This document shows positions 1-64,000 of a stretch of DNA of 64,000 nt, piece after piece. Both the position numbers and the translations under genes were made by a program. How positions within the stretch are numbered: the first letter of the stretch is position 1; each line of letters opens with the position of its first letter. Under the pieces are notes generated by a model. The model was given only the letters and a program-made list of their open reading frames with translations. It did not search any database and was not told the DNA's origin. Location: positions 110,511 through 174,510 of IMG/VR virus record IMGVR_UViG_3300013102_000002; one strand, given 5' to 3'. The DNA is from a virus.

Positions 1-413
1 AGAATGAAAAGAAAGTTGCAAAGGTTGAACCAAAAGAAATTTCAACAATTGCTGAAGAATACAAAGATTTTGAACAAGAATTAACGCCAGATAGTACATG
101 GGATACATATATTATTACTGCGTATGAGAATGGTGTAAGCTCTACAGGGAAGCGTCCAGGAGACAAGGGGTATTCGATTACTAGGTCAGGCAAAAAGACC
201 GTGCAAGGCGTTACAGCGGCTGGAGATTTGAGTAAATTACCACTTGGAACAATAGTTTATATCGAATCAATTGGGTATCGCACAATACTTGATTCAGGGT
301 CAAAAGTAAAAAATAAACATATTGATGTATTTATGGAGTCATATGATGATTGTATGGAGTTTGGGCGGCAGAAGCTTAAGGTCAAAATCATTAAAATGGG
401 AGAGTTGGATTAA
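1..413 (+). CDS. 3D-domain cell-wall protein, 5' end outside window
   Basis: The reading frame is open from the window edge, so the N-terminus is missing. The C-terminal ~100 residues carry the 3D domain pattern: a TAY motif, 'GVTAAG', 'LPLGTIVYI', then 'ILDSGSKVK..HIDVF' and 'FGRQKLKVKII', with the conserved aspartates. In the family (YabE, YocH, MltA-like) this fold acts on peptidoglycan, so a role in lysis or wall remodelling is inferred. The visible part upstream is acidic linker. Its stop overlaps the next ATG by one base. Confidence 0.75.
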   Translation, partial: NEKKVAKVEPKEISTIAEEYKDFEQELTPDSTWDTYIITAYENGVSSTGKRPGDKGYSITRSGKKTVQGVTAAGDLSKLPLGTIVYIESIGYRTILDSGSKVKNKHIDVFMESYDDCMEFGRQKLKVKIIKMGELD

Positions 414-958
414 TGAAGAATAAAGTTTTCGTACTCATGGCCTACAGCGGTGCGGGGAAGACGGAGATTGCTAAAGAGTTAGAAAAACACGGTTACGATG
501 TTTTGCAGTCGTATACAACGAGACAGCCGCGCTACAAAGGCGAATACGGGCACATGTTCTGTTCGGTAGAGGAATATGAACAGTTTGAGAAAAACGGTGA
601 AGTTGCTGCGTATAGTTTGATTGAGGGGAATCATTATTTTAGCACAAAAGATCAGATTAAAAACAGTAAAAACAACCTCATTTATGTTTGCGATCCAGAT
701 GGAATCAAAGACCTTAAAGAAAAAGTTCCAGATGTTGAGTTTATCACAATCTACATCAAAGTAGATAAAAAAACTCGTTGGAGACGGATGGTAGAACGTG
801 GAGATAGCACAGATAAAATTCTTAGTCGAGTTACAACTGATGGAATTAAGTTTGCAAAAAAACGCTTTGATTACCAAGTCATCAATTATGAATTTGATAA
901 AGCAGTAAAGATAATCAAGAATATTATTGAGGTGGAAAACGAACAACCATTAAATTAA
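413..958 (+). CDS. guanylate-kinase-like nucleotide kinase
   Basis: 181 aa. A P-loop (YSGAGKT, residues ~11-17) is followed by the guanylate-kinase signature 'SYTTRQPR..GEYGH' (~33-46), where the family binds GMP. It would phosphorylate (d)GMP to (d)GDP and so feed dNTP synthesis, in line with the ribonucleotide reductase operon at 46-53 kb. Length matches short Gmk proteins. ATG overlaps the previous stop (TAATG), with GGGAGAG upstream, so the two are probably coupled. Exact substrate is not shown by sequence. Confidence 0.8.
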   Translation: MKNKVFVLMAYSGAGKTEIAKELEKHGYDVLQSYTTRQPRYKGEYGHMFCSVEEYEQFEKNGEVAAYSLIEGNHYFSTKDQIKNSKNNLIYVCDPDGIKDLKEKVPDVEFITIYIKVDKKTRWRRMVERGDSTDKILSRVTTDGIKFAKKRFDYQVINYEFDKAVKIIKNIIEVENEQPLN

Positions 959-974
959 AAAGGGAAGTGATGAT

Positions 975-1118
975 ATGTTTCCTGTTGATTTAGAAATTTT
1001 CAAGGACGTTCTTGATGCGGTTGTTAGTGGAGACTATACATATAGCGAGTTGTTGGAGTTAAGAGACAAGTTGAAAGACGTAGCGGACTATGTAGAACGG
1101 TTGTTAGATGAAGAGTAA
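975..1118 (+). CDS. small hypothetical protein, 47 aa
   Basis: ATG follows GGGAAGTGATGAT. Acidic, helical-looking peptide (starts MFPVDLEIF, ends RLLDEE). No recognisable domain. Tight spacing with both neighbours supports it as a gene. Confidence 0.6.
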   Translation: MFPVDLEIFKDVLDAVVSGDYTYSELLELRDKLKDVADYVERLLDEE

Positions 1119-1165
1119 ATGATGATAAAACTGTTAATTTATGAAGAAATTAAAGGAGGATAAAA

Positions 1166-1372
1166 ATGGATAAATATGAAGTAGGATCAAAAGTGATGTT
1201 GCTTGAAAGTAGTTATGCAGAAAATTTGGGGATCACAGGAATGACCGGATACATTATTGATGAAGATAGTGATCATTATGATTATGCAGTAGAATATTCT
1301 CTTCCAAAACTGAATAGAAAAATGAAGGACTTTTTCAATCACAAAGAACTAACTTTAGTCACTGAGGATTAA
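1166..1372 (+). CDS. hypothetical protein, 68 aa, SH3-like pattern
   Basis: Good SD (AAAGGAGG). Starts MDKYEVGSKVMLLES with 'GMTGYIIDE', a beta-rich pattern like small SH3-type barrels, but no family is recognised. Confidence 0.7.
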   Translation: MDKYEVGSKVMLLESSYAENLGITGMTGYIIDEDSDHYDYAVEYSLPKLNRKMKDFFNHKELTLVTED

Positions 1373-1416
1373 TAATGAACAAACCTAAGAAAAAATTGGT
1401 ACTAGGGGAGAATAAA

Positions 1417-1680
1417 ATGGAAACGAAACTTGGCGAATGGGCTGAAAGTATTAATGCCTTTTGGTGTGGTGGGAATGGTATGGAATGTGTTGCACGAAAA
1501 GGGGCTTTAGAGGTACTTGTTTATGACTGCGACCAGTATCCATGTCCACCGAATTACGTAGTTTTGTTGGGGATGGGGCGAAGAATTAGAACGCTGGATG
1601 ATTTCAACGAAGCATTAACCAGTGGAGTACGGATGAAAGCGACTTATGAAAAAGCTGGAACTGGAGCATTTGGAGATTAA
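1417..1680 (+). CDS. hypothetical protein, 87 aa
   Basis: Start chosen at ATG 1417 because AGGGGAG lies 7-8 nt upstream. An in-frame ATG at 1375 preceded by GAGG would add 14 lysine-rich residues and cannot be excluded. The protein is Trp/Cys-containing (EWAESINAFW) with no recognised domain. Confidence 0.65.
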   Translation: METKLGEWAESINAFWCGGNGMECVARKGALEVLVYDCDQYPCPPNYVVLLGMGRRIRTLDDFNEALTSGVRMKATYEKAGTGAFGD

Positions 1681-1729
1681 TTTCTTGATAAAAACCGCAT
1701 TTTATTTGAATATTTAAGGAGATGGTAGA

Positions 1730-1996
1730 GTGGATATTTTTCAAACTATTCAGAAGAAAGTAAATAAAATTGCCAAAGAGACATATAAATTGGATGAAGA
1801 TCCGCCAGAATTCATCGTCAGTCTATTATATGAAAAGGCAGAAAACGGCGCAAAGGATATTGATCATAAAATTATCCTAACCATTAAACATTGTGGATTT
1901 TCATTTAGCAAAGTGATTTTTCCTCAAACATCGCAAAGATACGGTTATGAATCTTTAGAAGAAGAAATGAAATATATGTATAACAAAACGATGTAA
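1730..1996 (+). CDS. hypothetical protein, 88 aa
   Basis: GTG start after AAGGAGATGG. Preceded by a copy of the repeated intergenic stem-loop (1688-1705). Mixed alpha/beta composition; function unknown. Confidence 0.65.
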   Translation: MDIFQTIQKKVNKIAKETYKLDEDPPEFIVSLLYEKAENGAKDIDHKIILTIKHCGFSFSKVIFPQTSQRYGYESLEEEMKYMYNKTM

Positions 1997-2006
1997 GAGG
2001 TGAATC

Positions 2007-2183
2007 ATGAGCATTGATAAAGATGGTTTTGGTAACGAAGTATGTTCTAAGTGTGGAGAAGAGATATATAACTCAGAGACATTGAGTAGGTGTTTGAGAT
2101 GTGGGAAATCGACTCCCAGAGAAATGAGCGGTAAGGAATATTATAAGAATAAATATATGGATGGTGAAAATAATGAAAATTGA
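2007..2183 (+). CDS. zinc-ribbon small protein, 58 aa
   Basis: ATG after GAGGTGAATC. Two CxxC pairs (CSKC at residues ~13-16 and CLRC at ~29-32) form a zinc-ribbon pattern. The 3' end overlaps the next gene. Zinc-ribbon peptides of phages often bind nucleic acid or host proteins; no specific role is visible. Confidence 0.65.
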   Translation: MSIDKDGFGNEVCSKCGEEIYNSETLSRCLRCGKSTPREMSGKEYYKNKYMDGENNEN

Positions 2184-2538
2184 AGTGCCGCTATATAAGG
2201 AATCAGAAAAGTATATCAAAGAAACTTTTTCACGATACACCGAGAGTAGGGAGTTGCCATTTTCATTGACACTTGACAATTGCATTATCCATATGTATCC
2301 GCACAGTGATACATACGATGATAATGGCGAATTGAATGGTTATGTTGATGCCTTGTTTTTTAGAGCACATATATACGATGTGAAAAATGGTGTAGTTTAT
2401 AAATCTGAAATTCACGATGCAATTTTTACTGAAGCAAACTGTCAAATTAAATATTTTAAAGACATGAGTACAATGGTTCATTTTGAGAGACCAATTAATA
2501 TAATTATGGGCAGAGCAATTCACGTAATGAGTGTTTGA
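2173..2538 (+). CDS. hypothetical protein, 121 aa
   Basis: Starts at ATG 2173 or 2161 in the same frame, overlapping the zinc-ribbon gene in another frame. Beta-rich sequence (SLTLDNCIIHMYP, VDALFFRAHIYDV) with no recognised family. Confidence 0.65.
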   Translation: MKIEVPLYKESEKYIKETFSRYTESRELPFSLTLDNCIIHMYPHSDTYDDNGELNGYVDALFFRAHIYDVKNGVVYKSEIHDAIFTEANCQIKYFKDMSTMVHFERPINIIMGRAIHVMSV

Positions 2539-2585
2539 TAATGGTTAATAAAATAAGGAATTGATTAGGAAAGGAGGGCTGCTTA

Positions 2586-2774
2586 ATGGAACTGAATGGA
2601 ATATATGTAGTTTTATTTAAACATCCAGATGATAATACAAGTTCTTGTCATCATTACAGGTTTGAAGGCAGGTGTGAGAACTTTGTTACAATAGGTACTT
2701 GTGCTTTTTCAAATGACAAAAAAGAAATGCTATTAGTTAACTATAGAGATATAGTTCAGATGAGATTAAAATAA
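2586..2774 (+). CDS. hypothetical protein, 62 aa
   Basis: ATG after AAAGGAGGGC. Contains three Cys and several His (SSCHHYRF), possibly metal binding. No family recognised. Confidence 0.65.
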   Translation: MELNGIYVVLFKHPDDNTSSCHHYRFEGRCENFVTIGTCAFSNDKKEMLLVNYRDIVQMRLK

Positions 2775-2822
2775 CGCCTTACCAAATGGATCTTTTAAAT
2801 AGAAAGGATGAAATAAATACAC

Positions 2823-3104
2823 ATGAGTGAAACTAAAGTAGTTAATAAATATCACAAATTACCATATGACATCTATTGCGGCAGAGGATCTAAATGGGGA
2901 AACCCATTTGTTATAGGCAAGGACGGAGATAGAGATGAAGTGTGTGATAAATACGAAGAGTGGTTTCCTAGTCAAGAACACTTGGTCAAAGACCTGCATG
3001 AGTTAAAAGGGAAAACTTTGTGCTGCTTCTGTAAGCCTAAGAGGTGTCATGTTGATTTTTTAGCAAAAAGGGCAGATGAAACTAGAAAGGAAAGTGCCAA
3101 TTGA
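2823..3104 (+). CDS. DUF4326 family protein
   Basis: 93 aa. Carries both halves of the DUF4326 signature: 'YCGRGSKWGNPF' (~19-30) and 'LKGKTLCCFCKPKRCHVDFLAK' region (~61-82), where the conserved Gly, Trp, Asn and the Cys/His cluster sit. The family is common in phages and occurs with nucleotide-processing genes, but its biochemical role is not settled. SD is AAAGGATG. Its 3' end overlaps the next start. Confidence 0.85.
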   Translation: MSETKVVNKYHKLPYDIYCGRGSKWGNPFVIGKDGDRDEVCDKYEEWFPSQEHLVKDLHELKGKTLCCFCKPKRCHVDFLAKRADETRKESAN

Positions 3105-3283
3105 AAGAACTTATGGCTTACGTAAACATGATTAAAGATGTTCTGGATCGTGAATATGGGAAAGAAGTTATCTTCTATAGTGAAGGAGAGTGGTATTCAA
3201 GAGACCACTCTAGAAATATTACTGTTGAAGAACTAAGAGAATACCTGCTACAGCAAACATATAAAGGTGAGGATGCTTATTGA
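3101..3283 (+). CDS. hypothetical protein, 60 aa
   Basis: TTG start overlapping the DUF4326 stop (AATTGA), with GGAAAG upstream, so translationally coupled. Acidic, no domain seen. Confidence 0.6.
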   Translation: MKELMAYVNMIKDVLDREYGKEVIFYSEGEWYSRDHSRNITVEELREYLLQQTYKGEDAY

Positions 3284-3326
3284 GTCTTAATGAATTCATC
3301 ATTTCACGGAGAAAGGGAGAGGTAAC

Positions 3327-3563
3327 ATGAACGAATTTGAAGAATTAAAAGAGTATGAAGAGGATTATTTAAAAAGTAATTGGTCTCGTATGGACTTATT
3401 TTTAGCAGAAAAAATTAAAATGCAAAGTAGTGAGTTGGAGAACTTGAGGAAGTTTTATAGTTATTTTCGTGAATTGTATGGCGAAGGTCTGGAGGTAGCA
3501 AATTGGCACAAAAACGGAGATCTGGAACCATTTGATAACCTCTTTGATTCCGCCGAAGAGTGA
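3327..3563 (+). CDS. hypothetical acidic helical protein, 78 aa
   Basis: ATG after GGGAGAGG. Very acidic N-terminus (EFEELKEYEEDY), mostly helical prediction by eye. Unknown function. Confidence 0.65.
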   Translation: MNEFEELKEYEEDYLKSNWSRMDLFLAEKIKMQSSELENLRKFYSYFRELYGEGLEVANWHKNGDLEPFDNLFDSAEE

Positions 3564-3597
3564 TAAAATAAAACTTTTATGAGGAGATGAGAAAAAT

Positions 3598-3909
3598 ATG
3601 AATATTAAACAAGTAGAAAAAATTAATGATTATTCAGCATGTACCGGAGACTTGCTTCTAACTAAAGATTCTAATGGGACAGAGCAATATTTATTATTTT
3701 GCGAATCTGATGCAAGTATAGTCTTTGACGAAGAAAGATTCAGCAAATTTTATTTTGTAAATATTAAATCAGGGTATATGTTTGAACAAGAATTGCATAG
3801 CGACGATGAAATTAAAGTGGGAACTAAGATTAATGGGTGTGGAGCAATTATTAAGATCGTACCCAGTGATGATATCGAAGTGTTATTGCACGAGTCTAAA
3901 TATAATTAA
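3598..3909 (+). CDS. hypothetical protein, TGDLL paralogue 1
   Basis: 103 aa. Shares with the gene at 5829-6110 the layout 'CTGDLLLTKDS....EQYLLF' then 'F..NIKSGY' and a C-terminal 'KVGTKINGCGAIIKIV', so the two look like diverged duplicates. Beta-rich. SD is GAGGAG. Confidence 0.7.
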   Translation: MNIKQVEKINDYSACTGDLLLTKDSNGTEQYLLFCESDASIVFDEERFSKFYFVNIKSGYMFEQELHSDDEIKVGTKINGCGAIIKIVPSDDIEVLLHESKYN

Positions 3910-3942
3910 ATTTTGATTAATAGTTGAGAGGAGAAGGAGTTA

Positions 3943-4206
3943 TTGAAATTAATCAACTATCTTTTAGAAACTGACAAAGAAATTGAAACATATGAAATGG
4001 CTGCTAGTTTTCATGAGATGGAAGTTGAAGATTACATTAAAACTGGATATTGCCCTTCGGCATTTACTGTTTTTATAAATACAGTCTACAGTAAACCACT
4101 TGTTGCCGATAAAAAGCACAAAGATTCGTGTAAATATTCCAATCTAGAGGATCAAGATAAATGTAATGAATGTTGGAGCAGAAATATTCTTTTTGTTACT
4201 AAGTAA
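3943..4206 (+). CDS. hypothetical Cys-containing protein, 87 aa
   Basis: TTG start after GAGAAGGAG. C-terminal half has Cys/His spaced as 'KHKDSCKYS...DKCNECWS', a possible zinc site. Function unknown. Confidence 0.65.
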   Translation: MKLINYLLETDKEIETYEMAASFHEMEVEDYIKTGYCPSAFTVFINTVYSKPLVADKKHKDSCKYSNLEDQDKCNECWSRNILFVTK

Positions 4207-4243
4207 AAATTAGAAAACATACATATGAAAGTGGGAAATAATA

Positions 4244-4531
4244 ATGGCAAACCTGTTACCAGAAGAAAAAGAAACAGTATGCACTACGGATGAAGAGAGC
4301 AAGGTTTGGAAAATCTATTCCATGTCAAAACCGAAGATTACGAAAATGCTTAAAGCTGGGTTTGTTCCAGTAAAAGTTGACGAAGAGGGCGGTCACTTCT
4401 TTGAAGTAGAGGATAATCAAGTTTCATTCAGAGCAAAAAGTACACGAGTTGTGAGCCAAGAACAGAAAGATGCTGCTTCAGAACGGTTTAAACAAATGTG
4501 GAAAGATAAACTCAATCAAGAGGAGGTTTAA
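4244..4531 (+). CDS. hypothetical protein, 95 aa
   Basis: ATG after GTGGGAAATA. Basic/acidic mixed protein ending in a charged helix (FKQMWKDKLNQEEV). Stop is two bases before the next ATG, so it is co-translated with the winged-helix gene. Confidence 0.65.
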   Translation: MANLLPEEKETVCTTDEESKVWKIYSMSKPKITKMLKAGFVPVKVDEEGGHFFEVEDNQVSFRAKSTRVVSQEQKDAASERFKQMWKDKLNQEEV

Positions 4532-4532
4532 T

Positions 4533-4901
4533 ATGGACGCTGAAACTAAAGTAAGAACCGATTCTCAACGGTTAAAGATTCTCAATCTGCTACGGTCTGC
4601 CGGAACAAGCGGCGTAACTATTGTGGATTTAGCCAAGATTGCCAAACGCTATAACGCACGTATTCAAGAAATGTACGTTGAAGGGTATGAGATCAAGGTC
4701 GAAGATTTGGGTGGAGGTTTGACTAAATACACACTGGTAAAAGAGCCTGAAACAAAGAAAAGTAAACCAGAGAAGGCATTAAATGTTCTGATTGAAGGTA
4801 TTAAGAATAAATATAATGGTAATTTGAGTGTTGAACAATTGATTGAAGAGTTGAATAATAACAATTTTACAGTGAGACGGAATATCGGAACGTTTTGCTA
4901 A
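4533..4901 (+). CDS. winged-helix DNA-binding protein
   Basis: 122 aa. Start at ATG 4533 (AGAGGAGG seven bases upstream) rather than a longer overlapping frame. Residues ~9-60 fit a winged helix: 'RLKILNLLRSAG..GVTIVDLAKIAKRYNARIQEMYVEGYEIK' followed by a beta wing 'GGGLTKYTL'. The Lys-rich linker and second helical segment could bind a partner. A phage transcription regulator is the likely role; the target is unknown. Confidence 0.7.
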   Translation: MDAETKVRTDSQRLKILNLLRSAGTSGVTIVDLAKIAKRYNARIQEMYVEGYEIKVEDLGGGLTKYTLVKEPETKKSKPEKALNVLIEGIKNKYNGNLSVEQLIEELNNNNFTVRRNIGTFC

Positions 4902-4918
4902 AATAAAGGAGAGATTAG

Positions 4919-5317
4919 ATGAAGAAAATAAAAGTTATCTGTAACAAATGCGGAAAATCAATCAAACGCTCTTATGATGAAGACTTTAAAACAATCAATC
5001 TGGATTTTGGGTATGAGAGTAGTTTTGACGGAGAGACTTGGAGTTTCGATCTGTGCGATGATTGCTTAGAGGAGATGATTAAAACATTTAAATATCCTCC
5101 GTCTGGATTTAAAATTGATAATCATTTATTACTAGATGATGACATGCATCAGAGAGTGTTTGAAGACTGGAAGATAACTGGCGAATGGGAAGATTTAAAA
5201 TATCATACATATGAACAGTTAGTAGATCTAAACGGTTATATGAGCGCAGGATACTTAAACACATATATCGAAAAGTATCACAAATTAATGCCCATGCTAG
5301 AAAATAATGATATTTAG
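4919..5317 (+). CDS. zinc-finger protein, 132 aa
   Basis: ATG after AAAGGAGAG. CNKC (~8-11) and CDDC (~46-49) make a zinc-binding rubredoxin-like knuckle pair; the rest is acidic and aromatic. Function unknown. Confidence 0.7.
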   Translation: MKKIKVICNKCGKSIKRSYDEDFKTINLDFGYESSFDGETWSFDLCDDCLEEMIKTFKYPPSGFKIDNHLLLDDDMHQRVFEDWKITGEWEDLKYHTYEQLVDLNGYMSAGYLNTYIEKYHKLMPMLENNDI

Positions 5318-5339
5318 TTTTGATCAAAGGAGAACTTAT

Positions 5340-5564
5340 ATGGGGAATGATCCAACCGTACTAGGAGCTGTCGATATAGTTAAGCTTGAACTCGAAGAAT
5401 TGGTTAGCAAGGGCGAAATAGCAAAAAGTTATTTAGATGAAGTTCTTTACGCTGAAAGAGATTACAAAAAAGGATTTAAAGACATTCCTGAAATGATCGA
5501 ATTGATTAATGACATTGCTCTGTTTTGCAGGGGCACCAGAGAGGATGTTGATGATGATTTGTAA
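5340..5564 (+). CDS. hypothetical acidic protein, 74 aa
   Basis: Start at ATG 5340 because AAAGGAG lies eight bases upstream; the in-frame ATG at 5307 lies before the SD. Helical, acidic, ends EDVDDDL. Overlaps the next gene. Confidence 0.65.
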   Translation: MGNDPTVLGAVDIVKLELEELVSKGEIAKSYLDEVLYAERDYKKGFKDIPEMIELINDIALFCRGTREDVDDDL

Positions 5565-5799
5565 TAATACACACTGTTTATGGAATGCTTATGCAATGTG
5601 CTGTCACGAGAGCAAAGAAGGTTATGCAGCAGCAACACCTAATGAGTTGGATTGTTCATCATCACTACGTAAGGACTTTCAGGAGTCAATGTATCAAATG
5701 ATGGATGAAATTGATGAAATGATGATTAAGAGAAAGTTTATTGAGTTAGTTCAAATACATAAATTTGTAAGAGATCAAAGAAAAGTTGATAAAGTCTAA
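5551..5799 (+). CDS. Cys-rich small protein, 82 aa
   Basis: Start at ATG 5551 or 5554 after GAGAGG inside the preceding gene. N-terminal Cys pattern 'ICNNTHCLWNAYAMCCHESK' suggests a bound metal, followed by a helical acidic/basic tail. No family recognised. Confidence 0.6.
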   Translation: MMICNNTHCLWNAYAMCCHESKEGYAAATPNELDCSSSLRKDFQESMYQMMDEIDEMMIKRKFIELVQIHKFVRDQRKVDKV

Positions 5800-5828
5800 A
5801 TTTCGTGAAGAAAGGATGACTATTAATA

Positions 5829-6110
5829 ATGAAATTTAAGCGCATCGCACAGACAGATATTGAAGCCACAACCGGAGACTTACTAATTATTGAGTCAGAG
5901 GAAAGTGCTGAGTACTTTTTATTTTCTGAAAACAATAAACAGCCAGATGAAAAAGGCGTAGACGGAGTTGTTTTTACAGAGCTTAAGACTGGTATCTCAT
6001 ATGTAAAAATTATTCCAAGTTCATTGCCTATTAAAAAAGGAACACTTATTGATGATATTGGAATAATAAGAGAGGTTATTACTCAAGAAAAAATTGAAAT
6101 ATCGTTTTAA
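5829..6110 (+). CDS. hypothetical protein, TGDLL paralogue 2
   Basis: 93 aa. Paralogue of 3598-3909: 'ATTGDLLIIES...AEYFLF' then 'FTELKTGIS' and a C-terminal beta segment. SD AAAGGATG. The duplication lies within 2 kb in the same operon. Confidence 0.7.
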   Translation: MKFKRIAQTDIEATTGDLLIIESEESAEYFLFSENNKQPDEKGVDGVVFTELKTGISYVKIIPSSLPIKKGTLIDDIGIIREVITQEKIEISF

Positions 6111-6140
6111 AACAAATTCACTAAGAATGGGAGATAGTTA

Positions 6141-7208
6141 ATGTATAGCGAACCAGATTACTACGATTATGAACGTGAACCCTCAGAAATTGAAAATGTG
6201 TTTTCAACTATGGTTGAAGCTGAAGTGACTAAGCGTACATCAAAGTATTTTGAAAAAATGAAACAGTTAGAAGACCAACACCTGACCGATGTTAAAAAAG
6301 TGCTTGAAATCAAAAACGAGAGAGATGAGTTGAAAAAGACTCACAAACAAAGTGAATCATTCAGTGTATTTAAATCACAGATCAATGATAAAAATATTGA
6401 GAATGTAGTATCATTCTTGAATCTTAATGAAGTTAAAATTGATTTTAACGGAATGGATAGTGAGCGAATTCCATCATGGTTTAAATTGATTGCAAAGTAT
6501 TATCCAGATCGAGACAAAATCTTCTCATTATTGGATTTGTTTGAAATAAAATATCCTGATTGGGCAAAGTCATTTAAGATGCCGTTTGATTATGGAGAGA
6601 AAGAACTGGATCTAATTTTCTTAAAACTTGGAAGGATGTATGTGTGTAATGGTTGCATATTTGATGGAAATATGGGGTTCTTCTATACTAATTATTCTAG
6701 ATATAAAGATATTAACATTTTATTTGATAAAGAATCTTCTGTTGGAATTCCGTGGAATCTATTCTTACAGAACAAACTTCTTACGACAGAAAAGTACTTT
6801 GATAAGATCATACAGGCATTTAAAGACAAAGAGAGACATTCTGTATATTTTTATAAGATTCAAGATTATCAAGAGTTGGTTCCAGAGCAAGCAGAAAGAT
6901 TGTTTGATTTTCTACCGATGAATAATCTCTACGACATTCATAAAATGTTCATTGAGTTGAATACGGACATTATTAAAAAGAAACCAGAATTAGCGAATAC
7001 ATATAAAGATAAGATGAGCGACAATCAGTACTCAAGTTTTTATTATTTGAACTTTCCTGTTGAAATGCAAAAAGACTTTATCAGAAATTACAGGGGGATG
7101 GGGAGATATGAGTCTAAATTTGATCTTATAAAAAAGATGAACATCTCCAAGGAGGATAAACTAGTGTTTCTGCAAGAGATTAATGAACAAATGTTAAGTA
7201 ATAAATAA
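6141..7208 (+). CDS. hypothetical protein, 355 aa, N-terminal coiled coil
   Basis: One of the few long genes in this region. Residues ~15-80 are highly charged and coiled-coil-like (EKMKQLEDQHLTDVKKV); the remainder is a globular, aromatic-rich domain (FGGMF-type clusters, 'LGRMYVCNGCIFDGNMGFFY') with no recognised motif. SD GGGAG. Function unknown. Confidence 0.7.
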   Translation: MYSEPDYYDYEREPSEIENVFSTMVEAEVTKRTSKYFEKMKQLEDQHLTDVKKVLEIKNERDELKKTHKQSESFSVFKSQINDKNIENVVSFLNLNEVKIDFNGMDSERIPSWFKLIAKYYPDRDKIFSLLDLFEIKYPDWAKSFKMPFDYGEKELDLIFLKLGRMYVCNGCIFDGNMGFFYTNYSRYKDINILFDKESSVGIPWNLFLQNKLLTTEKYFDKIIQAFKDKERHSVYFYKIQDYQELVPEQAERLFDFLPMNNLYDIHKMFIELNTDIIKKKPELANTYKDKMSDNQYSSFYYLNFPVEMQKDFIRNYRGMGRYESKFDLIKKMNISKEDKLVFLQEINEQMLSNK

Positions 7209-7266
7209 ACTTCATAAATGATAGGTTTTATTATAACAAAAATACATATAAAAGGAGAAATAATTA

Positions 7267-7935
7267 ATGGAAGCATATGAATATCAAAACGAAGTAAATG
7301 AACTAATTGAGGATCAAGACGAACTATCTTATATTATCCAGGATGAGACATGGAAGGTACTAGACCTAGCAACTGCTGTATGGGTAGATGAGAAAATCCA
7401 TGAACGAGAAGTCAAGATTGCAGAAGTTGAAAAAGTTGCAGATGATAATATTACTGCACTGGAAGCGAAGATCGAGAAACTGAAGGCGTGGAAAGATGCT
7501 TCTACAAAGGTAGATAAGGATCGAATTACATTCTTCAAAGAACATCTACATATTTGGCATAGTAAATTGATTGATTGCGAAAAGCAAATAAATGAAGAGT
7601 TGATTGCTAAAGGTAAAAAAGAGAAGAAACTGAGCCTCACTGTCAAATTGCCGTATCGTAATTTGACTTGTCGTAATCAGAGTCCAGAAATTATTATCAA
7701 TGGCAAAGACACTTTGAACGCCAAAAAAGATGAAACGTTTGTTAAATACGTAAAAGAGAACAGTCCACAATACATTAAAACAACCGAAGAAGTTAAGTGG
7801 TCAGAATATAAAGACAGCCTCAATACAAGTGTGATCGATGGTGAGTTAATGTATGTAGATGAAAACGGCAGTCCAATTGAATTTATTAAACTTCAACAAC
7901 GTGGAGAAAAGTATGATTGGAAACTGACTGAATAA
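7267..7935 (+). CDS. Gam-like nuclease-inhibitor / DNA-end-binding protein
   Basis: 222 aa. Residues ~25-115 form two long antiparallel helices with the repeated 'KIAEVEKVADDNITALEAKIEKLKAW' style seen in phage Gam-like proteins, followed by a beta-rich C-terminal domain. In the family, Gam dimers coat DNA ends and block host exonucleases. Assignment rests on architecture only. SD AAAGGAG. The stop lies at the promoter of the next unit. Confidence 0.5.
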   Translation: MEAYEYQNEVNELIEDQDELSYIIQDETWKVLDLATAVWVDEKIHEREVKIAEVEKVADDNITALEAKIEKLKAWKDASTKVDKDRITFFKEHLHIWHSKLIDCEKQINEELIAKGKKEKKLSLTVKLPYRNLTCRNQSPEIIINGKDTLNAKKDETFVKYVKENSPQYIKTTEEVKWSEYKDSLNTSVIDGELMYVDENGSPIEFIKLQQRGEKYDWKLTE

Positions 7936-7939
7936 TTTA

Positions 7940-7981
7940 ATGAATAAAAATATGTACATAACAAAAACAACGTGGTATAAT
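7940..7981 (+). promoter_or_regulatory. SigA-type promoter P1 with upstream AT element
   Basis: -35 TGTACA (7953-7958), exact 17-bp spacer, -10 TATAAT (7976-7981), preceded by TTTAATGAATAAAAATA. Same architecture as the sites near 24.2, 38.3, 54.7 and 58.8 kb. Confidence 0.7.
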
Positions 7982-8013
7982 GACATTAGATAAGTCGTTA
8001 TACCACGTTTTAT
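7969..8013 (+). terminator. 16-bp hairpin overlapping promoter P1
   Basis: Left arm 7969-7984 and right arm 7994-8009 pair over 16 bp with one G-U; a 9-nt loop and a T-rich tract (TTTTATT) follow. The left arm contains the -10 box. It can terminate transcripts arriving from upstream but not those starting in the loop (expected start ~7988). Confidence 0.65.
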
Positions 8014-8033
8014 TGTGAGGAGGGAAAATACAT

Positions 8034-8264
8034 ATGCGTAAACTTGGCGAAGATTTTGAAAAGTTAATGGAGGAAGCCAAAGAGATACCTGGAGTTAAAG
8101 AACGGTCGGAGAAACCGTTTCGTAAAAGCCGCGAAGAGATCCTTGAACTGGCAGACAAGTGGGGAATTGAATACGAATTGAATTCTGATAATCCTGGATT
8201 CTTTGTTGAAGATAAAGACGGTGTAGTAAGGAAAGTGAGTATTGAAGATATATTGTTTTTATAA
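8034..8264 (+). CDS. hypothetical protein, 76 aa
   Basis: ATG after GAGGAGGGA, first gene behind promoter P1. Charged helical N-terminus, then 'WGIEYELNSDNPGFFVEDKDGVVRKV'-type beta segment. No family recognised. Confidence 0.65.
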   Translation: MRKLGEDFEKLMEEAKEIPGVKERSEKPFRKSREEILELADKWGIEYELNSDNPGFFVEDKDGVVRKVSIEDILFL

Positions 8265-8269
8265 AAAAA

Positions 8270-9576
8270 CCTTGAAAGGGAGGTGATATAATAAATGTAT
8301 AAATCAATCTACATTCCAGTAAAAGCAAATAAAGCAGATATAGTTTATCTTTTTCAAACCAGAAGATTATCTGCCGAAGTATGGAATTTATGTGTCCAAC
8401 TTGACAAATCAAATAGAAAAGAAACTGGAAAGTCTCTTACAATGTCAGAAATTCAAAAGTTAACAAAGAAATGTGTGGGGCTACATGCCAAAGGTATACA
8501 TCATGTATCTCACAAATACCTATTTGCAAGAGACGCAATGTTTCGGTCTAGGGAGTCAGGTGTGGAAAGAGTCAGATTACCATATAAAAATAAGCGATAT
8601 TTCAATACTGGCTGGGACTACCAAAGTATAAAAATTGACTATGACAAGGGAATCATTTTTCTTGCTCGACAAAGTAGTATTGTTGACGGAAAAGTAAAAA
8701 GAAACCCCCGTGTAAAATGTTATGCAAGAACTATTCCAAAAAATATTGTAGAGATTGAATTAACGCACAAGGGGAAGTTGATGCTTTGTATTAAGTACAA
8801 AGAAGAAGATTATCTCGAAGTTAAACGTGAGAATGAGGCATCTATTGATCTTGGTGAAATTCACGCAATAACATCTATGTGCAACAATAAGAACGGAGTT
8901 ATAATTACTGGTCGAAAAATCCGAGAAATAAAACATCTAAGAAATAATAATTTATCCGTACTGCGTTCCAAAAGAAGCAAATGCACAAAGGGTAGTAGGC
9001 AGTATAGAAAATACTCTAGGGCAATTGCAAAATTACAGGTAAAAACAGATACCAGAGTAAATGACTGTGTTCACAAAGTTTCTAAACAATATCTTGATTT
9101 TTGTCTAACAAACAATATAGGCAAGGTTTATTATGGAGATCTTGATTCTGCCACACGCTCCACGAAGCAGAATAATAAAGGGAATAATCACGTTAGACAG
9201 AAATTGAGTCAATGGAATTACGGTGAACTAATGCGGCAAGTAGAAAATAAACTAACTCGTCACGGAATCAAACTAGAAAAGGTCAAAGAATATTATACCT
9301 CACAGAAGTGTCCACAATGTAAAACTCTGAATAAAGTTCATAACCGCGAATACAAATGTTCATGCGGATACAAGCAACACAGAGACATTGTAGGAGCAAT
9401 AAATATACTTAATGACAATGGTGGATACTCAATAGTGAGATATGAAACAAAATTGTATCTGCAAATTGCTTAGAGCATGAGCAGTAAATGTGGACGTAAG
9501 CCACCACTTGAACATGAGTGTAGCCTATGGATTACGCATAGGAAATTGATTCTAGTGTTTCACTAGATGAAACCTT
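8270..9576 (+). mobile_element. TnpB (IS200/IS605-type) element without tnpA
   Basis: Consists of tnpB plus the ~100-nt structured right end. It sits between two small phage genes. No transposase tnpA is present, so it is non-autonomous. Boundaries are approximate: left end within ~25 bp before the ATG, right end after the last hairpin and before a phage-type intergenic stem-loop at 9577-9595. Confidence 0.65.
8295..9473 (+). CDS. tnpB: TnpB RNA-guided nuclease family protein, altered RuvC-II
   Basis: 392 aa, usual TnpB length. RuvC-I Asp is in 'SIDLGE' (D185), RuvC-III Asp in 'HRDIVGAINI' (D364), and a zinc ribbon is present (Cys 339, 342, 355, 357). The RuvC-II motif, normally E-D-L, reads 'YYGDLD': Gly281 stands where the catalytic Glu is expected. 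In the family TnpB uses an omega-RNA to cut DNA next to a TAM and promotes element retention. The substitution suggests loss or relocation of one metal ligand, as in nuclease-dead TnpB-derived regulators or rearranged RuvC sites. SD GGGAGGTGAT. Confidence 0.9.
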   Translation: MYKSIYIPVKANKADIVYLFQTRRLSAEVWNLCVQLDKSNRKETGKSLTMSEIQKLTKKCVGLHAKGIHHVSHKYLFARDAMFRSRESGVERVRLPYKNKRYFNTGWDYQSIKIDYDKGIIFLARQSSIVDGKVKRNPRVKCYARTIPKNIVEIELTHKGKLMLCIKYKEEDYLEVKRENEASIDLGEIHAITSMCNNKNGVIITGRKIREIKHLRNNNLSVLRSKRSKCTKGSRQYRKYSRAIAKLQVKTDTRVNDCVHKVSKQYLDFCLTNNIGKVYYGDLDSATRSTKQNNKGNNHVRQKLSQWNYGELMRQVENKLTRHGIKLEKVKEYYTSQKCPQCKTLNKVHNREYKCSCGYKQHRDIVGAINILNDNGGYSIVRYETKLYLQIA

Positions 9577-9596
9577 ACGAAAGGCACGTTTTATCA
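9474..9596 (+). ncRNA. omega-RNA scaffold and guide region of TnpB
   Basis: Directly after tnpB lie consecutive hairpins: GTGG/CCAC (9490-9504), CACT/AGTG (9505-9520), CCTATG/CATAGG (9524-9542) and TCTAGTG/CACTAGA (9551-9567). This is the usual position and form of an omega-RNA. The guide would be the first ~16-20 nt of flanking phage DNA after the right end (~9575 onward). Exact ends are not defined by sequence alone. Confidence 0.65.
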
Positions 9597-9617
9597 AAAC
9601 TTTAAGGAGGTAGTAAC

Positions 9618-10169
9618 ATGGATTATTTAGAAAATTTAAACATGCAATCTGAAATAAGTTCATTAAAAAGAAAATTAGAAGAATCGGAAGAACCGTCTTC
9701 TTCAACTCATGGAGCGATAATCTATGGTGAGATTAGAAGAAAAATCTATTACGGAGCGCATATATATAGCAGAGAAGGATCAATCACTAAAGTTGTTGAT
9801 ATGTCTATTTGCGAAGGAAGCGAGTTTGTTGAGTATAAAGAAATCTTCAGGGGAGACATTAGAAATCCAAGCCTTTCTGGAACAATAAAATTAAATATTG
9901 AGGACGAGAAAACAGCATACATAAAAGATAAAGTAAGAGATATCAAAGGAAATTTTCTATACTATACCAATTATATTATTGAGACAGTCGAAGATGAAAA
10001 AACTACTAAGTCTTTTGAAAAATTCAACAATGAAAAAGATGAATTGTGCAGAAGAGCGAATGAGCGTCTAAGAAACGGATTTGAGGACTTTATTACTGAT
10101 GAGGTAGTTACTAAAGAAAATTTTTGGAAACGATTGGTGAACATAATATTTAATGGGAAAGGAAGGTAG
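9618..10169 (+). CDS. hypothetical protein, 183 aa
   Basis: ATG after TAAGGAGG. Begins with a short coiled coil (SEISSLKRKLEESEE), then a beta-rich domain and a charged helical tail. Not recognised. First phage gene after the TnpB insertion. Confidence 0.65.
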   Translation: MDYLENLNMQSEISSLKRKLEESEEPSSSTHGAIIYGEIRRKIYYGAHIYSREGSITKVVDMSICEGSEFVEYKEIFRGDIRNPSLSGTIKLNIEDEKTAYIKDKVRDIKGNFLYYTNYIIETVEDEKTTKSFEKFNNEKDELCRRANERLRNGFEDFITDEVVTKENFWKRLVNIIFNGKGR

Positions 10170-10171
10170 GC

Positions 10172-10381
10172 ATGATTCCAACGTATACAAAAATCAAAGA
10201 AATGATTGAAGATGAGCGCCGTTCAATGCAAGAGAAGTACGGACACTATTGTAATTACGCACGAACACAAGGATATGAGCCAGTTACATATACAGCGTTT
10301 AAAGAGTCAAGAAAATATTTTGAAGGTGGAATTAAGAAGTTGACTCATATTATTCATGGAGGGATTAAGAATGAAAATTAG
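10172..10381 (+). CDS. hypothetical protein, 69 aa
   Basis: ATG two bases after the previous stop with GGAAGG upstream. Basic/aromatic helical sequence. Overlaps the next gene by 11 bp. Confidence 0.6.
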   Translation: MIPTYTKIKEMIEDERRSMQEKYGHYCNYARTQGYEPVTYTAFKESRKYFEGGIKKLTHIIHGGIKNEN

Positions 10382-10745
10382 TGATTTTAGTGTTCCTTGC
10401 GAAATTATTCAATTTAATTTGACAAATAAATATATTGAATTAAAGACAGAATATGAATCATTATGGTGCGAGTTGAACGAACTGATGAAGAGTCAATCAA
10501 AGTTATATGACCAAATCAAGGACACGGTAAGTCCGTTAGACAGATATGGTCATCGTTATGCTTATACATATGAAGATTTCAAAAAGCGCAAAGCGTGGCG
10601 TGATGTATTAGTGCTACAGGATGTAATTAATCAAGCCGTTGAAAATGAAGCTATGGTTCAGGAGATCAATATGAAGTATATTGGAGTTGGTGAAAAAATA
10701 AAAAACATTTATAAGAAGTGCGGACTAAATCCTAAATGGGTTTAA
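10371..10745 (+). CDS. hypothetical protein, 124 aa
   Basis: Start at ATG 10371 (SD GGAGGG). Mostly helical with charged 'YESLWCELNELMKSQSKL' segments. Unknown function. Confidence 0.65.
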   Translation: MKISDFSVPCEIIQFNLTNKYIELKTEYESLWCELNELMKSQSKLYDQIKDTVSPLDRYGHRYAYTYEDFKKRKAWRDVLVLQDVINQAVENEAMVQEINMKYIGVGEKIKNIYKKCGLNPKWV

Positions 10746-10758
10746 AAGGAGAATGTTT

Positions 10759-11208
10759 ATGATTAAAATTATTGAAGGAAATTTACTTGAAGCATCTGAA
10801 GATATTATTGGGCATCAGGTGAATTGTCAAGCAGTAATGGGATCTGGTATCGCCAAATCTCTCAGAGATAAATACTCTAATTTATACCCATCCTATAAAC
10901 AATTTTGCCAAAATCATAATCCACATGATTTGCTTGGCAAGTGCCATATCATTAAAACAGGGGAAAAATATACTGCCAACATATTTGGGCAGTTGAATTA
11001 TGGCAGACAGAAAGTTAGATATACTGATTATGATGCTTTGAGGGAAGGTTTAATATCTCTTAAAGTTAGAGCAGTAAAACATAATTTAAGCGTTGCTCTT
11101 CCCTGGATGATTGGATGCGGATTGGCTAATGGAAGTTGGGATGTAGTTTATAAGATAATTGATGAGGTATTTGAGGATTGTGAAGTTACGTTATATAAAC
11201 TGAATTGA
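10759..11208 (+). CDS. macro-domain protein (ADP-ribose binding / ADP-ribose-1''-phosphate phosphatase-like)
   Basis: 149 aa, a single macro domain. Visible are the N-terminal 'GNLLEA', the Asn-containing 'GHQVNCQAVMGSGIAKS' ribose-binding loop, and 'LPWMIGCGLANGSWDVVYKII' near the C-terminus, close to the Poa1p/ALC1-like subgroup. Such proteins remove or bind ADP-ribose or dephosphorylate Appr-1''-p from tRNA splicing, which would fit the RNA ligase at 40.2 kb. ATG 10759 is preferred over 10753 because AAGGAG is 7 nt upstream. Confidence 0.85.
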   Translation: MIKIIEGNLLEASEDIIGHQVNCQAVMGSGIAKSLRDKYSNLYPSYKQFCQNHNPHDLLGKCHIIKTGEKYTANIFGQLNYGRQKVRYTDYDALREGLISLKVRAVKHNLSVALPWMIGCGLANGSWDVVYKIIDEVFEDCEVTLYKLN

Positions 11209-11224
11209 GGAGATGGATTAAAAG

Positions 11225-11413
11225 ATGAAAATAATTAAAACTGACAACTTTGACAGAGATTATGTAAGTGACAAATTAGTTTGTGAGAACGTGAATCAGT
11301 ATTATGGAAAACATATTGTTGATTTTTTGAACAATAAATTTTCCGGTGATAACAGTTCTGATTTCTATAAATTGGTCGAAGACGGTCAAGAATTATATGT
11401 GTGGGAGCCATAA
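11225..11413 (+). CDS. hypothetical protein, 62 aa
   Basis: ATG after GAGGAGATGG. Acidic; ends LYVWEP. No domain seen. Confidence 0.6.
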   Translation: MKIIKTDNFDRDYVSDKLVCENVNQYYGKHIVDFLNNKFSGDNSSDFYKLVEDGQELYVWEP

Positions 11414-11414
11414 A

Positions 11415-11639
11415 ATGTATAAAAAATGGATAATCAGAGAGGGCAAAAAGTACCTCATTTCTATTGAAGAAGAAACCGTTATGGTTAGAATTGGCGATTT
11501 CATCAAATTTAACATTGTTACAATTAAGAAAACTAGGATGTTATTTGGTTGGAAAATAATTTACAAGAATAAACATAAAGAGTCTACACTAACATTGAGC
11601 GAATTGGCTGAATTATCAATCGAGGATTGTTTTAAATGA
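11415..11639 (+). CDS. hypothetical basic protein, 74 aa
   Basis: ATG 11415 immediately follows the previous stop (TAAAATG), so probably coupled. Basic beta-rich start (MYKKWIIREGKKYLI). Confidence 0.6.
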   Translation: MYKKWIIREGKKYLISIEEETVMVRIGDFIKFNIVTIKKTRMLFGWKIIYKNKHKESTLTLSELAELSIEDCFK

Positions 11640-11692
11640 CACGATGAAATGCGTGTTTTATTAATAAATAAAAATATATAGGAGATGAAATT

Positions 11693-11926
11693 ATGGATAA
11701 CGAACAAAAAGAACTACTTTTGAAGGAGAAAGAAGAATACAACTATGAATGTTTTGACTCGATGATGACTTCACTTTTTGATTTGGCAAGTGAATTACAT
11801 GACAAATTAGAAGAAAACAAAGAACTGACCAGTGCAGAAGTAGAGTTTTTGTTGAGTTTTGATCTATATGTTGATTCGGCATGTGAACTCAGTGATTCAG
11901 AGGAGGAATTGAAAAATGTTCAGTAA
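11693..11926 (+). CDS. hypothetical acidic helical protein, 77 aa
   Basis: ATG after TAGGAGATG. Rich in Glu/Leu, coiled-coil-like. 3' end overlaps the next gene by 11 bp. Confidence 0.65.
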   Translation: MDNEQKELLLKEKEEYNYECFDSMMTSLFDLASELHDKLEENKELTSAEVEFLLSFDLYVDSACELSDSEEELKNVQ

Positions 11927-12137
11927 CGAAATTATTGTAAAAGGGAATTATGTATCTGGGACAATTAAGAAGAATGACGGCAATAAAGATACATCAAATC
12001 ATCCATACATACTGCATAGCGGGTTAAATTTTGGTGGACGTGGAGGAACAACTTGGACTGCCGATAAAATGAGAGAAATTATAGTTGAACTAGAAAATGT
12101 GATTATTGAAATGGATAAACAGAACGGAGTGAAGTAA
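11916..12137 (+). CDS. hypothetical protein, 73 aa
   Basis: ATG within the preceding gene after GAGGAGG. Gly-rich middle ('NFGGRGGTTWTADKM') then an amphipathic helix. Overlaps next ATG by one base. Confidence 0.65.
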   Translation: MFSNEIIVKGNYVSGTIKKNDGNKDTSNHPYILHSGLNFGGRGGTTWTADKMREIIVELENVIIEMDKQNGVK

Positions 12138-12484
12138 TGACACAGGAAGAATTCGATAAAAAGTGTAAGGAGCCAGTTGATCTTGATAAAGTACATGAGG
12201 CATTGAAACGATTCATCGATAAACGAGGAAGAATGAGTGTTCCAGTTAATCCAGATGATGACGATATGTTAATTTGTAGATTGATGATTGAAGTCGAGAA
12301 GCATAGAAAGATAGAGAAATCAAAGGAAGAAGTTTATGTGGTCCAGGGGAGAAGTGGAATTGTATTTTCTGCCACAAATAATTATGAGGAGGCTTTGAGG
12401 GTTAAGGATGGCTTGAACGAGATCGAAAGCGATAGAGGAAGAATGAATCACTGGGAAAACAATAAATGTGTTTTGCAGGATTGA
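12137..12484 (+). CDS. hypothetical protein, 115 aa
   Basis: ATG overlaps the preceding stop (TAATGA). Charged helical N-terminal half, then a beta-strand segment 'EVYVVQGRSGIVFSAT'. No family recognised. Confidence 0.65.
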   Translation: MTQEEFDKKCKEPVDLDKVHEALKRFIDKRGRMSVPVNPDDDDMLICRLMIEVEKHRKIEKSKEEVYVVQGRSGIVFSATNNYEEALRVKDGLNEIESDRGRMNHWENNKCVLQD

Positions 12485-12536
12485 TATAAAAAACAAGATC
12501 AAATACATATTTAAACAAAAACAAGGAGTGGTTGTT

Positions 12537-12779
12537 TTGGAAACTAGATGGAGTTTTTATGGAGAAAATGTAAAAGAGAAACTAGTTCCGAGTTTAGAAA
12601 GATACGGATTAAAATATGTAGAGCCTGATGGAAAGAATCGAGAATTTTATAATTTGGATCTGATTAGTTATAAGCAATACGAAGATTTAGAAACATTAGC
12701 TGAGACACTCGACTTAGTATTGCGCATCAGACACGGAGCAGAATGGTTGGCATGTTTATATTATGATCTGAGCAAATGA
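12537..12779 (+). CDS. hypothetical protein, 80 aa
   Basis: TTG 12537 chosen, eight bases after AAGGAG; the longer frame upstream overlaps the previous gene. Contains 'RHGAEWLACLYYDL' near the C-terminus. Unknown. Confidence 0.6.
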   Translation: METRWSFYGENVKEKLVPSLERYGLKYVEPDGKNREFYNLDLISYKQYEDLETLAETLDLVLRIRHGAEWLACLYYDLSK

Positions 12780-12819
12780 ACATTTCATAATGAAAGGAAA
12801 GAATGATGAGGTGTATAAC

Positions 12820-12969
12820 ATGAGAGTTCCTGCCGAATCTTTAAAGAAGTCTCTTGAAGACATGAAACAAATTCGTCAAGGCAAACAACCTAGAAAAACG
12901 TGGGATGATTATTTAAAGGAACAAAAGGAAAATATGAAATCATCTGACACATTAATGAAGGGAATATGA
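12820..12969 (+). CDS. small basic protein, 49 aa
   Basis: ATG after ATGAGGTG. Begins MRVPAESLKKSLEDM, a short helical basic peptide. No domain. Confidence 0.55.
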   Translation: MRVPAESLKKSLEDMKQIRQGKQPRKTWDDYLKEQKENMKSSDTLMKGI

Positions 12970-13002
12970 GTAAAAAAAATACATAAAATCAAAGGAGAAA
13001 AA

Positions 13003-13305
13003 ATGAAGGAACATCTCTTAAATGATATTGAAGCTATGGTTCTAGCGGCAAAGGGAGGACTTTGGACTGCCGAGTATGAGATGAAAGAAAGAGCATCGGT
13101 AATTATTCCAGAATTGTTGGATGCTTTAAAGTATGAAATGGGTAAAGATAAAGATACTTATTGGAGTAAAGAGAGTAGATACCAAGACAAGGTTTCAAAA
13201 GTATTTGCACAAGCAGATGAAATTAGAGAACTAAGGACCACCGTAGAAGAATTGCAACATCGACTAGATCGGATAATTAATGCTTCAGGTATTAATTACA
13301 TGTAG
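13003..13305 (+). CDS. hypothetical coiled-coil protein, 100 aa
   Basis: ATG after AAAGGAG. Helical with a heptad-like C-terminus (EIRELRTTVEELQHRL). Function unknown. Confidence 0.65.
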   Translation: MKEHLLNDIEAMVLAAKGGLWTAEYEMKERASVIIPELLDALKYEMGKDKDTYWSKESRYQDKVSKVFAQADEIRELRTTVEELQHRLDRIINASGINYM

Positions 13306-13320
13306 AAGAGGAGTTTTAAA

Positions 13321-13500
13321 TTGAGTTGGTATTTAGTAATTGACCGTGAGGACGTAGTGATGGTTATAGAAAATGAACCGCAGATAAGTGAAGTCATCAC
13401 AGATCAGGAAATAGGGAAAGTGTACACCGTATATGAGAAGTCAAAAGAAAGCAGGGTTGTTTTTGTGACCGAATACTTTAGAGAGGATGAAGAAAAATGA
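13321..13500 (+). CDS. hypothetical protein, 59 aa
   Basis: TTG after AGAGGAG. Beta-rich (MSWYLVIDREDVVMVIE). Stop overlaps next ATG (ATGA). Confidence 0.6.
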   Translation: MSWYLVIDREDVVMVIENEPQISEVITDQEIGKVYTVYEKSKESRVVFVTEYFREDEEK

Positions 13501-13646
13501 AATTCAATTGGTTGAAACAACAGATTATTGTTCCTATCCCACTGTTTTTGAATGAGAACGGGATAGATAAGACTTCAGAATTGGTGAGTGTAGAAATACA
13601 AGGAGATAAAGTAGTCATTACCTACAAAGACGGTGATAAGCAATGA
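13497..13646 (+). CDS. hypothetical protein, 49 aa
   Basis: ATGA overlap with the preceding gene and again with the next, indicating a coupled trio. Beta-hairpin-like composition; unknown. Confidence 0.6.
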   Translation: MKFNWLKQQIIVPIPLFLNENGIDKTSELVSVEIQGDKVVITYKDGDKQ

Positions 13647-13936
13647 CCAAACCACATTCCTGTTTCAACTGTCACCACATCATTGATGACTGCGAATATG
13701 GCGACTATGGAACCACCCTATCCACTCACTGGGAATGTGGCAAGCGCGGAGAAGAACTGCCAGAGGATGCAGACTTCCCGTTCGATATAGCACCAAAGGA
13801 ATGCTTCAGGATGGATTTCTGGCACAGTGAGTTCTGCTTAGAACTGAAAGACGGAAGTCAAGAAGAAATGAACAAGGTGTATGCTAAATATGAAGAATGG
13901 TGCAAACAGGAATACGCTGCTGTTTCAAACAAGTAG
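13643..13936 (+). CDS. Cys-rich (zinc or Fe-S binding) protein, 97 aa
   Basis: Contains 'CFNCHHIIDDCEYG' near the N-terminus and 'HWECGKRGEELP' and 'PKECFRMDFW' later, a conserved-looking Cys cluster compatible with a metal site. No named family is claimed. Coupled to the previous gene. Confidence 0.65.
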   Translation: MTKPHSCFNCHHIIDDCEYGDYGTTLSTHWECGKRGEELPEDADFPFDIAPKECFRMDFWHSEFCLELKDGSQEEMNKVYAKYEEWCKQEYAAVSNK

Positions 13937-14047
13937 GCACGATGTGCAATCATTACTCTGCGAATGACATATGAAATAAATATATAATGTGATTAAAACA
14001 AACAATAAAATTTTTATCATTAATAAAACAAGAAGAAGAGGTGAAAA

Positions 14048-14329
14048 ATGAAACAACACATATCTCCAATGCAAGCAAGAGAAGTGACAGAGGAGCAGTT
14101 TTATTCTTTTTATCCAGAGGGTGAATTAGTAAGGCGAAAAGATTGGGCTACATATCATCACAAGAAAATGACTATCGGTAAGATGATTGAGATCATGACT
14201 AATAAAGGACATAAGATAACCATTGATAACTGTACCCCATGCTCAGTTAAGGATTATATGATCGATAAAGAGTACTGCCAAATGAGCGTATGCGATACGC
14301 TTTGGGATGCGGTCAAAGGTTGTATTTAA
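14048..14329 (+). CDS. hypothetical protein, 93 aa
   Basis: ATG after AGAAGAGGTG. C-terminal half carries several Cys (NCTPCSVKDYM, CQMSVCDTLW). Unknown. The ~90 bp after it holds only a very short open frame (ATG 14373) of doubtful status. Confidence 0.65.
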   Translation: MKQHISPMQAREVTEEQFYSFYPEGELVRRKDWATYHHKKMTIGKMIEIMTNKGHKITIDNCTPCSVKDYMIDKEYCQMSVCDTLWDAVKGCI

Positions 14330-14422
14330 ATAGATTTTAGAGGGGGATACACCAACTGTTGAATCTTTAGCGATGGACTATATGTTCTATTCACAATATT
14401 TGAGAGAGGATGAGTGATAATA

Positions 14423-14551
14423 ATGCCATATATGCCAGATTTACACTATTGCTGTGTATGCAAAGAATATCTGGGGCCAGATAATGGTGATGGTATTTGT
14501 TTGGATTGTGATACTGAAGAAGAAATCAATATCGAGGAGGAAACTAATTGA
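14423..14551 (+). CDS. zinc-ribbon peptide, 42 aa
   Basis: ATG after GAGAGGATGAG. Pattern CCVC ... CLDC within 20 residues, then an acidic tail. Overlaps the next TTG. Confidence 0.6.
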   Translation: MPYMPDLHYCCVCKEYLGPDNGDGICLDCDTEEEINIEEETN

Positions 14552-14910
14552 CACTAACAAAAGAGGTGGTCCTAGCTCAAGTCCCAGGTAGAACACTTGA
14601 TATAATGGTTGCCGAAGAAGTTATGGGATTCAGATATAAATATGTTGAGCGTTATAACGTGTTCATGTGGGTTAAATCGGAAACCGAATGTACTTCGTGG
14701 TTTCCAGCATCAACCGACATAGCTGTAGCATGGGAAGTTGTGGAGAAGATGAGAGAAATGGGCGTATATCTTAATATTCACGCCGATAAAGACACTTACT
14801 ACGTTCTTGGATTAGTAAGTTCTGAATCTGCTCCGGAAGCAATTTGTAAGGCTGCTTTAATCGCAATCATATATATGAAAAATGATGCTAATAATCGACA
14901 ACCTGTATGA
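14548..14910 (+). CDS. phage ABA-sandwich-domain-like protein, 120 aa
   Basis: TTG after GAGGAGG. The order 'DIMVAEEVMGF', then 'FPASTDIAVAWEVVEKMREMG' matches the pattern of the phage ABA sandwich domain family (vae-Vmg ... Std-ia-AweVvekl). The family is widespread in phages and of unknown function. Confidence 0.6.
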   Translation: MTLTKEVVLAQVPGRTLDIMVAEEVMGFRYKYVERYNVFMWVKSETECTSWFPASTDIAVAWEVVEKMREMGVYLNIHADKDTYYVLGLVSSESAPEAICKAALIAIIYMKNDANNRQPV

Positions 14911-14913
14911 CAT

Positions 14914-15123
14914 TTATTCATACCAATCATTAAAGTCGTCTCTATAAAAAATTGGAGGGATGAAGCGAGTACTCCAACCACATTTTTCACATTTTAAAAT
15001 AACTTCATTATTAACCATCATAGGTACTATCTTTCCGTGTACATAGACTGAACTACATCTCATCATTCTGTCATCATTTTTTTGGAATATGTTTATTCTG
15101 TCAATTAAGATTTGGTTGTCCAT
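14914..15123 (-). CDS. minus-strand small protein with zinc knuckle, 69 aa
   Basis: One of only three convincing minus-strand genes. ATG at 15123 with GGAGGA upstream (an in-frame AUU sits at the ideal distance as well). Contains CEKCGW and a second Cys earlier. Converges on the plus-strand gene ending at 14910. Function unknown. Confidence 0.55.
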   Translation of the reverse strand: MDNQILIDRINIFQKNDDRMMRCSSVYVHGKIVPMMVNNEVILKCEKCGWSTRFIPPIFYRDDFNDWYE

Positions 15124-15230
15124 AATACATCTTTCCTCCAAACGATCAAATTAATTAACTACATACAATTCTACACAAGAAAAAAATAAATGCAAATTCT
15201 AAGATTGGGAAATTGTAGGAGGAATAAATC

Positions 15231-15653
15231 ATAAAAATACTTGAATGTTCATCCAAAGGAGATAAGCGTTTTTCTGCATTTTACGCTAAAGTTAAAGCAT
15301 GGGGAAGATATGACAGTATAGAAAACCATTATCAACTCGCTAAACGATTTGGAGATTATAAACCTACATCATGGAAAGATGCCAAGGGAAAGCAACCAAC
15401 GCATATTGAGTTGAATGGAAAGCAGTATGAATTACGCTTTCTGTCTCAATGGTATCAAATGCTATGGGTAAATTACCTGGATAACAATCCTGATCTGGTT
15501 GAATATGCAAAAGGATTTGATGAATTCAATGATATTTTCAAAGGTAAAAGTTTGAACTGTCAGGCTGACGTTGTGAGACAATACATAAAACAAGGAAGGC
15601 AATCCCTGGTTGATGAGTACCAGGAGTTAATGGATTTGTTTAAGAAAAAATGA
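15231..15653 (+). CDS. conserved-looking phage protein, 140 aa, non-AUG start
   Basis: AGGAGG (15217-15222) lies eight bases before AUA 15231; AUC at 15228 is the only alternative close by. The first canonical in-frame start is TTG 15411, which would remove 60 residues of coding-like sequence ('FSAFYAKVKAWGRYDSIENHYQ'). The protein is aromatic and charged; no family is claimed. It lies directly upstream of the DprA-like gene. Confidence 0.6.
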   Translation: MKILECSSKGDKRFSAFYAKVKAWGRYDSIENHYQLAKRFGDYKPTSWKDAKGKQPTHIELNGKQYELRFLSQWYQMLWVNYLDNNPDLVEYAKGFDEFNDIFKGKSLNCQADVVRQYIKQGRQSLVDEYQELMDLFKKK

Positions 15654-15670
15654 AGATTTGAGAGGTGAAC

Positions 15671-16279
15671 ATTATTAAAATTGCAGGGATTAGTATTAAT
15701 CTGAAGAATCGTGAAAAGTGGGTTGCAATTATTGGTTCTAGAAACGCCACAACAGATGAACTTAAAACAGCATTTAATTTTTCATTCAACCTTGCTTCTC
15801 AAGGATACATAATTGTTTCAGGACTTGCCAAAGGAATTGATGCTGCTGCACACAAAGGGGCAATTGCAGCAAAAGGAAAAACAGTAGCATTGGTGAATGC
15901 ACCAATCGAACAAGATATTTATCCTTGGCAGAATAGAAGTCTTGCCGAACAAATTAAGCAATTTGGATGTATCATTCATCCGTTCACTGGTAAGGCAACA
16001 GAGGACAATGAAAAGGGCTTGAGCCAATTTTCTAAGCGTCTGATCGAACGAGATAGACTTCTGGCAAGACTGTGTCCCAAAGTCGTTACAGTTAAGAATG
16101 AGGGAGTTATTGATGGCGGTACACGATATGGTATGACTTATGGCAAACAGTATGATCAAGATGTTTATCGTTATGATAACCAGATGACGCTACACAAAAA
16201 CCCCGAAGTCAAAGAGGGTAAGATTTGGTGGAATATGGAGTTAGATATTGAAGGTTTGATTGACGAATATTTCTCATAA
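15671..16279 (+). CDS. dprA: DprA/Smf-like SLOG-fold protein
   Basis: 202 aa Rossmann-type domain with 'WVAIIGSRNAT', 'GYIIVSGLAKGIDAAAHKGAI' and 'KTVALVNAP', the DprA (DNA-processing A) signature; the 'GSR' and 'SGxAxGID' loops are the nucleotide/ssDNA site. In bacteria DprA loads RecA on ssDNA; phage copies may do this in recombination or bind a nucleotide ligand. A GTG at 15665 lies inside the SD (GAGAGGTG), so initiation at AUU 15671 or 15674 is more likely. Confidence 0.85.
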   Translation: MIKIAGISINLKNREKWVAIIGSRNATTDELKTAFNFSFNLASQGYIIVSGLAKGIDAAAHKGAIAAKGKTVALVNAPIEQDIYPWQNRSLAEQIKQFGCIIHPFTGKATEDNEKGLSQFSKRLIERDRLLARLCPKVVTVKNEGVIDGGTRYGMTYGKQYDQDVYRYDNQMTLHKNPEVKEGKIWWNMELDIEGLIDEYFS

Positions 16280-16357
16280 AATTGGGCTTTCATCAGAAAA
16301 TAAGTTGAGTAAAACAGAGCAATTAAGAGTATTTAAGAGATACTGGGAGGTTCTATT

Positions 16358-16780
16358 TTGAATAATTTAAGTCAGGCTATTTGCATAGCTACAACAGCTC
16401 ATACTGGTCAATTTGATAAAGGTGGTAATCCTTATATCCTTCATCCATTAAGAATTATGCTGAAAATGGATTCCAATGAAGAAAGAATAGTTGCCGTTCT
16501 TCATGATGTAATTGAAGATACTAATGTTTTAATTAGCGAATTAAGAAAAGTTTTCTTTGATGAAATTGCAAATGCCATTCTAGCACTAACAAGAAATCAT
16601 AATGAATCCTATATAGACTTTATTAGACGTTGTAAACAAAATGATTTGGCCCGTAAAGTTAAAATTGCTGATATTGAAGACAATATGGATTTGAGTCGGA
16701 TTGATAATCCAACAGAAGAGGATTATAAGCGAGTTAAAAAATACGAAAAGGCGTGGAGGGAATTGAATAAAAATGACTAA
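16358..16780 (+). CDS. HD-domain (p)ppGpp hydrolase-like protein (SpoT/MESH1 type)
   Basis: 140 aa. 'AHTGQFDKGGNPYILHPLRI' (~12-31), 'VAVLHDVIEDT' (~45-55, the HD pair) and 'VKIADIEDNMDLSRI' (~107-121) match the RelA/SpoT hydrolase HD domain, with no synthetase domain, like small alarmone hydrolases. It would lower host (p)ppGpp. TTG start, SD GGGAGG. Overlaps the lipoprotein gene. Nucleotide specificity cannot be read from sequence. Confidence 0.8.
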   Translation: MNNLSQAICIATTAHTGQFDKGGNPYILHPLRIMLKMDSNEERIVAVLHDVIEDTNVLISELRKVFFDEIANAILALTRNHNESYIDFIRRCKQNDLARKVKIADIEDNMDLSRIDNPTEEDYKRVKKYEKAWRELNKND

Positions 16781-17066
16781 CAGACTATTGGCAATCGGAT
16801 TTATTGTGGTTAGTGCACTAACATTAAGTGGATGCAAAAACGATGTTAAAACTGTTTATAATCAAACATACATAGAAACGGTTAGTACGCAAAAAGGTGA
16901 TGTCATGATCTTCAAAAACGAAGAAGGGTTTAAATACGGTTATATATTAGATCCGAGTGATTCTTTTAAGGTTTCAAAAAATAAAGTATATGATTTACAG
17001 GTGTCAGTTGAAACGTTGTTTACTTCATATGGAGGATTCATAAAAGGCGTTGATGAAAATAAATAA
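16773..17066 (+). CDS. lipoprotein, 97 aa
   Basis: Signal peptide with hydrophobic 'LLAIGFIVVSALTLSGC' and a lipobox LSGC (Cys ~21), so the mature protein is anchored outside the membrane. Overlaps the HD gene by 8 bp. Phage-encoded lipoproteins frequently act in superinfection exclusion; that is only an inference here. Confidence 0.75.
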   Translation: MTNRLLAIGFIVVSALTLSGCKNDVKTVYNQTYIETVSTQKGDVMIFKNEEGFKYGYILDPSDSFKVSKNKVYDLQVSVETLFTSYGGFIKGVDENK

Positions 17067-17101
17067 TGATAAAAATCAAAATATTAAAAGGAGTAAAAAT
17101 A

Positions 17102-17404
17102 ATGAAAAAGATAAGTAAATTAAAGAAACAATCTCAGAACAATGTATATAACTTTCCACCCAAAACAGATTTAGAATTTCGTATACATATGAAGACTAAT
17201 TCCCAAGGCAATAAAATAATCATCTGCTTTGAGTTACCTAATGGAGAGCAGCATATTAGAAATTATGGCGATATTCCTTCACATAATTTATTAATTCCAT
17301 TCGAATCACAATTATTTGAGCTTTATCTTGATGAAGGATATCAAGGAAAATACAAATTGCTCACGGCAACTCGTGACGCATTTACGTATGATAAGGTAGA
17401 ATAG
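17102..17404 (+). CDS. hypothetical protein, 100 aa
   Basis: ATG 17102 after AAAAGGAG; an upstream in-frame ATG lies before the SD. Basic start (MKKISKLKKQS), beta-rich rest. Followed by a terminator-like hairpin. Confidence 0.65.
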   Translation: MKKISKLKKQSQNNVYNFPPKTDLEFRIHMKTNSQGNKIIICFELPNGEQHIRNYGDIPSHNLLIPFESQLFELYLDEGYQGKYKLLTATRDAFTYDKVE

Positions 17405-17429
17405 ACATATAAACATCATGATCAACTTA

Positions 17430-17457
17430 GGCCGTCTAATTATAGGCGGTCATTTTG
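17430..17457 (+). terminator. intrinsic terminator-like hairpin
   Basis: GGCCGTCTA (17430-17438) pairs with TAGGCGGTC (17443-17451) over 9 bp with two G-U pairs, 4-nt loop, then ATTTTG. Separates the gene ending at 17404 from the promoter at 17478. Confidence 0.6.
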
Positions 17458-17477
17458 AGTAAATAAATTTAAAGTGC

Positions 17478-17506
17478 TTGCTTTTAATGAATAAATATAT
17501 TAAAAT
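17478..17506 (+). promoter_or_regulatory. SigA-type promoter P2
   Basis: TTGCTT, 17-bp spacer containing TTAATGAATAAATATAT, TAAAAT. Fits the class in which the AT element lies in the spacer. Confidence 0.5.
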
Positions 17507-17596
17507 AATAAGTGTAAAGAAGATGTGATTAGTGATAAGCAGCAGGAAAATACATATGATTTGTGGAATATTATAATGGTGGAGGAGATTTAATTT

Positions 17597-17794
17597 ATGA
17601 AAACAACACGAAGAAAAGCAAGAGATTTTAAAATTGGCGAAGAAGTAATTCATCGTAGTCATGGTAAGGGAACTGTGTTCTCGTATGATCGGGTTTACGA
17701 AGATGATATCTATATTGATTTTGATGTGCAACCTGTTGGATGGGATAAAATTCTGTGTGTGACAGCGAATTTATTAAAAAAAGTCGGTGAATAA
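17597..17794 (+). CDS. hypothetical protein with Tudor/SH3-like 'HGKGTV' motif, 65 aa
   Basis: ATG after GGAGGAG. 'FKIGEEVIHRSHGKGTVFSY...IYIDFD' resembles the small Tudor-like barrel found at the C-terminus of UvrD/PcrA helicases. A binding role is inferred only from that pattern. Confidence 0.65.
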   Translation: MKTTRRKARDFKIGEEVIHRSHGKGTVFSYDRVYEDDIYIDFDVQPVGWDKILCVTANLLKKVGE

Positions 17795-17797
17795 GGG

Positions 17798-17986
17798 TTG
17801 CTAAAATCAAAAAAATATCCCAGTTTTGATGAAGCCATTCAGAATTTAGAGAAGTCAGGTGAATTAAAATTCTTTGGTCGTGAAGGTGTAATGGCAGATG
17901 GGTATGTGTATCAGTATTGGAGTAATGGGATAATGCAAGTGATTGTGGTTTATACAAATGGAAAACTGGTAGTTGTAGGAGAGTAA
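17798..17986 (+). CDS. hypothetical protein, 62 aa
   Basis: TTG start three bases after the previous stop; AAGGG upstream. 'YVYQYWSNGIMQVIVVYTNGKLVVVGE' forms a beta meander. Unknown. Confidence 0.6.
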   Translation: MLKSKKYPSFDEAIQNLEKSGELKFFGREGVMADGYVYQYWSNGIMQVIVVYTNGKLVVVGE

Positions 17987-18016
17987 TTAAGTGAAACAAA
18001 ATTAAAAAAAGGAGAT

Positions 18017-18589
18017 TTGATTGGGATTAACAATAGAAAATTTAACGATTATACCGTTGATGGAGATGTGACATATATTCATGTGCTAAATAGAAAGAAA
18101 GAAAAGTTTGATATACTGATCGATACTGAAGATTTGCAGAAACTGATTGATCTCGATTGTTACTGGCATGTTGCTTTCAATCCAAAAATAAAAGGATATT
18201 ATGCACAAGCTTCGGTATATATGGGTATAGTCAACAAGAAGCCAAAATATAAAACGATGTATCTACATAGAGTAATTCTTGACGCGAGTGAAAATGATGG
18301 AAAGTATGTGCACCATAAAAATCATACAAAGACTCTGGATAATAGAAAGGAAAATCTGGCAGCAACAAATAACGAAAATAATTCTAAAGACAGAAAAGGT
18401 AAAAATGAGAATAACAAATCTGGATACAGAAATGTTTGTTGGTTGAAAAACGAAAAGAAATGGGTTGTACAATTGCAAATTAAAGGCGTTAATACTCGAC
18501 TTTCATTTTTCGATGATGTTCATGAAGCAGGAAGATATGCCGAAGAGATGAGGAAGAAATATTACGGAGAGTTTGCTGGGAAAAATTAG
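18017..18589 (+). CDS. HNH homing endonuclease with AP2-like DNA-binding domain
   Basis: 190 aa. HNH part: 'YLHRVILDA...YVHHKNHTKTLDNRKENLAATNNENN' (~78-125) with the conserved His-His and Asn residues. C-terminal AP2-like repeat: 'SGYRNVCWLKNEKKWVVQLQIKGV' (~137-160). Freestanding homing endonuclease of this type nick or cut related phage genomes to spread. TTG 18017 is only two bases from the SD (AAAGGAG); AUU 18020 is equally possible. Confidence 0.85.
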   Translation: MIGINNRKFNDYTVDGDVTYIHVLNRKKEKFDILIDTEDLQKLIDLDCYWHVAFNPKIKGYYAQASVYMGIVNKKPKYKTMYLHRVILDASENDGKYVHHKNHTKTLDNRKENLAATNNENNSKDRKGKNENNKSGYRNVCWLKNEKKWVVQLQIKGVNTRLSFFDDVHEAGRYAEEMRKKYYGEFAGKN

Positions 18590-18617
18590 TTGGAATTCAT
18601 GGGAGGAGGTATAGAAA

Positions 18618-18779
18618 TTGGCCGGAAAATCGATCTACTTCACGGATAAAGAGTTGAAAATGATTAGAGATGCTTTTGATCAATATAACTACTCTTTTGA
18701 GGGTGATGATCTCACCGATGAAGAGACTGAAGAAAAATATTCTTTGGCAGAAAGTATTCGAAACAAAGTAAAACGATGA
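18618..18779 (+). CDS. hypothetical acidic protein, 53 aa
   Basis: TTG after GGGAGGAGG. 'KSIYFTDKELKMIRDAFDQY' helical start, acidic middle. Lies between two homing-type nucleases. Confidence 0.55.
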   Translation: MAGKSIYFTDKELKMIRDAFDQYNYSFEGDDLTDEETEEKYSLAESIRNKVKR

Positions 18780-18823
18780 CCTATTAAAAACATTCTTTCA
18801 TAAAGATGGGGGTGCGAAATTAT

Positions 18824-19483
18824 ATGGCAACACATTTCGGAGTAAAGGTACTCAATAGAGAGGGAGAGTTAAAGCTAACCGCTGATAATTATGTGAGAAA
18901 AATTGATAAAGATAATGTCGTTTCGTCAGATGAAGTAAAACTTAAGTTAGAAAAAGTCATGACTCGATTCAATCTTAATATGAACGACTTCAAGTCGTTG
19001 TCCAGGAAAAAATTTAATGAAGAACTAGATAAGTTCATCAACAAAAATAAATTTTATGAGATCAAAGACCTCAATTCTGTAGCTGGTATTTATGGACACT
19101 ATGTAATGGTCTTAGACGAGTATTGTCAAGTTTATATAGGAACTGCTAGTCGTAACGAGGGCATAAAAGCAAGGATACCTCAACATTGGAGAGAGAAATT
19201 ATCCTTAGTTCAACTTGACAGGGGCGAATATGGTTCTCTACATATAGATAGTTTTAGAGCTATGGATACCACCAGGATTTTTGTGTGGCGCGATGATGAA
19301 TGTACTTTTTTCGAGGATTACACGTTTAACGAGCTTTGCGAAGGTAAATTAGTTGCCCAATTTCCTATAGATTATTGCTTGAATTCAGTCATGAATAATA
19401 TACCAAAAGAGTTTTTCCATAAGAGAATGAGAGATCGGGATTTAAGGGATTTAAGGGTATATGGCAAGAATCATAAAGCGTAG
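18824..19483 (+). CDS. GIY-YIG nuclease-like protein
   Basis: 219 aa. Contains 'AGIYGHYVMVLDEYCQVYIGTA' (~89-110) with GIY and YIG motifs, then an Arg in 'IKARIPQHW' and a Glu in 'TFFEDYTFNEL', matching the catalytic layout of GIY-YIG domains. An N-terminal helical region may bind DNA. Could be a homing endonuclease or a nuclease with its own role. ATG 18824 chosen after GGGGGTG. Confidence 0.7.
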   Translation: MATHFGVKVLNREGELKLTADNYVRKIDKDNVVSSDEVKLKLEKVMTRFNLNMNDFKSLSRKKFNEELDKFINKNKFYEIKDLNSVAGIYGHYVMVLDEYCQVYIGTASRNEGIKARIPQHWREKLSLVQLDRGEYGSLHIDSFRAMDTTRIFVWRDDECTFFEDYTFNELCEGKLVAQFPIDYCLNSVMNNIPKEFFHKRMRDRDLRDLRVYGKNHKA

Positions 19484-19550
19484 TCATTAGCTAGATATGA
19501 TCAAGGAACCATGAGGTTATGAAATGTGAATTTTACGGGGAGTGATATAT

Positions 19551-19748
19551 GTGGGTTTAAGACCGAAAGAAGATCAGAGAATTAAGTTTTGTCAATTTGG
19601 TACAGCAGAAATTCGCATTGGCACAGTAAAGCGTATTCTAAGACCGGAGTTTTATCGTCACTTAAAGAGAGTGCAGTATCTTGTTGAATGTGACGGTGAA
19701 CAACTACATATAGAACCACATGAAATGATTGAGTATGTATCCAAATGA
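19551..19748 (+). CDS. hypothetical protein, 65 aa
   Basis: GTG 19551, eight bases after GGGAG; the GTG at 19542 lies inside the SD. Beta-rich, basic and His-containing. Unknown. Confidence 0.6.
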   Translation: MGLRPKEDQRIKFCQFGTAEIRIGTVKRILRPEFYRHLKRVQYLVECDGEQLHIEPHEMIEYVSK

Positions 19749-19785
19749 AATATGACTTTCACGAAGAAATGGAAGGAGAAATATA

Positions 19786-19923
19786 ATGATTGAAATTACA
19801 AAGGAAGAATACGACATTATTAAAAGAATTCTAATTGATGGAACAGGTGATGCTATAGTGAATATAACCGATGGATCAAGAAGAGCTGTAATTATTATGG
19901 AAGATGCTTTTGAAGAAAATTAA
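19786..19923 (+). CDS. small hypothetical protein, 45 aa
   Basis: ATG after AAGGAGAAAT. 'MIEITKEEYDIIKRIL' then a beta segment. No domain. Confidence 0.6.
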   Translation: MIEITKEEYDIIKRILIDGTGDAIVNITDGSRRAVIIMEDAFEEN

Positions 19924-19953
19924 ACTTAACTAGAGAGGAGAGGAAGATACACA

Positions 19954-20232
19954 ATGCCAAATAAGAAACTAAGAATCGCACACTTTCCACAAATCGGAGC
20001 AAAAGCATTCGAAGTAGAAGTGAGCAATCTACAAGAGGCCAGATTGCTCTATAACACGCTTGCAGATTATGACTTGTTCCAATACCATAATCAAATCAAA
20101 CCTGACTATGCCAATGCTACAGTCGTTCAGGAGTGGCTTGAGGAAGAGGGTGAATGGATTAGTTGGTCAGATGATAAAACAGGGATTGATGATATTAATG
20201 AGTATTTTGAATATTTAGAAGAGGTGAAATGA
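19954..20232 (+). CDS. hypothetical protein, 92 aa
   Basis: ATG after GAGAGGAGAGG. Start KLRIAHFPQIGAKAFEV, C-terminus very acidic. Overlaps the next start. Confidence 0.65.
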   Translation: MPNKKLRIAHFPQIGAKAFEVEVSNLQEARLLYNTLADYDLFQYHNQIKPDYANATVVQEWLEEEGEWISWSDDKTGIDDINEYFEYLEEVK

Positions 20233-20567
20233 AAATGGCTGATAGATATTATTCGACATTGATTATGCATTATGTACCAGATGAAGTATTGGAAAAGTAT
20301 GGTGTGAAAAGAACACATAAGCAATTTCGTATCGTATGTAAGGCAAAATCAAGAGCCGCCGCCGAGAGATATGTCAAAGAAGTATTGGACATTAATGGTG
20401 GAAAAGTTTTTGATCCTAACTATACTTCTGAAACAGGTAACAAAGAAGCGATTGACGCTGCCGACAAATTCACAGGAGCAATATCACTAGGTAATATGGG
20501 ATCGGTTTATCATGACATGAAAGAAATACACAGAGAGATCGAAGAATTCAGAAACATGAAGAATTGA
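20229..20567 (+). CDS. hypothetical protein, 112 aa
   Basis: Overlapping ATGA junction with the preceding gene; SD GAAGAGGTG. 'FRIVCKAKSRAAAERYVKEVL' gives an alpha/beta core. Followed by a clear terminator. Confidence 0.65.
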   Translation: MKMADRYYSTLIMHYVPDEVLEKYGVKRTHKQFRIVCKAKSRAAAERYVKEVLDINGGKVFDPNYTSETGNKEAIDAADKFTGAISLGNMGSVYHDMKEIHREIEEFRNMKN

Positions 20568-20574
20568 CAACTAG

Positions 20575-20601
20575 AAAACCCGCATAGAATAAGGGTTTTT
20601 T
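20575..20601 (+). terminator. intrinsic terminator
   Basis: AAAACCC (20575-20581) pairs with GGGTTTT (20593-20599) and is followed by T's (TTTTTT run). A copy of the ATGAAA/TTTTAT-type stem-loop follows at 20616-20634. Confidence 0.7.
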
Positions 20602-20655
20602 GATACATAAATCATGATAAAAGTGGCATTTCATGAGAAGGGGAGAAATGAGCGT

Positions 20656-20859
20656 ATGACAACAATTTATGTCGTTACATATTGTGCTCCTTGGGCAGAG
20701 TATAATACCCAAAGGTCAAATACGAAGGCGTTTTATGATAAAGAAGAAGCTCAAGAATATATTAACCAAGAACTAAATAAAAAACATGAAAGTGGTCATG
20801 ATGAATATTTTAAAGGTATGAATGGTGATTATGAAATTGATGAAATTGAACTGATTTAA
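20656..20859 (+). CDS. hypothetical protein, 67 aa
   Basis: ATG 20656 chosen; the longer frame from 20614 only reads through the intergenic stem-loop. 'TTIYVVTYCAPWAEY' then an acidic tail. Unknown. Confidence 0.6.
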   Translation: MTTIYVVTYCAPWAEYNTQRSNTKAFYDKEEAQEYINQELNKKHESGHDEYFKGMNGDYEIDEIELI

Positions 20860-20893
20860 TTGATTTAGATAATATTGGAAAGAAGGGATATTA

Positions 20894-21070
20894 ATGAGCG
20901 TAATTACTACATACGATGAAAAAAGAGACAGACTCAGAGACGAACTTACGGATTGTCTAAAATTGGCTAAAGAGTTACTCGATGAGGACATTTGGGGATA
21001 CGATGAGATGAAAGATGATTATGCTATGAATGTTTATACGGCAGTAAAAAAGGCTAGAGATGCTGTGTAA
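20894..21070 (+). CDS. hypothetical protein, 58 aa
   Basis: ATG after GAAGGGATATTA. Charged, helical. No domain. Confidence 0.6.
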   Translation: MSVITTYDEKRDRLRDELTDCLKLAKELLDEDIWGYDEMKDDYAMNVYTAVKKARDAV

Positions 21071-21099
21071 AACACCGAATACATAAATGGGGTGATAAA

Positions 21100-21255
21100 A
21101 TGAATGAGGTAGAACTAACAGAATTTATAAAGAATAACCTTTCAATTGAGATTGAAGAGGACTACATATCCTATAGCGGGTCTGGCATCAGAGTGAATTT
21201 GGTCTTGAATGGTGAAAGGATTTCCACAGACTATATTGTTACCAACCAAGATTAG
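21100..21255 (+). CDS. hypothetical protein, 51 aa
   Basis: ATG after GGGGTGAT. Acidic helix then beta strands (GIRVNLVLNGERI). Confidence 0.6.
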   Translation: MNEVELTEFIKNNLSIEIEEDYISYSGSGIRVNLVLNGERISTDYIVTNQD

Positions 21256-21295
21256 AATAATTACAAATATTTGATAAAGAAGAGGAGAGATGTTT

Positions 21296-21457
21296 ATGTT
21301 TATGATGTTTATCTATGTTAATGGTACAGCACATAATAGTATGGGTATTCGCGGAGAATTGGATGAATTATACTTAATTGCAGAACAAGAAACAAAAAAG
21401 TTGTTTAAGACTAATCCACATGCCGAGATTTCAACAAAGATTACAAAATATATTTAA
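21296..21457 (+). CDS. hypothetical protein, 53 aa
   Basis: Three in-frame ATGs (21290, 21296, 21302) follow AGAGGAGAG; the middle one has the best spacing. Hydrophobic start (MFMMFIYVNG), then helical. Unknown. Confidence 0.55.
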   Translation: MFMMFIYVNGTAHNSMGIRGELDELYLIAEQETKKLFKTNPHAEISTKITKYI

Positions 21458-21499
21458 GATAAATCATACATTTCAACATGAAAAAGGAGATTGATAAAA

Positions 21500-21841
21500 A
21501 TGGATATCAAAAACACTTTTAAGGTTGCTCAAGAAATTGCCGCACTCTCTACTAAATACGAGAATGAAGACATCGGCGATAATGAACAAGCAGAGATTCT
21601 TAACAAGAAATTTATTGATGAACTAGATATGTTGCACAGCAAACTCTTACAATTAAGTATGTACGCCACAGATAAACTACTTAATAAAACAGCAGTCAAC
21701 ACTAAAACTTATGAGCAACTGTCTTCATATTCTAACTTGAGTGTTTATTACATCTATGAAAACGAAGGACTTGCTCTTGTTGAAGATACAGGGATGGGTT
21801 TACATCTTGTTCCGTTGGACATTCTAAGGTTCGAAGATTAA
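21500..21841 (+). CDS. hypothetical protein, 113 aa
   Basis: ATG 21500 after AAAAAGGAG. Helical first half, then 'LALVEDTGMGLHLVPLDI' beta segment. Unknown. Confidence 0.65.
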   Translation: MDIKNTFKVAQEIAALSTKYENEDIGDNEQAEILNKKFIDELDMLHSKLLQLSMYATDKLLNKTAVNTKTYEQLSSYSNLSVYYIYENEGLALVEDTGMGLHLVPLDILRFED

Positions 21842-21892
21842 TATCTTGATTAAATTTTCTTTTGATTAAGAAAAGAAGAAAGGAGGATTCGT

Positions 21893-22090
21893 ATGAAATA
21901 TCTGTTAATCGAAAATTTAATGGGTGGATGCGCCTGGATTCTGAAGGAGTACCTAGATGAATTAGAGCTTCATGAAGTTTACAAGTTTATGAATTCGGGA
22001 ACATTTTCATCTGGAGATATTCAAAAATATATCGTTACTGAAGAAGATTTTAATAGGGAAATTGAGTCTGGAACGTTGCAGTATTTGTGA
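21893..22090 (+). CDS. hypothetical protein, 65 aa
   Basis: ATG after AAAGGAGG. 'LLIENLMGGCAWILKEYLDELE' opening; acidic. No domain. Confidence 0.65.
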   Translation: MKYLLIENLMGGCAWILKEYLDELELHEVYKFMNSGTFSSGDIQKYIVTEEDFNREIESGTLQYL

Positions 22091-22121
22091 GTTGCTTATA
22101 AAATCTTTCTTTCAACAGGAA

Positions 22122-22175
22122 TATTTTACCGCAAGCTACTTTGTGATAAATAAAGTATTATGGTGGGGTAAAATA
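22122..22175. repeat. 9-bp inverted repeat, intergenic
   Basis: TATTTTACC (22122-22130) and GGTAAAATA (22167-22175) are perfect complements 36 nt apart in the 110-bp gap before the gene at 22202. Could be an RNA stem or operator pair. Confidence 0.5.
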
Positions 22176-22201
22176 ATCCAATTTGAACGGAGAGATTTAT
22201 T

Positions 22202-22411
22202 ATGGATGATAAGACAGCAAAGATTCAACTGACTACATATAACCAATTTGGGGAATTTAGTTTTTATGTTGATCGTAAACAGATCCAGGATTATTTAGAC
22301 AGTAAGCTATCTAAAATAGAAGTCGATCAGTTTCTTGATATGTGTACGCTTAAGGATACTAGAATGCTATTTGATTGGATTAAAGAGAGTTCAGTAAAGA
22401 AAGTAGAATAG
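22202..22411 (+). CDS. hypothetical protein, 69 aa
   Basis: ATG after ACGGAGAG. Beta strands first (KIQLTTYNQFGEFSFYVD) then helices. Unknown. Confidence 0.65.
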   Translation: MDDKTAKIQLTTYNQFGEFSFYVDRKQIQDYLDSKLSKIEVDQFLDMCTLKDTRMLFDWIKESSVKKVE

Positions 22412-22443
22412 TTAAAATTGAAATTAAAAAGGATGAGATAATA

Positions 22444-22653
22444 ATGACAGATAGAGTAAAGGGTTTATATGTGGTTCTGGATAATGATTATAGAGATGAT
22501 GATGTTCAAGAAATTATCAATGCAATTAAAATGATTAAAGGAGTTCAAGATGTTACAAATAGTATTGTTGATGGAGACGACTGGATGAATCGTTCGAGAA
22601 TTGGTTTTGAATTTCAAAGTAAAATACTTGATGTGCTGAAAGATTTGAAATAA
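22444..22653 (+). CDS. conserved phage protein, 69 aa
   Basis: The run 'KGLYVVLDNDYRDDDVQEIINAIKMIKGVQ' is a pattern I know from small conserved proteins of many unrelated phages, of unknown function. Weak SD (AAGGATGAG). Confidence 0.7.
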   Translation: MTDRVKGLYVVLDNDYRDDDVQEIINAIKMIKGVQDVTNSIVDGDDWMNRSRIGFEFQSKILDVLKDLK

Positions 22654-22699
22654 CTTAAAGAAAACTTGATTTGATTAAAAAATAAAGGAGATGACTAAT

Positions 22700-22978
22700 T
22701 TGATTTCAAAGGAAACATTAGATGAATTATCTGAATTCGAAAAATTTAATGAGTGTTATTATCGACCACTTACTTATAATGGCTATGCTACTCTGGCTTG
22801 TATGCAATGGTTCGATGAATACGATTGTGATGAAAAACGATTCTTCAGAGATGAAAATGATGACAAATATCGCTTTTCAAACAAGGAAGAGGGGATTGAG
22901 TGGCTGTTTAACAATATCAAAGCTGATAAAATAGATCCTGAATATCAAGAATACAATCATGATCATTTTTACAAATAA
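22700..22978 (+). CDS. hypothetical protein, 92 aa
   Basis: TTG 22700 (nine bases after AAAGGAG) preferred over ATG 22691, which touches the SD. Acidic and aromatic. Followed by a composite intergenic element. Confidence 0.6.
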   Translation: MISKETLDELSEFEKFNECYYRPLTYNGYATLACMQWFDEYDCDEKRFFRDENDDKYRFSNKEEGIEWLFNNIKADKIDPEYQEYNHDHFYK

Positions 22979-23066
22979 TGAAGAAACCAAAAACCCTTAT
23001 AAACACTGGACTTTTTAATCACTAAAAGCGCATGAAAGCCCGATTTTATCAAGAGAGGAGAATATA

Positions 23067-23924
23067 ATGGATACGGAATACTTGGATAAATTAAGCCAAA
23101 TTATTATAAACGAAGGCTTACGTGACACCTGGAAGACCCAAGAAAGACTGAAGGCATTAAATAAAATACACCCATCTGATACTGTTATTTATCACTCGGA
23201 AAACATCAGAGGTAAGTGTATTGTGTATTATGGAAGTATTTCCGACCTAGGAAGCATAGGCACATATGAATTTAAGTTGGGGAAGATTAAGAAAGAAGAA
23301 ACAATTAGTGGCGTTCTGAAATTGAAGGCGTGGGAAAATCAATTCAATAAAACAATACATAAACAGAAGCCGAATCTAGCAATGATTAAGGAAGATATTT
23401 TGAACTGGACTAAAAAAAGCAAGAACGAAAAACACAAAAAACAATTTCTCAACACTCTAAGTGTTCATTATAAATACACTGGACAAATTATTGTTTTCTA
23501 TAAAGAATTTAATGGAGAAGCAAAAAAAATAAAACCTATCTACAAAATGTTTGAAGACGTTAGCGTAGAAGAGCTATATACATACGCAAAAACAAAGAGT
23601 AAAGAATTTTGGAATCGTGAATTTACTGGCACGATCAAATATGTTAAGACCTTTTGGAACAATCAATTAGGAGTGTACTTCCCGGAATTTGAAACAATCA
23701 GATTTAGCGAATACATGAATGGCACACAATCAAAAGAAAAGATATTCGATACATTAATTCACGAACTTGTTCATTGGCATTTGCACACTTCCGGGAGTAA
23801 ATATGCCGATGAAGATTTTGAATTCATCGAAGAATGTTTGCGTGTCGGCTGTGGTTTATCAAATGCTGCTGGAGCGCAAAGAGCTTATAGAGAGTATTTA
23901 AATAGTAAAAATAAGGTTGTGTGA
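23067..23924 (+). CDS. SprT-like zinc metalloprotease-fold protein
   Basis: 285 aa. The C-terminal part has 'LIHELVHWHLHTSG..YADEDFEFIEE' (~232-258): HExxHxH zinc site as in SprT/Spartan-type domains, followed by 'CLRVGCG'. The long N-terminal region is basic and not recognised. SprT-like proteins cleave DNA-protein crosslinks in eukaryotes; the bacterial and phage role is unclear. SD AGAGGAG. Upstream gene of the VWA protein unit. Confidence 0.8.
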   Translation: MDTEYLDKLSQIIINEGLRDTWKTQERLKALNKIHPSDTVIYHSENIRGKCIVYYGSISDLGSIGTYEFKLGKIKKEETISGVLKLKAWENQFNKTIHKQKPNLAMIKEDILNWTKKSKNEKHKKQFLNTLSVHYKYTGQIIVFYKEFNGEAKKIKPIYKMFEDVSVEELYTYAKTKSKEFWNREFTGTIKYVKTFWNNQLGVYFPEFETIRFSEYMNGTQSKEKIFDTLIHELVHWHLHTSGSKYADEDFEFIEECLRVGCGLSNAAGAQRAYREYLNSKNKVV

Positions 23925-23927
23925 GTA

Positions 23928-24206
23928 ATGGGTGTCTGGGGAGAAATGTTATACCAAGTTAGTACAAAAACGTTAAAGATAAGAGCGCTTGAACTCAGAG
24001 ATGAGATTGAAATTAAACCGAAGCGAAAATTGAAGAAAGAGTTAAAGGAAATTCTTGATGAAATTGAATATCAAGAAGGCAGACTGCAATATGCCAATAG
24101 GCCATATAGTTTTCCAACTGCAAAATTACCCATTCCTGGAACGGAGCTAATTGAACATGACTTGGATTGTGATTGTGGATGTTGGCTGAAGATATTTAAT
24201 AAATAA
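23928..24206 (+). CDS. hypothetical protein with C-terminal Cys motif, 92 aa
   Basis: ATG shortly after the SprT stop (GTGAGTAATG). Lys/Glu-rich helices then 'DLDCDCGCWLK'. Its stop codon lies inside the AT element of the next promoter. Confidence 0.6.
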   Translation: MGVWGEMLYQVSTKTLKIRALELRDEIEIKPKRKLKKELKEILDEIEYQEGRLQYANRPYSFPTAKLPIPGTELIEHDLDCDCGCWLKIFNK

Positions 24207-24240
24207 ATATATGTACAATAATAATATAATGTGTTATGAT
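24195..24240 (+). promoter_or_regulatory. SigA-type promoter P3 with AT element
   Basis: TTTAATAAATAAATATA, then TGTACA (24212-24217), 17 bp, TATGAT (24235-24240). Expected start ~24247 drives the VWA gene. Confidence 0.7.
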
Positions 24241-24280
24241 GAACTTGTGAGACAATACATATGAGGAGATGGATATATTA

Positions 24281-25093
24281 ATGATTAAAATTGAAGGCAA
24301 GAAGCATGAAGAGTTTATTCAAGAATTATGCGATACATATGGTAAGCTTAAGTTTGATCCAGATAATAGCGGACTAAAAAATGATTACGAAGGTCTTAAG
24401 AAGATTATCTTGGAACGGATGAATTCTTATTCTATTGTAGATAGTGTGGAACTTTCTGAACTACTCACTCTAGAAGATATTATTGTTAATGGAGATCAGA
24501 TTGATCAAGTGTTCAATAAACTTAATGAATATTTAGATGAGCACGTTCATTCACCAAAGAATTTGTGCAGCAAGGATAATGCTGTTTTTATTCTGATGAT
24601 GGATAATTCTGGATCTATGGGTTCGTATGAAAGGTATATGGCAAAAGCAATGGTTACTTGGAGCAGACTCTTACTTGGAGACAGATATAATAAAGTCAAA
24701 ATGGAGTATATTGTTCATAATACAAAAGCCGAAAGCGTAAGCGAGGATGCATTTCTAAATAGTACAGAATCTGGAGGAACGATTGCATCATCTACTTATG
24801 TACGCTGCCTAGAAATAATCAATTCGACTGATTATAAGAATAAAGATATTTATGTTATGCATATATCTGATGGGGATAATCTTACTTCAGATAATTCGAG
24901 AACTGAGAATTATCTATATGACATTTTAAATAAAGTAAATCAAGTTCATTATGTAGAAACAAATCAATATAATAGAAGCAGTACTTTAATGCAAGTCTTT
25001 AAGAAGGTTAATAACAATAAGTTTATTAAGTCAACAATTAAAGATAAGAGCGATGTTCTCAAGGCAATTCTTGATGCATATGTAATCGCTTAG
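24281..25093 (+). CDS. VWA-domain protein of the YhbH/DUF444 type
   Basis: 270 aa. A VWA MIDAS site is intact: 'MMDNSGSMGSYE' (DxSxS), 'STESGGTIASSTY' and 'HISDGDN'. The surrounding sequence, including 'RLLLGDRYNKVKMEYIVHNTKAESVSEDAF', follows the YhbH/YeaH (DUF444) family. Host YhbH (~390 aa) works with the PrkA kinase and SpoVR in stress and sporulation; this version lacks ~120 residues. ATG 24281 is preferred because 24269 abuts the SD (GAGGAG). Role as a host-pathway mimic is inferred. Confidence 0.75.
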   Translation: MIKIEGKKHEEFIQELCDTYGKLKFDPDNSGLKNDYEGLKKIILERMNSYSIVDSVELSELLTLEDIIVNGDQIDQVFNKLNEYLDEHVHSPKNLCSKDNAVFILMMDNSGSMGSYERYMAKAMVTWSRLLLGDRYNKVKMEYIVHNTKAESVSEDAFLNSTESGGTIASSTYVRCLEIINSTDYKNKDIYVMHISDGDNLTSDNSRTENYLYDILNKVNQVHYVETNQYNRSSTLMQVFKKVNNNKFIKSTIKDKSDVLKAILDAYVIA

Positions 25094-25143
25094 TAGATTA
25101 CATGAAAGTTCTGTTTTATCAAGAAAAAAGGGAGTGGGTATTT

Positions 25144-25326
25144 GTGGAACATCATGATTGTGAGAGCAATATTTATTATGCTGGGACACCTGTAAATAAG
25201 TGGTTTCTTTTGGTCGAGGGCAGCTCGTGGGATACATATACTGACGGATTTGAAGTAATTAATGTTGAAATCAGTTATTGCCCTCACTGTGGAGCAAAAT
25301 TGGAAACGATTAGTGAAGCTGTATAA
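25144..25326 (+). CDS. zinc-knuckle protein, 60 aa
   Basis: GTG 25144, nine bases after AGGGAG. The ATG at 25102 belongs to an intergenic stem-loop and would add ten artefactual residues. C-terminal CPHCG motif plus an upstream HHDC. Confidence 0.65.
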   Translation: MEHHDCESNIYYAGTPVNKWFLLVEGSSWDTYTDGFEVINVEISYCPHCGAKLETISEAV

Positions 25327-25379
25327 TGAAATCTCAGTTTTATAAGGAATAAAAATAATTATAATAAGGAGAATTAAAA

Positions 25380-26126
25380 ATGACAATTGAAAAAAGTATT
25401 CAGGATGTAATTCAATCTAAACTAGAAGAGGGCTTAGTTGAGAAGTTGGTGGCTGAACAACTTGAAAAAGGTATTACAAAAGCTCTCGAAAGTTTATTTG
25501 GATCATATGGTGATGTTACAAAGATTCTGGAAAAGCAAATTAAATCGGTTATGGTTCCATTTCTTGAAGCTTATGATTATTCAGAATACATAGTGAAATT
25601 AGATGATGTGCTGGTTGAGGTTCTAAAAAATACAACAATGGAAAATAAATCAATCCTTAATAATTTTAAAGAATTAATGACTATTGATGAAAAAGTAAAG
25701 GAAATTAAACTAACTGATCTATTTACTAAGTGGACAGAATATGTGGCTAAAAATGTTGATACAAGTGATTTGGAAGTTTGCTACGATGACGGTGTAAGTT
25801 ATGAAAATGTCGATGTTCGTTTTAATGTTGATTATAACGAAGATAACAGTTGGAGTAGTTTTGAATACGCCGTGCTAACATTTGAATGTGAACAAGATGA
25901 GGAAATGAATTTTGCAATTAGATTGCATCGATGGAAGAACGGAAGAGATAAGAGTTGGGACATCGACTACGACAAAGTTAACGATTTGAAGTCACTAAAA
26001 CATGTCAACCATTTTGAAATACTTTTGATGAAGCTTAAACAGAGTTTTACAAAATTAATAATTGATGAAGATTGTGATTCTGACGAGGTTCAACCAGAGG
26101 CCGAACCAGAGGCATCATTCAGTTAA
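25380..26126 (+). CDS. hypothetical acidic protein, 248 aa
   Basis: ATG after AAGGAGAAT. Helical first 100 residues (QSKLEEGLVEKLVAEQLEKG), beta-rich acidic middle, Glu/Pro-rich tail (EVQPEAEPEASFS). Unknown. Confidence 0.65.
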   Translation: MTIEKSIQDVIQSKLEEGLVEKLVAEQLEKGITKALESLFGSYGDVTKILEKQIKSVMVPFLEAYDYSEYIVKLDDVLVEVLKNTTMENKSILNNFKELMTIDEKVKEIKLTDLFTKWTEYVAKNVDTSDLEVCYDDGVSYENVDVRFNVDYNEDNSWSSFEYAVLTFECEQDEEMNFAIRLHRWKNGRDKSWDIDYDKVNDLKSLKHVNHFEILLMKLKQSFTKLIIDEDCDSDEVQPEAEPEASFS

Positions 26127-26196
26127 GGATTCATGAAACCCTCATTTCATAAGGAATTTAAAAGTAAAAATACATAATTAGTCAAAGGGGATAGAT

Positions 26197-26436
26197 ATGT
26201 TTAACAACAAGCCTAGCTGCTATGAAACAAAAGTTTTTGTTAAAAAGGGTGATTTGTTAATTGCTAATACTTCTGAATTTGATTTAACAGAAGGACGAAT
26301 ATATATGGTAATCAAAAATCAGGGCGAAGGTACATTTGGGGATTGTTTTTATATTGTTAACGACAAAGAAAATACACAAGATTATTCTGGAGAATATTTT
26401 TGCCATTATGAGGGTGAATTAGTCACATTCGACTAA
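26197..26436 (+). CDS. hypothetical protein, 79 aa, SH3-like
   Basis: ATG after AAAGGGGAT. 'VKKGDLLIANTSEFDLTEGRIYMVIKN' is a compact beta-barrel-like pattern. Unknown. Followed by a long inverted repeat. Confidence 0.65.
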   Translation: MFNNKPSCYETKVFVKKGDLLIANTSEFDLTEGRIYMVIKNQGEGTFGDCFYIVNDKENTQDYSGEYFCHYEGELVTFD

Positions 26437-26441
26437 CATTT

Positions 26442-26488
26442 TGTCTATATATAGTATTTATACTTGAGAATATATCTATATATAGACA
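26442..26488. repeat. perfect 13-bp inverted repeat
   Basis: TGTCTATATATAG (26442-26454) and CTATATATAGACA (26476-26488) with a 21-nt AT loop, followed at 26499-26516 by a copy of the ATGAAA/TTTTAT stem-loop. Not followed by a T tract. Confidence 0.7.
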
Positions 26489-26542
26489 TGAAAACCACAT
26501 GAAAGAGGTATTTTATTAAAACATGAAAAGGAGTGGATTGAT

Positions 26543-26704
26543 TTGAAAATTATGAATACAGGAAGTCTGGTTTTCGAAGAAATCGGAGCAAACATTTATG
26601 TAATGGGAGCTAACCGATATGGGAAAATAGATAATGCGGTATATTCAAAAGAAGATTTTAAAGACCTAGAAAAAATGGGATATATGATTGAAATTAGAAA
26701 GTAA
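26543..26704 (+). CDS. hypothetical protein, 53 aa
   Basis: TTG after AAAGGAGTGGA. 'MNTGSLVFEEIGANIYVMGANRYGK'-like beta region. Unknown. Confidence 0.55.
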   Translation: MKIMNTGSLVFEEIGANIYVMGANRYGKIDNAVYSKEDFKDLEKMGYMIEIRK

Positions 26705-26735
26705 AAAATAAAAATAATAGGAGAGGTGAAATATA

Positions 26736-26912
26736 ATGCATCAAGAAAGAGTTCAGAAATTTCTACAAAAACTTGATCAACTTACTGAAGATTTTGGTAT
26801 TTATATCGATCTTGATTATAAGAGCAATGTTAAATTAAAAGATTCTGAAACAGATGAAGTGCTCGGAAATGACTTTTGTTTTGCAGAGGAACTTGGTTAT
26901 GAATGTTATTGA
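26736..26912 (+). CDS. hypothetical protein, 58 aa
   Basis: ATG after GGAGAGGTGA. Helical, acidic. Its stop precedes the next ATG directly. Confidence 0.6.
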   Translation: MHQERVQKFLQKLDQLTEDFGIYIDLDYKSNVKLKDSETDEVLGNDFCFAEELGYECY

Positions 26913-27224
26913 ATGGAGCGATACATTGTGTCGATAGTTTATTTACCCGATAATTCACTTGAGATTATTACCGACAACCACGATCTAGTCAAACTTATCA
27001 AGCAGCATATGGGATATGAGACCGCTCAACTCGTAGAGGAATTGTCCGAAGCAATCACGGCAGAAGAAGATTACGAAGAAAGACTTGAAGATAATCAATT
27101 CGCTTTTGATGTGCTCGATGATCATATCGACTTTCTATTGAATGAACTGGAAAGATTAGAGATAAGTGAATCAATAACAAATGTCGTGAAGAAGATGAAA
27201 AGAGTTGTGGAGAGTCAAATGTAA
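26913..27224 (+). CDS. hypothetical acidic helical protein, 103 aa
   Basis: ATG directly follows the previous stop. Acidic helical protein (LVEELSEAITAEEDYEERL). First of four adjacent genes leading into helicase and primase, so a replication-accessory role is possible but unsupported by motif. Confidence 0.65.
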   Translation: MERYIVSIVYLPDNSLEIITDNHDLVKLIKQHMGYETAQLVEELSEAITAEEDYEERLEDNQFAFDVLDDHIDFLLNELERLEISESITNVVKKMKRVVESQM

Positions 27225-27236
27225 GGAGGTGATAAA

Positions 27237-27836
27237 TTGGCTGAACGATTGTTGAAATGTCCTATCTGTGAGCAATATGGTCATAAAGATAAGATGACCA
27301 GAGAGACAGATAAAAAGTATTATCACAATGAATACTGTCACGATAGATATTTACGCGACAAAGCATTCAAACAGAAGGAAAGGGAAGAAATGGATAGTCT
27401 TATTAATACAATAGTGAGGCTCCATAAACTTCAAAGCGTAGCTACATTTCCACGAACATTCTATCCATTCATCCAGGAACTACGCAATGACTCTGTGTTG
27501 TTCGGTAAGATCGAACGAAGATACAAAGAAGGTCTTACATATAAGACGATTGAGGATACATATCTGTACTGTGCTGAAAAGATAGAATGGGCAAAAGGCA
27601 ACAAGGAATTCAAGAACGTAATGAGTGAGTTGAAATATTGTTTCGCTATTGTTAAGAATAATATCGAGAATTATTTCAGGGATGGTAAGAAAATATCTAA
27701 GCAAAAAGCAGAGACTGAAATATTGACTAGTCATGTTGAATCAATGAGAGATGTGAACAAAGTTATTATCGCAGCTCAAAATAAAGCAGTCCAAAATAAT
27801 GAAGATAAAATAGATATAACATCGTTGTTCGACTAA
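27237..27836 (+). CDS. zinc-finger protein upstream of the helicase
   Basis: 199 aa. N-terminal 'CPICEQYG..DKM' and 'YYHNEYCHDRYL' give a CxxC/HxxxC zinc finger, followed by helical domains. TTG start, SD AAGGAGG. By position it could be a helicase loader or accessory replication protein; no loader motif (Walker A) is present. Confidence 0.65.
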   Translation: MAERLLKCPICEQYGHKDKMTRETDKKYYHNEYCHDRYLRDKAFKQKEREEMDSLINTIVRLHKLQSVATFPRTFYPFIQELRNDSVLFGKIERRYKEGLTYKTIEDTYLYCAEKIEWAKGNKEFKNVMSELKYCFAIVKNNIENYFRDGKKISKQKAETEILTSHVESMRDVNKVIIAAQNKAVQNNEDKIDITSLFD

Positions 27837-27850
27837 AGGAAGGTGATATT

Positions 27851-29383
27851 ATTTCTGAGGAATTGTCTAAGATTGAAGATTTGGGATCAGAGATGTTTAT
27901 CATTGGAAGCATGTATCTCAACCCAGACCTGTTTTTGGATTATGGAGAACTAATTAAGTCCAAGTATGATTTCAATCAACCATCAAATAAGTTTTTGTAC
28001 GACTCCATAATGGATTTGTATAGTCAACACGCAGGAACAGAAATTAATCAAATTAAAATAAATACATATATGAATTCAGATCCAGAGAGAAAAGCAAAAT
28101 ACGAATATTTAAAGGGGTATTCAATCATTGACCGCCTAACAAGAGTGGTTGATTTGGATGATTTCCCTCTATATTATGAAAAACTTAAGAAGTATTCACT
28201 GCTTCGTGAGTTTGAAAGAAAAGGGTTCCCCGTACAAAAGTTAATGGGTAGAAAAGACTTTGACAAAATCGGGACAGAAGAGATTATCAAAGGTATGGAG
28301 TACCAAATTAATACGATTGGAACTGTAATTGGTGGTGTTCAAGACAGCATTATTCTTGGTCACAATATGCCGGAGAAGATTGATGAGTGGAAACTAACTC
28401 CTGATGTTGGTATTCCCATTCCATTCCAAATCATCAATTCACTTCTTCGTGGACTAAGAGGTAAAAAGTTTAATCTATTCGGGATGCATAGTGGATGTGG
28501 GAAAAGTCGTACCACTAGCAAACTTGCTTGTTACCTTGGAATTAAGTTGGGTATTCCGGTGTTGGTACTTGTGAATGAACAGGACGAGGCGGAATGGTTG
28601 GGAATGCAGATTAGTTGCGTTCTGAATAATCCTGAGTTTGGATTCGATGTTCAGATGAAACGCCGAGGAATTGACCTGATTGACGAAACAAAGATTGTTA
28701 CCGGAACACTCAATGAGCAAGAAGAGGAGATTGTTAAAGAGGCAGCGCAATACATAAAGAAAAATAGTAAGATTTATTTTCTTGAATTGAATAAATATGA
28801 TGAAAACACTTTAAAAAGACAGATTAAACGACATAAACTTAGAAATTGTCAATTGATTATATATGACACAATGAAAGCACCAGATCATGACTGGATGACA
28901 TTTGTTAAAACTGCCGACATGCTTAAGGAAGTCGCAAGCACAGAAGATATTCCAGTTTGGTCTACATTCCAATTAACGGACGATAGTTTGTTCAATGACA
29001 TGCTAACTAGTCAGGCCATTGCTAACGGCAAACACATTAAACACGTTGCCGATGCACTTATGATGGCAAAACCAATTTCTCGTGACCAATATGATAAATT
29101 TGTTATTTACAATCCAAATGACCCCTTTGTTGGAGAATCCACCACTCAACTTGAAATGCATATAAATTATTATATGGTAGTAATTGACAAAAATAGAGGA
29201 GGTAAAGACAAAGATATTCTCTGTTTTGAAGTTGATAAAGGCAAAAACTTGTGGATTGAACGAGGATATTTAGTTCCATCTCAAGGAGAGAAGGAATTGA
29301 AAGCACTCAAGAAAGAAAACAAGAAACTCAAAACAGAGCAAGAAGTGGTTAAGTTGAGAAAGGCTTTAAACAAAGAAGAATAA
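27851..29383 (+). CDS. dnaB: DnaB-type replicative helicase
   Basis: 510 aa. N-terminal helical domain, then RecA-like ATPase: Walker A 'GMHSGCGKS' (~211-219), Walker B-like 'LIIYDT' (~335), a 'STFQLTDD' H3/sensor segment and a KNRGG loop. It would unwind the fork as a hexamer with the primase encoded next. The best-placed start after AAGGAAGGTG is AUU 27851 (or 27848); the first canonical start, TTG 27863, is 18 nt from the SD. C-terminal Lys/Glu coiled tail. Confidence 0.88.
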   Translation: MSEELSKIEDLGSEMFIIGSMYLNPDLFLDYGELIKSKYDFNQPSNKFLYDSIMDLYSQHAGTEINQIKINTYMNSDPERKAKYEYLKGYSIIDRLTRVVDLDDFPLYYEKLKKYSLLREFERKGFPVQKLMGRKDFDKIGTEEIIKGMEYQINTIGTVIGGVQDSIILGHNMPEKIDEWKLTPDVGIPIPFQIINSLLRGLRGKKFNLFGMHSGCGKSRTTSKLACYLGIKLGIPVLVLVNEQDEAEWLGMQISCVLNNPEFGFDVQMKRRGIDLIDETKIVTGTLNEQEEEIVKEAAQYIKKNSKIYFLELNKYDENTLKRQIKRHKLRNCQLIIYDTMKAPDHDWMTFVKTADMLKEVASTEDIPVWSTFQLTDDSLFNDMLTSQAIANGKHIKHVADALMMAKPISRDQYDKFVIYNPNDPFVGESTTQLEMHINYYMVVIDKNRGGKDKDILCFEVDKGKNLWIERGYLVPSQGEKELKALKKENKKLKTEQEVVKLRKALNKEE

Positions 29384-29401
29384 TCCAAGAGGTGATATAA
29401 A

Positions 29402-30439
29402 ATTGATGCTCAAACTTTAAAAGAAAACATAATAAGAGACAATAAAGTTGCTGATATTTTAACATCTCTTGGATGTCACATTAATGAACGAATGTCAGAT
29501 CATACAGAGATACGTTCTACGAGACCGGGGGGAGACAATCCCTCCAGTCTTCAAGTTTTTACCGATTCATTATTAGTGAACTGTTACACAGAAACAATCC
29601 CAAAGTTGTCAAATGGGCATCCAGATATAATTACACTCGTACAACATTATAAAGAAATGTCATTTTCAAAAGCGCTGTACTATATTTGTGAGGTATGCGG
29701 CTACAGTTATTACTCTGACTACAAACCTGTAAAAGAAGAAGTTGATCCGTGCCTTGCATTTTTAGATTTAATTGAACCTAAATCAGAACATCACGATGAA
29801 GTACCATTGAGAAAAATAGATGAACAAGTATTAAACATGTATCTTCCAATACCCAATCAATGGTTCCTGGATGAAGGAATAAGCGTAGATGTTCAGAGAC
29901 TTTTCGAAGTTGGATATTCAATAAATGATAATTGTATAACTATTCCGATTAGAGACGAACTTGGGTCATTGGTTGGAGTAAAGGGAAGAACAACACTGGA
30001 TCATAAAGCGCTAAAAACATCGAAGTATTGGTATCTCATTCCTACCCCCAAGAGCCAGATTCTATATGGATTAGATAAGACCTACGATCATATCAAGGAT
30101 TCTGGTAGGGTAATCGTGTTTGAGGCTGAGAAGAGTGTACAGAAGGCGTGGAGTTGTGGAATCAAGAATTCTGTGAGCATTGGCGGTCATGAACTAAGCG
30201 AGACTCAAATATTGAAACTGGAACGCATGGGAGTTGAGGTTGTTCTTGCATTTGACAACAACATAACCAGCCAAGAAATTAAGGAAGAGGCTGCTAAATT
30301 TGTTGTCAGAGATAGCGTAAGATGTCTGTTTGCTCACAAGAACAAGGGAATTATGGGAGAGAAGGATGCGCCGATTGATCTGGGGGCAGAGTTTTTCATG
30401 AAATTGATGAACGAGGATAAATATAAGATACCAGTTTAA
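29402..30439 (+). CDS. dnaG: DnaG-type primase (TOPRIM)
   Basis: 345 aa from AUU 29402, nine bases after AAGAGG. The first canonical in-frame start (ATG 29492) would delete the N-terminal region 'VADILTSLGCHINERM', which leads into 'STRPGGDNPSSLQVF', a DnaG N-domain-like segment, so the AUU start is well supported. TOPRIM motifs: 'VIVFEAEKSVQKAW' (Glu ~240) and 'VVLAFDNN' (Asp ~280). A full CHC2 zinc set is not visible. Makes RNA primers with the adjacent helicase. Confidence 0.82.
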   Translation: MDAQTLKENIIRDNKVADILTSLGCHINERMSDHTEIRSTRPGGDNPSSLQVFTDSLLVNCYTETIPKLSNGHPDIITLVQHYKEMSFSKALYYICEVCGYSYYSDYKPVKEEVDPCLAFLDLIEPKSEHHDEVPLRKIDEQVLNMYLPIPNQWFLDEGISVDVQRLFEVGYSINDNCITIPIRDELGSLVGVKGRTTLDHKALKTSKYWYLIPTPKSQILYGLDKTYDHIKDSGRVIVFEAEKSVQKAWSCGIKNSVSIGGHELSETQILKLERMGVEVVLAFDNNITSQEIKEEAAKFVVRDSVRCLFAHKNKGIMGEKDAPIDLGAEFFMKLMNEDKYKIPV

Positions 30440-30478
30440 ATCAAATATAGGTTTTATCAAAAGAAAGAGGTGAGGATA

Positions 30479-31246
30479 ATATTTAATCAGTTTAAAGTTA
30501 AGGTACAAGATGCAATTGATGAATTAACCGCTCAGATTAATTTTATTGAGGCCGCAACTAAGTCTCCAGTTCTGCTATTTACAACGTCTGACAAAGTACT
30601 CAAGAACGATAGAGCGTCACTATTCATTACTCTAGGTTATGATAATGGTAAGTTTCGTGGGTATATGGCTAATTTAATGAGTTCATATTTTTCAAATAAC
30701 TGTCCATATAATTTAACCATCAGACCACGCTCAAAATCACAAACATCAATTTTTGCAATTTATCATGAAGATATTGAGATTGCACAGTTTAATATTTTTG
30801 AACAATGGTATGGGATCAGAGACAAACCGAGTTTAGAAGATGATATTTTAAAAGAACATCAAAGGCTTGAAAATGAAAAAAATAAAGAGATTAGTTTAGT
30901 GAATGAGCGCATTCAAAAATGGGAGGGAATTTTAACCCATCCATATAAATACGTGTACAATTTTTACCTCAAAAATAAAAAACTTAGAGCTAAATCTATT
31001 TTTCAATTTATTGATGATTCGATACACCTCTTGTTCAATAAGAACTTGATAGACAAGATTAAAAACAGATTGAAACAAGAGAAAGATAAGTTGAAGGAAA
31101 TCAACGATAGGTATGCTAGGCACTCATTTGATCCAGAAGAACTTATTGCATCAAACAAGGAAAAAGAAGCGTATATAAAATTCTGCGTGGACTTCTTTGA
31201 ACTACACCAATATTCATTACAACAAAAACAACATAAACTATATTAA
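30479..31246 (+). CDS. hypothetical protein, 255 aa, coiled coil
   Basis: The only well-placed start after GAGGTG is AUA 30479; GTG 30470 lies within the SD. Middle region is strongly charged helix (HQRLENEKNKEISLVNERI) and a second one near 190. Follows primase, so may belong to the replication set. Unknown function. Confidence 0.6.
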   Translation: MFNQFKVKVQDAIDELTAQINFIEAATKSPVLLFTTSDKVLKNDRASLFITLGYDNGKFRGYMANLMSSYFSNNCPYNLTIRPRSKSQTSIFAIYHEDIEIAQFNIFEQWYGIRDKPSLEDDILKEHQRLENEKNKEISLVNERIQKWEGILTHPYKYVYNFYLKNKKLRAKSIFQFIDDSIHLLFNKNLIDKIKNRLKQEKDKLKEINDRYARHSFDPEELIASNKEKEAYIKFCVDFFELHQYSLQQKQHKLY

Positions 31247-31266
31247 AAAAGGAGGCATAAGCCTCC
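31245..31266 (-). terminator. terminator of the minus-strand gene at 31.3 kb
   Basis: GGAGGC/GCCTCC 6-bp stem with ATAA loop; read on the minus strand it is followed by six T's. The plus strand lacks a T tract. Confidence 0.75.
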
Positions 31267-31270
31267 CATA

Positions 31271-31432
31271 TTAGTACTCTAGGATTGTAAACTCACCCAG
31301 TATTCTTGCGTTCTGGGCTGCTATTTGAGTATCAAAAGTTTCCACTGAAAAGTGGAGATCGCTACTACGACAAATCTTCCATTCGTTATTTTCCTTACTT
31401 ACATCTTCAACAAAGTACTCAAAGGGTTGCAT
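31271..31432 (-). CDS. minus-strand small protein, 53 aa
   Basis: ATG at 31432 with AGGAGGTG eight bases upstream and its own intrinsic terminator, so a genuine reverse gene. Acidic alpha/beta peptide (QPFEYFVEDVSKE). Upstream AT-rich region with an imperfect TATAAT on the minus strand. Separates primase unit from the next one. Confidence 0.7.
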   Translation of the reverse strand: MQPFEYFVEDVSKENNEWKICRSSDLHFSVETFDTQIAAQNARILGEFTILEY

Positions 31433-31512
31433 AAAATTTTCACCTCCTAGTTGTATGACTTTACTATAAATTATAGTTTAAAAAGTAAATAGTTATACCT
31501 GTGCTAGAACCG

Positions 31513-31528
31513 CGCAGTTGCTGCGTGA
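31513..31528 (+). promoter_or_regulatory. leader hairpin CGCAG-TTG-CTGCG
   Basis: Short GC stem in an otherwise AT-rich divergent intergenic region (31433-31555), just before the SD of the gene at 31556. May stabilise the 5' end of that transcript. Confidence 0.4.
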
Positions 31529-31555
31529 GTTTAATTTAAGGAGACGATTAAACTA

Positions 31556-31978
31556 ATGAATCTTTACGAAATTCAATTTGAACATTTTTCACAAAAAGAC
31601 AGTCAAAGAGGAATTTTAGTCTATCTTGCTGCTAAGTCAGATGAACATGTTTATGAATGGTTGAAGTCTAATCCAGACCTGGGAAATAATAATTATATTT
31701 TTACAACTTATCAAGACAATGAACGAGATGGGGAAATTTTTGATATTTATGCTGATGACTGGTCGATTATTGGAACAGAATCATTCAAGGAACGAATCAT
31801 TAGATTGTCTGGAGAAATAAACGATGATGAAGTTGAACTTACTGATCTTTATTATGGTAAAACTCTTTATGGGTGGAAATTGGTCAAAGAAGATGTCAAG
31901 CCAGATGTTTTTGCAATCGTTGAGGAATGCGGCATTAATCTGATTAATGGACTGGATATCGAAATTAAAAACCCTTGA
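31556..31978 (+). CDS. hypothetical protein, 140 aa
   Basis: ATG after AAGGAGACG. 'MNLYEIQFEHFSQKDSQRGILVYLAAKSDEHVYEWL' suggests an alpha/beta fold common in small phage proteins. Ends just before a strong terminator. Confidence 0.65.
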   Translation: MNLYEIQFEHFSQKDSQRGILVYLAAKSDEHVYEWLKSNPDLGNNNYIFTTYQDNERDGEIFDIYADDWSIIGTESFKERIIRLSGEINDDEVELTDLYYGKTLYGWKLVKEDVKPDVFAIVEECGINLINGLDIEIKNP

Positions 31979-31994
31979 TAAATAAGGGTTTTTT
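31967..31994 (+). terminator. intrinsic terminator
   Basis: AAAACCCTT (31967-31975) pairs with AAGGGTTTT (31984-31992), followed by TT; overlaps the end of the preceding gene. Confidence 0.75.
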
Positions 31995-32045
31995 GCACAT
32001 CATTTCATCATAAAATAAAGATTTTACACAATCTTCAGCCGGGAA

Positions 32046-32106
32046 TATTTAATAAATAAATATATATACAAAAACCATTGACATTCATTTAATAAATAAA
32101 TATAAT
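32046..32106 (+). promoter_or_regulatory. consensus SigA promoter P4 with two AT elements
   Basis: TTGACA (32078-32083), 17 bp, TATAAT (32101-32106), a perfect consensus. The spacer contains TTTAATAAATAAA and another TTTAATAAATAAATATATA copy lies at ~32047-32065. Expected start ~32113. Confidence 0.8.
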
Positions 32107-32137
32107 AAGACTATGACATGAGAGAGGGATGATTATC

Positions 32138-32383
32138 TTGTCTATTACTGAAATCAAAGCATCTGATTTAAAGCTTACCGAAGACGAAAATGCAGCAAGG
32201 TACATTGAAATATGGAGCAATAAATGGGGGAGTAAATTAACAATTGGAGGACTGTATGAGATAAAGAGATCATACGGAAGCCCTCAAATATATGGCGATG
32301 AAGGGGAAATGTATATTATAGATGATGAAGGCAAAGACGCTTACGGATTTCAAATGTTGTGTGATGTTAACTACTATGAATAA
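32138..32383 (+). CDS. hypothetical protein, 81 aa
   Basis: TTG 32138 nine bases after AGAGGG; ATG 32129 overlaps the SD edge. Contains 'LTIGGLYEIKRSY' and 'EMYIIDDEGKDAYGF', an SH3-like beta pattern. First gene of promoter P4. The 139 bp after it hold no convincing gene. Confidence 0.6.
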   Translation: MSITEIKASDLKLTEDENAARYIEIWSNKWGSKLTIGGLYEIKRSYGSPQIYGDEGEMYIIDDEGKDAYGFQMLCDVNYYE

Positions 32384-32522
32384 TACATAAATATATATAG
32401 ATAAATTACACCAGTGATCGGACTAGAAAGTGTGGATTGTTATGTTGGTAATAAAGCGGAGTTGCATTGTGATGATGTGACTCCAAATGAAAATATAAAA
32501 TACATATGAAGGGAAGTAAGAA

Positions 32523-33188
32523 ATGAAAAAGAACAATAAGGCGTTAACGAACGAATCGGCCTATAGAGGATTCAAGGTAAGAGGTATTGCAAACAAGAAC
32601 GAACTTATAACAGCAATGAGAGCCATGATACCAAATGCATTAAAAGTTAATGACATCGTATTTGTTTGCATCGGAACAGACAGATCTACAGGAGACTCAT
32701 TGGGGCCATTGGTTGGAAGCTACTTAAAAGACATGGGATACGCAAATGTATATGGAACAATTGATAATCCAGTACACGCAGTTAATCTTGAAGAAACAAT
32801 GAAAAGTATACCGAAGAATAAGATTGTTATTGCAGTAGATGCCTCTCTTGGAGGGTCTGTGGATGTTGGAAATATATCGTTGATCAAAGGAAGTCTCAAG
32901 CCTGGAGCTGGTGTTGGGAAAGATTTGATAGAAGTAGGAGATTTCTCTCTATGTGGGGTTGTAAATGTAGGTGGATTTATGGAACATTTTGTTTTGCAAA
33001 ATACGAGGCTATCCTTGGTTATCAAGTTGGCGAAAGATATTGTTTCAGGTATAACCAATACATTTCCACTTAAAGAAGAGAGTAAGCGAAAGAGTAACGA
33101 GAAATTTGTAAGTAGGGCAGATGATATTAGAACGATTACCAAGCTAAAGAAAAAAGGATTAAATGTTGCATATCTTCAAAATACATAA
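32523..33188 (+). CDS. yyaC: YyaC-family sporulation protein homologue
   Basis: 221 aa. The core is close to host YyaC: 'VCIGTDRSTGDSLGPLVGS' (~47-66), 'TIDNPVHAVNLEE', 'VIAVDASLG' (~92-100), 'LKPGAGVGKDL' and 'GVVNVGGFMEHFVLQNTRLSLV' (~142-163). YyaC adopts a fold related to the germination protease Gpr and is expressed in sporulation; its substrate is not established. The extra ~35 basic residues at the C-terminus are not part of the family core. SD GGGAAG. Indicates a spore-forming host. Confidence 0.9.
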   Translation: MKKNNKALTNESAYRGFKVRGIANKNELITAMRAMIPNALKVNDIVFVCIGTDRSTGDSLGPLVGSYLKDMGYANVYGTIDNPVHAVNLEETMKSIPKNKIVIAVDASLGGSVDVGNISLIKGSLKPGAGVGKDLIEVGDFSLCGVVNVGGFMEHFVLQNTRLSLVIKLAKDIVSGITNTFPLKEESKRKSNEKFVSRADDIRTITKLKKKGLNVAYLQNT

Positions 33189-33237
33189 TACATATGATTA
33201 GATGAGAGATGGATTTCGTAAAGAATGGAGACTATAA

Positions 33238-33540
33238 ATGTCACTAAAAATTGAAAATGAAACGGTTTATGTGATTTATATAAACGGCATTCCATATGAG
33301 GGAGATGGAAGAAAACTTGTATATACTTCTGTGGGTGCTGCAAACGGAGTAATTACAAAAGAAGCGAAACGTGAGGCTGAGCACAGATATACAACAACAA
33401 GAAATTATCTGACGGACATAGACTGGTACGAACTAGGTTGGAATTCAAGAGAATATTTGATTGATAGAGTTAAAGACGAATTTACTATTGTTGAATATGG
33501 ACCAAAGGAGAATAAAAATGCAAATACTAATGGGCAGTAA
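33238..33540 (+). CDS. hypothetical protein, 100 aa
   Basis: ATG after GGAGACTATA. Beta start (ENETVYVIYINGIPYEG) then a charged helix. 3' end overlaps the next gene. Confidence 0.65.
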   Translation: MSLKIENETVYVIYINGIPYEGDGRKLVYTSVGAANGVITKEAKREAEHRYTTTRNYLTDIDWYELGWNSREYLIDRVKDEFTIVEYGPKENKNANTNGQ

Positions 33541-33697
33541 TCGTAGAGTTGACTTTTACGGAAACGCTAAAGACGGTGTGCATGTTGAAATGGTCAACGA
33601 CAAGGGTGAAACGTTTGTGTCGAGAAGATTAAGTGAAGAGCAACGATTGAATCTAATTGAGACCCTGACGCGAATGGATAATGGCAAGGCAGTTTAA
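33518..33697 (+). CDS. hypothetical protein, 59 aa
   Basis: ATG 33518 seven bases after AAAGGAG within the preceding gene. Beta-rich ('VDFYGNAKDGVHVEMVND'). Confidence 0.6.
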   Translation: MQILMGSNRRVDFYGNAKDGVHVEMVNDKGETFVSRRLSEEQRLNLIETLTRMDNGKAV

Positions 33698-33725
33698 AAC
33701 TGTGGTTAAAATTGGAGATGATACA

Positions 33726-33866
33726 ATGAAAACTTACACTTCTGAAGAAATCATTCAAAAACTCAAAGATCAAATATCTTCAACAAACCTTTATGACCGT
33801 GACAGCTTCAATGAAGGATATCGCGAAGCACTAAGAGACATGATTCAAGTGTTTAAATCGATATAA
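33726..33866 (+). CDS. small helical protein, 46 aa
   Basis: ATG 33726 after TTGGAGATG; an in-frame ATG at 33681 overlaps the previous gene. Helical peptide. Unknown. Confidence 0.55.
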   Translation: MKTYTSEEIIQKLKDQISSTNLYDRDSFNEGYREALRDMIQVFKSI

Positions 33867-33900
33867 AATTTGTGTTTTATAAGAAAAGGAGATGTGAAAA

Positions 33901-34065
33901 ATGGGTGAAGCTAATCGAAGAAAATTACTTAATGATTATCCAGAGATAAACGAGAAGCAAAAGCAAAAGAAGATGTCTAAAAGAGATATCATAAACGAGA
34001 TAAGCACTAGTAACCCTATGCTTACTGTAGCAGGATTGGTTGGAGGATTTGGCGGCCATATTTGA
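33901..34065 (+). CDS. small basic protein with glycine-rich tail, 54 aa
   Basis: ATG after AAGGAGATG. Lys-rich middle then hydrophobic, Gly-rich C-terminus (LTVAGLVGGFGGHI), possibly membrane-associating. Confidence 0.55.
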   Translation: MGEANRRKLLNDYPEINEKQKQKKMSKRDIINEISTSNPMLTVAGLVGGFGGHI

Positions 34066-34135
34066 GAATTGATGATATAAGAGTTTTATAGTGAACAGTA
34101 GTCAAATTATACGAAATAAGAAGAGGAGATAAAAA

Positions 34136-34528
34136 ATGAAAAAAATAAAAGTATTATTGGCAGTATTGATGACGGTGATTGCATTGACTGGTTGCACAAC
34201 AGAAGCAGACAAGGTTAGCCAAAATCTGTCGTTAGAAGCAGATAATTTTAATGTTGTTCGTCAATTAACCGTAATTAACTGCATACAGGGAGATACGTTA
34301 TTTCAAATGACAGGAAAAATGTCAATAAAAGCAGATAGCACTGATAATCAACTTGAAATTGTTGTTGAAGATGAAAATGGGAATTACCAAAAACACTTCA
34401 TAGGCTTAAGCGACAATGTGTCGTATGTTGTGGAGCAGAAGGGATATAAAAATGTAAGCAAATTTAAATATACATTGAACTATAATCCAAAAATGTGGAT
34501 TCCTGTTGATGTCAAAACAATCGAATAA
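34136..34528 (+). CDS. lipoprotein, 130 aa
   Basis: Signal peptide 'KVLLAVLMTVIALTGC' with lipobox LTGC (Cys ~20). Mature part is beta-rich and resembles prophage beta-sandwich lipoproteins. Predicted surface-anchored; superinfection exclusion is a guess. SD AGAGGAG. Confidence 0.75.
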   Translation: MKKIKVLLAVLMTVIALTGCTTEADKVSQNLSLEADNFNVVRQLTVINCIQGDTLFQMTGKMSIKADSTDNQLEIVVEDENGNYQKHFIGLSDNVSYVVEQKGYKNVSKFKYTLNYNPKMWIPVDVKTIE

Positions 34529-34569
34529 TCGCAAAATAATAGATTTATCAAAATTTAGGAGGAATATAA

Positions 34570-35118
34570 GTGGAAAATAAATATTTGAAAATTAACTTTT
34601 CTTGGGGAAACACAATTGAAAGTGCTGTTCATCAACTACTTGAATACAAAAAGAATGGTGTTTTAGCCTGCGGTGAATTTAATGGAGCAACGCTGTATTC
34701 AGATACGGTTACTATGGACGGAGCATATAAAGAAATTATTGGAAAGACGAAAGCAGAATTCGATGAATCGCAGCGAAAATGGAGAGAGGAATCAGAAAAG
34801 AGAGAAGTGGAATTCAAAAACAGTATTCCATCTCTTACTGAAGAATGGAAAGCGAAAGGCAGAAAAGTATTAGATCAAGACAAATGGGATTATTGGGATG
34901 AAATTGTACCAATTAGGCTTGGAGATTTGTATCATGGAATGGAATTGGGATGCTGCTTGAATATTGTGAAGATTCTAAATGAAAATGGCAGTCTCGAAGA
35001 CGCAAAGAAAGAAATTGAAAACCAAGGACATTCAGGAATGTCATTTGGTTTAGTAAGAACAATGGTTAAAGAGTTTTGTGCTAGGGGCGAAGAGTTTTCA
35101 AAGTATTTGGCTTATTAG
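34570..35118 (+). CDS. conserved-looking phage protein, 182 aa
   Basis: GTG start after TAGGAGG. C-terminal half has 'VPIRLGDLYHGMELGCCLNIVKILN' and 'GHSGMSFGLVRTMVKEFCARG', segments that look conserved (Gly-His-Ser-Gly). Central charged coil. No function assigned. Confidence 0.65.
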   Translation: MENKYLKINFSWGNTIESAVHQLLEYKKNGVLACGEFNGATLYSDTVTMDGAYKEIIGKTKAEFDESQRKWREESEKREVEFKNSIPSLTEEWKAKGRKVLDQDKWDYWDEIVPIRLGDLYHGMELGCCLNIVKILNENGSLEDAKKEIENQGHSGMSFGLVRTMVKEFCARGEEFSKYLAY

Positions 35119-35165
35119 AATATTTGATAAATACATACTTTTATAAAGAAATGAGGGGGATAATA

Positions 35166-35558
35166 ATGTACATTATTATCACAATGCTTATCGTATGGGC
35201 TTTGGCAATGCTGTTTTTGCCAAGGTGGTTGACCCACATTGAAATGACAAAAGAAGATGTAAAAGAATATGGGTGGGCAACTTATAAACAATTTAAAGAA
35301 AACTTCAACAAATACGAATGGACTCCATTACGACTTTATCCAGACAGTTGCTCTAATGACAAAGAAGAATGTTATTTTCACGCAAGTATTATTAAAATGG
35401 GTGGCAAAGGAATGTTGATTAGAGACCCTATCAGTTTGATGTTGGTGAAAAGATATGTAAAAAATGTGTTGTACAAGAAACCAGAAAAGCCAATTAAATC
35501 GGTTGATTTGTGGAAGGAGGCCAATAATGAGCCAAGAAGAAAGCAATTTTACTTTTAG
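35166..35558 (+). CDS. single-pass membrane protein, 130 aa
   Basis: ATG 35166 after GAGGGGG. N-terminal TM helix 'MYIIITMLIVWALAMLFLP' then a charged cytoplasmic or external domain. The longer frame upstream only reads the intergenic stem-loop. Unknown. Confidence 0.65.
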   Translation: MYIIITMLIVWALAMLFLPRWLTHIEMTKEDVKEYGWATYKQFKENFNKYEWTPLRLYPDSCSNDKEECYFHASIIKMGGKGMLIRDPISLMLVKRYVKNVLYKKPEKPIKSVDLWKEANNEPRRKQFYF

Positions 35559-35724
35559 AACAAAGCTATTTCCAATGGATGTATCGTTACTCTTCTCAAT
35601 TTTTCAGAATCCCAACACAGTATTTACAGATGATCAAATTGAGAGCTGGAATAAGCAAGCGAACCAGATTCGTGATATTCTGGACGATCTGATTGATGAA
35701 GCAAATATAATTATGGAGAGCTAA
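35527..35724 (+). CDS. hypothetical protein, 65 aa
   Basis: ATG 35527 after GGAAGGAGG, overlapping the previous gene by 32 bp in another frame. Acidic, helical C-terminus. Confidence 0.6.
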   Translation: MSQEESNFTFRTKLFPMDVSLLFSIFQNPNTVFTDDQIESWNKQANQIRDILDDLIDEANIIMES

Positions 35725-35729
35725 TACAT

Positions 35730-36044
35730 ATGAAACCACTTTACATGAGTAGACATTTTAAATATTACCACAAGAACAGATTTCATATTGAAGGCGTATC
35801 ACGCAAAACTAAAAAGCATCTTCAGAAAGCAATCAAAAAAGGCTACTTGCCAACTGTAACAGAGCAACGCTGGTTTCAATTGCCTGAATGCAAATGGTGT
35901 AATGGTGGAGGGTATTATCGAGAGCACGAATATGACACTGGTTATACTTGCCCTGATTGTGTTGGCACTGGCAAAGATGGATGGTTTGCGAAAGATGGGA
36001 AAATGTATGACAGAGAAACAAGATTAGAAGTTAAAGAATTCTAA
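35730..36044 (+). CDS. DnaJ-type zinc-finger protein, 104 aa
   Basis: Contains 'CKWCNGGGYYRE' and 'CPDCVGTGKDGW', two CxxCxGxG repeats as in the DnaJ Cys-rich domain, after a basic N-terminus. The motif binds zinc; without a J-domain, chaperone function is unlikely. ATG lies in an AATACATATG junction. Confidence 0.7.
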   Translation: MKPLYMSRHFKYYHKNRFHIEGVSRKTKKHLQKAIKKGYLPTVTEQRWFQLPECKWCNGGGYYREHEYDTGYTCPDCVGTGKDGWFAKDGKMYDRETRLEVKEF

Positions 36045-36056
36045 GGAGGTTTAATT

Positions 36057-36215
36057 ATGATTTGGTTTGTGGTTGTTGGAGGACTTTTCAATATCATATC
36101 TGCACTTGTGATGAATACAAAAGATGTGCCAAGCGCTGTATTCTTTAAAGTGATTCCTTTCATCTTGGGGTTGGGTTGCATTCTTTACTCAGTGTCTTAT
36201 TTTAACATTCTATAA
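36057..36215 (+). CDS. two-TM membrane peptide, 52 aa
   Basis: ATG after AAGGAGG. Two hydrophobic helices (WFVVVGGLFNIISALVM and VIPFILGLGCILYSVSYF). Membrane location predicted; function unknown. Confidence 0.65.
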   Translation: MIWFVVVGGLFNIISALVMNTKDVPSAVFFKVIPFILGLGCILYSVSYFNIL

Positions 36216-36251
36216 AACTTATCTTTTATCAAAACAAGGAGGTGTACTATA

Positions 36252-36488
36252 TTGGAAGAAATCGATTATGATAAGCTGCTGAATGATTGGGCAGATGGGA
36301 TATTTAAACTTTTAGATGAGGCCAACAATAAAAAAGATGCCGAAGACTTTGGAACTCCTGAGTATTATCGCAACTTTGGTAGAGTTCAAGCGTTCTCAGA
36401 GTCTCTTTCTCAATTGAGTTTTCTAGAGAAAAGACGTAAGGGTAATTATATTAAAAATCAAGGAGGTGATATTAATGAGACGCATTGA
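36252..36488 (+). CDS. hypothetical acidic protein, 78 aa
   Basis: TTG after AAGGAGGTG. Acidic helical protein; 3' end carries the SD of the next gene. Confidence 0.6.
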   Translation: MEEIDYDKLLNDWADGIFKLLDEANNKKDAEDFGTPEYYRNFGRVQAFSESLSQLSFLEKRRKGNYIKNQGGDINETH

Positions 36489-36657
36489 ACTTTTATTGTC
36501 TGACCTGAATATCGAGTATAAGCACCCAGATGGTCAGTGGAAGAGTTTTGGTGAGGTTTGGACTGAACTTGCTGTGGCATGGGGTAAATATGATCAGAGT
36601 GAACAACAGGAGATTATTTATGCTTTGGAAGATACTCTGAATCAAGACAATAAATAA
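36475..36657 (+). CDS. hypothetical protein, 60 aa
   Basis: ATG 36475 after AAGGAGGTGAT. Trp-rich helical segment (FGEVWTELAVAWGKY). Immediately upstream of the RecJ-like gene. Confidence 0.6.
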   Translation: MRRIELLLSDLNIEYKHPDGQWKSFGEVWTELAVAWGKYDQSEQQEIIYALEDTLNQDNK

Positions 36658-36684
36658 AAATATTTGGGGGAGTGGTATTTATAA

Positions 36685-38332
36685 ATGAAATGGAAACAAA
36701 AAACACCTGTCATTCCATTTGAATCATATGACAATACGTATTCTAAACTTGCGAAACTTAACGGAATCACAAACATTGATCAATTCCTGAATCCACTGTC
36801 TAATGTAATTTGTGATTCTTATCTGCTTAAAAATATTGATGCATTAGCAAGTCGAATCATTCTTGCAATTCGGAATCGTGAGCCTATTACGATTACTGGC
36901 GACCCTGATTAGTTAGGATTATGACGGCGTAACTTCGTTGGTGACAATGTATAAGTATCTACTTAATTTCACTGACGAAGTATATTATGTGTGCAATGAA
37001 CGATCCGAAGGTCATTCGATTAATAACTTAGTCGAAACGATTCCAGGATCAACAAAAGTTCTGATTGCAGTAGACAGTTCATCAAACGATGTTGAGACCA
37101 TGCGACTACTATCATCAAGAGGAATTGACTGCTTAATCATTGACCATCATACAGTTACAGTAGATAACCCATATGCAATTTTAGTAAACCCGCAGCAAGC
37201 CAATGACCAATATCCAAACAAAAATGCTTGCGGCGGTTTACTCGTCTTCAAGGTTTGCCAAGTAATTGATGATTACATGAATACATATTATTCAAACAAG
37301 CTCGATGATCTTCCTGGATTTTCTCTAATGGCTGATATGATGTCAATGTTGGAATTAGAGAACAGATATTACGCAAAACAGTCACTGAAGAATTTACATC
37401 ACGCAGGACTCAAAGCATTGTTTCAAGCAATGAATTATGATCTAACAAACCTATCTGCGACAGACTTTCTATACGGGGTAAGCCCTGCTGTAACAGCTGC
37501 TACACGAGCAGATAATATCCAGTTAGCAATTGACTTTCTGATGTGTATAGATGACTCAGGCGACATCAAGGGGCTTGCTAAAGAGTTGGTTAAGGCCAAT
37601 GAGAAGCGTAAAGAAGTTCAGGCTGAGGCACTCAACGCATTGAAACCGTTTGTGGATGAGCGAGATAAAGTAGTAATTGTCTTCGATCCGACACTTGGGA
37701 AAGGGATGAATGGCCTCGTAGCGCAAGAATTGTCACGGACATTCAATAAACCAGCAATTGTTCTTGGAGAAGGTGACGACAAAGATACCTACGCAGGAAG
37801 TTATCGTGGATTAGAGGACTTTTCAATGCTTGAATTACTTAATGGTTGCGAGAGTGTAATTTACACAGGAGGACATCCGTCTGCTGGAGGGGTGCAACTA
37901 CCCAAGACCAACTTAGAATTGCTTAGACAAGAACTAAATAAAAAATTGTCTAATTTTGAAGCCGACGATTCGTTGTACTATGATCTAGAATTCAACTTGT
38001 CAGATGTCAATGAGAATCTAGTTAATTATCTGAATGAGTTTTACCGGATTACAGGCAACAAATTCAAGCAAGGCAAATTTCTCATCAAGGGATTATTCGT
38101 CTCAGATAAGAAGCTCATGGGTAAATCTGCTAATACAGTTAAGGTTGATTGCGATAAGATTCAATTGATGAAGTTTAAAACTGATGAGCAATACTTTAAC
38201 TCAGTCCCGGTATTCTCTGAAATTGAAGCCATCGGCTCACTCAACATCAACGTTTGGAAAGTTTATAAGCCCAAGTTTAAAGTCACTAAAACACTGCAAT
38301 TATTCATTGATGATTACCGGGAAAATATTTAA
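36685..38332 (+). CDS. recJ: RecJ-like DHH exonuclease, interrupted in motif I
   Basis: DHH-DHHA1 5'-3' ssDNA exonuclease family. First part (36685-36912, 75 aa) ends in 'TGDPD' then UAG; the rest is open from 36917 and begins 'DYDGVTSLVTMY'. Joined by skipping 10 nt they rebuild motif I 'GDPDYDGVTS' exactly. Other motifs are intact: 'LIAVDSSSND', 'LIIDHHTV' (DHH), and 'YTGGHPSAGG' (DHHA1). Neither +1 nor -1 frameshifting rejoins the frames because stops intervene. Either programmed bypassing, a broken gene or a sequence error. The total, ~545 aa, fits the family. Confidence 0.85.
36903..36922 (+). other. candidate translational bypass site
   Basis: GAT (36907-36909) is followed directly by TAG; an identical GAT (36917-36919) precedes the frame that continues. 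The stretch CCTGA-TTAG-TTAGG (36904-36917) can form a 5-bp stem with a 4-nt loop. The direct repeat GATTA/GATTA is spaced by 10 nt. Confidence 0.5.
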
Positions 38333-38371
38333 TAAATAAATATATACAAATTACAAAATACATTATATAAT
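38328..38371 (+). promoter_or_regulatory. SigA-type promoter P5 with AT element
   Basis: TTTAATAAATAAATATA overlapping the recJ stop, TATACA (38343-38348), 17 bp, TATAAT (38366-38371). Predicted start ~38378 is at the end of the SD of the next gene, giving an extremely short leader. Confidence 0.7.
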
Positions 38372-38388
38372 AAAGGAGAACAATACAT

Positions 38389-38610
38389 ATGACATTTTAC
38401 GGACTGGCAACAACTCAAAACGGAGCAAGCGTAGTAATCAGAGATTTTACAGCAACAGATCGAATTGGTGTAGAAAATGAAGCAAAAAGCTATTGCAAGA
38501 AACAAGGACTGGTATTTGATAAGGTATTGCCAGAAAAGAATACAGTTAAAGGAGGATCAACACTTACCAAATACGCGAAGCAGCGTCAGCAATCGAATAA
38601 CAAACGGTAA
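38389..38610 (+). CDS. hypothetical protein, 73 aa
   Basis: ATG after AAAGGAG and AATACATATG. 'TFYGLATTQNGASVVIRDFTATD' beta start, basic tail. First gene behind promoter P5. Confidence 0.65.
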   Translation: MTFYGLATTQNGASVVIRDFTATDRIGVENEAKSYCKKQGLVFDKVLPEKNTVKGGSTLTKYAKQRQQSNNKR

Positions 38611-38621
38611 TTAGTAAATAT

Positions 38622-38650
38622 AATAGGTCTTCTATAATGGGAGGCCTATT
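38622..38650 (+). terminator. hairpin, terminator-like
   Basis: AATAGGTCT pairs with AGGCCTATT (9 bp, one G-U) around an 11-nt loop that contains TATAAT. T tract is weak. Confidence 0.45.
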
Positions 38651-38670
38651 CCTTTAAGGGAGTGCTTGAG

Positions 38671-38841
38671 TTGAAAAATGAAACAGTTTATGTAGCACCT
38701 GAGTCAATCACAAATAAGAATGTTGAATACATAAAGTTGCTAAGTGGGAAAATTGATTTGAAGAAACCAAGTTTTGCATCTAGCGATGAAATTATCGACA
38801 CACTGAAAGAATTCGATTTAGAAAAACCGCGAAAACATTGA
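38671..38841 (+). CDS. hypothetical protein, 56 aa
   Basis: TTG after AAGGGAGTG. 'KNETVYVAPESITNKN' beta start, then acidic helix. Unknown. Confidence 0.6.
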   Translation: MKNETVYVAPESITNKNVEYIKLLSGKIDLKKPSFASSDEIIDTLKEFDLEKPRKH

Positions 38842-38902
38842 GTTTTTTGAAGGCAATAATCTGATGAAATTGAGTTTTTATCAAGAAAGAGGGATCGATT
38901 AA

Positions 38903-39118
38903 ATGTACATATCAAGCAAGAAAGAAAAAATTTATGTAATTGGGGTAAAAAACAAAGGCTATGTTGATCAATTTGGAGGCATTAATCAGGATGTATTTAA
39001 TGCTCAAAGCTATCAGGAAGTGGATGATGCCAGAAAACATGCGGGTTTATGCACTAATTTGGGGGATTTATATATCAGAGCACTAGTTGTTGAAGACGCT
39101 GGTATTGTAGAAATTTAA
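38903..39118 (+). CDS. hypothetical protein, 71 aa
   Basis: ATG after AAAGAGGG behind a stem-loop copy. 'EKIYVIGVKNKGYVDQFGG' beta start. Unknown. Confidence 0.65.
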   Translation: MYISSKKEKIYVIGVKNKGYVDQFGGINQDVFNAQSYQEVDDARKHAGLCTNLGDLYIRALVVEDAGIVEI

Positions 39119-39158
39119 TTATAAGAACCGTTTCATAAAATTATATGGGGGCGATGCT

Positions 39159-39416
39159 TTGATTAATATTAGGGAAGTGAAAGAGATATCTAAGAGCAAT
39201 GCAAAAGAAATAGTTGAAAATCTTATTGCATTAAAGGAGATAGAATCTCAAATACTTGCTGCTGCTAAGATGGGACTTACTTACACGAAAGTTGAGATTA
39301 ACAATGTGAGTAAAGATGAATATACTCAAATTGGCTCATATCTTGAAATGTGTGGATATTCTTTTACTCCATTTAATGATTATCGTTGTGCTTTTATAGG
39401 ATGGAAATATGAATAA
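39159..39416 (+). CDS. hypothetical protein, 85 aa
   Basis: TTG after GGGGGCG. Helix then beta with 'GWKYE' end. Unknown. Confidence 0.6.
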   Translation: MINIREVKEISKSNAKEIVENLIALKEIESQILAAAKMGLTYTKVEINNVSKDEYTQIGSYLEMCGYSFTPFNDYRCAFIGWKYE

Positions 39417-39456
39417 CAATATAAAATACAAGATTCATCAAAAAAGGAGGATAATA

Positions 39457-39762
39457 ATGTATTATTTGCGCAAGGAATCAGAAGAAAAAATTATTTCCGA
39501 AATTACTAAGACTGATGGGTCAGTAATACCAGAAAGAAAATTTATGAGCGAAGAACGTGCTGTCTTCAAACACCATGATTTTTCACGTTTTTATAGAGGA
39601 ACATTTAATGGACTGACGGAGAAATATCAAGGTATGAAAGTATACCAGTGCAAGACATTAAAGAAAATTCTTGAGCTTAGGGAAAGTACATTTAATTATA
39701 GTGGTGAGTGGTTTGATGTTTATGATGAGAATGGAAAAGTGGAAATTGATGATTTGAAATAG
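39457..39762 (+). CDS. hypothetical protein, 101 aa
   Basis: ATG 39457 after AAAAGGAGG. Charged, ends DENGKVEIDDLK. Unknown. Confidence 0.65.
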   Translation: MYYLRKESEEKIISEITKTDGSVIPERKFMSEERAVFKHHDFSRFYRGTFNGLTEKYQGMKVYQCKTLKKILELRESTFNYSGEWFDVYDENGKVEIDDLK

Positions 39763-39805
39763 TGGTTTTATTAGGTCACAAATTCATATGAAAGGAGACT
39801 GTTCT

Positions 39806-40099
39806 ATGCCAAACTATTTAAATGACTCTAATAACAAAAGGGTTTTTCTCTATGTGAGAGGTGATGATTATTCAGCTCTCACTTTTGATCAAAAGTTTTA
39901 TGCTCAAGAAGTATACGAAGATATGGTTAGTAAAGGCGAAACGTCTAGAACGATTGACGATGAAGATTATATGGATATTGATATCGTAGAGTTTAACAAG
40001 GTTGATGAGAGATTTTTGAAGTGGGTTAAGGATTATCTCTGTGACTACGATCAACTTAAAGGCAGCGATATTTTTGAAGTTAAGCCAGTAAAGATATAA
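39806..40099 (+). CDS. hypothetical acidic protein, 97 aa
   Basis: ATG 39806 after AAAGGAGACTG. 'RVFLYVRGDDYSALTFDQKFYAQ' and an Asp/Tyr-rich middle. Unknown. Confidence 0.65.
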   Translation: MPNYLNDSNNKRVFLYVRGDDYSALTFDQKFYAQEVYEDMVSKGETSRTIDDEDYMDIDIVEFNKVDERFLKWVKDYLCDYDQLKGSDIFEVKPVKI

Positions 40100-40154
40100 T
40101 CAAATAATGCTTTCATGATGTTTTAAAAATAAAAATAAGAGGAGTTGTTGTAAT

Positions 40155-41240
40155 TTGAGTAGTTTGATTGTTGAAGTTTGTAGGGTTGATAGCATTGAGA
40201 AGCATCCGAACGCCGATAAACTATCCATCATTAGTGTAAAGGGTTGGAATTGTATCGTTGGCCTGGATCAATACAAAGAAGGAGATTTAGTTGTTTTCAT
40301 TCCACCAGATTCAATTATTCCTGAAGATTTGATTGAAAAGTATGAACTTACTTATCTCAAGAATGGTGGAAGAGTTGGCAGCACAAAGCTTCGTGGTTAC
40401 ATTTCACAGGGACTAATTCTTGCTCCACCACAAGGAAAGAAATATAAAGTTGGTGATGATGTAGCCAAAGAAATGAACATCAAGAAATGGGAGCCACCAA
40501 CACCGTCTTACCAACAAAATCAATCTGGTAAGAAGAGTACGCCCCGTAATATTAATCCTTATTTTGATAAATATAATGATTTGGAGAATATTAAAAACTT
40601 CAACAACGTATTCAAAGATGGTGACAAAGTTTATATCAGCGAAAAACTCCACGGAACAAGTTGGAGAGCTGGTAATCATCCGGTAGTTAACAAAGGCATA
40701 AAAAGAAAAATAGTTAATTTCTTTAAAAAACTGATTGGTAAATATGATGGATATGAATTCGTTTATGGAAGTCGAAATGTTCAATTGTCTTATACATCGA
40801 AGAAGGGATACTACGGTGATGATGTTTACGGAAATATTGCTAAGAAATACAACATGAAAAACATCATCCCAAAAGACTACGGAGTATATGGTGAAGTTAT
40901 TGGCAGAGGAATTCAGGATCTGGAGTATGGACTGGATGAGCATGATCTTTACATTTATGATATTAAACTAAATGGCAAGTATCTTCCTTATGAAGATATG
41001 AAAGCATTCTGTGATGAGCGTAATCTTAAAGTTGTTCCACTTTTATACATAGGTGAATGGAATTCAGAATTAATCAATACATATACGAACGGTAAATCGA
41101 TCTTGGCTCCAAAACAGATTCGTGAGGGTTGCGTAATTAAAGATTACAATGAGACGAATGATCAAAGGCTTGGCCGTAAAGTATTGAAAAGTATTTCGTT
41201 TGATTACTTGACACGAAAAAATGCTACGGAATTCCATTAA
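40155..41240 (+). CDS. RNA ligase, DraRnl (Rnl5)-like, with N-terminal OB domain
   Basis: 361 aa. N-terminal OB-type module 'HPNADKLSIISVKGWNCIVG' (~16-36), linker, then nucleotidyltransferase domain: motif I 'EKLHGTSW' with the AMP-accepting Lys (~164), 'FVYGSRN', 'YGVYGEVIG', 'EGCVIKDY' (motif IV) and 'RKVLKSIS' (motif V). This architecture is that of Deinococcus-type Rnl5 ligases that seal nicked RNA. Likely counters host tRNA- or RNA-cleaving defence. TTG start, SD AGGAG. Confidence 0.88.
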   Translation: MSSLIVEVCRVDSIEKHPNADKLSIISVKGWNCIVGLDQYKEGDLVVFIPPDSIIPEDLIEKYELTYLKNGGRVGSTKLRGYISQGLILAPPQGKKYKVGDDVAKEMNIKKWEPPTPSYQQNQSGKKSTPRNINPYFDKYNDLENIKNFNNVFKDGDKVYISEKLHGTSWRAGNHPVVNKGIKRKIVNFFKKLIGKYDGYEFVYGSRNVQLSYTSKKGYYGDDVYGNIAKKYNMKNIIPKDYGVYGEVIGRGIQDLEYGLDEHDLYIYDIKLNGKYLPYEDMKAFCDERNLKVVPLLYIGEWNSELINTYTNGKSILAPKQIREGCVIKDYNETNDQRLGRKVLKSISFDYLTRKNATEFH

Positions 41241-41255
41241 GAAAGGAGGTAAATA

Positions 41256-41573
41256 ATGCACTGGTCTGATACATATCCCCATGAACTATACGCAAATGTA
41301 CTATTGCTCGATGGTAAAATTGAATGCTGGAAAACTGGAAGCACAAAAGCAGAAGGATACTGGCCTTTTAAGTCATGGTGGAAGCCAAATCGATTGAGAT
41401 TGTCTAATAGCGATCCTCACGAAGAGTGGACGATGGGGGATTACACGGTTGAATCTAAAACATGGATCGTCAACAATGACCAGGAACATAATGATGTATT
41501 CGCCATTCACTCTAAGGAATGGTATCGACAATGGGAACATGCAGCTGATTATAAATTGGGGAGGGCTTATTGA
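41256..41573 (+). CDS. hypothetical Trp-rich protein, 105 aa
   Basis: ATG after AAAGGAGG. Many Trp/His ('GYWPFKSWWKPNRL', 'EWYRQWEHA'). Directly follows the RNA ligase. Unknown. Confidence 0.65.
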   Translation: MHWSDTYPHELYANVLLLDGKIECWKTGSTKAEGYWPFKSWWKPNRLRLSNSDPHEEWTMGDYTVESKTWIVNNDQEHNDVFAIHSKEWYRQWEHAADYKLGRAY

Positions 41574-41993
41574 TTGAATCACGCTGAATATAAAAAGTTG
41601 GTCAAGATTGGTGAAGAAGTATGGATTTGTGACTATCGATTTAACGATATTGACAATCAACCTATTCGTCATGTTAAGCCGACAAGAGTTTTAGTGGTAA
41701 GTAATGAGGAGTTGCCAAGCAATAAGACTGTATATTATTCAGAGTTTCATTTTAAGCCATTTGGAAAGAATGGCAAGCCACTGGCACAAGTAATTGCTCC
41801 ATATGATAATACGGGTTATCGATCTTATACCGGAGAGTCACTTAATATTTTCTATGATGAAAAAGAGTGCGTGAAGCACTATAAGAAGCAATGTGAAGGA
41901 ATTATTGATAAGTTTGAAGCCGCCAAAGAATCCAAGTTGAAATATTATGACAAGAAGATTGCTGAGATTCAAGCTGAAATGGAGGAATTTTAA
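41574..41993 (+). CDS. hypothetical protein, 139 aa
   Basis: TTG start touching the previous stop. 'VKIGEEVWICDYR' beta start; C-terminal helix (KYYDKKIAEIQAEMEE) coiled-coil. Unknown. Confidence 0.65.
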   Translation: MNHAEYKKLVKIGEEVWICDYRFNDIDNQPIRHVKPTRVLVVSNEELPSNKTVYYSEFHFKPFGKNGKPLAQVIAPYDNTGYRSYTGESLNIFYDEKECVKHYKKQCEGIIDKFEAAKESKLKYYDKKIAEIQAEMEEF

Positions 41994-41995
41994 GA

Positions 41996-42202
41996 ATGAT
42001 TGATATATTAAAGGCAAAAATTGAATCATTACAAGAAGAAATAACTGAAATCAACTCACAAATAGAAAGTGATTTTGATCCTGATGAATGGTCTGGAGGC
42101 AACTTCGACGATTGCTACAATCTAGGATTTGAACATGGAGAGAAATTTGGTCGAATGGATGCTTATAAAGAAATGCTAAAAATTCTAGAAAGTACGAATT
42201 GA
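41996..42202 (+). CDS. hypothetical coiled-coil protein, 68 aa
   Basis: ATG close behind previous stop (TAAGAATG). Heptad-like start 'LKAKIESLQEEITEINSQ', then 'GFEHGEKFGRMDAYKEML'. Confidence 0.65.
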   Translation: MIDILKAKIESLQEEITEINSQIESDFDPDEWSGGNFDDCYNLGFEHGEKFGRMDAYKEMLKILESTN

Positions 42203-42280
42203 AAAACGTTGATTTATAAGGGTTTTTTAGACCGAAAAACCTCATGAAAGTCAAATTTCATTAGAAAAAGGAGAGATAAG

Positions 42281-42670
42281 ATGATCATAAATAAAAGTAT
42301 TGAAGCCGTAAAAGGTTTGGTAGAGTATTCTATTAATTTCGATGGTTATTCAGAAGAAGATGAACTGCTAGAATATGAAGAATTCAACAACATCAAAGAG
42401 TTGATGGTGGCATTAAGCAAAGAAAAGTTGCAAGAGATAAAAGAAACTTATCATGAAGCAGACAGAATAAAAATCATTAGTATTAGCTTTAAAGGAACAA
42501 CAGAAGACAAGGATACATCATTTCAAATTTTCTTGACTGACAATGAAGTTAGAGAAAATGTTGTAGCAAAAATTGATAACGATGATATCGATAATCGACT
42601 TCTTTCTAATGTGGAAAAGATCAAAGAAATCATTGATAACACGCTTAATCAATATCCGATCAAGTATTAA
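42281..42670 (+). CDS. hypothetical acidic protein, 129 aa
   Basis: ATG after AAAGGAGAG, behind a composite intergenic element. Acidic alpha/beta protein; unknown. Confidence 0.65.
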   Translation: MIINKSIEAVKGLVEYSINFDGYSEEDELLEYEEFNNIKELMVALSKEKLQEIKETYHEADRIKIISISFKGTTEDKDTSFQIFLTDNEVRENVVAKIDNDDIDNRLLSNVEKIKEIIDNTLNQYPIKY

Positions 42671-42707
42671 TAAAATGCACATTTGATGAAGAAAAGGAGG
42701 ACAGAAC

Positions 42708-42869
42708 TTGAAAGATGAAAGAGAGTTCGAAAACGAGAATAGAATGTTATTGGGCAATATAGCTAGAATAATTCTTTCAAATGATGCAGATGAGATCGAA
42801 AATATGAGAATATGGGCGCATAAACGAATTGATGACATGGCTGATTTTAAAATTAAAGAGACTGAATAA
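42708..42869 (+). CDS. small helical protein, 53 aa
   Basis: TTG after AAAAGGAGG. Charged helical peptide (EFENENRMLLGNIARII). Unknown. Confidence 0.6.
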   Translation: MKDEREFENENRMLLGNIARIILSNDADEIENMRIWAHKRIDDMADFKIKETE

Positions 42870-42908
42870 ATTGTAACATTTATTAAGAAAAAGAAAGGGT
42901 GAATAAAT

Positions 42909-44033
42909 ATTAAAACAAACATATTCGTACCACAAAAGATTAAAGTTGGTTTTCAGAATCGCAACGATACATATACAAAGAAGTTGGCATATGTAATCTA
43001 CTATGACACAAAAGGAAAGCTACGCCAAGAAACTTCATGGGAGGGATGGCGCGACAATAAAATAGATCCAGTCGAATATGATAATGGACCAGTTTCAGGA
43101 TTTGTATTAAATAAGAAGGTTGGCGATTATAAAAGCGGCTGGAACCATCGACAAGCGTACACAAGAGTTTATGATCCTAGAGGGTTTGAATTTGAAATAA
43201 CAATTGAAAATCTGCTCTATATTCTTGAGAACGCCAACTCTATCAAAGGAAAGGGTCTAGAAGGCGAATTCGTCTACTCGTGGGATGGTAAGAATCTGAT
43301 TCTTTTACCTGTAGACTCTCCAGATTATCAAGAGATAAGCCAATTTAATAAAATCCTACATGAAAAGAATTTTGTAAAGGCAAAAGATCTGATTGTTGGA
43401 GCTACATACAAATCTAAAGACAATCAAGAGTGGATTTATATGGGGAGATTTGATCTGAAGGATACTGAGTCTGAGCAGATTTATACGGGGAGATCAAATG
43501 ATCGTTGGAGTTCGCCACAGTATAAGTATATTTATCACAACATCTCAAAAGGGAAACACCATTTCTTTGTGAAAGAGTCAGAATATACTTATGGAGAAAA
43601 ATATAAAGCATTATCAACAATTAAGTCGCTAGGAGATAGATTTATCGAAGTGGTTTCAAGTGAATGTACAGAAGATTATGCCGAATGGTTTGATTGGGTA
43701 GAAAGACAAACAGAATATTCCCATAGAGACAAATCGAAAGATGAATGGATTAATTATTCATTAGGTGACTTTGAAGAGTATATTCAAAACAAAGAGTTTA
43801 GAGATGATCGTTGGGGGAGTGTTGTAGATCTGTATATTGAACCAGAAAAGACAGAGCGCGTTCATTATGATATAAATAAAACCCAATTCTATAAAGATGG
43901 GAAATACATTGCAACTAATCGTGAGTATGAAAAAATTTATATTGGTGATATCCAAACTGTTTATGACCTTTATTCCCCAATGTATAAGAACGAGTACTTA
44001 GAAAATGGAAAACTATATCGGAGGATTGGTTAA
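42909..44033 (+). CDS. hypothetical protein, 374 aa, AUU start
   Basis: An in-frame TGA at 42900 and GAAAGGG upstream leave AUU 42909 as the natural start; the first canonical start, TTG 42984, would drop 25 well-formed residues (KTNIFVPQKIKVGFQNR). Aromatic, beta-rich, with repeated acidic Trp segments; no family recognised. Among the longest unknowns here. Confidence 0.65.
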   Translation: MKTNIFVPQKIKVGFQNRNDTYTKKLAYVIYYDTKGKLRQETSWEGWRDNKIDPVEYDNGPVSGFVLNKKVGDYKSGWNHRQAYTRVYDPRGFEFEITIENLLYILENANSIKGKGLEGEFVYSWDGKNLILLPVDSPDYQEISQFNKILHEKNFVKAKDLIVGATYKSKDNQEWIYMGRFDLKDTESEQIYTGRSNDRWSSPQYKYIYHNISKGKHHFFVKESEYTYGEKYKALSTIKSLGDRFIEVVSSECTEDYAEWFDWVERQTEYSHRDKSKDEWINYSLGDFEEYIQNKEFRDDRWGSVVDLYIEPEKTERVHYDINKTQFYKDGKYIATNREYEKIYIGDIQTVYDLYSPMYKNEYLENGKLYRRIG

Positions 44034-44034
44034 A

Positions 44035-44445
44035 ATGGCGAACAATAATGATCACAAAATTCTGGAACTAAAGAAGCAGATCGAAGACAAGAAAAAGCAA
44101 GTTGGTAAGTTACAAAAGTTTACTCCAGTCACCAATTGTTCTATTGAAATTGATGGACTCAGACACAATATCAATGTTCTCAGTAAGGAACAGATTTTAT
44201 TGTTGATGGTAAAACTAAATTCTTATGCTATTTCTGCAAATGAACTTGGTGTACTAGAAGACTATAATATTAGTGGGTATAATGTTATTGATTGGATTGC
44301 TGATCTTAAGTCCAAACTTAGTATTCTTGGTAAAAAAGAAGAAGAAGCTAAACTGAAGGCAATGGAATCTAAGTTGGATCAACTATTATCTGATGATAAG
44401 AAAGTTGAACTTGAACTTGATGAAATTGCTAACTTTTTAAAATGA
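44035..44445 (+). CDS. hypothetical coiled-coil protein, 136 aa
   Basis: ATG 44035 right after the previous stop. N-terminal coiled coil (KILELKKQIEDKKKQVGKL), C-terminal Lys/Glu helix. Overlaps next ATG. Confidence 0.65.
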   Translation: MANNNDHKILELKKQIEDKKKQVGKLQKFTPVTNCSIEIDGLRHNINVLSKEQILLLMVKLNSYAISANELGVLEDYNISGYNVIDWIADLKSKLSILGKKEEEAKLKAMESKLDQLLSDDKKVELELDEIANFLK

Positions 44446-44651
44446 GTAAAACAATGAGAACGGTCCAAAAGCTAGTTAATGGTGAATGGCAACCAATCAA
44501 ATTCTATCAGATTAAATACGGTGATTACTTCAGAATGTTTGATAATATTACTCCTGTATCAGATAATGGTAAGTACATATTCCATGCAACCAGCTATCCC
44601 TATTGCAATGATGATCAGGGTACTCAGACAATTGATTACGAAACATGTTGA
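44442..44651 (+). CDS. hypothetical protein, VNG-paralogue 1, 69 aa
   Basis: 'MRTVQKLVNGEWQPIKFYQIKYGDYFRMFD' aligns with the protein at 45221-45418. The 3' end contains TTGACA of promoter P6. Confidence 0.65.
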   Translation: MSKTMRTVQKLVNGEWQPIKFYQIKYGDYFRMFDNITPVSDNGKYIFHATSYPYCNDDQGTQTIDYETC

Positions 44652-44676
44652 CAAAAGTTTAATAAATAAATATAAT
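44648..44676 (+). promoter_or_regulatory. consensus SigA promoter P6
   Basis: TTGACA, 17-bp spacer containing TTTAATAAATAAA, TATAAT: perfect consensus. Predicted start ~44683, immediately before AGGAGG (44686). Confidence 0.8.
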
Positions 44677-44699
44677 GATAAGTATAGGAGGTTAACGGA

Positions 44700-44930
44700 A
44701 CGAATAAAACATACATAAGTTTGGGAGATGCATTATATGATTGTTTCAAAGAAGATGTTGGAACGGATAATGAATCTCAATTACATGAAGATGTTTATGT
44801 GAAGAAAAAGCTTAGAGATCATATAGGAGCAAAAGAATACAAAAAGATGGATGCTTTAGATGAAAAGATATGGTATGAAGCCTGGAGAGAATTTGATATG
44901 AGAACCTATTATGATCGAATGGGAAAATAG
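44700..44930 (+). CDS. hypothetical protein, 76 aa, ACG start
   Basis: AGGAGG (44686-44691) is eight bases before ACG 44700; the first canonical start, TTG 44721, is 29 nt away. The added residues 'NKTYISL' run smoothly into 'GDALYDCFKEDVG'. Acidic helical protein, unknown. Confidence 0.55.
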   Translation, partial: TNKTYISLGDALYDCFKEDVGTDNESQLHEDVYVKKKLRDHIGAKEYKKMDALDEKIWYEAWREFDMRTYYDRMGK

Positions 44931-44940
44931 GAGGTGTAAT

Positions 44941-45189
44941 GTGGAAACCGGAATACTGTTTAAAGTAGAACTTGCTACATATAAAGATGATGGAGTATTG
45001 GATAGTAAATTTGATTTCAATGTATTCGTTGATGCGAGTGATTGTCTGGAGGTTTCTTCGGATGAAGAAGAGATTGATATTGGACAAATGGAAGAGATGG
45101 CTGTCAAATATGCAATAGATAAGTTCTTTGATCAAGGTAATGTGCTAAGGATGGGAGAGATAATCGAGATTGTGAGTGTTAGTTATTAA
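44941..45189 (+). CDS. hypothetical protein, 82 aa
   Basis: GTG 44941 after AGGAGGTG. Beta strands (GILFKVELATYKDDG), acidic centre (SSDEEEID), C-terminal beta. Unknown. Confidence 0.6.
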   Translation: METGILFKVELATYKDDGVLDSKFDFNVFVDASDCLEVSSDEEEIDIGQMEEMAVKYAIDKFFDQGNVLRMGEIIEIVSVSY

Positions 45190-45220
45190 TGAATAAAAAT
45201 AAACATAAAGAAGGAATGTA

Positions 45221-45418
45221 ATGGTGAGAACCATTGAAAAACTTACGGTCAATGGATGGGTTGTTTACGAATTTAAAGAATTAGTTGAGCATGATATTTT
45301 TCGACTGTTTGATGATGGCGTATTATTTGTTGATAAAGATGGTAACTCAGAATTCCAGACGATAAGCGATTCTTATCTAAATAAAGAAGGATTTTGGCAA
45401 GTTGATATAACTGGCTAG
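45221..45418 (+). CDS. hypothetical protein, VNG-paralogue 2, 65 aa
   Basis: 'VRTIEKLTVNGWVVYEFKELVEHDIFRLFD' matches 44442-44651, indicating a local duplication. SD AAGGAATG. Confidence 0.65.
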   Translation: MVRTIEKLTVNGWVVYEFKELVEHDIFRLFDDGVLFVDKDGNSEFQTISDSYLNKEGFWQVDITG

Positions 45419-45461
45419 AATATAATAAAAATAATATTTTATCAAGATTGCGAGGTGCAAA

Positions 45462-45644
45462 ATGTTTAAGGAATACAAGGTTAGGTTCTATGATTCTGGA
45501 GAACATAAACTGGGTTATCTTGTAACTATCGTGGCGTTGGATGTTGAACAGGCCAATGAGTTTGCAACGATGATTGTTTCGGGGCTGGCATACCAACCAG
45601 ATAGCGATTGGTTTCCTCATGACACGAACTATGAGTTTATTTAA
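45462..45644 (+). CDS. hypothetical protein, 60 aa
   Basis: ATG after CGAGGTG, behind a stem-loop copy. 'FKEYKVRFYDSGEHKLGYLVTIVALDVEQANEFA' alpha/beta pattern. Unknown. Confidence 0.65.
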   Translation: MFKEYKVRFYDSGEHKLGYLVTIVALDVEQANEFATMIVSGLAYQPDSDWFPHDTNYEFI

Positions 45645-45656
45645 AGGAGGTGAATA

Positions 45657-45896
45657 ATGAAACGGATTGATCTAAAACTTATTCAGCCTTATTTTTCTCA
45701 AGTTAAACATCGATTCAAACCATTTGAAGTGAGAAAGAATGATCGAGACTACGAAGTTGGTGACACTTTAGTTTTACATGAATGGATTCCTGAAGAAGAA
45801 AAATATGCGGGAGACTGGTTTGAGCGAGAAGTAATTTATGTATTTGATAATCCTGATTATGTAAAAGAGGGATTTGTGATTTTGGGGATTGAATAA
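45657..45896 (+). CDS. DUF3850 (ASCH-like) protein, 79 aa
   Basis: 'LIQPYFSQVKHRFKPFEVRKNDRDYEVGDTLVLHEW' and 'GFVILGI' match DUF3850, a small ASCH/PUA-related fold thought to bind RNA or nucleotides. SD AAAGGAGGTG. Placed directly before nrdD. Confidence 0.85.
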   Translation: MKRIDLKLIQPYFSQVKHRFKPFEVRKNDRDYEVGDTLVLHEWIPEEEKYAGDWFEREVIYVFDNPDYVKEGFVILGIE

Positions 45897-45907
45897 GACA
45901 CTAGGAG

Positions 45908-48900
45908 ATGACGCATACGCAAGTTACAAAGAGAGATGGAATCATTAGCGAATATGATCCAAATAAAATTACTGACGCAATTATTAAGGCAATGAGAATG
46001 ACTGAAGTAGGAATTGATAAAGAATTAGCAGAGAAAATAACTTTAAAAGTTACCCAACAAGTAATGAAGAGTAAAAATACATATTCCGTAGAGTTGCTAC
46101 AGGACTTGATAGAAAAAGACCTTATGATGAGTAGCAGAAAAGATGTTGCAAGAGAGTATATTACCTATCGGCAAAAAAGAACAGAAGAGCGCCTTAAACA
46201 AAGTGAACTATTTAAGATTGGCGAAGGCATTATTTCTGGAGAAAACGAAGAAGTAACCAAAGAAAATGCTAATTTAAATGGTGAATCCTATAGTGGAAAA
46301 ATGAATCGTTTTGGCTCTGAGTACAGTAAAATGTATGCAAGAAATGTGATGCTTCCAAAACGACTAGTTAAAGCGATGGACGAAGGATTTATTCATGTTC
46401 ACGACCTAGACCATTATGCTGTAGGAACACATAACTGCTTATTTATCCCGTTTGATAAACTCTTAGCAAATGGGTTCCAGGTTAGTGATAAAGGTTCTGT
46501 AAGAACTCCTAACTCAATCATGACTGCAATGGCTCAGGTGGCTATTATTTTTCAGTGTCAACAGAATAGTCAATTTGGTGGGTGTGGTGCTGCTAAATTT
46601 GATTGGGATTTGGCTCCTTATGTGACTAAATCATTCAAGAAACATTTTCGTAAAGGGCAAATGTATTTTGGTGAAACCTATGTCGAAGTAAGCGACGATA
46701 AACTATTTCTTGATAACTCCGCGTTATTGTCTGTACTCCCTAAGTCATACACGTATGCCAAAGAAGAAACAGAGCTAGAGACAAAGCAAGCAGCAGAAAG
46801 TATGATTCATAACTTGAATACAATGGCCTCAAGAGCAGGAGGTCAGGTTCCATTTACCTCAATTACCTTTGGACTATGTACTTCTACAGAGGGAAAAATG
46901 ATTTCTAACGCTATCCTAAATGCATCGATGAATGGATTGGGACACTCAGAAACAGCGATTTTCCCACAACTTATTTTCCAGTGTAAGCAAGGAGTAAACC
47001 AGAATCTTGGGGAACCGAATTACGATATTTTCATGAAGGCAATTGAATGCTCTAGTAAGCGTTTGTTTCCTAATTTCGTGAACGTCGATGCAGACTTCAA
47101 TCTCCAATATTACGATCCAAGTGATCCAGATACGGCAGTGGCAACCATGGGATGTGTTGATGGAGACGAGGTAGTTACCTACAAACTTAATGATATTCTC
47201 TATGTGGAATCATTTAAAAGAATGTACGATAATGTTGAAAGGATTGGTTTTAAAAGTAGATTCGGAATATCTGAGTACGTAGAATGTGAACGGCTAGAGA
47301 TATTTGATTCTTACAGTGGTGGGTTTGTAGTCGTTAAGAAAGTGATTAAAAATCCAGATCAAAATAACTGGGTTATCGTAAAACTTAATAATGGAAGAAG
47401 TATGCTTGCAACAAAGGATCATCCGCTACCAGTTGAGGGAAGAGGACGAATATTCGTAAAGGATATTAAAATTGGCGATAGTATTCCAGTGACATATGAT
47501 CAATACTCCGAAGAGTCTGAGGTCTACGAAAATGAAAAAGCATGGCTAGATGGAATGCTGCTATGTGACAGTTCATATAGTGGAGGATGCGTTAGAATTT
47601 CGCTTGGTATGGATGAAAAAGATGCTGCTGAAGCATCTCAAACTGCACTAAGAAGAGTATATGGAATAAAAAACAAAGTAGTATTTCAACAACGTGGAGT
47701 CAAGGGAATATATCTAGATATTGTTTCTTATGAGTCAGGGACAGAAAAGCTTAATGCGTTGGCTGATATGTTTGGTGGCTGGAATAAGATTAACAGAAAA
47801 GTTCCTGATTATATCTTCAGATCCAGCAGAGAAAATAAACTCTCGTTTTTGGCTGGAATGATTGATGCGGATGGGCATATCAAAAATATGCATGGTTCTG
47901 CAAGAGTAGAGATTGGCAGTACTAATAAAGAGCTTGCTTTGCAACAAGTAGCATTGGCCCAGGCAGTTGGCATTAAAGCTAAATTATATTTAAATAAATA
48001 CAATGGTAATGACAAAAGTAAGATCAGATATAAGGTTGAATTCTATAATACATATGAGTTAAACAAATATCTAAAGTGCAAGAAAAAAAGAGATGTTCTT
48101 GAAAACTGTAAAGCAAGTAATGTGATTGTTCATGAGTGTGCAAAGGTAACAGAAATTATAGAAATGGGTTTTATGAATAAACATAGTTATGATGTTGAAA
48201 CAGAATCAGATCGATTTGATGTCAGCGGAATATACAGTCACAATTGCAGAACCCGTGTAATCTCCAATCGATTTGGAAAAGGTTGTCAATCAGGTAGAGG
48301 GAATGTTTCATTTAATTCCATCAATTTAACCAAACTAGGTATTGAATATGGAGCAGTAAATGGACGCTCTGAAATTGACGTTGATGGATTCTGGAATAAA
48401 CTTGATGAGATTCTTGATATCACTCTAGATGGATTGCTTCATCGTTTTGATATTCAGGGCAACCAACCAGCAAAAGCAAGTGACTTTATGATGCAGAATG
48501 GTTCATGGACTGGTGGAGAAAAACTTCATCCCAATCAGAAAATTAAAGACTTGCTCAGAATGGGTTCAATTAGTATTGGATTTGTTGGACTAGCAGAGTG
48601 TCTAAAGGCTTTGTTCGGGAAACATCATGGTGAAGATCAAGACGTATGGTATTTTGGGCAGGAACTGATCCATTATATCAGAGAGTATTGTGACATGAAA
48701 TCAGATGAACACGATATGAATATCACATGCTTCGCGTCTCCCGCAGAATCACTTGCAGGTAAATTTGCCAGAATGAATAATAAGCAATATGGCGTTATTG
48801 AGGGAGTTACAGACAGAGAATATATCACTAATTCATTCCATATTCCTGTTTATTTTAATTTGCCAGCTCACAAGAAAATTGAATTAGAAGCACCTTTTCA

Positions 48901-49216
48901 TAAGATGACTAATGCGGGACATATCTCATATGTTGAACTTGATGGTAATGCACGAAACAATCTAGAGGCATTTAAAAATATTGTTCAATATGCTCTTAGT
49001 AAGAACATTGGATATTTCAGTATTAATCATCCAATTGATAAATGTATGACCTGTAATTTTGATGGTGTTATTAATAAAGAATGTCCTTCTTGTGGAGAAA
49101 CCGATGAAAACAATATTGCAAGAATCAGACGTATAACTGGGTATTTAGTCGGGACTCTTAACAGATTCAATGGTTCGAAGAAAGCAGAAGAACGAGACCG
49201 TGTTAAGCATTCATGA
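45908..49216 (+). CDS. nrdD: anaerobic (class III) ribonucleotide reductase with intein
   Basis: 1102 aa precursor: ATP-cone (~6-95), reductase domain, 364-aa intein (residues ~416-779), then the C-terminal half with CMTC/CPSC zinc site and glycyl-radical motif 'RITGYLVG'. After splicing ~738 aa, normal for NrdD. Reduces NTPs to dNTPs without oxygen after activation by NrdG. The ATG at 45908 touches its SD (TAGGAG); ACG 45917, nine bases away, may be the real start. ATGA overlap with nrdG. Confidence 0.93.
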   Translation: MTHTQVTKRDGIISEYDPNKITDAIIKAMRMTEVGIDKELAEKITLKVTQQVMKSKNTYSVELLQDLIEKDLMMSSRKDVAREYITYRQKRTEERLKQSELFKIGEGIISGENEEVTKENANLNGESYSGKMNRFGSEYSKMYARNVMLPKRLVKAMDEGFIHVHDLDHYAVGTHNCLFIPFDKLLANGFQVSDKGSVRTPNSIMTAMAQVAIIFQCQQNSQFGGCGAAKFDWDLAPYVTKSFKKHFRKGQMYFGETYVEVSDDKLFLDNSALLSVLPKSYTYAKEETELETKQAAESMIHNLNTMASRAGGQVPFTSITFGLCTSTEGKMISNAILNASMNGLGHSETAIFPQLIFQCKQGVNQNLGEPNYDIFMKAIECSSKRLFPNFVNVDADFNLQYYDPSDPDTAVATMGCVDGDEVVTYKLNDILYVESFKRMYDNVERIGFKSRFGISEYVECERLEIFDSYSGGFVVVKKVIKNPDQNNWVIVKLNNGRSMLATKDHPLPVEGRGRIFVKDIKIGDSIPVTYDQYSEESEVYENEKAWLDGMLLCDSSYSGGCVRISLGMDEKDAAEASQTALRRVYGIKNKVVFQQRGVKGIYLDIVSYESGTEKLNALADMFGGWNKINRKVPDYIFRSSRENKLSFLAGMIDADGHIKNMHGSARVEIGSTNKELALQQVALAQAVGIKAKLYLNKYNGNDKSKIRYKVEFYNTYELNKYLKCKKKRDVLENCKASNVIVHECAKVTEIIEMGFMNKHSYDVETESDRFDVSGIYSHNCRTRVISNRFGKGCQSGRGNVSFNSINLTKLGIEYGAVNGRSEIDVDGFWNKLDEILDITLDGLLHRFDIQGNQPAKASDFMMQNGSWTGGEKLHPNQKIKDLLRMGSISIGFVGLAECLKALFGKHHGEDQDVWYFGQELIHYIREYCDMKSDEHDMNITCFASPAESLAGKFARMNNKQYGVIEGVTDREYITNSFHIPVYFNLPAHKKIELEAPFHKMTNAGHISYVELDGNARNNLEAFKNIVQYALSKNIGYFSINHPIDKCMTCNFDGVINKECPSCGETDENNIARIRRITGYLVGTLNRFNGSKKAEERDRVKHS
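47153..48244 (+). other. LAGLIDADG intein within nrdD
   Basis: Begins with Cys1 ('CVDGDEVVTYK'), block B-like 'LATKDHPL', LAGLIDADG motifs ('WLDGMLLCDSSY' degenerate and 'FLAGMIDADGH' intact) and ends 'GIYSHN' followed by Cys+1 of the extein 'CRTRV'. All splice residues (C1, H, N, C+1) are present, so it should self-splice; the homing endonuclease has at least one good catalytic motif. Confidence 0.93.
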
Positions 49217-49716
49217 GAATATCTGGATACATAAAAGAAAGTATAGTTGATGGTCAAGGATTAAGAGCAGTCGTGTTTTTTAGCGGCTGCTACCACAACT
49301 GCCCTGGATGCCATTCTCTACAAACACATGACAAGAACTATGGAGAGGAATTTACTGAAGAAAGACAATGGGAGATTATTAATAATATCAAATCAAATCC
49401 ACTTCTATCTGGCGTGACCTTATCAGGAGGTGATTGTTTTTTCTCGGCAAAAGAAGTTGTTAAGTTTGTAATAAAGTTAAAAAATGAGATACCAAATATT
49501 AATATATGGACATATACAGGTTTTACTATTGAGCAATTGATGAGTAAAAAAGATAGTAAGTATGAATTATTGAAAATGTGTGATGTGCTGGTTGATGGGA
49601 AGTTTGAGATCGAAAATCGAGACACGACAATAAAATTTGCTGGAAGTCGAAATCAGAGAGTAATAGATGTAAAAGAGAGTTTGAAGCAAAACAAAGTAGT
49701 ACTTTACGAATCATAA
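49213..49716 (+). CDS. nrdG: NrdD-activating radical-SAM enzyme
   Basis: 167 aa. CxxxCxxC cluster motif in 'GCYHNCPGCH' (~31-40) binds the 4Fe-4S of radical SAM enzymes, with 'LSGGDCF' as the SAM-binding glycine motif and 'WTYTG'. Generates the glycyl radical on NrdD. Start overlaps the nrdD stop (ATGA), which ensures coupled synthesis. Confidence 0.93.
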   Translation: MRISGYIKESIVDGQGLRAVVFFSGCYHNCPGCHSLQTHDKNYGEEFTEERQWEIINNIKSNPLLSGVTLSGGDCFFSAKEVVKFVIKLKNEIPNINIWTYTGFTIEQLMSKKDSKYELLKMCDVLVDGKFEIENRDTTIKFAGSRNQRVIDVKESLKQNKVVLYES

Positions 49717-49723
49717 TTGATTT

Positions 49724-49738
49724 GGTGGGGTGGGTGGG
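49724..49738 (+). promoter_or_regulatory. G-run tract (possible G-quadruplex)
   Basis: GGTGGGGTGGGTGGG lies between nrdG and nrdB: four G-runs separated by single T's, striking in this AT-rich genome. It also serves as SD for a 19-codon ORF at 49743-49802 that overlaps the nrdB start. Confidence 0.5.
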
Positions 49739-49776
49739 AATTATGAAATTAAAAATAGAAGGGAAGATTAAGCAGA

Positions 49777-51036
49777 TTGTTAAATTTAATTACAAAACGT
49801 AATGGAGTAAGAGTGAATTTTGATGCAGAGAAAATCACAAATGCTATTAAAAAGGCAGGAGTTCAAACAGGAGAATTTGATACATCTGAAGCAAGAAAAT
49901 TGACTCAAGACGTTTTGGAATTAATAAAACTGAATGCGCATGAGGAATTGACCGTTGAGGATGTGCAAGATTACACTGAAATGATCTTGCTTAAGTCAGA
50001 ATACAAATTGACGGCAAAGGCATATATTATTTATCGTGAGAAACGGACTCAAGAAAGAAAGCCTGATATTTTCAAATTTCGTTTGAATTTGAAACCATAT
50101 GAATACCCTGAACTCATAGAGTTTAAAGAAGCAATTCAACATTCATACTGGCTTCACACCGAGTTCAATTACACCTCTGACATTCATGATTTCAAATTCA
50201 ACGTGGATGGCAGCGAAAGAAATGCGATTAAGAATGTTATGCTTGCTATTGCACAGGTTGAGGTTGCAGTTAAGACATTTTGGGGAGATATCTATCATCG
50301 TCTTCCAAAGCCAGAGGTTGGTGCAGTAGGACATACATTTGCAGAAAGCGAAGTTCGACATCATGACGCATATTCACATCTACTTGAAATTTTGGGGTTG
50401 AATGAGGAATTCGAGAAAATAAAAGAGATTCCTGCCCTTAGTCAGCGCGTAGAGTACTTGACAAAATCTGCTCAATTGGCACGTACTGGCGATAATAAAG
50501 ATTATGCCCTATCCATCCTATTGTTTTCTTTATTTATTGAACATGTGTCACTATTTTCTCAGTTTCTGATTATCATGTCATTCAATAAATATAAAAATAT
50601 TTTCAAGGGAATGTCTAATGTTATTGAAGCTACCTCAAAAGAGGAGCAGGTTCATGGACTATTTGGAATTGAACTTATTAACATTATTCGAAAAGAACAT
50701 CCAGAATGGTTTGATAAGCAACTTGAGAGCACAGTTTATCAAGCATGTCTCGATGCTTTTGACTCCGAAGGTATGGTAATAGATTGGATTTACGAATCAG
50801 GAGAATTAAGCTTCTTGTCAAAAGAAATAGTTAAAGAGTTTGTTAAGGATCGTCTTAATAACTCCTTGAAAAGTATTGGATATAAGCCTGCCTTTGATGT
50901 CAATGAGAAATCACTAGAAGAAACTGAATGGTTTAACTCAGAGATTCTTTCGACAAAACACGGTGACTTTTTCGTGAAACGTCAAATCAACTATACAAAA
51001 CGCACACGTAGCATTACTGGAGACGACTTGTTTTAA
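49777..51036 (+). CDS. nrdB: class I ribonucleotide reductase small subunit with N-terminal ATP-cone
   Basis: 419 aa. Residues ~1-90 are an ATP-cone ('LITKRNGVRVNFDAEKITNAIKKAG..TGEFD'), normally found on the large subunit. The ferritin-like part has ligands in 'WGDIYH', 'ESEVRHHDAY' (with the radical Tyr seven residues after Glu), 'FIEHVS' and 'EEQVHG'. Supplies the radical to NrdA; the cone should give dATP/ATP control of oligomerisation. TTG start; a TAG at 49756 excludes longer forms. Overlaps a 19-codon leader ORF in another frame. Confidence 0.9.
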   Translation: MLNLITKRNGVRVNFDAEKITNAIKKAGVQTGEFDTSEARKLTQDVLELIKLNAHEELTVEDVQDYTEMILLKSEYKLTAKAYIIYREKRTQERKPDIFKFRLNLKPYEYPELIEFKEAIQHSYWLHTEFNYTSDIHDFKFNVDGSERNAIKNVMLAIAQVEVAVKTFWGDIYHRLPKPEVGAVGHTFAESEVRHHDAYSHLLEILGLNEEFEKIKEIPALSQRVEYLTKSAQLARTGDNKDYALSILLFSLFIEHVSLFSQFLIIMSFNKYKNIFKGMSNVIEATSKEEQVHGLFGIELINIIRKEHPEWFDKQLESTVYQACLDAFDSEGMVIDWIYESGELSFLSKEIVKEFVKDRLNNSLKSIGYKPAFDVNEKSLEETEWFNSEILSTKHGDFFVKRQINYTKRTRSITGDDLF

Positions 51037-51060
51037 TACATAAAAGGGGATTGATTAAAT

Positions 51061-52731
51061 ATGAAATGGTTAAATGAACACAGTAAAACTTTTTTGTCTC
51101 GCGGATATTTAACAGAAGGAGTTACAGCAGAACAGCGTATTCGTACAATCGCAGATGCGGCTGAGAATATTCTTAATATTGAAGGATTTGCTGATAAGTT
51201 TTATGGCTATATGGAGAAGGGATATTATTCACTATCTTCTCCTGTGTGGGCTAATTTTGGAATTGATAAGGGACTACCAATTAGTTGCTTCGGCTCTAAT
51301 ATTTCTGACAATATGGGAGACATTCTATACACAACCTCTGAAGTTGGAATGATGAGTAAATTTGGTGGAGGAACATCAGGATACTTTGGTAATCTTCGTC
51401 ATCGAGGAGCACCGATCAAAGACAATGGAGAGTCATCTGGAGCCGTTCATTTCATGAAGCTATTTGAATCAACTATGGATGTCGTTAGCCAAGGCTCTAC
51501 ACGCAGAGGCCGTTTTGCTCCATACCTACCCATTGATCATCCAGACATTGAAGAATTTTTGAAAATTGGAACCGAAGGCGACTCTATTCAAGAATTGACA
51601 CATGGAGTAATCGTAACAGATAAATGGATGACGGAAATGGTTGCTGGAGATTCCGGAAAGCGTGCTCTATGGGCAAAGGTAATTCAGAGACGCGTTGAGA
51701 TTGGATATCCGTATATCTTCTTTGATGATACGGTCAACAATAATACCGTTGATGTATATAAAGATAAAGGGTTGAAGATTTATGCGAGCAACCTTTGTAG
51801 CGAAGTATTATTGCCAAGTAATGATGAATGGTCATTTGTTTGCAACTTATCTTCAATGAATATTCTACATTATGATGAGTGGAAGGATACGGATGCAGTT
51901 AAAACGATGGTATTCTTCTTGGATGCAGTAATGACTGATTTCATTAATAAACTAGAAAAAATGCGTGATTCTAAGAATAGAGAAGATAATTTGGCATTCT
52001 TATTTATGGAGAAGACATACAAATTTGCAAAGGCTAATCGTGCATTGGGAGTGGGAGCATTAGGTTGGCACTCATACCTTCAGTCAAAAATGATTCCATT
52101 TGAAAGCCTGGAAGCAGCAAAGTTGAATTCTCGTATCTTTAGTTTGATTCAAAAGAGATCACATGAAGCATCAAAGGAATTAGCAACACTTTATGGTGAA
52201 CCAGAAGTTTTAAAAGGTTACAACAGACGAAATACAACATTAACTGCCATCGCGCCCACAACTTCTTCTGCATTTATTCTGGGTCAGGTTTCACAAAGTA
52301 TTGAGCCTATTTGGTCTAATTGTTATGTTAAAGACATTGCCAAAATCAAAGTAACAATCCAAAATCCATATCTAAAAGAAGTTCTGAAAACCTATGATAA
52401 GGACACAAAGGAAACCTGGAATAATATTCGAGATAATGATGGCTCCGTACAACATCTTGATTTTTTGAGTGATCATGAAAAAGAAGTATTCAAAACGTTT
52501 AGTGAAATTGATCAATACGTAATCCTAGATCAAGCTTCTACTCGACAATTGTTCTTAGATCAGAGTCAATCTCTAAACATCACAGTTAATCCGAAAATGT
52601 CAGCTAAACAGATTAACGAGCTATATTTATTTGCTTGGGAAAACAAGATTAAAACATTGTACTATCAGCACAGTACAAATGCTGCACAGCAGTTCAGCAA
52701 AGACAAACTATGTTCAAATTGTGAAGCATAA
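51061..52731 (+). CDS. nrdA: class I ribonucleotide reductase large subunit, no ATP-cone
   Basis: 556 aa, short because no ATP-cone precedes the catalytic barrel. Key residues: 'ISCFGSN' (redox Cys ~76), 'NLCSE' (~243-247, Asn-x-Cys-x-Glu), 'FVCNLSS' (second redox Cys), 'TLYYQHS' (~534, Tyr-Tyr radical relay) and C-terminal CSNC. Reduces NDPs aerobically with NrdB. SD AGGGGAT. Confidence 0.93.
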   Translation: MKWLNEHSKTFLSRGYLTEGVTAEQRIRTIADAAENILNIEGFADKFYGYMEKGYYSLSSPVWANFGIDKGLPISCFGSNISDNMGDILYTTSEVGMMSKFGGGTSGYFGNLRHRGAPIKDNGESSGAVHFMKLFESTMDVVSQGSTRRGRFAPYLPIDHPDIEEFLKIGTEGDSIQELTHGVIVTDKWMTEMVAGDSGKRALWAKVIQRRVEIGYPYIFFDDTVNNNTVDVYKDKGLKIYASNLCSEVLLPSNDEWSFVCNLSSMNILHYDEWKDTDAVKTMVFFLDAVMTDFINKLEKMRDSKNREDNLAFLFMEKTYKFAKANRALGVGALGWHSYLQSKMIPFESLEAAKLNSRIFSLIQKRSHEASKELATLYGEPEVLKGYNRRNTTLTAIAPTTSSAFILGQVSQSIEPIWSNCYVKDIAKIKVTIQNPYLKEVLKTYDKDTKETWNNIRDNDGSVQHLDFLSDHEKEVFKTFSEIDQYVILDQASTRQLFLDQSQSLNITVNPKMSAKQINELYLFAWENKIKTLYYQHSTNAAQQFSKDKLCSNCEA

Positions 52732-52751
52732 TATATTCGCATTTATAAAAT

Positions 52752-52774
52752 AGAGGGCAATAAAAGCCCTCTTA
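52752..52774 (+). terminator. weak terminator hairpin after nrdA
   Basis: AGAGGGC (52752-52758) pairs with GCCCTCT (52766-52772), 7-nt loop, followed only by TAATA, so termination may be partial. Confidence 0.5.
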
Positions 52775-52804
52775 ATACCACTATAAGGGAGAAATCAATC
52801 AAAA

Positions 52805-53272
52805 ATGACAGACATGATAAAACAACCATTTCATGAAGAAATTAAGGTAAAAAAACTCAATGAACTAGCGGTTATTCCAGCATATCAAAGCGATGAGGCG
52901 GCAGGATTTGACTTCCATGTTGTAATTGAGGGCGAATCCATTGTTCTTGAACCAGGGAAGCGAGTGTTGCTTGGAACTGGATTGGCATTTCAAATTCCAA
53001 AAGGAAAAGAAATGCAATTACGTCCTCGTAGTGGCCTAGCATACAAGCATGGGATCACCGTTTTGAATAGTCCCGCAACAATTGATAGTGATTTTCGAGG
53101 GGAAGTTAAAGTGCTTCTCATCAACCACGGGCAAGAATCATTTACTATTAAACATGGTGAACGTATTGCTCAAGGGGTCATTGCTAATGTTCCACCAGTT
53201 AAACTTGTTGAAGTTGACGAGCTAGATGAAACAGAACGGGGATCTGGCGGGTTTGGTCATACGGGCAAGTAG
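52805..53272 (+). CDS. dut: dUTPase
   Basis: 155 aa trimeric-type dUTPase: motif 1 'EAAGFDFHV', motif 2 'RPRSGLA', motif 3 'NSPATIDSDFRGEV', motif 4 'GERIAQGV' and C-terminal motif 5 'RGSGGFGHTGK' all present. Hydrolyses dUTP to dUMP, the substrate of the thymidylate synthase encoded next. SD AGGGAG. Confidence 0.95.
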   Translation: MTDMIKQPFHEEIKVKKLNELAVIPAYQSDEAAGFDFHVVIEGESIVLEPGKRVLLGTGLAFQIPKGKEMQLRPRSGLAYKHGITVLNSPATIDSDFRGEVKVLLINHGQESFTIKHGERIAQGVIANVPPVKLVEVDELDETERGSGGFGHTGK

Positions 53273-53287
53273 CCTATAGATATATCT

Positions 53288-53314
53288 GGCGGTGGTTAAT
53301 CCATCGCCTTTTAA
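53288..53314 (+). terminator. intrinsic terminator after dut
   Basis: GGCGGTGG pairs with CCATCGCC (8 bp, one G-U) around TTAAT and is followed by TTTT. Confidence 0.7.
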
Positions 53315-53339
53315 CTTACAAATTAAGGGAGGAAATAAA

Positions 53340-54203
53340 TTGAATAAACTAGATGAACAATACATTCAGCTTTGCAAAGACATTCTTGAAAATGGAGTAA
53401 GAAAAGAGGATAGAACTGGGACGGGAACACTTTCAGTGTTTGGACGGGAAATCAGAATTAATCTTCAGGAAGGATTCCCTTTGCTTACAACCAAGAAAAT
53501 TCATCTGAAATCAGTGATTCATGAACTGCTATGGTTTTTAAAGGGAGAAACCAATATAAAATACCTTAAAGATAATGGGGTTACAATATGGGATGCTTGG
53601 GCGGATAGACATGGAAACCTGGGTCCAGTGTATGGATCTCAGTGGGTTAATTGGGAATCAAAATATGAAGATACTGATTGGGGATATGATGGAGAGGATG
53701 AATATTCGTACTCCATAGTATCATCAGAATATACAAATCAGATTCAGGATGTTGTCAATTCAATCAAAAACAATCCAGATTCCCGTAGACACCTTGTTTC
53801 GGCTTGGAATGTTGGAGAAATTAAAAACATGAAATTACCGCCGTGTCACTATGCCTTTCAATTTTATGTAGCAAATAATAAACTATCTTGCAAATTTAAT
53901 ATGCGCAGCACAGATGTATTCTTGGGATTACCATTCAATATTGCAAGTTACGCGCTATTAACTATGATGATTGCTCAAGTATGTGATTTAGAGCTTGGGG
54001 ATTTAATTTATTCAGGTGGAGATGTACACATTTACACTAATCACCTCGATCAAGTCAACCTTCAATTAACAAGAGAACCAAAAGAACTGCCTAAGATGTT
54101 TATTAATTCAAATATTAAAGATATATTTTCATTTAGGTATGAAGATTTTATCATTGATGGCTATGATCCACATCCACCAATCAAGGGAACCGTTGCTATA
54201 TGA
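53340..54203 (+). CDS. thyA: thymidylate synthase
   Basis: 287 aa. Nucleophile Cys in '[12 protein letters not shown]' (~168); 'RRHLVSAWN', '[22 protein letters not shown]' (folate and dUMP sites, with the Asn that selects dUMP) and 'GDVHIYTNH' present, so it makes dTMP rather than a hydroxymethyl nucleotide. TTG 53340 is used because AGGGAGG is eight bases upstream; the longer frame reads the terminator. Overlaps folA by ATGA. Confidence 0.95.
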
Positions 54204-54706
54204 CCTACCCATTAACAATCATTGTAGCTATGGATAAAAATGGTCTTATTGGTTCTAATAACAAGCTTCCCTGGCACATTTCAGCAGACTTAAATTTCTT
54301 CAAATCAACGACTCAATACAATAATGTAGTTATGGGTAGATCAACGTTTGAATCAATTGGCAAACCACTTCCCAAACGAACAAATATCATCCTAACTTCA
54401 CAAAAAGATTACCCTGTTCCACCTGATGGATATGTTTATGATCATATAGATGATGTATTGGTTCATTCATTTGTCGATGAACTCAGATCGACCTACATTA
54501 TTGGCGGGTCATCAATTTATTCACAATTCCTTCCTCATGTTGAGAATATGATTATTACTCACATTGATGCAGAGTTTGAAGGAGATACTCATTTCCCTGA
54601 ATACGATAAATCAGAATGGGAATGTGTCCATGAAAGATATATTCCCAAAGGTCAAGATACTGATTACAACTTAACAACAACACGTTACCGAAGATTTAAT
54701 AAATAA
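54200..54706 (+). CDS. folA: dihydrofolate reductase
   Basis: 168 aa. '[29 protein letters not shown]' region, '[16 protein letters not shown]' and '[15 protein letters not shown]' are classic DHFR motifs. Regenerates tetrahydrofolate consumed by ThyA. Start overlaps thyA; stop falls in the AT element of the next promoter. Confidence 0.95.
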
Positions 54707-54738
54707 ATATATACAAACATAATTAAGTATGTTATGAT
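54694..54738 (+). promoter_or_regulatory. SigA-type promoter P7 with AT element
   Basis: TTTAATAAATAAATATA, TATACA (54710-54715), 17 bp, TATGAT (54733-54738). Expected start ~54745. Confidence 0.7.
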
Positions 54739-54740
54739 GA

Positions 54741-54776
54741 GTACAGGTTAAGAAACACGCCTGTACTTTATTTTAT
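54741..54776 (+). terminator. hairpin plus T-rich tract at the P7 start site
   Basis: GTACAGG (54741-54747) pairs with CCTGTAC (54760-54766), followed by TTTATTTTATTT. Terminates folA read-through; transcripts from P7 would begin inside the left arm. Confidence 0.6.
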
Positions 54777-54795
54777 TTCAAGGGAGACGATACAT

Positions 54796-55068
54796 ATTAA
54801 AAAGGAATCTAAAGAAAAACAAAAACTCAACTCAGATGTTCAAGCAATCCTATCGCTTTGTTGGGGAGAAAACGATGAACGCAGATGCACAAGTTTTATT
54901 GTCGATGGTAAGCATGAGTACACAACAAGAAACGGTTTGAGTTTTAAGCCCACAAACAATACATATGAAGAACTTGTACGTTATCAAGAAGATGAAAACA
55001 GCAGACCAATCAAACTTTATCGTAATGGAGATTATGTAAATATCACTGGAGGAGTGATTATTAAATGA
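54796..55068 (+). CDS. hypothetical protein, 90 aa, AUU start
   Basis: AGGGAG is nine bases before AUU 54796 (junction ATACATATT). No ATG, GTG or TTG occurs near the 5' end, yet the frame is open and codes a normal basic/polar protein (KKESKEKQKLNSD...). Unknown function. First gene of promoter P7. Confidence 0.6.
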   Translation: MKKESKEKQKLNSDVQAILSLCWGENDERRCTSFIVDGKHEYTTRNGLSFKPTNNTYEELVRYQEDENSRPIKLYRNGDYVNITGGVIIK

Positions 55069-55235
55069 TTAAATATTTGCGGAAAATCAAAACAAATGTC
55101 ATTATTCGTTTATTCTGGTCAAATTCATTCGATTCAATTAGAAGACATCATTACAAAATGGCTTATGATCAAGGTAAATTTGATGCTGTTATTACTCGTC
55201 ACTATGAACTCATGGAGGGAACGTATGAAAATTAA
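55065..55235 (+). CDS. small basic protein, 56 aa
   Basis: ATG overlaps the previous stop (ATGA). Begins MIKYLRKIKTNVIIRLFW, basic/hydrophobic. Overlaps next gene. Confidence 0.6.
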   Translation: MIKYLRKIKTNVIIRLFWSNSFDSIRRHHYKMAYDQGKFDAVITRHYELMEGTYEN

Positions 55236-55590
55236 TCAATATGTAATAGATAAATATATGGAGATTTGTCCTGTGAGTACAATGAAATGTGATACATATG
55301 AAGAGATTAAATACAAAATTAAACGCGCTGTCGATTTGGGCAAAGTAGTATATACATATCCTTGCAGAGTAATTCAGTATTATAACTTGAGATTCACAGT
55401 TGAGGTTGGAGATAAAGAAAACACGGTTATTGATATGGAAAAGAATGATGATTATTATCAAGTCGATGAATACCAGAAATTTGCACATGAATGTAAATAT
55501 TACAATGCGACTATTTGTGATTTTGACTATCAAGATGGAGAAGCATCAAAAGAAGAAATTTTGAATATCTTAGGAAAAAAATTCTTTTAA
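55225..55590 (+). CDS. hypothetical protein, 121 aa
   Basis: ATG 55225 after GGAGGG. 'YTYPCRVIQYYNLRFTVEVGDKENTVIDM' beta region and acidic C-terminus. Unknown. Confidence 0.65.
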   Translation: MKINQYVIDKYMEICPVSTMKCDTYEEIKYKIKRAVDLGKVVYTYPCRVIQYYNLRFTVEVGDKENTVIDMEKNDDYYQVDEYQKFAHECKYYNATICDFDYQDGEASKEEILNILGKKFF

Positions 55591-55608
55591 TAAAGGGAGA
55601 TAAAATAA

Positions 55609-56049
55609 ATGACACCAGAACGGATTAAACACTTTAAACGACTTCATATTCAAAAACACCACAATTGTGATTCATATCTTACCGTAGGAGACTTTAACTC
55701 ATTGCTGGCCGATCTAGAAGAGACACAACAACGACTAGCAGAAGAAAAGAGATGGCGTACAGCAGAACATGAAGTAGCTGCTGGATATCACCGTGAGCTG
55801 GTTGAGGCACAACAGACCATAGCCCAGAAACAACAGATGATTGATGCAGCATTATCTTGGACATGGAATTGCGGAGAAGCGAACATGCTTGAGGTTATCG
55901 CAGCGTTGAAAGGCAAAGAACAAATTGTACTCACATATTCAAACTGTCCTATATGTAATAGTAATAATACACTGGCACACCCAAATAAAGCGGGAATATG
56001 GCTATGTGTACCTTGTGATAAGGTATTTGAGGATGGTGAGACTACATGA
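55609..56049 (+). CDS. coiled-coil and zinc-ribbon protein, 146 aa
   Basis: Central coiled coil (ETQQRLAEEKRWRTAEHEV, ~42-75) and C-terminal zinc ribbon CPIC ... CVPC (~118-138). Locally higher GC than neighbours. Could bind nucleic acid; unknown. Overlaps next ATG. Confidence 0.7.
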   Translation: MTPERIKHFKRLHIQKHHNCDSYLTVGDFNSLLADLEETQQRLAEEKRWRTAEHEVAAGYHRELVEAQQTIAQKQQMIDAALSWTWNCGEANMLEVIAALKGKEQIVLTYSNCPICNSNNTLAHPNKAGIWLCVPCDKVFEDGETT

Positions 56050-56342
56050 CATATGTACAGACAATGACGGATCGTGATTTAAATGTAGAAATCGCAGAAT
56101 TATTAGATTATCCACAGAATAGATTTGTCCCAAACTATTGCGTTGATATTTTAGCATCTCAAGAGTTGCAAGCAAAAGCAATGGAAATAAATTATGCTGA
56201 CTATATTGAAAAACTTGCAGAAATTGTTAATCCATTTGAACTTTGGACTTATGAGGGTATAGCATCTCTTTTATTAGCTAAACCACGAGCAATAGCAGAA
56301 GCATCCTATACCATCTTGAAAGAAAAGCATAGAAAGGAATAA
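56046..56342 (+). CDS. hypothetical helical protein, 98 aa
   Basis: ATGA overlap with preceding gene. Starts 'MTYVQTMTDRDLNVEIAELLDYP', followed by helices rich in Ala. The start resembles the phage ABA-sandwich type (cf. 14548), but the match is weak. Confidence 0.6.
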   Translation: MTYVQTMTDRDLNVEIAELLDYPQNRFVPNYCVDILASQELQAKAMEINYADYIEKLAEIVNPFELWTYEGIASLLLAKPRAIAEASYTILKEKHRKE

Positions 56343-56439
56343 TTCTCCATAAAAAAACCCTTTAAAATCAACGTTATTTTAAGCAAAAAACTTCATGAAA
56401 GGCGAGTTTTATCAAAATATAAAAATGGGAGTGGCATAA

Positions 56440-56811
56440 ATGATTAACAAAGAAATTATTGAACTTTATCACAAACATCACAATGGAATTGAGAAATTTA
56501 TTGAAAGTATAATTTCTTTTTATGGAGATATTGATGGTAAGTACTATGAAATCTCCAGCGTCGATGCTGTTTACGGAGGACTCAACATCAAGGTAAGTCA
56601 TTACATAAATAGTTGGGGAGATGAATATTTTGAGAAATTCATTCCTCTGTCACTCCTTTGTGATCAAGATCAATATGATGATCTCCAAAGCAAAGCTGAA
56701 GAAAGTGTAATCAAAAGAAATCAATTGAAAAATGAAAAAGATAAGGAAGAACTTCAGAAAAAGCTAGATGAAGCAAAGGATTTTCTTGAAAAGCATAGCA
56801 ATATCATTTAA
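56440..56811 (+). CDS. hypothetical protein, 123 aa
   Basis: ATG after GGGAGTGG, behind a composite intergenic element. C-terminal charged coil (KDKEELQKKLDEAKDFLEK). Unknown. Confidence 0.65.
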   Translation: MINKEIIELYHKHHNGIEKFIESIISFYGDIDGKYYEISSVDAVYGGLNIKVSHYINSWGDEYFEKFIPLSLLCDQDQYDDLQSKAEESVIKRNQLKNEKDKEELQKKLDEAKDFLEKHSNII

Positions 56812-56854
56812 AATACCTGTTTTATCTGAAATTCAATCAAAAGGAGGATACAAA

Positions 56855-57178
56855 ATGAACGTCTATAAAATTAGCAAATATTATATTGCCGCAGAAAAAC
56901 CAGAGCAAGCATATTGTAAATGGGCTGATGAAAGCAGTGAATTGGATTTTTTGTTTGACTTGTCTAATATTGAAGAAGATGGGGAATGGACTGAAGAAAT
57001 TACAATTAAACGCCTCACTACCGAACAAATTAATTACAACGCAGTTCCATGTTGCGATGGAAATAGTGATTGTGATAAGTGCGACGAATTAGAAGATCAT
57101 ATTTACTCGACCTTCCAAGAAGTTATTGAGTCAAAAAGAGAAGATGAATTCCCGTGCATAATCGCAATTGAAGAATAG
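56855..57178 (+). CDS. hypothetical acidic protein with Cys cluster, 107 aa
   Basis: ATG 56855 after AAAAGGAGG. Cys cluster 'VPCCDGNSDCDKCDELE' in an acidic context. Unknown. Confidence 0.65.
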   Translation: MNVYKISKYYIAAEKPEQAYCKWADESSELDFLFDLSNIEEDGEWTEEITIKRLTTEQINYNAVPCCDGNSDCDKCDELEDHIYSTFQEVIESKREDEFPCIIAIEE

Positions 57179-57241
57179 GTTTATCTTAATAAAAAAATAA
57201 AAACTGGTTTATTGAAAAAATACATTCAAGGAGCTAAAGAA

Positions 57242-57397
57242 ATGATTATTGTATTGTTATTGATTCAAATTGTTTTACTAGTCATTTGTGTTATGGGGTT
57301 TATAGGAAAGTTAAAAAAGTATAAATATGAAAATGTTATTTCAATATCAGTGATTTGTTTAAGCCTTATCATAACGTTCTTTATCTTCATATCATAG
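57242..57397 (+). CDS. two-TM membrane peptide, 51 aa
   Basis: ATG 57242 eight bases after AAGGAG. Helices 'IIVLLLIQIVLLVICVMGF' and 'VISISVICLSLIITFFIFI' separated by a Lys/Tyr loop. Membrane protein; function unknown. Confidence 0.65.
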   Translation: MIIVLLLIQIVLLVICVMGFIGKLKKYKYENVISISVICLSLIITFFIFIS

Positions 57398-57429
57398 AAT
57401 TACTTAATTATCAGAAAGGAGAATACCAA

Positions 57430-57633
57430 ATGTTACTCAGCATAATATTCGGATGGCTAATCCCATGCTATCTATACATAGGAATGTTCACGCTGCTAAT
57501 CGGAATGATCATCGATGGTATTTCAGAATTTGGGTGGAAGCAAACAGCACAATTTATTCTTGCTTGGCCTGTGATTTGGTTCGTGGTTGTATTGCTTAAA
57601 CATGATATGTATAAAAATAAGAAGGGGAGATAA
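57430..57633 (+). CDS. two-TM membrane protein, 67 aa
   Basis: ATG 57430 after AAAGGAG. Hydrophobic segments at ~1-28 and ~40-57, basic C-terminus (KHDMYKNKKGR), so the tail is probably cytoplasmic. Confidence 0.65.
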   Translation: MLLSIIFGWLIPCYLYIGMFTLLIGMIIDGISEFGWKQTAQFILAWPVIWFVVVLLKHDMYKNKKGR

Positions 57634-57636
57634 TAA

Positions 57637-58752
57637 TTGAGTAAATATGAGTTAAGCTTATCTAAAGAATACGTTCCTGATTGGACAGTCGTTGATGCTG
57701 TTCGTGAATTATTCCAAAACGCTCTAGATCAGCAAACAACAACTGAAGATAACGCAATGTTCTTTAATTATGATGAACAGAATGAAACATTATACATAGG
57801 CAATAAGTCATCTGTGCTCGATGTAAAAACATTACTACTTGGTTCATCAACTAAACGCGATGATCCGAACACTATTGGTCAATTTGGTGAGGGCTATAAA
57901 ATTGCAACATTGGTACTAACCAGATTGAATAAGAAAGTTACGTTCTTTAATTATGGGGCAAAGGAGGTTTGGGAGCCTCGATTCGTAAAATCAAGACGAT
58001 ACAACGGAGAGGAAATACTAACTTTCTTCGTGGACAAGAAATATCCCTGGACTAAGATTCCAGATAACAATCTCACAATCACCATTGAAGGTATTAATCC
58101 TCATGACTACGAACAGATTGTAGAATCAAATCTACATCTTCAGGATGTTGGGAAAGTAATTGAGAGTACATACGGACGGATTCTTGAAGACGAACGATTC
58201 AAGACGAAAGTATTTGTCAATGGTTTATATGTGTGTAGCTATGGCGAGTATACGCAGGGATATGACTTTAAACCACAATACATCAAGATTGACCGCGATA
58301 GAAAACTTGCAGATTCATTTGAGTTGAAGTGGTTGTCGTCAAAAATGTTGGGTGGAGTTGAATCTGATAAGACGCTTGATTTAATCAAACAAGGATCTGC
58401 GGACACAGCCTTTATCCATCATAACTGGCAAAATACCAGCACTAGAAAATATGTATCAAATAAGGCACATGACGATTTTAAAAACGAGTATGGAGACAAT
58501 GCTATTCCGGTAATCAACCAAGAAGAATTTTCAAGGGTAAGTAGCACAGGCATTTATAATCCAGTATTCGTAAATGAGACCTATAGCAGCACAATCAAAT
58601 CCAGTGAGAATTATGAAATGCCTATTTATGAGACCAAAAGCAATCAATCAACTAAATCTAAACTGGAGCAATGGTTAAACAATCACAGACAGAATCTTAC
58701 TAAGCGTTCAATCAAGAAATTGCAATATATTATTGAAGAGGTTACAGACTAA
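57637..58752 (+). CDS. GHKL-type ATPase protein
   Basis: 371 aa. Bergerat ATP-binding fold: N-box 'VRELFQNALDQ' (~22-32), G1-like 'LYIGNKSSV' and G2 'GQFGEGYKIATLVL' (~82-95). No histidine-kinase H-box or MutL/gyrase signature was seen, so it is an orphan GHKL ATPase as found in some phages. Possible role as a molecular switch in DNA or host-protein remodelling. TTG start, SD GGGAG. Confidence 0.75.
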   Translation: MSKYELSLSKEYVPDWTVVDAVRELFQNALDQQTTTEDNAMFFNYDEQNETLYIGNKSSVLDVKTLLLGSSTKRDDPNTIGQFGEGYKIATLVLTRLNKKVTFFNYGAKEVWEPRFVKSRRYNGEEILTFFVDKKYPWTKIPDNNLTITIEGINPHDYEQIVESNLHLQDVGKVIESTYGRILEDERFKTKVFVNGLYVCSYGEYTQGYDFKPQYIKIDRDRKLADSFELKWLSSKMLGGVESDKTLDLIKQGSADTAFIHHNWQNTSTRKYVSNKAHDDFKNEYGDNAIPVINQEEFSRVSSTGIYNPVFVNETYSSTIKSSENYEMPIYETKSNQSTKSKLEQWLNNHRQNLTKRSIKKLQYIIEEVTD

Positions 58753-58796
58753 CCTCATGAAAACTATGTTTTATTTAAAAAATTATTCAAAGTTTA

Positions 58797-58840
58797 TTTA
58801 ATGAATAAATATATACAAACGTAATAAGAAGGTGTATAAT
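58797..58840 (+). promoter_or_regulatory. SigA-type promoter P8 with AT element
   Basis: TTTAATGAATAAATATA, TATACA (58812-58817), 17 bp, TATAAT (58835-58840). No plus-strand gene follows for ~400 bp; it faces the minus-strand repressor gene. Confidence 0.65.
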
Positions 58841-58852
58841 AAATTTACAAAC

Positions 58853-58892
58853 AAAAAAGTAGCTCTCCCCGACCAAGGTTTAGGCTACTTTT
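58853..58892 (-). terminator. bidirectional terminator between P8 and the repressor gene
   Basis: AAAAGTAGC/GCTACTTTT stem with a ~19-nt loop. On the minus strand it is followed by six T's and ends the repressor transcript; on the plus strand four T's follow, so P8 transcripts may end after ~45 nt. Confidence 0.65.
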
Positions 58893-58967
58893 CGTGAAAC
58901 ACCTATAAAAATTTGAAGCCGTTATTGTATCTTAATAATAACCCATCTATAGATATGAGTCAAATAT

Positions 58968-59183
58968 TCAGTCAGGATCATCATCAGGTATATACTCAAT
59001 AATATCTTCAAGTTTACAGTTCAATGCATTGCAAATAATATTAAGTGTCTCAAACTTAATACCGTCCGTTTCTTCATTATAAATCTTTGTTATTCCATTC
59101 CTATGCAACTTGGTCATTCTGGATAATTCAGCAATACTTATTCTTTTTTCTCCCATAACACGAGATAGACGAATTTTAATCAT
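58968..59183 (-). CDS. Xre/Cro-type HTH repressor
   Basis: 71 aa. 'MIKIRLSRVMGEKRISIAELSRMTKLHRNGITKIYNEE..GIKFETLNIICNALNCKLEDII' is a complete five-helix Xre-type domain (HTH at ~16-37) without dimerisation tail. ATG 59183 after GAGGGAC; a TATAAT lies upstream on the minus strand at ~59215-59220. Divergent from the genes at 59.2 kb, typical of an autoregulated switch. Confidence 0.85.
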   Translation of the reverse strand: MIKIRLSRVMGEKRISIAELSRMTKLHRNGITKIYNEETDGIKFETLNIICNALNCKLEDIIEYIPDDDPD

Positions 59184-59240
59184 GGATTGTCCCTCATTTA
59201 AACTATATAGCCACATTATAGCATGAAGGAGGAATCATTT

Positions 59241-59420
59241 ATAAACAAATTCACAGTTACAGCAGCAATAACACTCTGGTTTATCATTATATACATATAC
59301 TCAATTTTAACCGACTCGCCAAAAAGTAATGGATGGTTATGCATAACATTAGCATTCATAATCCTGACTATAGACTCATATATAAAGTTACACAAGAAGC
59401 AACGACAGCATGAGAAGTAA
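59241..59420 (+). CDS. two-TM membrane peptide, 59 aa, AUA start
   Basis: AAGGAGG (59226-59232) is eight bases before AUA 59241; the in-frame ATG 59223 lies before the SD. Two TM helices (ITLWFIIIYIYSIL and WLCITLAFIILTI), basic tail. Confidence 0.55.
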   Translation: MNKFTVTAAITLWFIIIYIYSILTDSPKSNGWLCITLAFIILTIDSYIKLHKKQRQHEK

Positions 59421-59443
59421 TTAACTCTTAGGAGGAATTACAC

Positions 59444-59680
59444 TTGATAATAAAAATAATAAGTGCAAAAGATGGTCATTGGTACAAAGATGCAGTAGGA
59501 TTTAATTTTGATGCTGAATTAAAAATTAACTCTAAATTCCAAACAAGATACTATCAACTGCTAAACACAAAAAGGAATCAATCCTACTTTGTAGATGATG
59601 AGTTTGAGTTATTGTTTTTATTGTCTGGATGTAAAGGTGTTGAATATAAAGATGCAATGAGGACATGGGAGGAGGAATAA
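59444..59680 (+). CDS. hypothetical protein, 78 aa
   Basis: TTG after AGGAGG. Alpha/beta; contains 'RYYQLLNTKRNQSYFVDDEFELLFLL'-like segment. Unknown. Confidence 0.6.
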   Translation: MIIKIISAKDGHWYKDAVGFNFDAELKINSKFQTRYYQLLNTKRNQSYFVDDEFELLFLLSGCKGVEYKDAMRTWEEE

Positions 59681-59682
59681 AT

Positions 59683-59829
59683 ATGGAACAAGAATGCACT
59701 AACGGATGTGGAAAATTAGAGAGTGTGCGTGGTCATATTGAGACAAATGATGGACGTACATATTTTAAGGTGGACATTATATATTGTCCAGATTGCTTAT
59801 ACATTGAGTATGTGGATGCAAATTTATAA
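59683..59829 (+). CDS. zinc-ribbon peptide, 48 aa
   Basis: ATG after GGAGGAGG at the end of the previous gene. CTNGC and CPDC pairs form a zinc ribbon. Unknown. Confidence 0.6.
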   Translation: MEQECTNGCGKLESVRGHIETNDGRTYFKVDIIYCPDCLYIEYVDANL

Positions 59830-59874
59830 GTTGATAAATGGCTGCTTTTATCAAAATACAGAAGGAGAGGTATC

Positions 59875-60204
59875 ATGGAATTAAAGATAACCGAATTTCA
59901 AATTGAAACACTTCATAAGTGGTTGGGTTATTATGAAAACAATAACCAAAAAAGTGCATCAGCTACTGGGGCTTATGCTGGAATAAAATATGTTCTTCAA
60001 GAACTTCAAATTTTTTATAATATCGCCACTAGAAAAGATAACATAGAAGTAATCGCGCCATCAGAAACGATAGCTCATTTAGTGAATTATATGAATAAAA
60101 ATAGTATTGACGCACAATGGAATCTTGGAGTTTCCTCTGGAATATGCTGGACGCTTGAGCTATTAGGGATTCTTGATTCAAATTATGCTGGATTAAAAGA
60201 CTAG
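59875..60204 (+). CDS. hypothetical protein, 109 aa
   Basis: ATG after AAGGAGAGG, behind a stem-loop copy. Helical; Gly/Ala segment 'SATGAYAGIKYVLQEL'. Unknown. Confidence 0.65.
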   Translation: MELKITEFQIETLHKWLGYYENNNQKSASATGAYAGIKYVLQELQIFYNIATRKDNIEVIAPSETIAHLVNYMNKNSIDAQWNLGVSSGICWTLELLGILDSNYAGLKD

Positions 60205-60219
60205 AGGAGAATAATACAT

Positions 60220-60516
60220 ATGACATTAATTTATAAGGTTGAGCAAATCGATTATATGGGTTATTCCGCCTTCGAAAGATATTTTAGTGACAAGGATAAT
60301 GCCGAACTAGACTTTGAAGATCGACTACTACATATCAAGAAAACTGAAAACATTATTGAGCCAGAGGAACACGATGAAACGAAAGAATTTTTATTGGGTG
60401 ATAAAAATAAAATTAAAACTGAAACCGTTTGGTACTGGGAAAGATCGAGCTATGAATACGAAGAATACGATAGATATCCTATTGAATTAAACCTTAGAGA
60501 GATTGAATTGAATTGA
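60220..60516 (+). CDS. hypothetical acidic protein, 98 aa
   Basis: ATG in an AATACATATG junction after AGAGGAG. Glu/Tyr-rich. Unknown. Confidence 0.65.
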   Translation: MTLIYKVEQIDYMGYSAFERYFSDKDNAELDFEDRLLHIKKTENIIEPEEHDETKEFLLGDKNKIKTETVWYWERSSYEYEEYDRYPIELNLREIELN

Positions 60517-60533
60517 AAGGGGGTTGAAATATA

Positions 60534-60743
60534 ATGAGTTACGAAGAAGGAACGCATTTAAAATCGCACTATAAAATTCAATATCGCAAAAGAACATCTT
60601 CTGGTGATTATGAGTCTAAATATATGGATTGGAATAATTACGATGAAGTTGTTACTCGATTAAGAACATTGCGAAACAATCCAAAGATAGAAAGTATCGT
60701 GATTTTAAAGAGGAGTATATACGATGTGACCGAAGAATTCTGA
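60534..60743 (+). CDS. hypothetical basic protein, 69 aa
   Basis: ATG after AAAGGGGG. Contains 'YKIQYRKRTSSGDYESKYMDW', basic beta region. Unknown. Confidence 0.65.
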   Translation: MSYEEGTHLKSHYKIQYRKRTSSGDYESKYMDWNNYDEVVTRLRTLRNNPKIESIVILKRSIYDVTEEF

Positions 60744-60785
60744 CGAAATGAGACTTTCATTAAAACATTTAAAGGAGAGAATATA

Positions 60786-61178
60786 ATGAATATTGTAGAA
60801 CTAGTGAATAAGATGAGTAATGATGAGATAGCATACTCTAATGAATTAAATGAGCGATTGATCAAAAAAGACTATGGCCTGTACTTATACCATGGACCGA
60901 ACCAAGTAAATGATACGATAGTTGACTGTAATATGAACTATTTGTTGACAGAAGATTGGGAAATTGCGTATGAACTCGATTACTCAAAAGAGATGACATT
61001 TCCCCTTTATTATAACTATCGTGGAACTTCGTGCATCAGTCTATTTATGAAGATGGATGACTCGTGCCTTGGAGGAATGGCTCAATTATATAGTAGCTTT
61101 AATGAGATGATGTTTGAGGGAAGTGTAGACGAGTGCTTTAGTTTTATTGGTGAGCTATTGAAAGGTAGTCACGCATAG
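60786..61178 (+). CDS. hypothetical protein, 130 aa
   Basis: ATG after AAAGGAGAG. Aromatic, acidic; 'YHGPNQVNDTIVDCNMNYLL' and 'GTSCISLFMKMDDSC'. Unknown. Confidence 0.65.
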   Translation: MNIVELVNKMSNDEIAYSNELNERLIKKDYGLYLYHGPNQVNDTIVDCNMNYLLTEDWEIAYELDYSKEMTFPLYYNYRGTSCISLFMKMDDSCLGGMAQLYSSFNEMMFEGSVDECFSFIGELLKGSHA

Positions 61179-61225
61179 TTAAAATTTGATAAAAACTGAA
61201 TTTCATGAAGAAAGGAATATCATAT

Positions 61226-61573
61226 ATGAGTAAAGTAATTGAGTTTAAACCCAAATCTAAAAGAGATTTATATGTGGTTGATGGATATCATGTCATCTTA
61301 GCAAGTTCTAGCGAAGAAGCACTAGCTTACGCACAAGTTGACGATAACACAGATGATTTAATGGATGTTGTAAAATTGGATGATCAATTAGAAGTCCCAG
61401 TGATTCATTCTGGGAAAGTGGAAATCATTTTATGGGATCGAGAACCAAGAGAGATTGAACGCTTAAGTTTTATGTTAAAGATTAGGGATTTTATTGATAG
61501 AGATTTAAAAAGGTTTATAACTCCATCGCGAATCGACATCATCGATGACAATGCAATAAAACCTAAAAAGTAA
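61226..61573 (+). CDS. hypothetical protein, 115 aa
   Basis: ATG 61226 after AAAGGAATATC. 'LYVVDGYHVILASSSEEALAYAQ' alpha/beta start and basic end. Unknown. Confidence 0.65.
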   Translation: MSKVIEFKPKSKRDLYVVDGYHVILASSSEEALAYAQVDDNTDDLMDVVKLDDQLEVPVIHSGKVEIILWDREPREIERLSFMLKIRDFIDRDLKRFITPSRIDIIDDNAIKPKK

Positions 61574-61598
61574 AAACGATTTACAAGGAGATGTAGAT

Positions 61599-61778
61599 AT
61601 TAAAATACTATTTTTCAATAAAGAGAAAGAAGAAGAAATGGAAATTGTCCGTATTTCAGATGATGAATTTACGCTGTGTATAACAAATTCTTCGGGAGAT
61701 CAATGTTTTATTAGTGATATTAACTGCGATGATTTATTAAATATTAAAGATACCATTGAGGAACTATTGATTAAATAA
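61599..61778 (+). CDS. hypothetical protein, 59 aa, AUU start
   Basis: AAGGAG (61585-61590) is eight bases before AUU 61599; the first ATG is 13 codons inside. Acidic peptide with three Cys. Unknown. Confidence 0.55.
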   Translation: MKILFFNKEKEEEMEIVRISDDEFTLCITNSSGDQCFISDINCDDLLNIKDTIEELLIK

Positions 61779-61790
61779 AAGGAGTCTATT

Positions 61791-61961
61791 ATGAATATTG
61801 GACAACAAGTAAACTACGAGATTCAGCGAGAAGCAGCTAAATTTTGTGAAGATAAATGCCCTTATAAAATTTCAAACAGTTCATATGAAGAAGGTTACGA
61901 ATTGCCATGTACTATAGGTAAATGTTATGTCATCGAATTCAAAAGACATTTAGTTAGATAA
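61791..61961 (+). CDS. Cys-containing small protein, 56 aa
   Basis: ATG after AAAGGAG. 'FCEDKCPYK' and 'LPCTIGKCYV' give four Cys, likely a metal site. Unknown. Confidence 0.6.
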   Translation: MNIGQQVNYEIQREAAKFCEDKCPYKISNSSYEEGYELPCTIGKCYVIEFKRHLVR

Positions 61962-61978
61962 AGAAGAGAGGAGTTCAA

Positions 61979-62545
61979 ATGTCAGTATACTATACAAGCG
62001 ACACCCATTTTCATCATAAGAATGTCATCCAGTTATCAAATAGACCGTTCGAATCAATTGAGGAAATGAATGAGATGTTCATTGATAACTGGAACAAGAC
62101 AGTTAATCGCAATGACACGGTTTATCATCTTGGGGATTTCGCTTTAGGTGGAACAACAAAATGGGAGGATATCCTCACTAGGTTAAAAGGGAAGATTCAT
62201 CTTGTGTTAGGAAATCACGATGATAAGAAAGTAGTAAATAAAGTGGCTCATCATTTTGCATCTATTGATCTTATGGTTGAGAAGAAAATTGATAAGCAGC
62301 ATTTATTCTTATTCCATTACCCAATTGATATTGGCCTTACACCTAATGCTTACAGTATTCATGGACACATTCATGAGCGACCATCTAGGTTAGTCAATCA
62401 AATTAATGTTGGTGTAGATAGCGATTTTACCAGAGAGAAAGTCGGATTCGGGAACTTGATTCCTGAAGAGATGATTTTGGATGAGTTGAAAGTTAGAAAG
62501 TTGGAAGTATTGAGATTGAGGGAAGAAAGTAGACAAAACTCTTAA
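61979..62545 (+). CDS. calcineurin-like metallophosphoesterase
   Basis: 188 aa. All metal motifs are present: 'SDTHFHH' (DxH), 'HLGDFALGG' (GD), 'LGNHDD' (GNHD), 'LFHYP' and 'HGHIHER' (GHxH). Hydrolyses a phosphodiester or phosphomonoester; substrates of this phage/bacterial group include nucleotides or RNA 2'-3' ends. SD GAGAGGAG. Confidence 0.9.
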   Translation: MSVYYTSDTHFHHKNVIQLSNRPFESIEEMNEMFIDNWNKTVNRNDTVYHLGDFALGGTTKWEDILTRLKGKIHLVLGNHDDKKVVNKVAHHFASIDLMVEKKIDKQHLFLFHYPIDIGLTPNAYSIHGHIHERPSRLVNQINVGVDSDFTREKVGFGNLIPEEMILDELKVRKLEVLRLREESRQNS

Positions 62546-62641
62546 AATGGATTTTGAAATAACCGCATAAACATTGGGTTTCTTGAACGCTAAAGGTTAA
62601 TAAAACTTTACTTTCACGAACAAATTAGGAGATGATTTAGA

Positions 62642-62869
62642 ATGAAGATATTCTTATTAATTGAACTTGATATTCTTTGCGAATCGACTAGGGTACATAG
62701 CGCATATTTTAATATCAAAGACGCAGAAACAAAGAAGGTAGGACTAGAAGAACTATGCGAAGCAAAAGAAGCTATGTACATTGATTATATGCATTCAGAC
62801 GATGAAGAAGATTCTCCAGATTCAGACTTTGATTATGTTTACTTAATTCAAGAAATTGAAGTTCATTAG
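62642..62869 (+). CDS. hypothetical acidic protein, 75 aa
   Basis: ATG after TAGGAGATG. Strongly acidic stretch (SDDEEDSPDSDFD). Unknown; might be a DNA mimic, but this is only composition. Confidence 0.65.
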   Translation: MKIFLLIELDILCESTRVHSAYFNIKDAETKKVGLEELCEAKEAMYIDYMHSDDEEDSPDSDFDYVYLIQEIEVH

Positions 62870-62894
62870 CGCATTTAAATAGGGGTGAATTATA

Positions 62895-63059
62895 TTGGAA
62901 CGGTTCTTTTTAAAGACAAATGAAATTACAAAAGAAACACATTTGTTAGAAGTAGATGGAGACTTTTATGGTCATGACATGCAGAATCTGGTAATTGCTA
63001 AATTTTATAATGAGGAATATGCGAAGAGAGTTTGCTTTTTATTAAATGAAGATTTATAG
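62895..63059 (+). CDS. hypothetical protein, 54 aa
   Basis: TTG after AGGGGTGA. Mixed alpha/beta; unknown. Confidence 0.55.
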   Translation: MERFFLKTNEITKETHLLEVDGDFYGHDMQNLVIAKFYNEEYAKRVCFLLNEDL

Positions 63060-63073
63060 GAGATAAAATAAAA

Positions 63074-63283
63074 ATGACTAAGATGAAAGATCGAACATAT
63101 TATGTTGTCAAAGTAAGTTACCGAGAAACTAATCCTGCTCACAGGGTTGTTTGTTATCACAGATACAATGGTTTGGCTTATCTCTATTCTGCTGGTTACG
63201 ATGGCGAAGAAAATCATCACGTAGATGATTTATACTACTTTAATGTGATATCTGAGATTGAAGAAATGAATGTAAAAAAATAA
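63074..63283 (+). CDS. hypothetical protein, 69 aa
   Basis: ATG after AGGAGAT. 'RTYYVVKVSYRETNPAHRVVCYH' beta-rich and His-rich. Unknown. Confidence 0.65.
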   Translation: MTKMKDRTYYVVKVSYRETNPAHRVVCYHRYNGLAYLYSAGYDGEENHHVDDLYYFNVISEIEEMNVKK

Positions 63284-63299
63284 GACGAGAGGTGATTAT

Positions 63300-63797
63300 A
63301 TGATTGAATTAAACAAGTCTCAAATCCTAGAAATTGTCATGGATCAACTAACCACACAACACAATCAAACACCATCAAGCATTAAGGTGAATATTGATTG
63401 GCTAAAATTTCGATATGATAAATATAATTCCGAATGGCATTTCATTGTAAAAGATATTGACGAAGGCATTCTTAAATATACGGTGCGTGATTACTACGGA
63501 TATCCATCGGCACGATATGTAACATATCAAAAACTTGGTGATTGCATCGCTAGAATATTCCCCGAAATGGTTAGAGTTGAGTTTGATTTTAAAGTCAAAG
63601 ATGACATTACATTGAAAACAACAATGAGCAATGCTGAGGTCATGGATTTAATTGATATTGTAGCTAGAGTATATCACGACGACAAGACTGAAATTAAGCA
63701 AGAAGAATTGCGTGATTTGATTGATTTGTCATTGGTTATTGGTGATAAAGTATGGTTTGAGGAATTGACAAATACATATAATAGTTATAGTAAATAA
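63300..63797 (+). CDS. hypothetical protein, 165 aa
   Basis: ATG after GAGAGGTGA. N-terminal helix, beta centre, C-terminal acidic helices. Unknown. Confidence 0.65.
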   Translation: MIELNKSQILEIVMDQLTTQHNQTPSSIKVNIDWLKFRYDKYNSEWHFIVKDIDEGILKYTVRDYYGYPSARYVTYQKLGDCIARIFPEMVRVEFDFKVKDDITLKTTMSNAEVMDLIDIVARVYHDDKTEIKQEELRDLIDLSLVIGDKVWFEELTNTYNSYSK

Positions 63798-63818
63798 ATA
63801 TACATAGGAGTTAAATAA

Positions 63819-64000
63819 ATGAAAATAGAAAAGAAAGTGAAGAATAAAATACACCACTATGTAATCTCAAATTATGAAAAATTAGATCCATCGCAATTTG
63901 ATTTGGGAGAAATTAATTACACTCACAGATGCCATCTTAATGCAGTTCAAAAGGTTCGTGAGGGGAAGGCCGAGAAAGTTTACTCTTGTGTTGCTGTAGA
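63819..64000 (+). CDS. hypothetical protein, 3' end outside window
   Basis: ATG after TAGGAG. About 60 residues visible, basic start (KIEKKVKNKIHHYVI); runs off the window edge. Confidence 0.6.
   Translation, partial: MKIEKKVKNKIHHYVISNYEKLDPSQFDLGEINYTHRCHLNAVQKVREGKAEKVYSCVAV

Follow-up and report, generated by a model that had tools for sequence, protein, structure and literature searches.

The RecJ-like exonuclease genes of eight distinct Paenibacillus phage and prophage genomes, from metagenomes as well as isolates, carry an insert of 9 or 10 nt at the identical codon boundary inside catalytic motif I, and every insert begins with UAG. As all eight genomes keep both the insert and an intact enzyme sequence around it, the ribosome is likely to hop over the insert, and one RecJ-like DHH exonuclease would then be made via translational bypassing. 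This joining is inferred without protein, RNA or ribosome data, whereas the insert, its conservation and variation in length, the selection on both halves of the gene and the RecJ fold are shown.

The interrupted recJ gene and its relatives

The window, by which we mean the whole 64,000-nt stretch analyzed here, is the last 64 kb of a virus record of 174,510 bases. Its recJ gene (36685-38332, plus strand, as are all its features below) is interrupted at motif I as GDP-D(GAT)-TAGTTAGGAT-YDG. The 5′ part (36685-36909) consists of 75 codons ending in TITGDPD, the first half of motif I, and forms an ORF of 36685-36912 with its stop codon. The junction reads GGC GAC CCT GAT (36907-36909), TAG (36910-36912), TTAG, GAT (36917-36919) and TAT GAC GGC GTA ACT TCG. 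The putative take-off codon (Asp75) is the first GAT, and the putative landing codon is the identical second GAT, which closes the 10-nt insert (36910-36919) after a 7-nt coding gap opening with UAG. The 3′ part (36920-38332; 470 codons plus TAA) starts with YDGVTS, the second half of motif I. Another TAG (36914-36916), read from the sequence, lies in the landing frame and abuts the landing codon on its 5′ side; thus, a simple +1 shift fails in the window, and the −1 frame runs into TAA. The initial annotation had described the split motif, the junction and the GAT pair 10 nt apart with UAG after the first GAT, all of which held exactly, and its statement that both simple frameshifts meet stops also held.

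Comparison of homologous loci in related phages had been suggested as a check, and inspection of the junction in every relative fetched revealed the insert at the same codon boundary in seven other genomes, which is more than chance would produce. It is 10 nt long in five genomes and 9 nt in three. TAGTTAGGAT is shared by the window, L011 (the same as L003; locus L113 of isolate genome G187 seems to be identical) and L012 (L112 in isolate genome G116), while the remaining 10-nt forms are TAGTTAAGAT in L013 (the same as L005) and TAGTTCAGAT in L043 on the Paenibacillus spiritus MER_111 chromosome. The 9-nt forms are TAGCCAGGC in L007 (the same as L002) and L109 (isolate genome G263), and TAGCTAGAC in L014 (the same as L004). 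The take-off codon is GAT and is directly followed by UAG in all eight genomes. The last triplet of the insert is GAT in all 10-nt forms and GAC or GGC in the 9-nt forms, so that take-off and landing codons combine as GAT/GAT in five genomes, GAT/GAC in one and GAT/GGC in two. Each of these triplets can pair with the same tRNA-Asp (GUC); GGC, found in L007 and L109, is not a true Asp codon and pairs via one G·U. The common layout is therefore GAT, UAG, three or four variable bases, a triplet compatible with tRNA-Asp, and then TAT/TTT-GAY-GG.

Uninterrupted homologs with 55-78% identity (L008-L010, L015-L025, L041, L042, L106-L108 and others) have an unbroken frame across the motif. Similar DNA was not found among INPHARED phages, and phages and plasmids yielded only relatives at the protein level, none of which reached 60% identity (best 37%). 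Pattern scans of viral contigs for a stop codon before YDG recovered only these phages plus chance matches, and additional genome and viral scans yielded no more interrupted genomes. One further locus, L118, was flagged for an internal TAA, which is not at motif I, and was rejected.

A distant homolog, L115 (G136:C3:117760-119184, minus strand; 58% identity), has TCA GAT CCC TGA C TAC GAT GGC at motif I. A +1 shift on CCC-UGA would restore SDPDYDG, which could be an independent prfB-like recoding at the same site. This arrangement was seen in one genome only, and a one-base error is thus not excluded; if it is real, motif I of recJ has been recoded twice by different means.

Other interrupted genes were noticed in these phages. 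Among the split genes in seven phage genomes, recJ alone is split at one shared site in several of them. The anaerobic ribonucleotide reductase gene nrdD of the window (45908-49216, plus strand) contains a LAGLIDADG intein. A group I intron (RF00028) resides in a large gene outside the window (L046:13019-13287, minus strand; about 32819-33087 of the record), and this gene is in several pieces in the window phage and intact in relatives. Two genes in other phages, at 53365-58444 of G001 and 72568-74792 of G004, are interrupted by stretches of about 1009 nt and 236 nt, respectively; both are intact in relatives, and these splits are likely to be introns or insertions.

Selection on both halves and the RecJ fold

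Both sides of the insert are under strong purifying selection, with dN/dS of about 0.02-0.17. In pairwise comparisons among the carriers where dS was computable, dN/dS was 0.02-0.10 over the 75 codons before the insert and 0.05-0.17 over the first 85 codons after it, and dS ranged from 0.3 up to saturation. The stretch from the insert to the first codon that could serve as a start, which is YDGVTS in most genomes and 46 codons long in L012, showed pS of 0.487 versus pN of 0.019 (pooled, non-independent pairs), and no ATG, GTG or TTG can initiate this stretch. The selection test for L012 itself is weaker because it has barely diverged from its nearest uninterrupted relatives. The insert also varies less than the 4-fold degenerate sites do in several distant pairs, with identity at, e.g., 10/10 positions between L011 and L012 (P = 1.6e-4) and between the window and L012 (P = 1e-3). 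Purifying selection on both halves is most simply explained if they are read as one translated protein. The gene thus fits the description of a gene-60-type arrangement, that is, one protein encoded by two ORFs with an untranslated gap and selected as one, in which translation is inferred from the sequence.

The profile of PHROG 2484 (RecJ-like ssDNA exonuclease) covers both halves (model positions 1-73 and 75-557), and the second half contains the Pfam domains DHH, DHHA1 and RecJ_OB. The family profile also hits RecJ sequences of solved structure (8y30, E = 5e-54), in an alignment that pairs GDPDYDG with GDYDADG. The uninterrupted homolog L010 was modeled with AlphaFold (mean pLDDT 87), and the model superimposes on Staphylococcus aureus RecJ 8y30 with a TM-score of 0.87. 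With these domains, the DxDxDG motif I and the RecJ fold of the uninterrupted homolog, the features of a RecJ-like DHH exonuclease are all present. The junction (residues 75/76) falls in the loop between the strand 67-72 and the helix 76-89 of the L010 model, i.e., in the metal-binding motif I. Residues added or lost here would be expected to inactivate the enzyme. Only one DHH gene occurs in the window phage and in every interrupted virus record that was searched, which leaves no other copy to compensate for the interrupted recJ. These genes share fold and motifs with SPβ YorK, PHROG 2484 members and S. aureus RecJ 8y30, and sister phages have uninterrupted relatives; unlike in those, the coding sequence of motif I is interrupted in the present clade.

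The proposed ribosome hop and its rivals

Inserts of 9 and 10 nt place the downstream frame differently, and no readthrough or fixed frameshift can therefore fit both. A hop to the final triplet works in 8/8 genomes at both lengths, and we therefore regard the layout as a stop hop. In the proposed mechanism, a ribosome carrying peptidyl-tRNA-Asp on GAT 36907 would meet UAG in the A site and its anticodon would release. The mRNA would then slide by 9-10 nt, skipping 6-7 nt, and the tRNA would re-pair at the Asp-compatible triplet just before TAT, where translation would resume to complete motif I as GDPDYDG.

Stimulatory signals of the T4 type were not evident around the site. The small potential stem CCTGA-TTAG-TTAGG (36904-36917), which had been predicted in the initial annotation, is present and folds, but it is neither better than shuffled sequences nor conserved and is not supported as a shared signal. 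Stems near the site were weak and differed between genomes, with z-scores near 0 and no advantage over shuffled sequence; a conserved RNA structure at the insert site was not supported, and Rfam gave no match there. A KKYK-like nascent peptide is absent at the T4 distance, where the corresponding stretch lies within SYLLKNI. The upstream peptide hardly differs between interrupted and uninterrupted genes, and a different peptide signal is not excluded. No Shine-Dalgarno-like element was evident 6 nt before the landing codon. As no clear T4-type stimulators were found, the hop may be of low efficiency, although the efficiency of joining, like the joining at translation itself, is only inferred.

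The plainest rival is that the gene is a pseudogene or that the insert is a recent lesion or a sequencing error. The insert sequence could have arisen through slippage (GATTA-GTTAG-GATTA), and the initial annotation had accordingly offered a recent 10-bp slippage insertion between GATTA repeats as the plain alternative, leaving it undecided whether selection had been maintained or the lesion was very recent. This alternative failed because the carriers have diverged widely at synonymous sites, in some cases to saturation, while dN/dS stays under 0.2 on either side of the insert; selection has been maintained. Since the insert also appears in independent metagenome and isolate assemblies, lesion and error are all but excluded. 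Readthrough of UAG would preserve the frame in the three 9-nt genomes, and +1 frameshifting near UAG finds some support in the +1 frame that is open across the site in L043 and in the likely CCC-UGA-C site of L115. However, the 10-nt forms fall out of frame upon readthrough, TAG or TAA just before the landing triplet blocks the +1 frame in the other four of the five 10-nt genomes, and either event would lengthen the metal-binding motif by three residues. The landing frame is closed shortly upstream in 7/8 interrupted genomes and open further only in L043, and prfB-type frameshifting, which needs a continuous +1 frame, was not supported. A recoded or suppressed UAG was likewise not supported: UAG behaves as a normal stop, ending 15% of the conserved ORFs in the window phage and 20-23% in other interrupted phages, and ARAGORN found no suppressor tRNA in three phage genomes but only tRNA-Met and tRNA-Leu. 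Readthrough and +1 frameshifting are thus very unlikely.

Two further explanations are less remote but still unlikely. The insert might be removed from RNA or DNA by a micro-intron, an endonuclease and ligase, or programmed excision, leaving ribosomes to read a continuous frame. Such removal would tolerate both 9 and 10 nt, and the window phage has an RNA ligase-like protein (40155-41240, plus strand; PF09414), which carries an N-terminal OB-fold domain. However, no self-splicing intron of 9-10 nt is known, no homolog of the ligase ORF was found in the six other related phage genomes compared, and the GATTA repeats that would permit deletion by slippage are missing from the 9-nt forms. Alternatively, the halves might be made as two separate polypeptides that assemble, or RecJ might be deliberately switched off while a C-terminal protein is started independently; TTG, GTG or ATG indeed occurs soon after the insert in 7/8 genomes. 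Against this, YDGVTS lies upstream of any start and is under purifying selection as described above, L012 has no start for 46 codons, and motif I would be divided between two chains. The ribosome hop remains our preferred reading. The T4-gene-60-like bypass proposed in the initial annotation is accordingly supported by the conservation of the insert across eight genomes in two lengths, by the selection acting on each half and, in one lineage, by an adjacent homing endonuclease, while the bypass is inferred and not measured.

A homing endonuclease beside recJ and known bypass systems

In L012, a 906-nt insertion exactly at the start of recJ and directly upstream of it holds a LAGLIDADG homing endonuclease gene (L012:3127-4038; PF14528, E = 2.4e-5), which overlaps the recJ start and is absent from the sister phages. 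No other relatives of this endonuclease were found in the viral collection searched or in the fetched loci, and recJ showed no adjacent endonuclease gene in the window, L043, L013 or L109. In the protein tree, which did not include L109, six carriers form one supported clade and L012 is placed among the uninterrupted phages; L109, added later, groups with the window group. Sliding identity showed that L012 is 97-100% identical to L008/L009 over recJ nt 271-675 and mostly 76-86% identical over nt 1-270, where the part upstream of the insert is about equally close to the insert clade. Split trees place nt 1-270 of L012 beside the insert clade (96.3/98) and nt 271 to the end inside the uninterrupted group (99.6/99). 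L012 thus acquired the 5′ part of recJ, insert included, by recombination.

L012 therefore has both a LAGLIDADG gene adjoining recJ and a co-transferred 5′ part of recJ. The simplest account is that the two moved together into an L009-like phage. Mosaicism is also present in other parts of recJ (nt 676-900), which means that recombination on its own does not prove homing, and a cassette in which the endonuclease adjoins the insert and moves with it was seen in L012 only; it is possible, again by inference, that carriers without an adjacent endonuclease have lost the gene. In the proposed origin, the insert would most likely have spread as, or with, a homing-endonuclease cassette, destroying the endonuclease target in conserved active-site codons, and the ribosome hop would make it tolerable. 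Cutting at the insert site by the endonuclease is inferred.

For more than 35 years, T4 gene 60 has been almost alone as a proven bypass among bacteria and their phages. A 2016 review listed T4 gene 60, Magnusiomyces capitatus mitochondria and a candidate in Streptomyces phage Hau3 as bypass cases, and no natural in-frame stop hop was known (PMC5009743). We found no report of the recJ case in the literature searched, from which subscription papers were mostly absent, and together with the list in the review this leads us to take the interrupted recJ as a probable new variant of bypassing. The eight natural variants, with two insert lengths and three landing triplets, provide a ready mutational series for the determinants of ribosome hopping, and they serve as a warning that such genes are taken for broken ones by annotation pipelines.

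Synthetic stop hops tested in reporters in E. coli likewise have matched codons flanking a stop, with 9 nt coding one amino acid (PMC5009743), but are laboratory constructs, whereas recJ has conserved natural forms of 9 and 10 nt. The byps of M. capitatus are also short inserts skipped by ribosomes and tolerate imperfectly matched landing codons; they differ in being mitochondrial, present at 81 sites and context-independent, whereas recJ represents one site in a bacterial virus with a stop codon in the A site. Another suspected short bypass in a phage gene involves a UUA codon, and its gene and sequence are unrelated to recJ.

T4 gene 60 differs from recJ in its 50-nt insert versus 9-10 nt here (6-7 nt before the landing codon), its Gly rather than Asp codon, and its unrelated gene and phage. 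It also relies on a nascent peptide, with KKYK about 25-30 aa from the P site (PMC5009743), and such a peptide, hairpin or Shine-Dalgarno signal was not evident in recJ. Nevertheless, both are phage DNA-metabolism genes with UAG directly after the take-off codon and a non-coding insert, and in both the take-off and landing codons are readable by the same tRNA (in recJ, GGC via G·U). A natural, conserved stop hop of 6-7 nt is likely to be a new and much smaller variant of gene-60-type bypassing, with the bypass itself inferred. The T4 mobE gene and the gene 60 bypass have been described as one mobile cassette (citations in PMC4592705 and PMC5009743); Bonocora 2011 is reportedly the paper on this cassette. 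A homing endonuclease gene upstream and evidence of its co-transfer with the insert are shared with T4 (PMC5009743), here in L012 only and with a LAGLIDADG gene. If the link is true, an immunity insert combined with ribosome bypass would be a more general route for selfish genes into essential codons. On balance, we lean towards the bolder reading that a conserved short stop hop spread with a homing endonuclease as an independent re-invention of the T4 mobE/gene 60 cassette, in which bypassing would need far less than the T4 signals.
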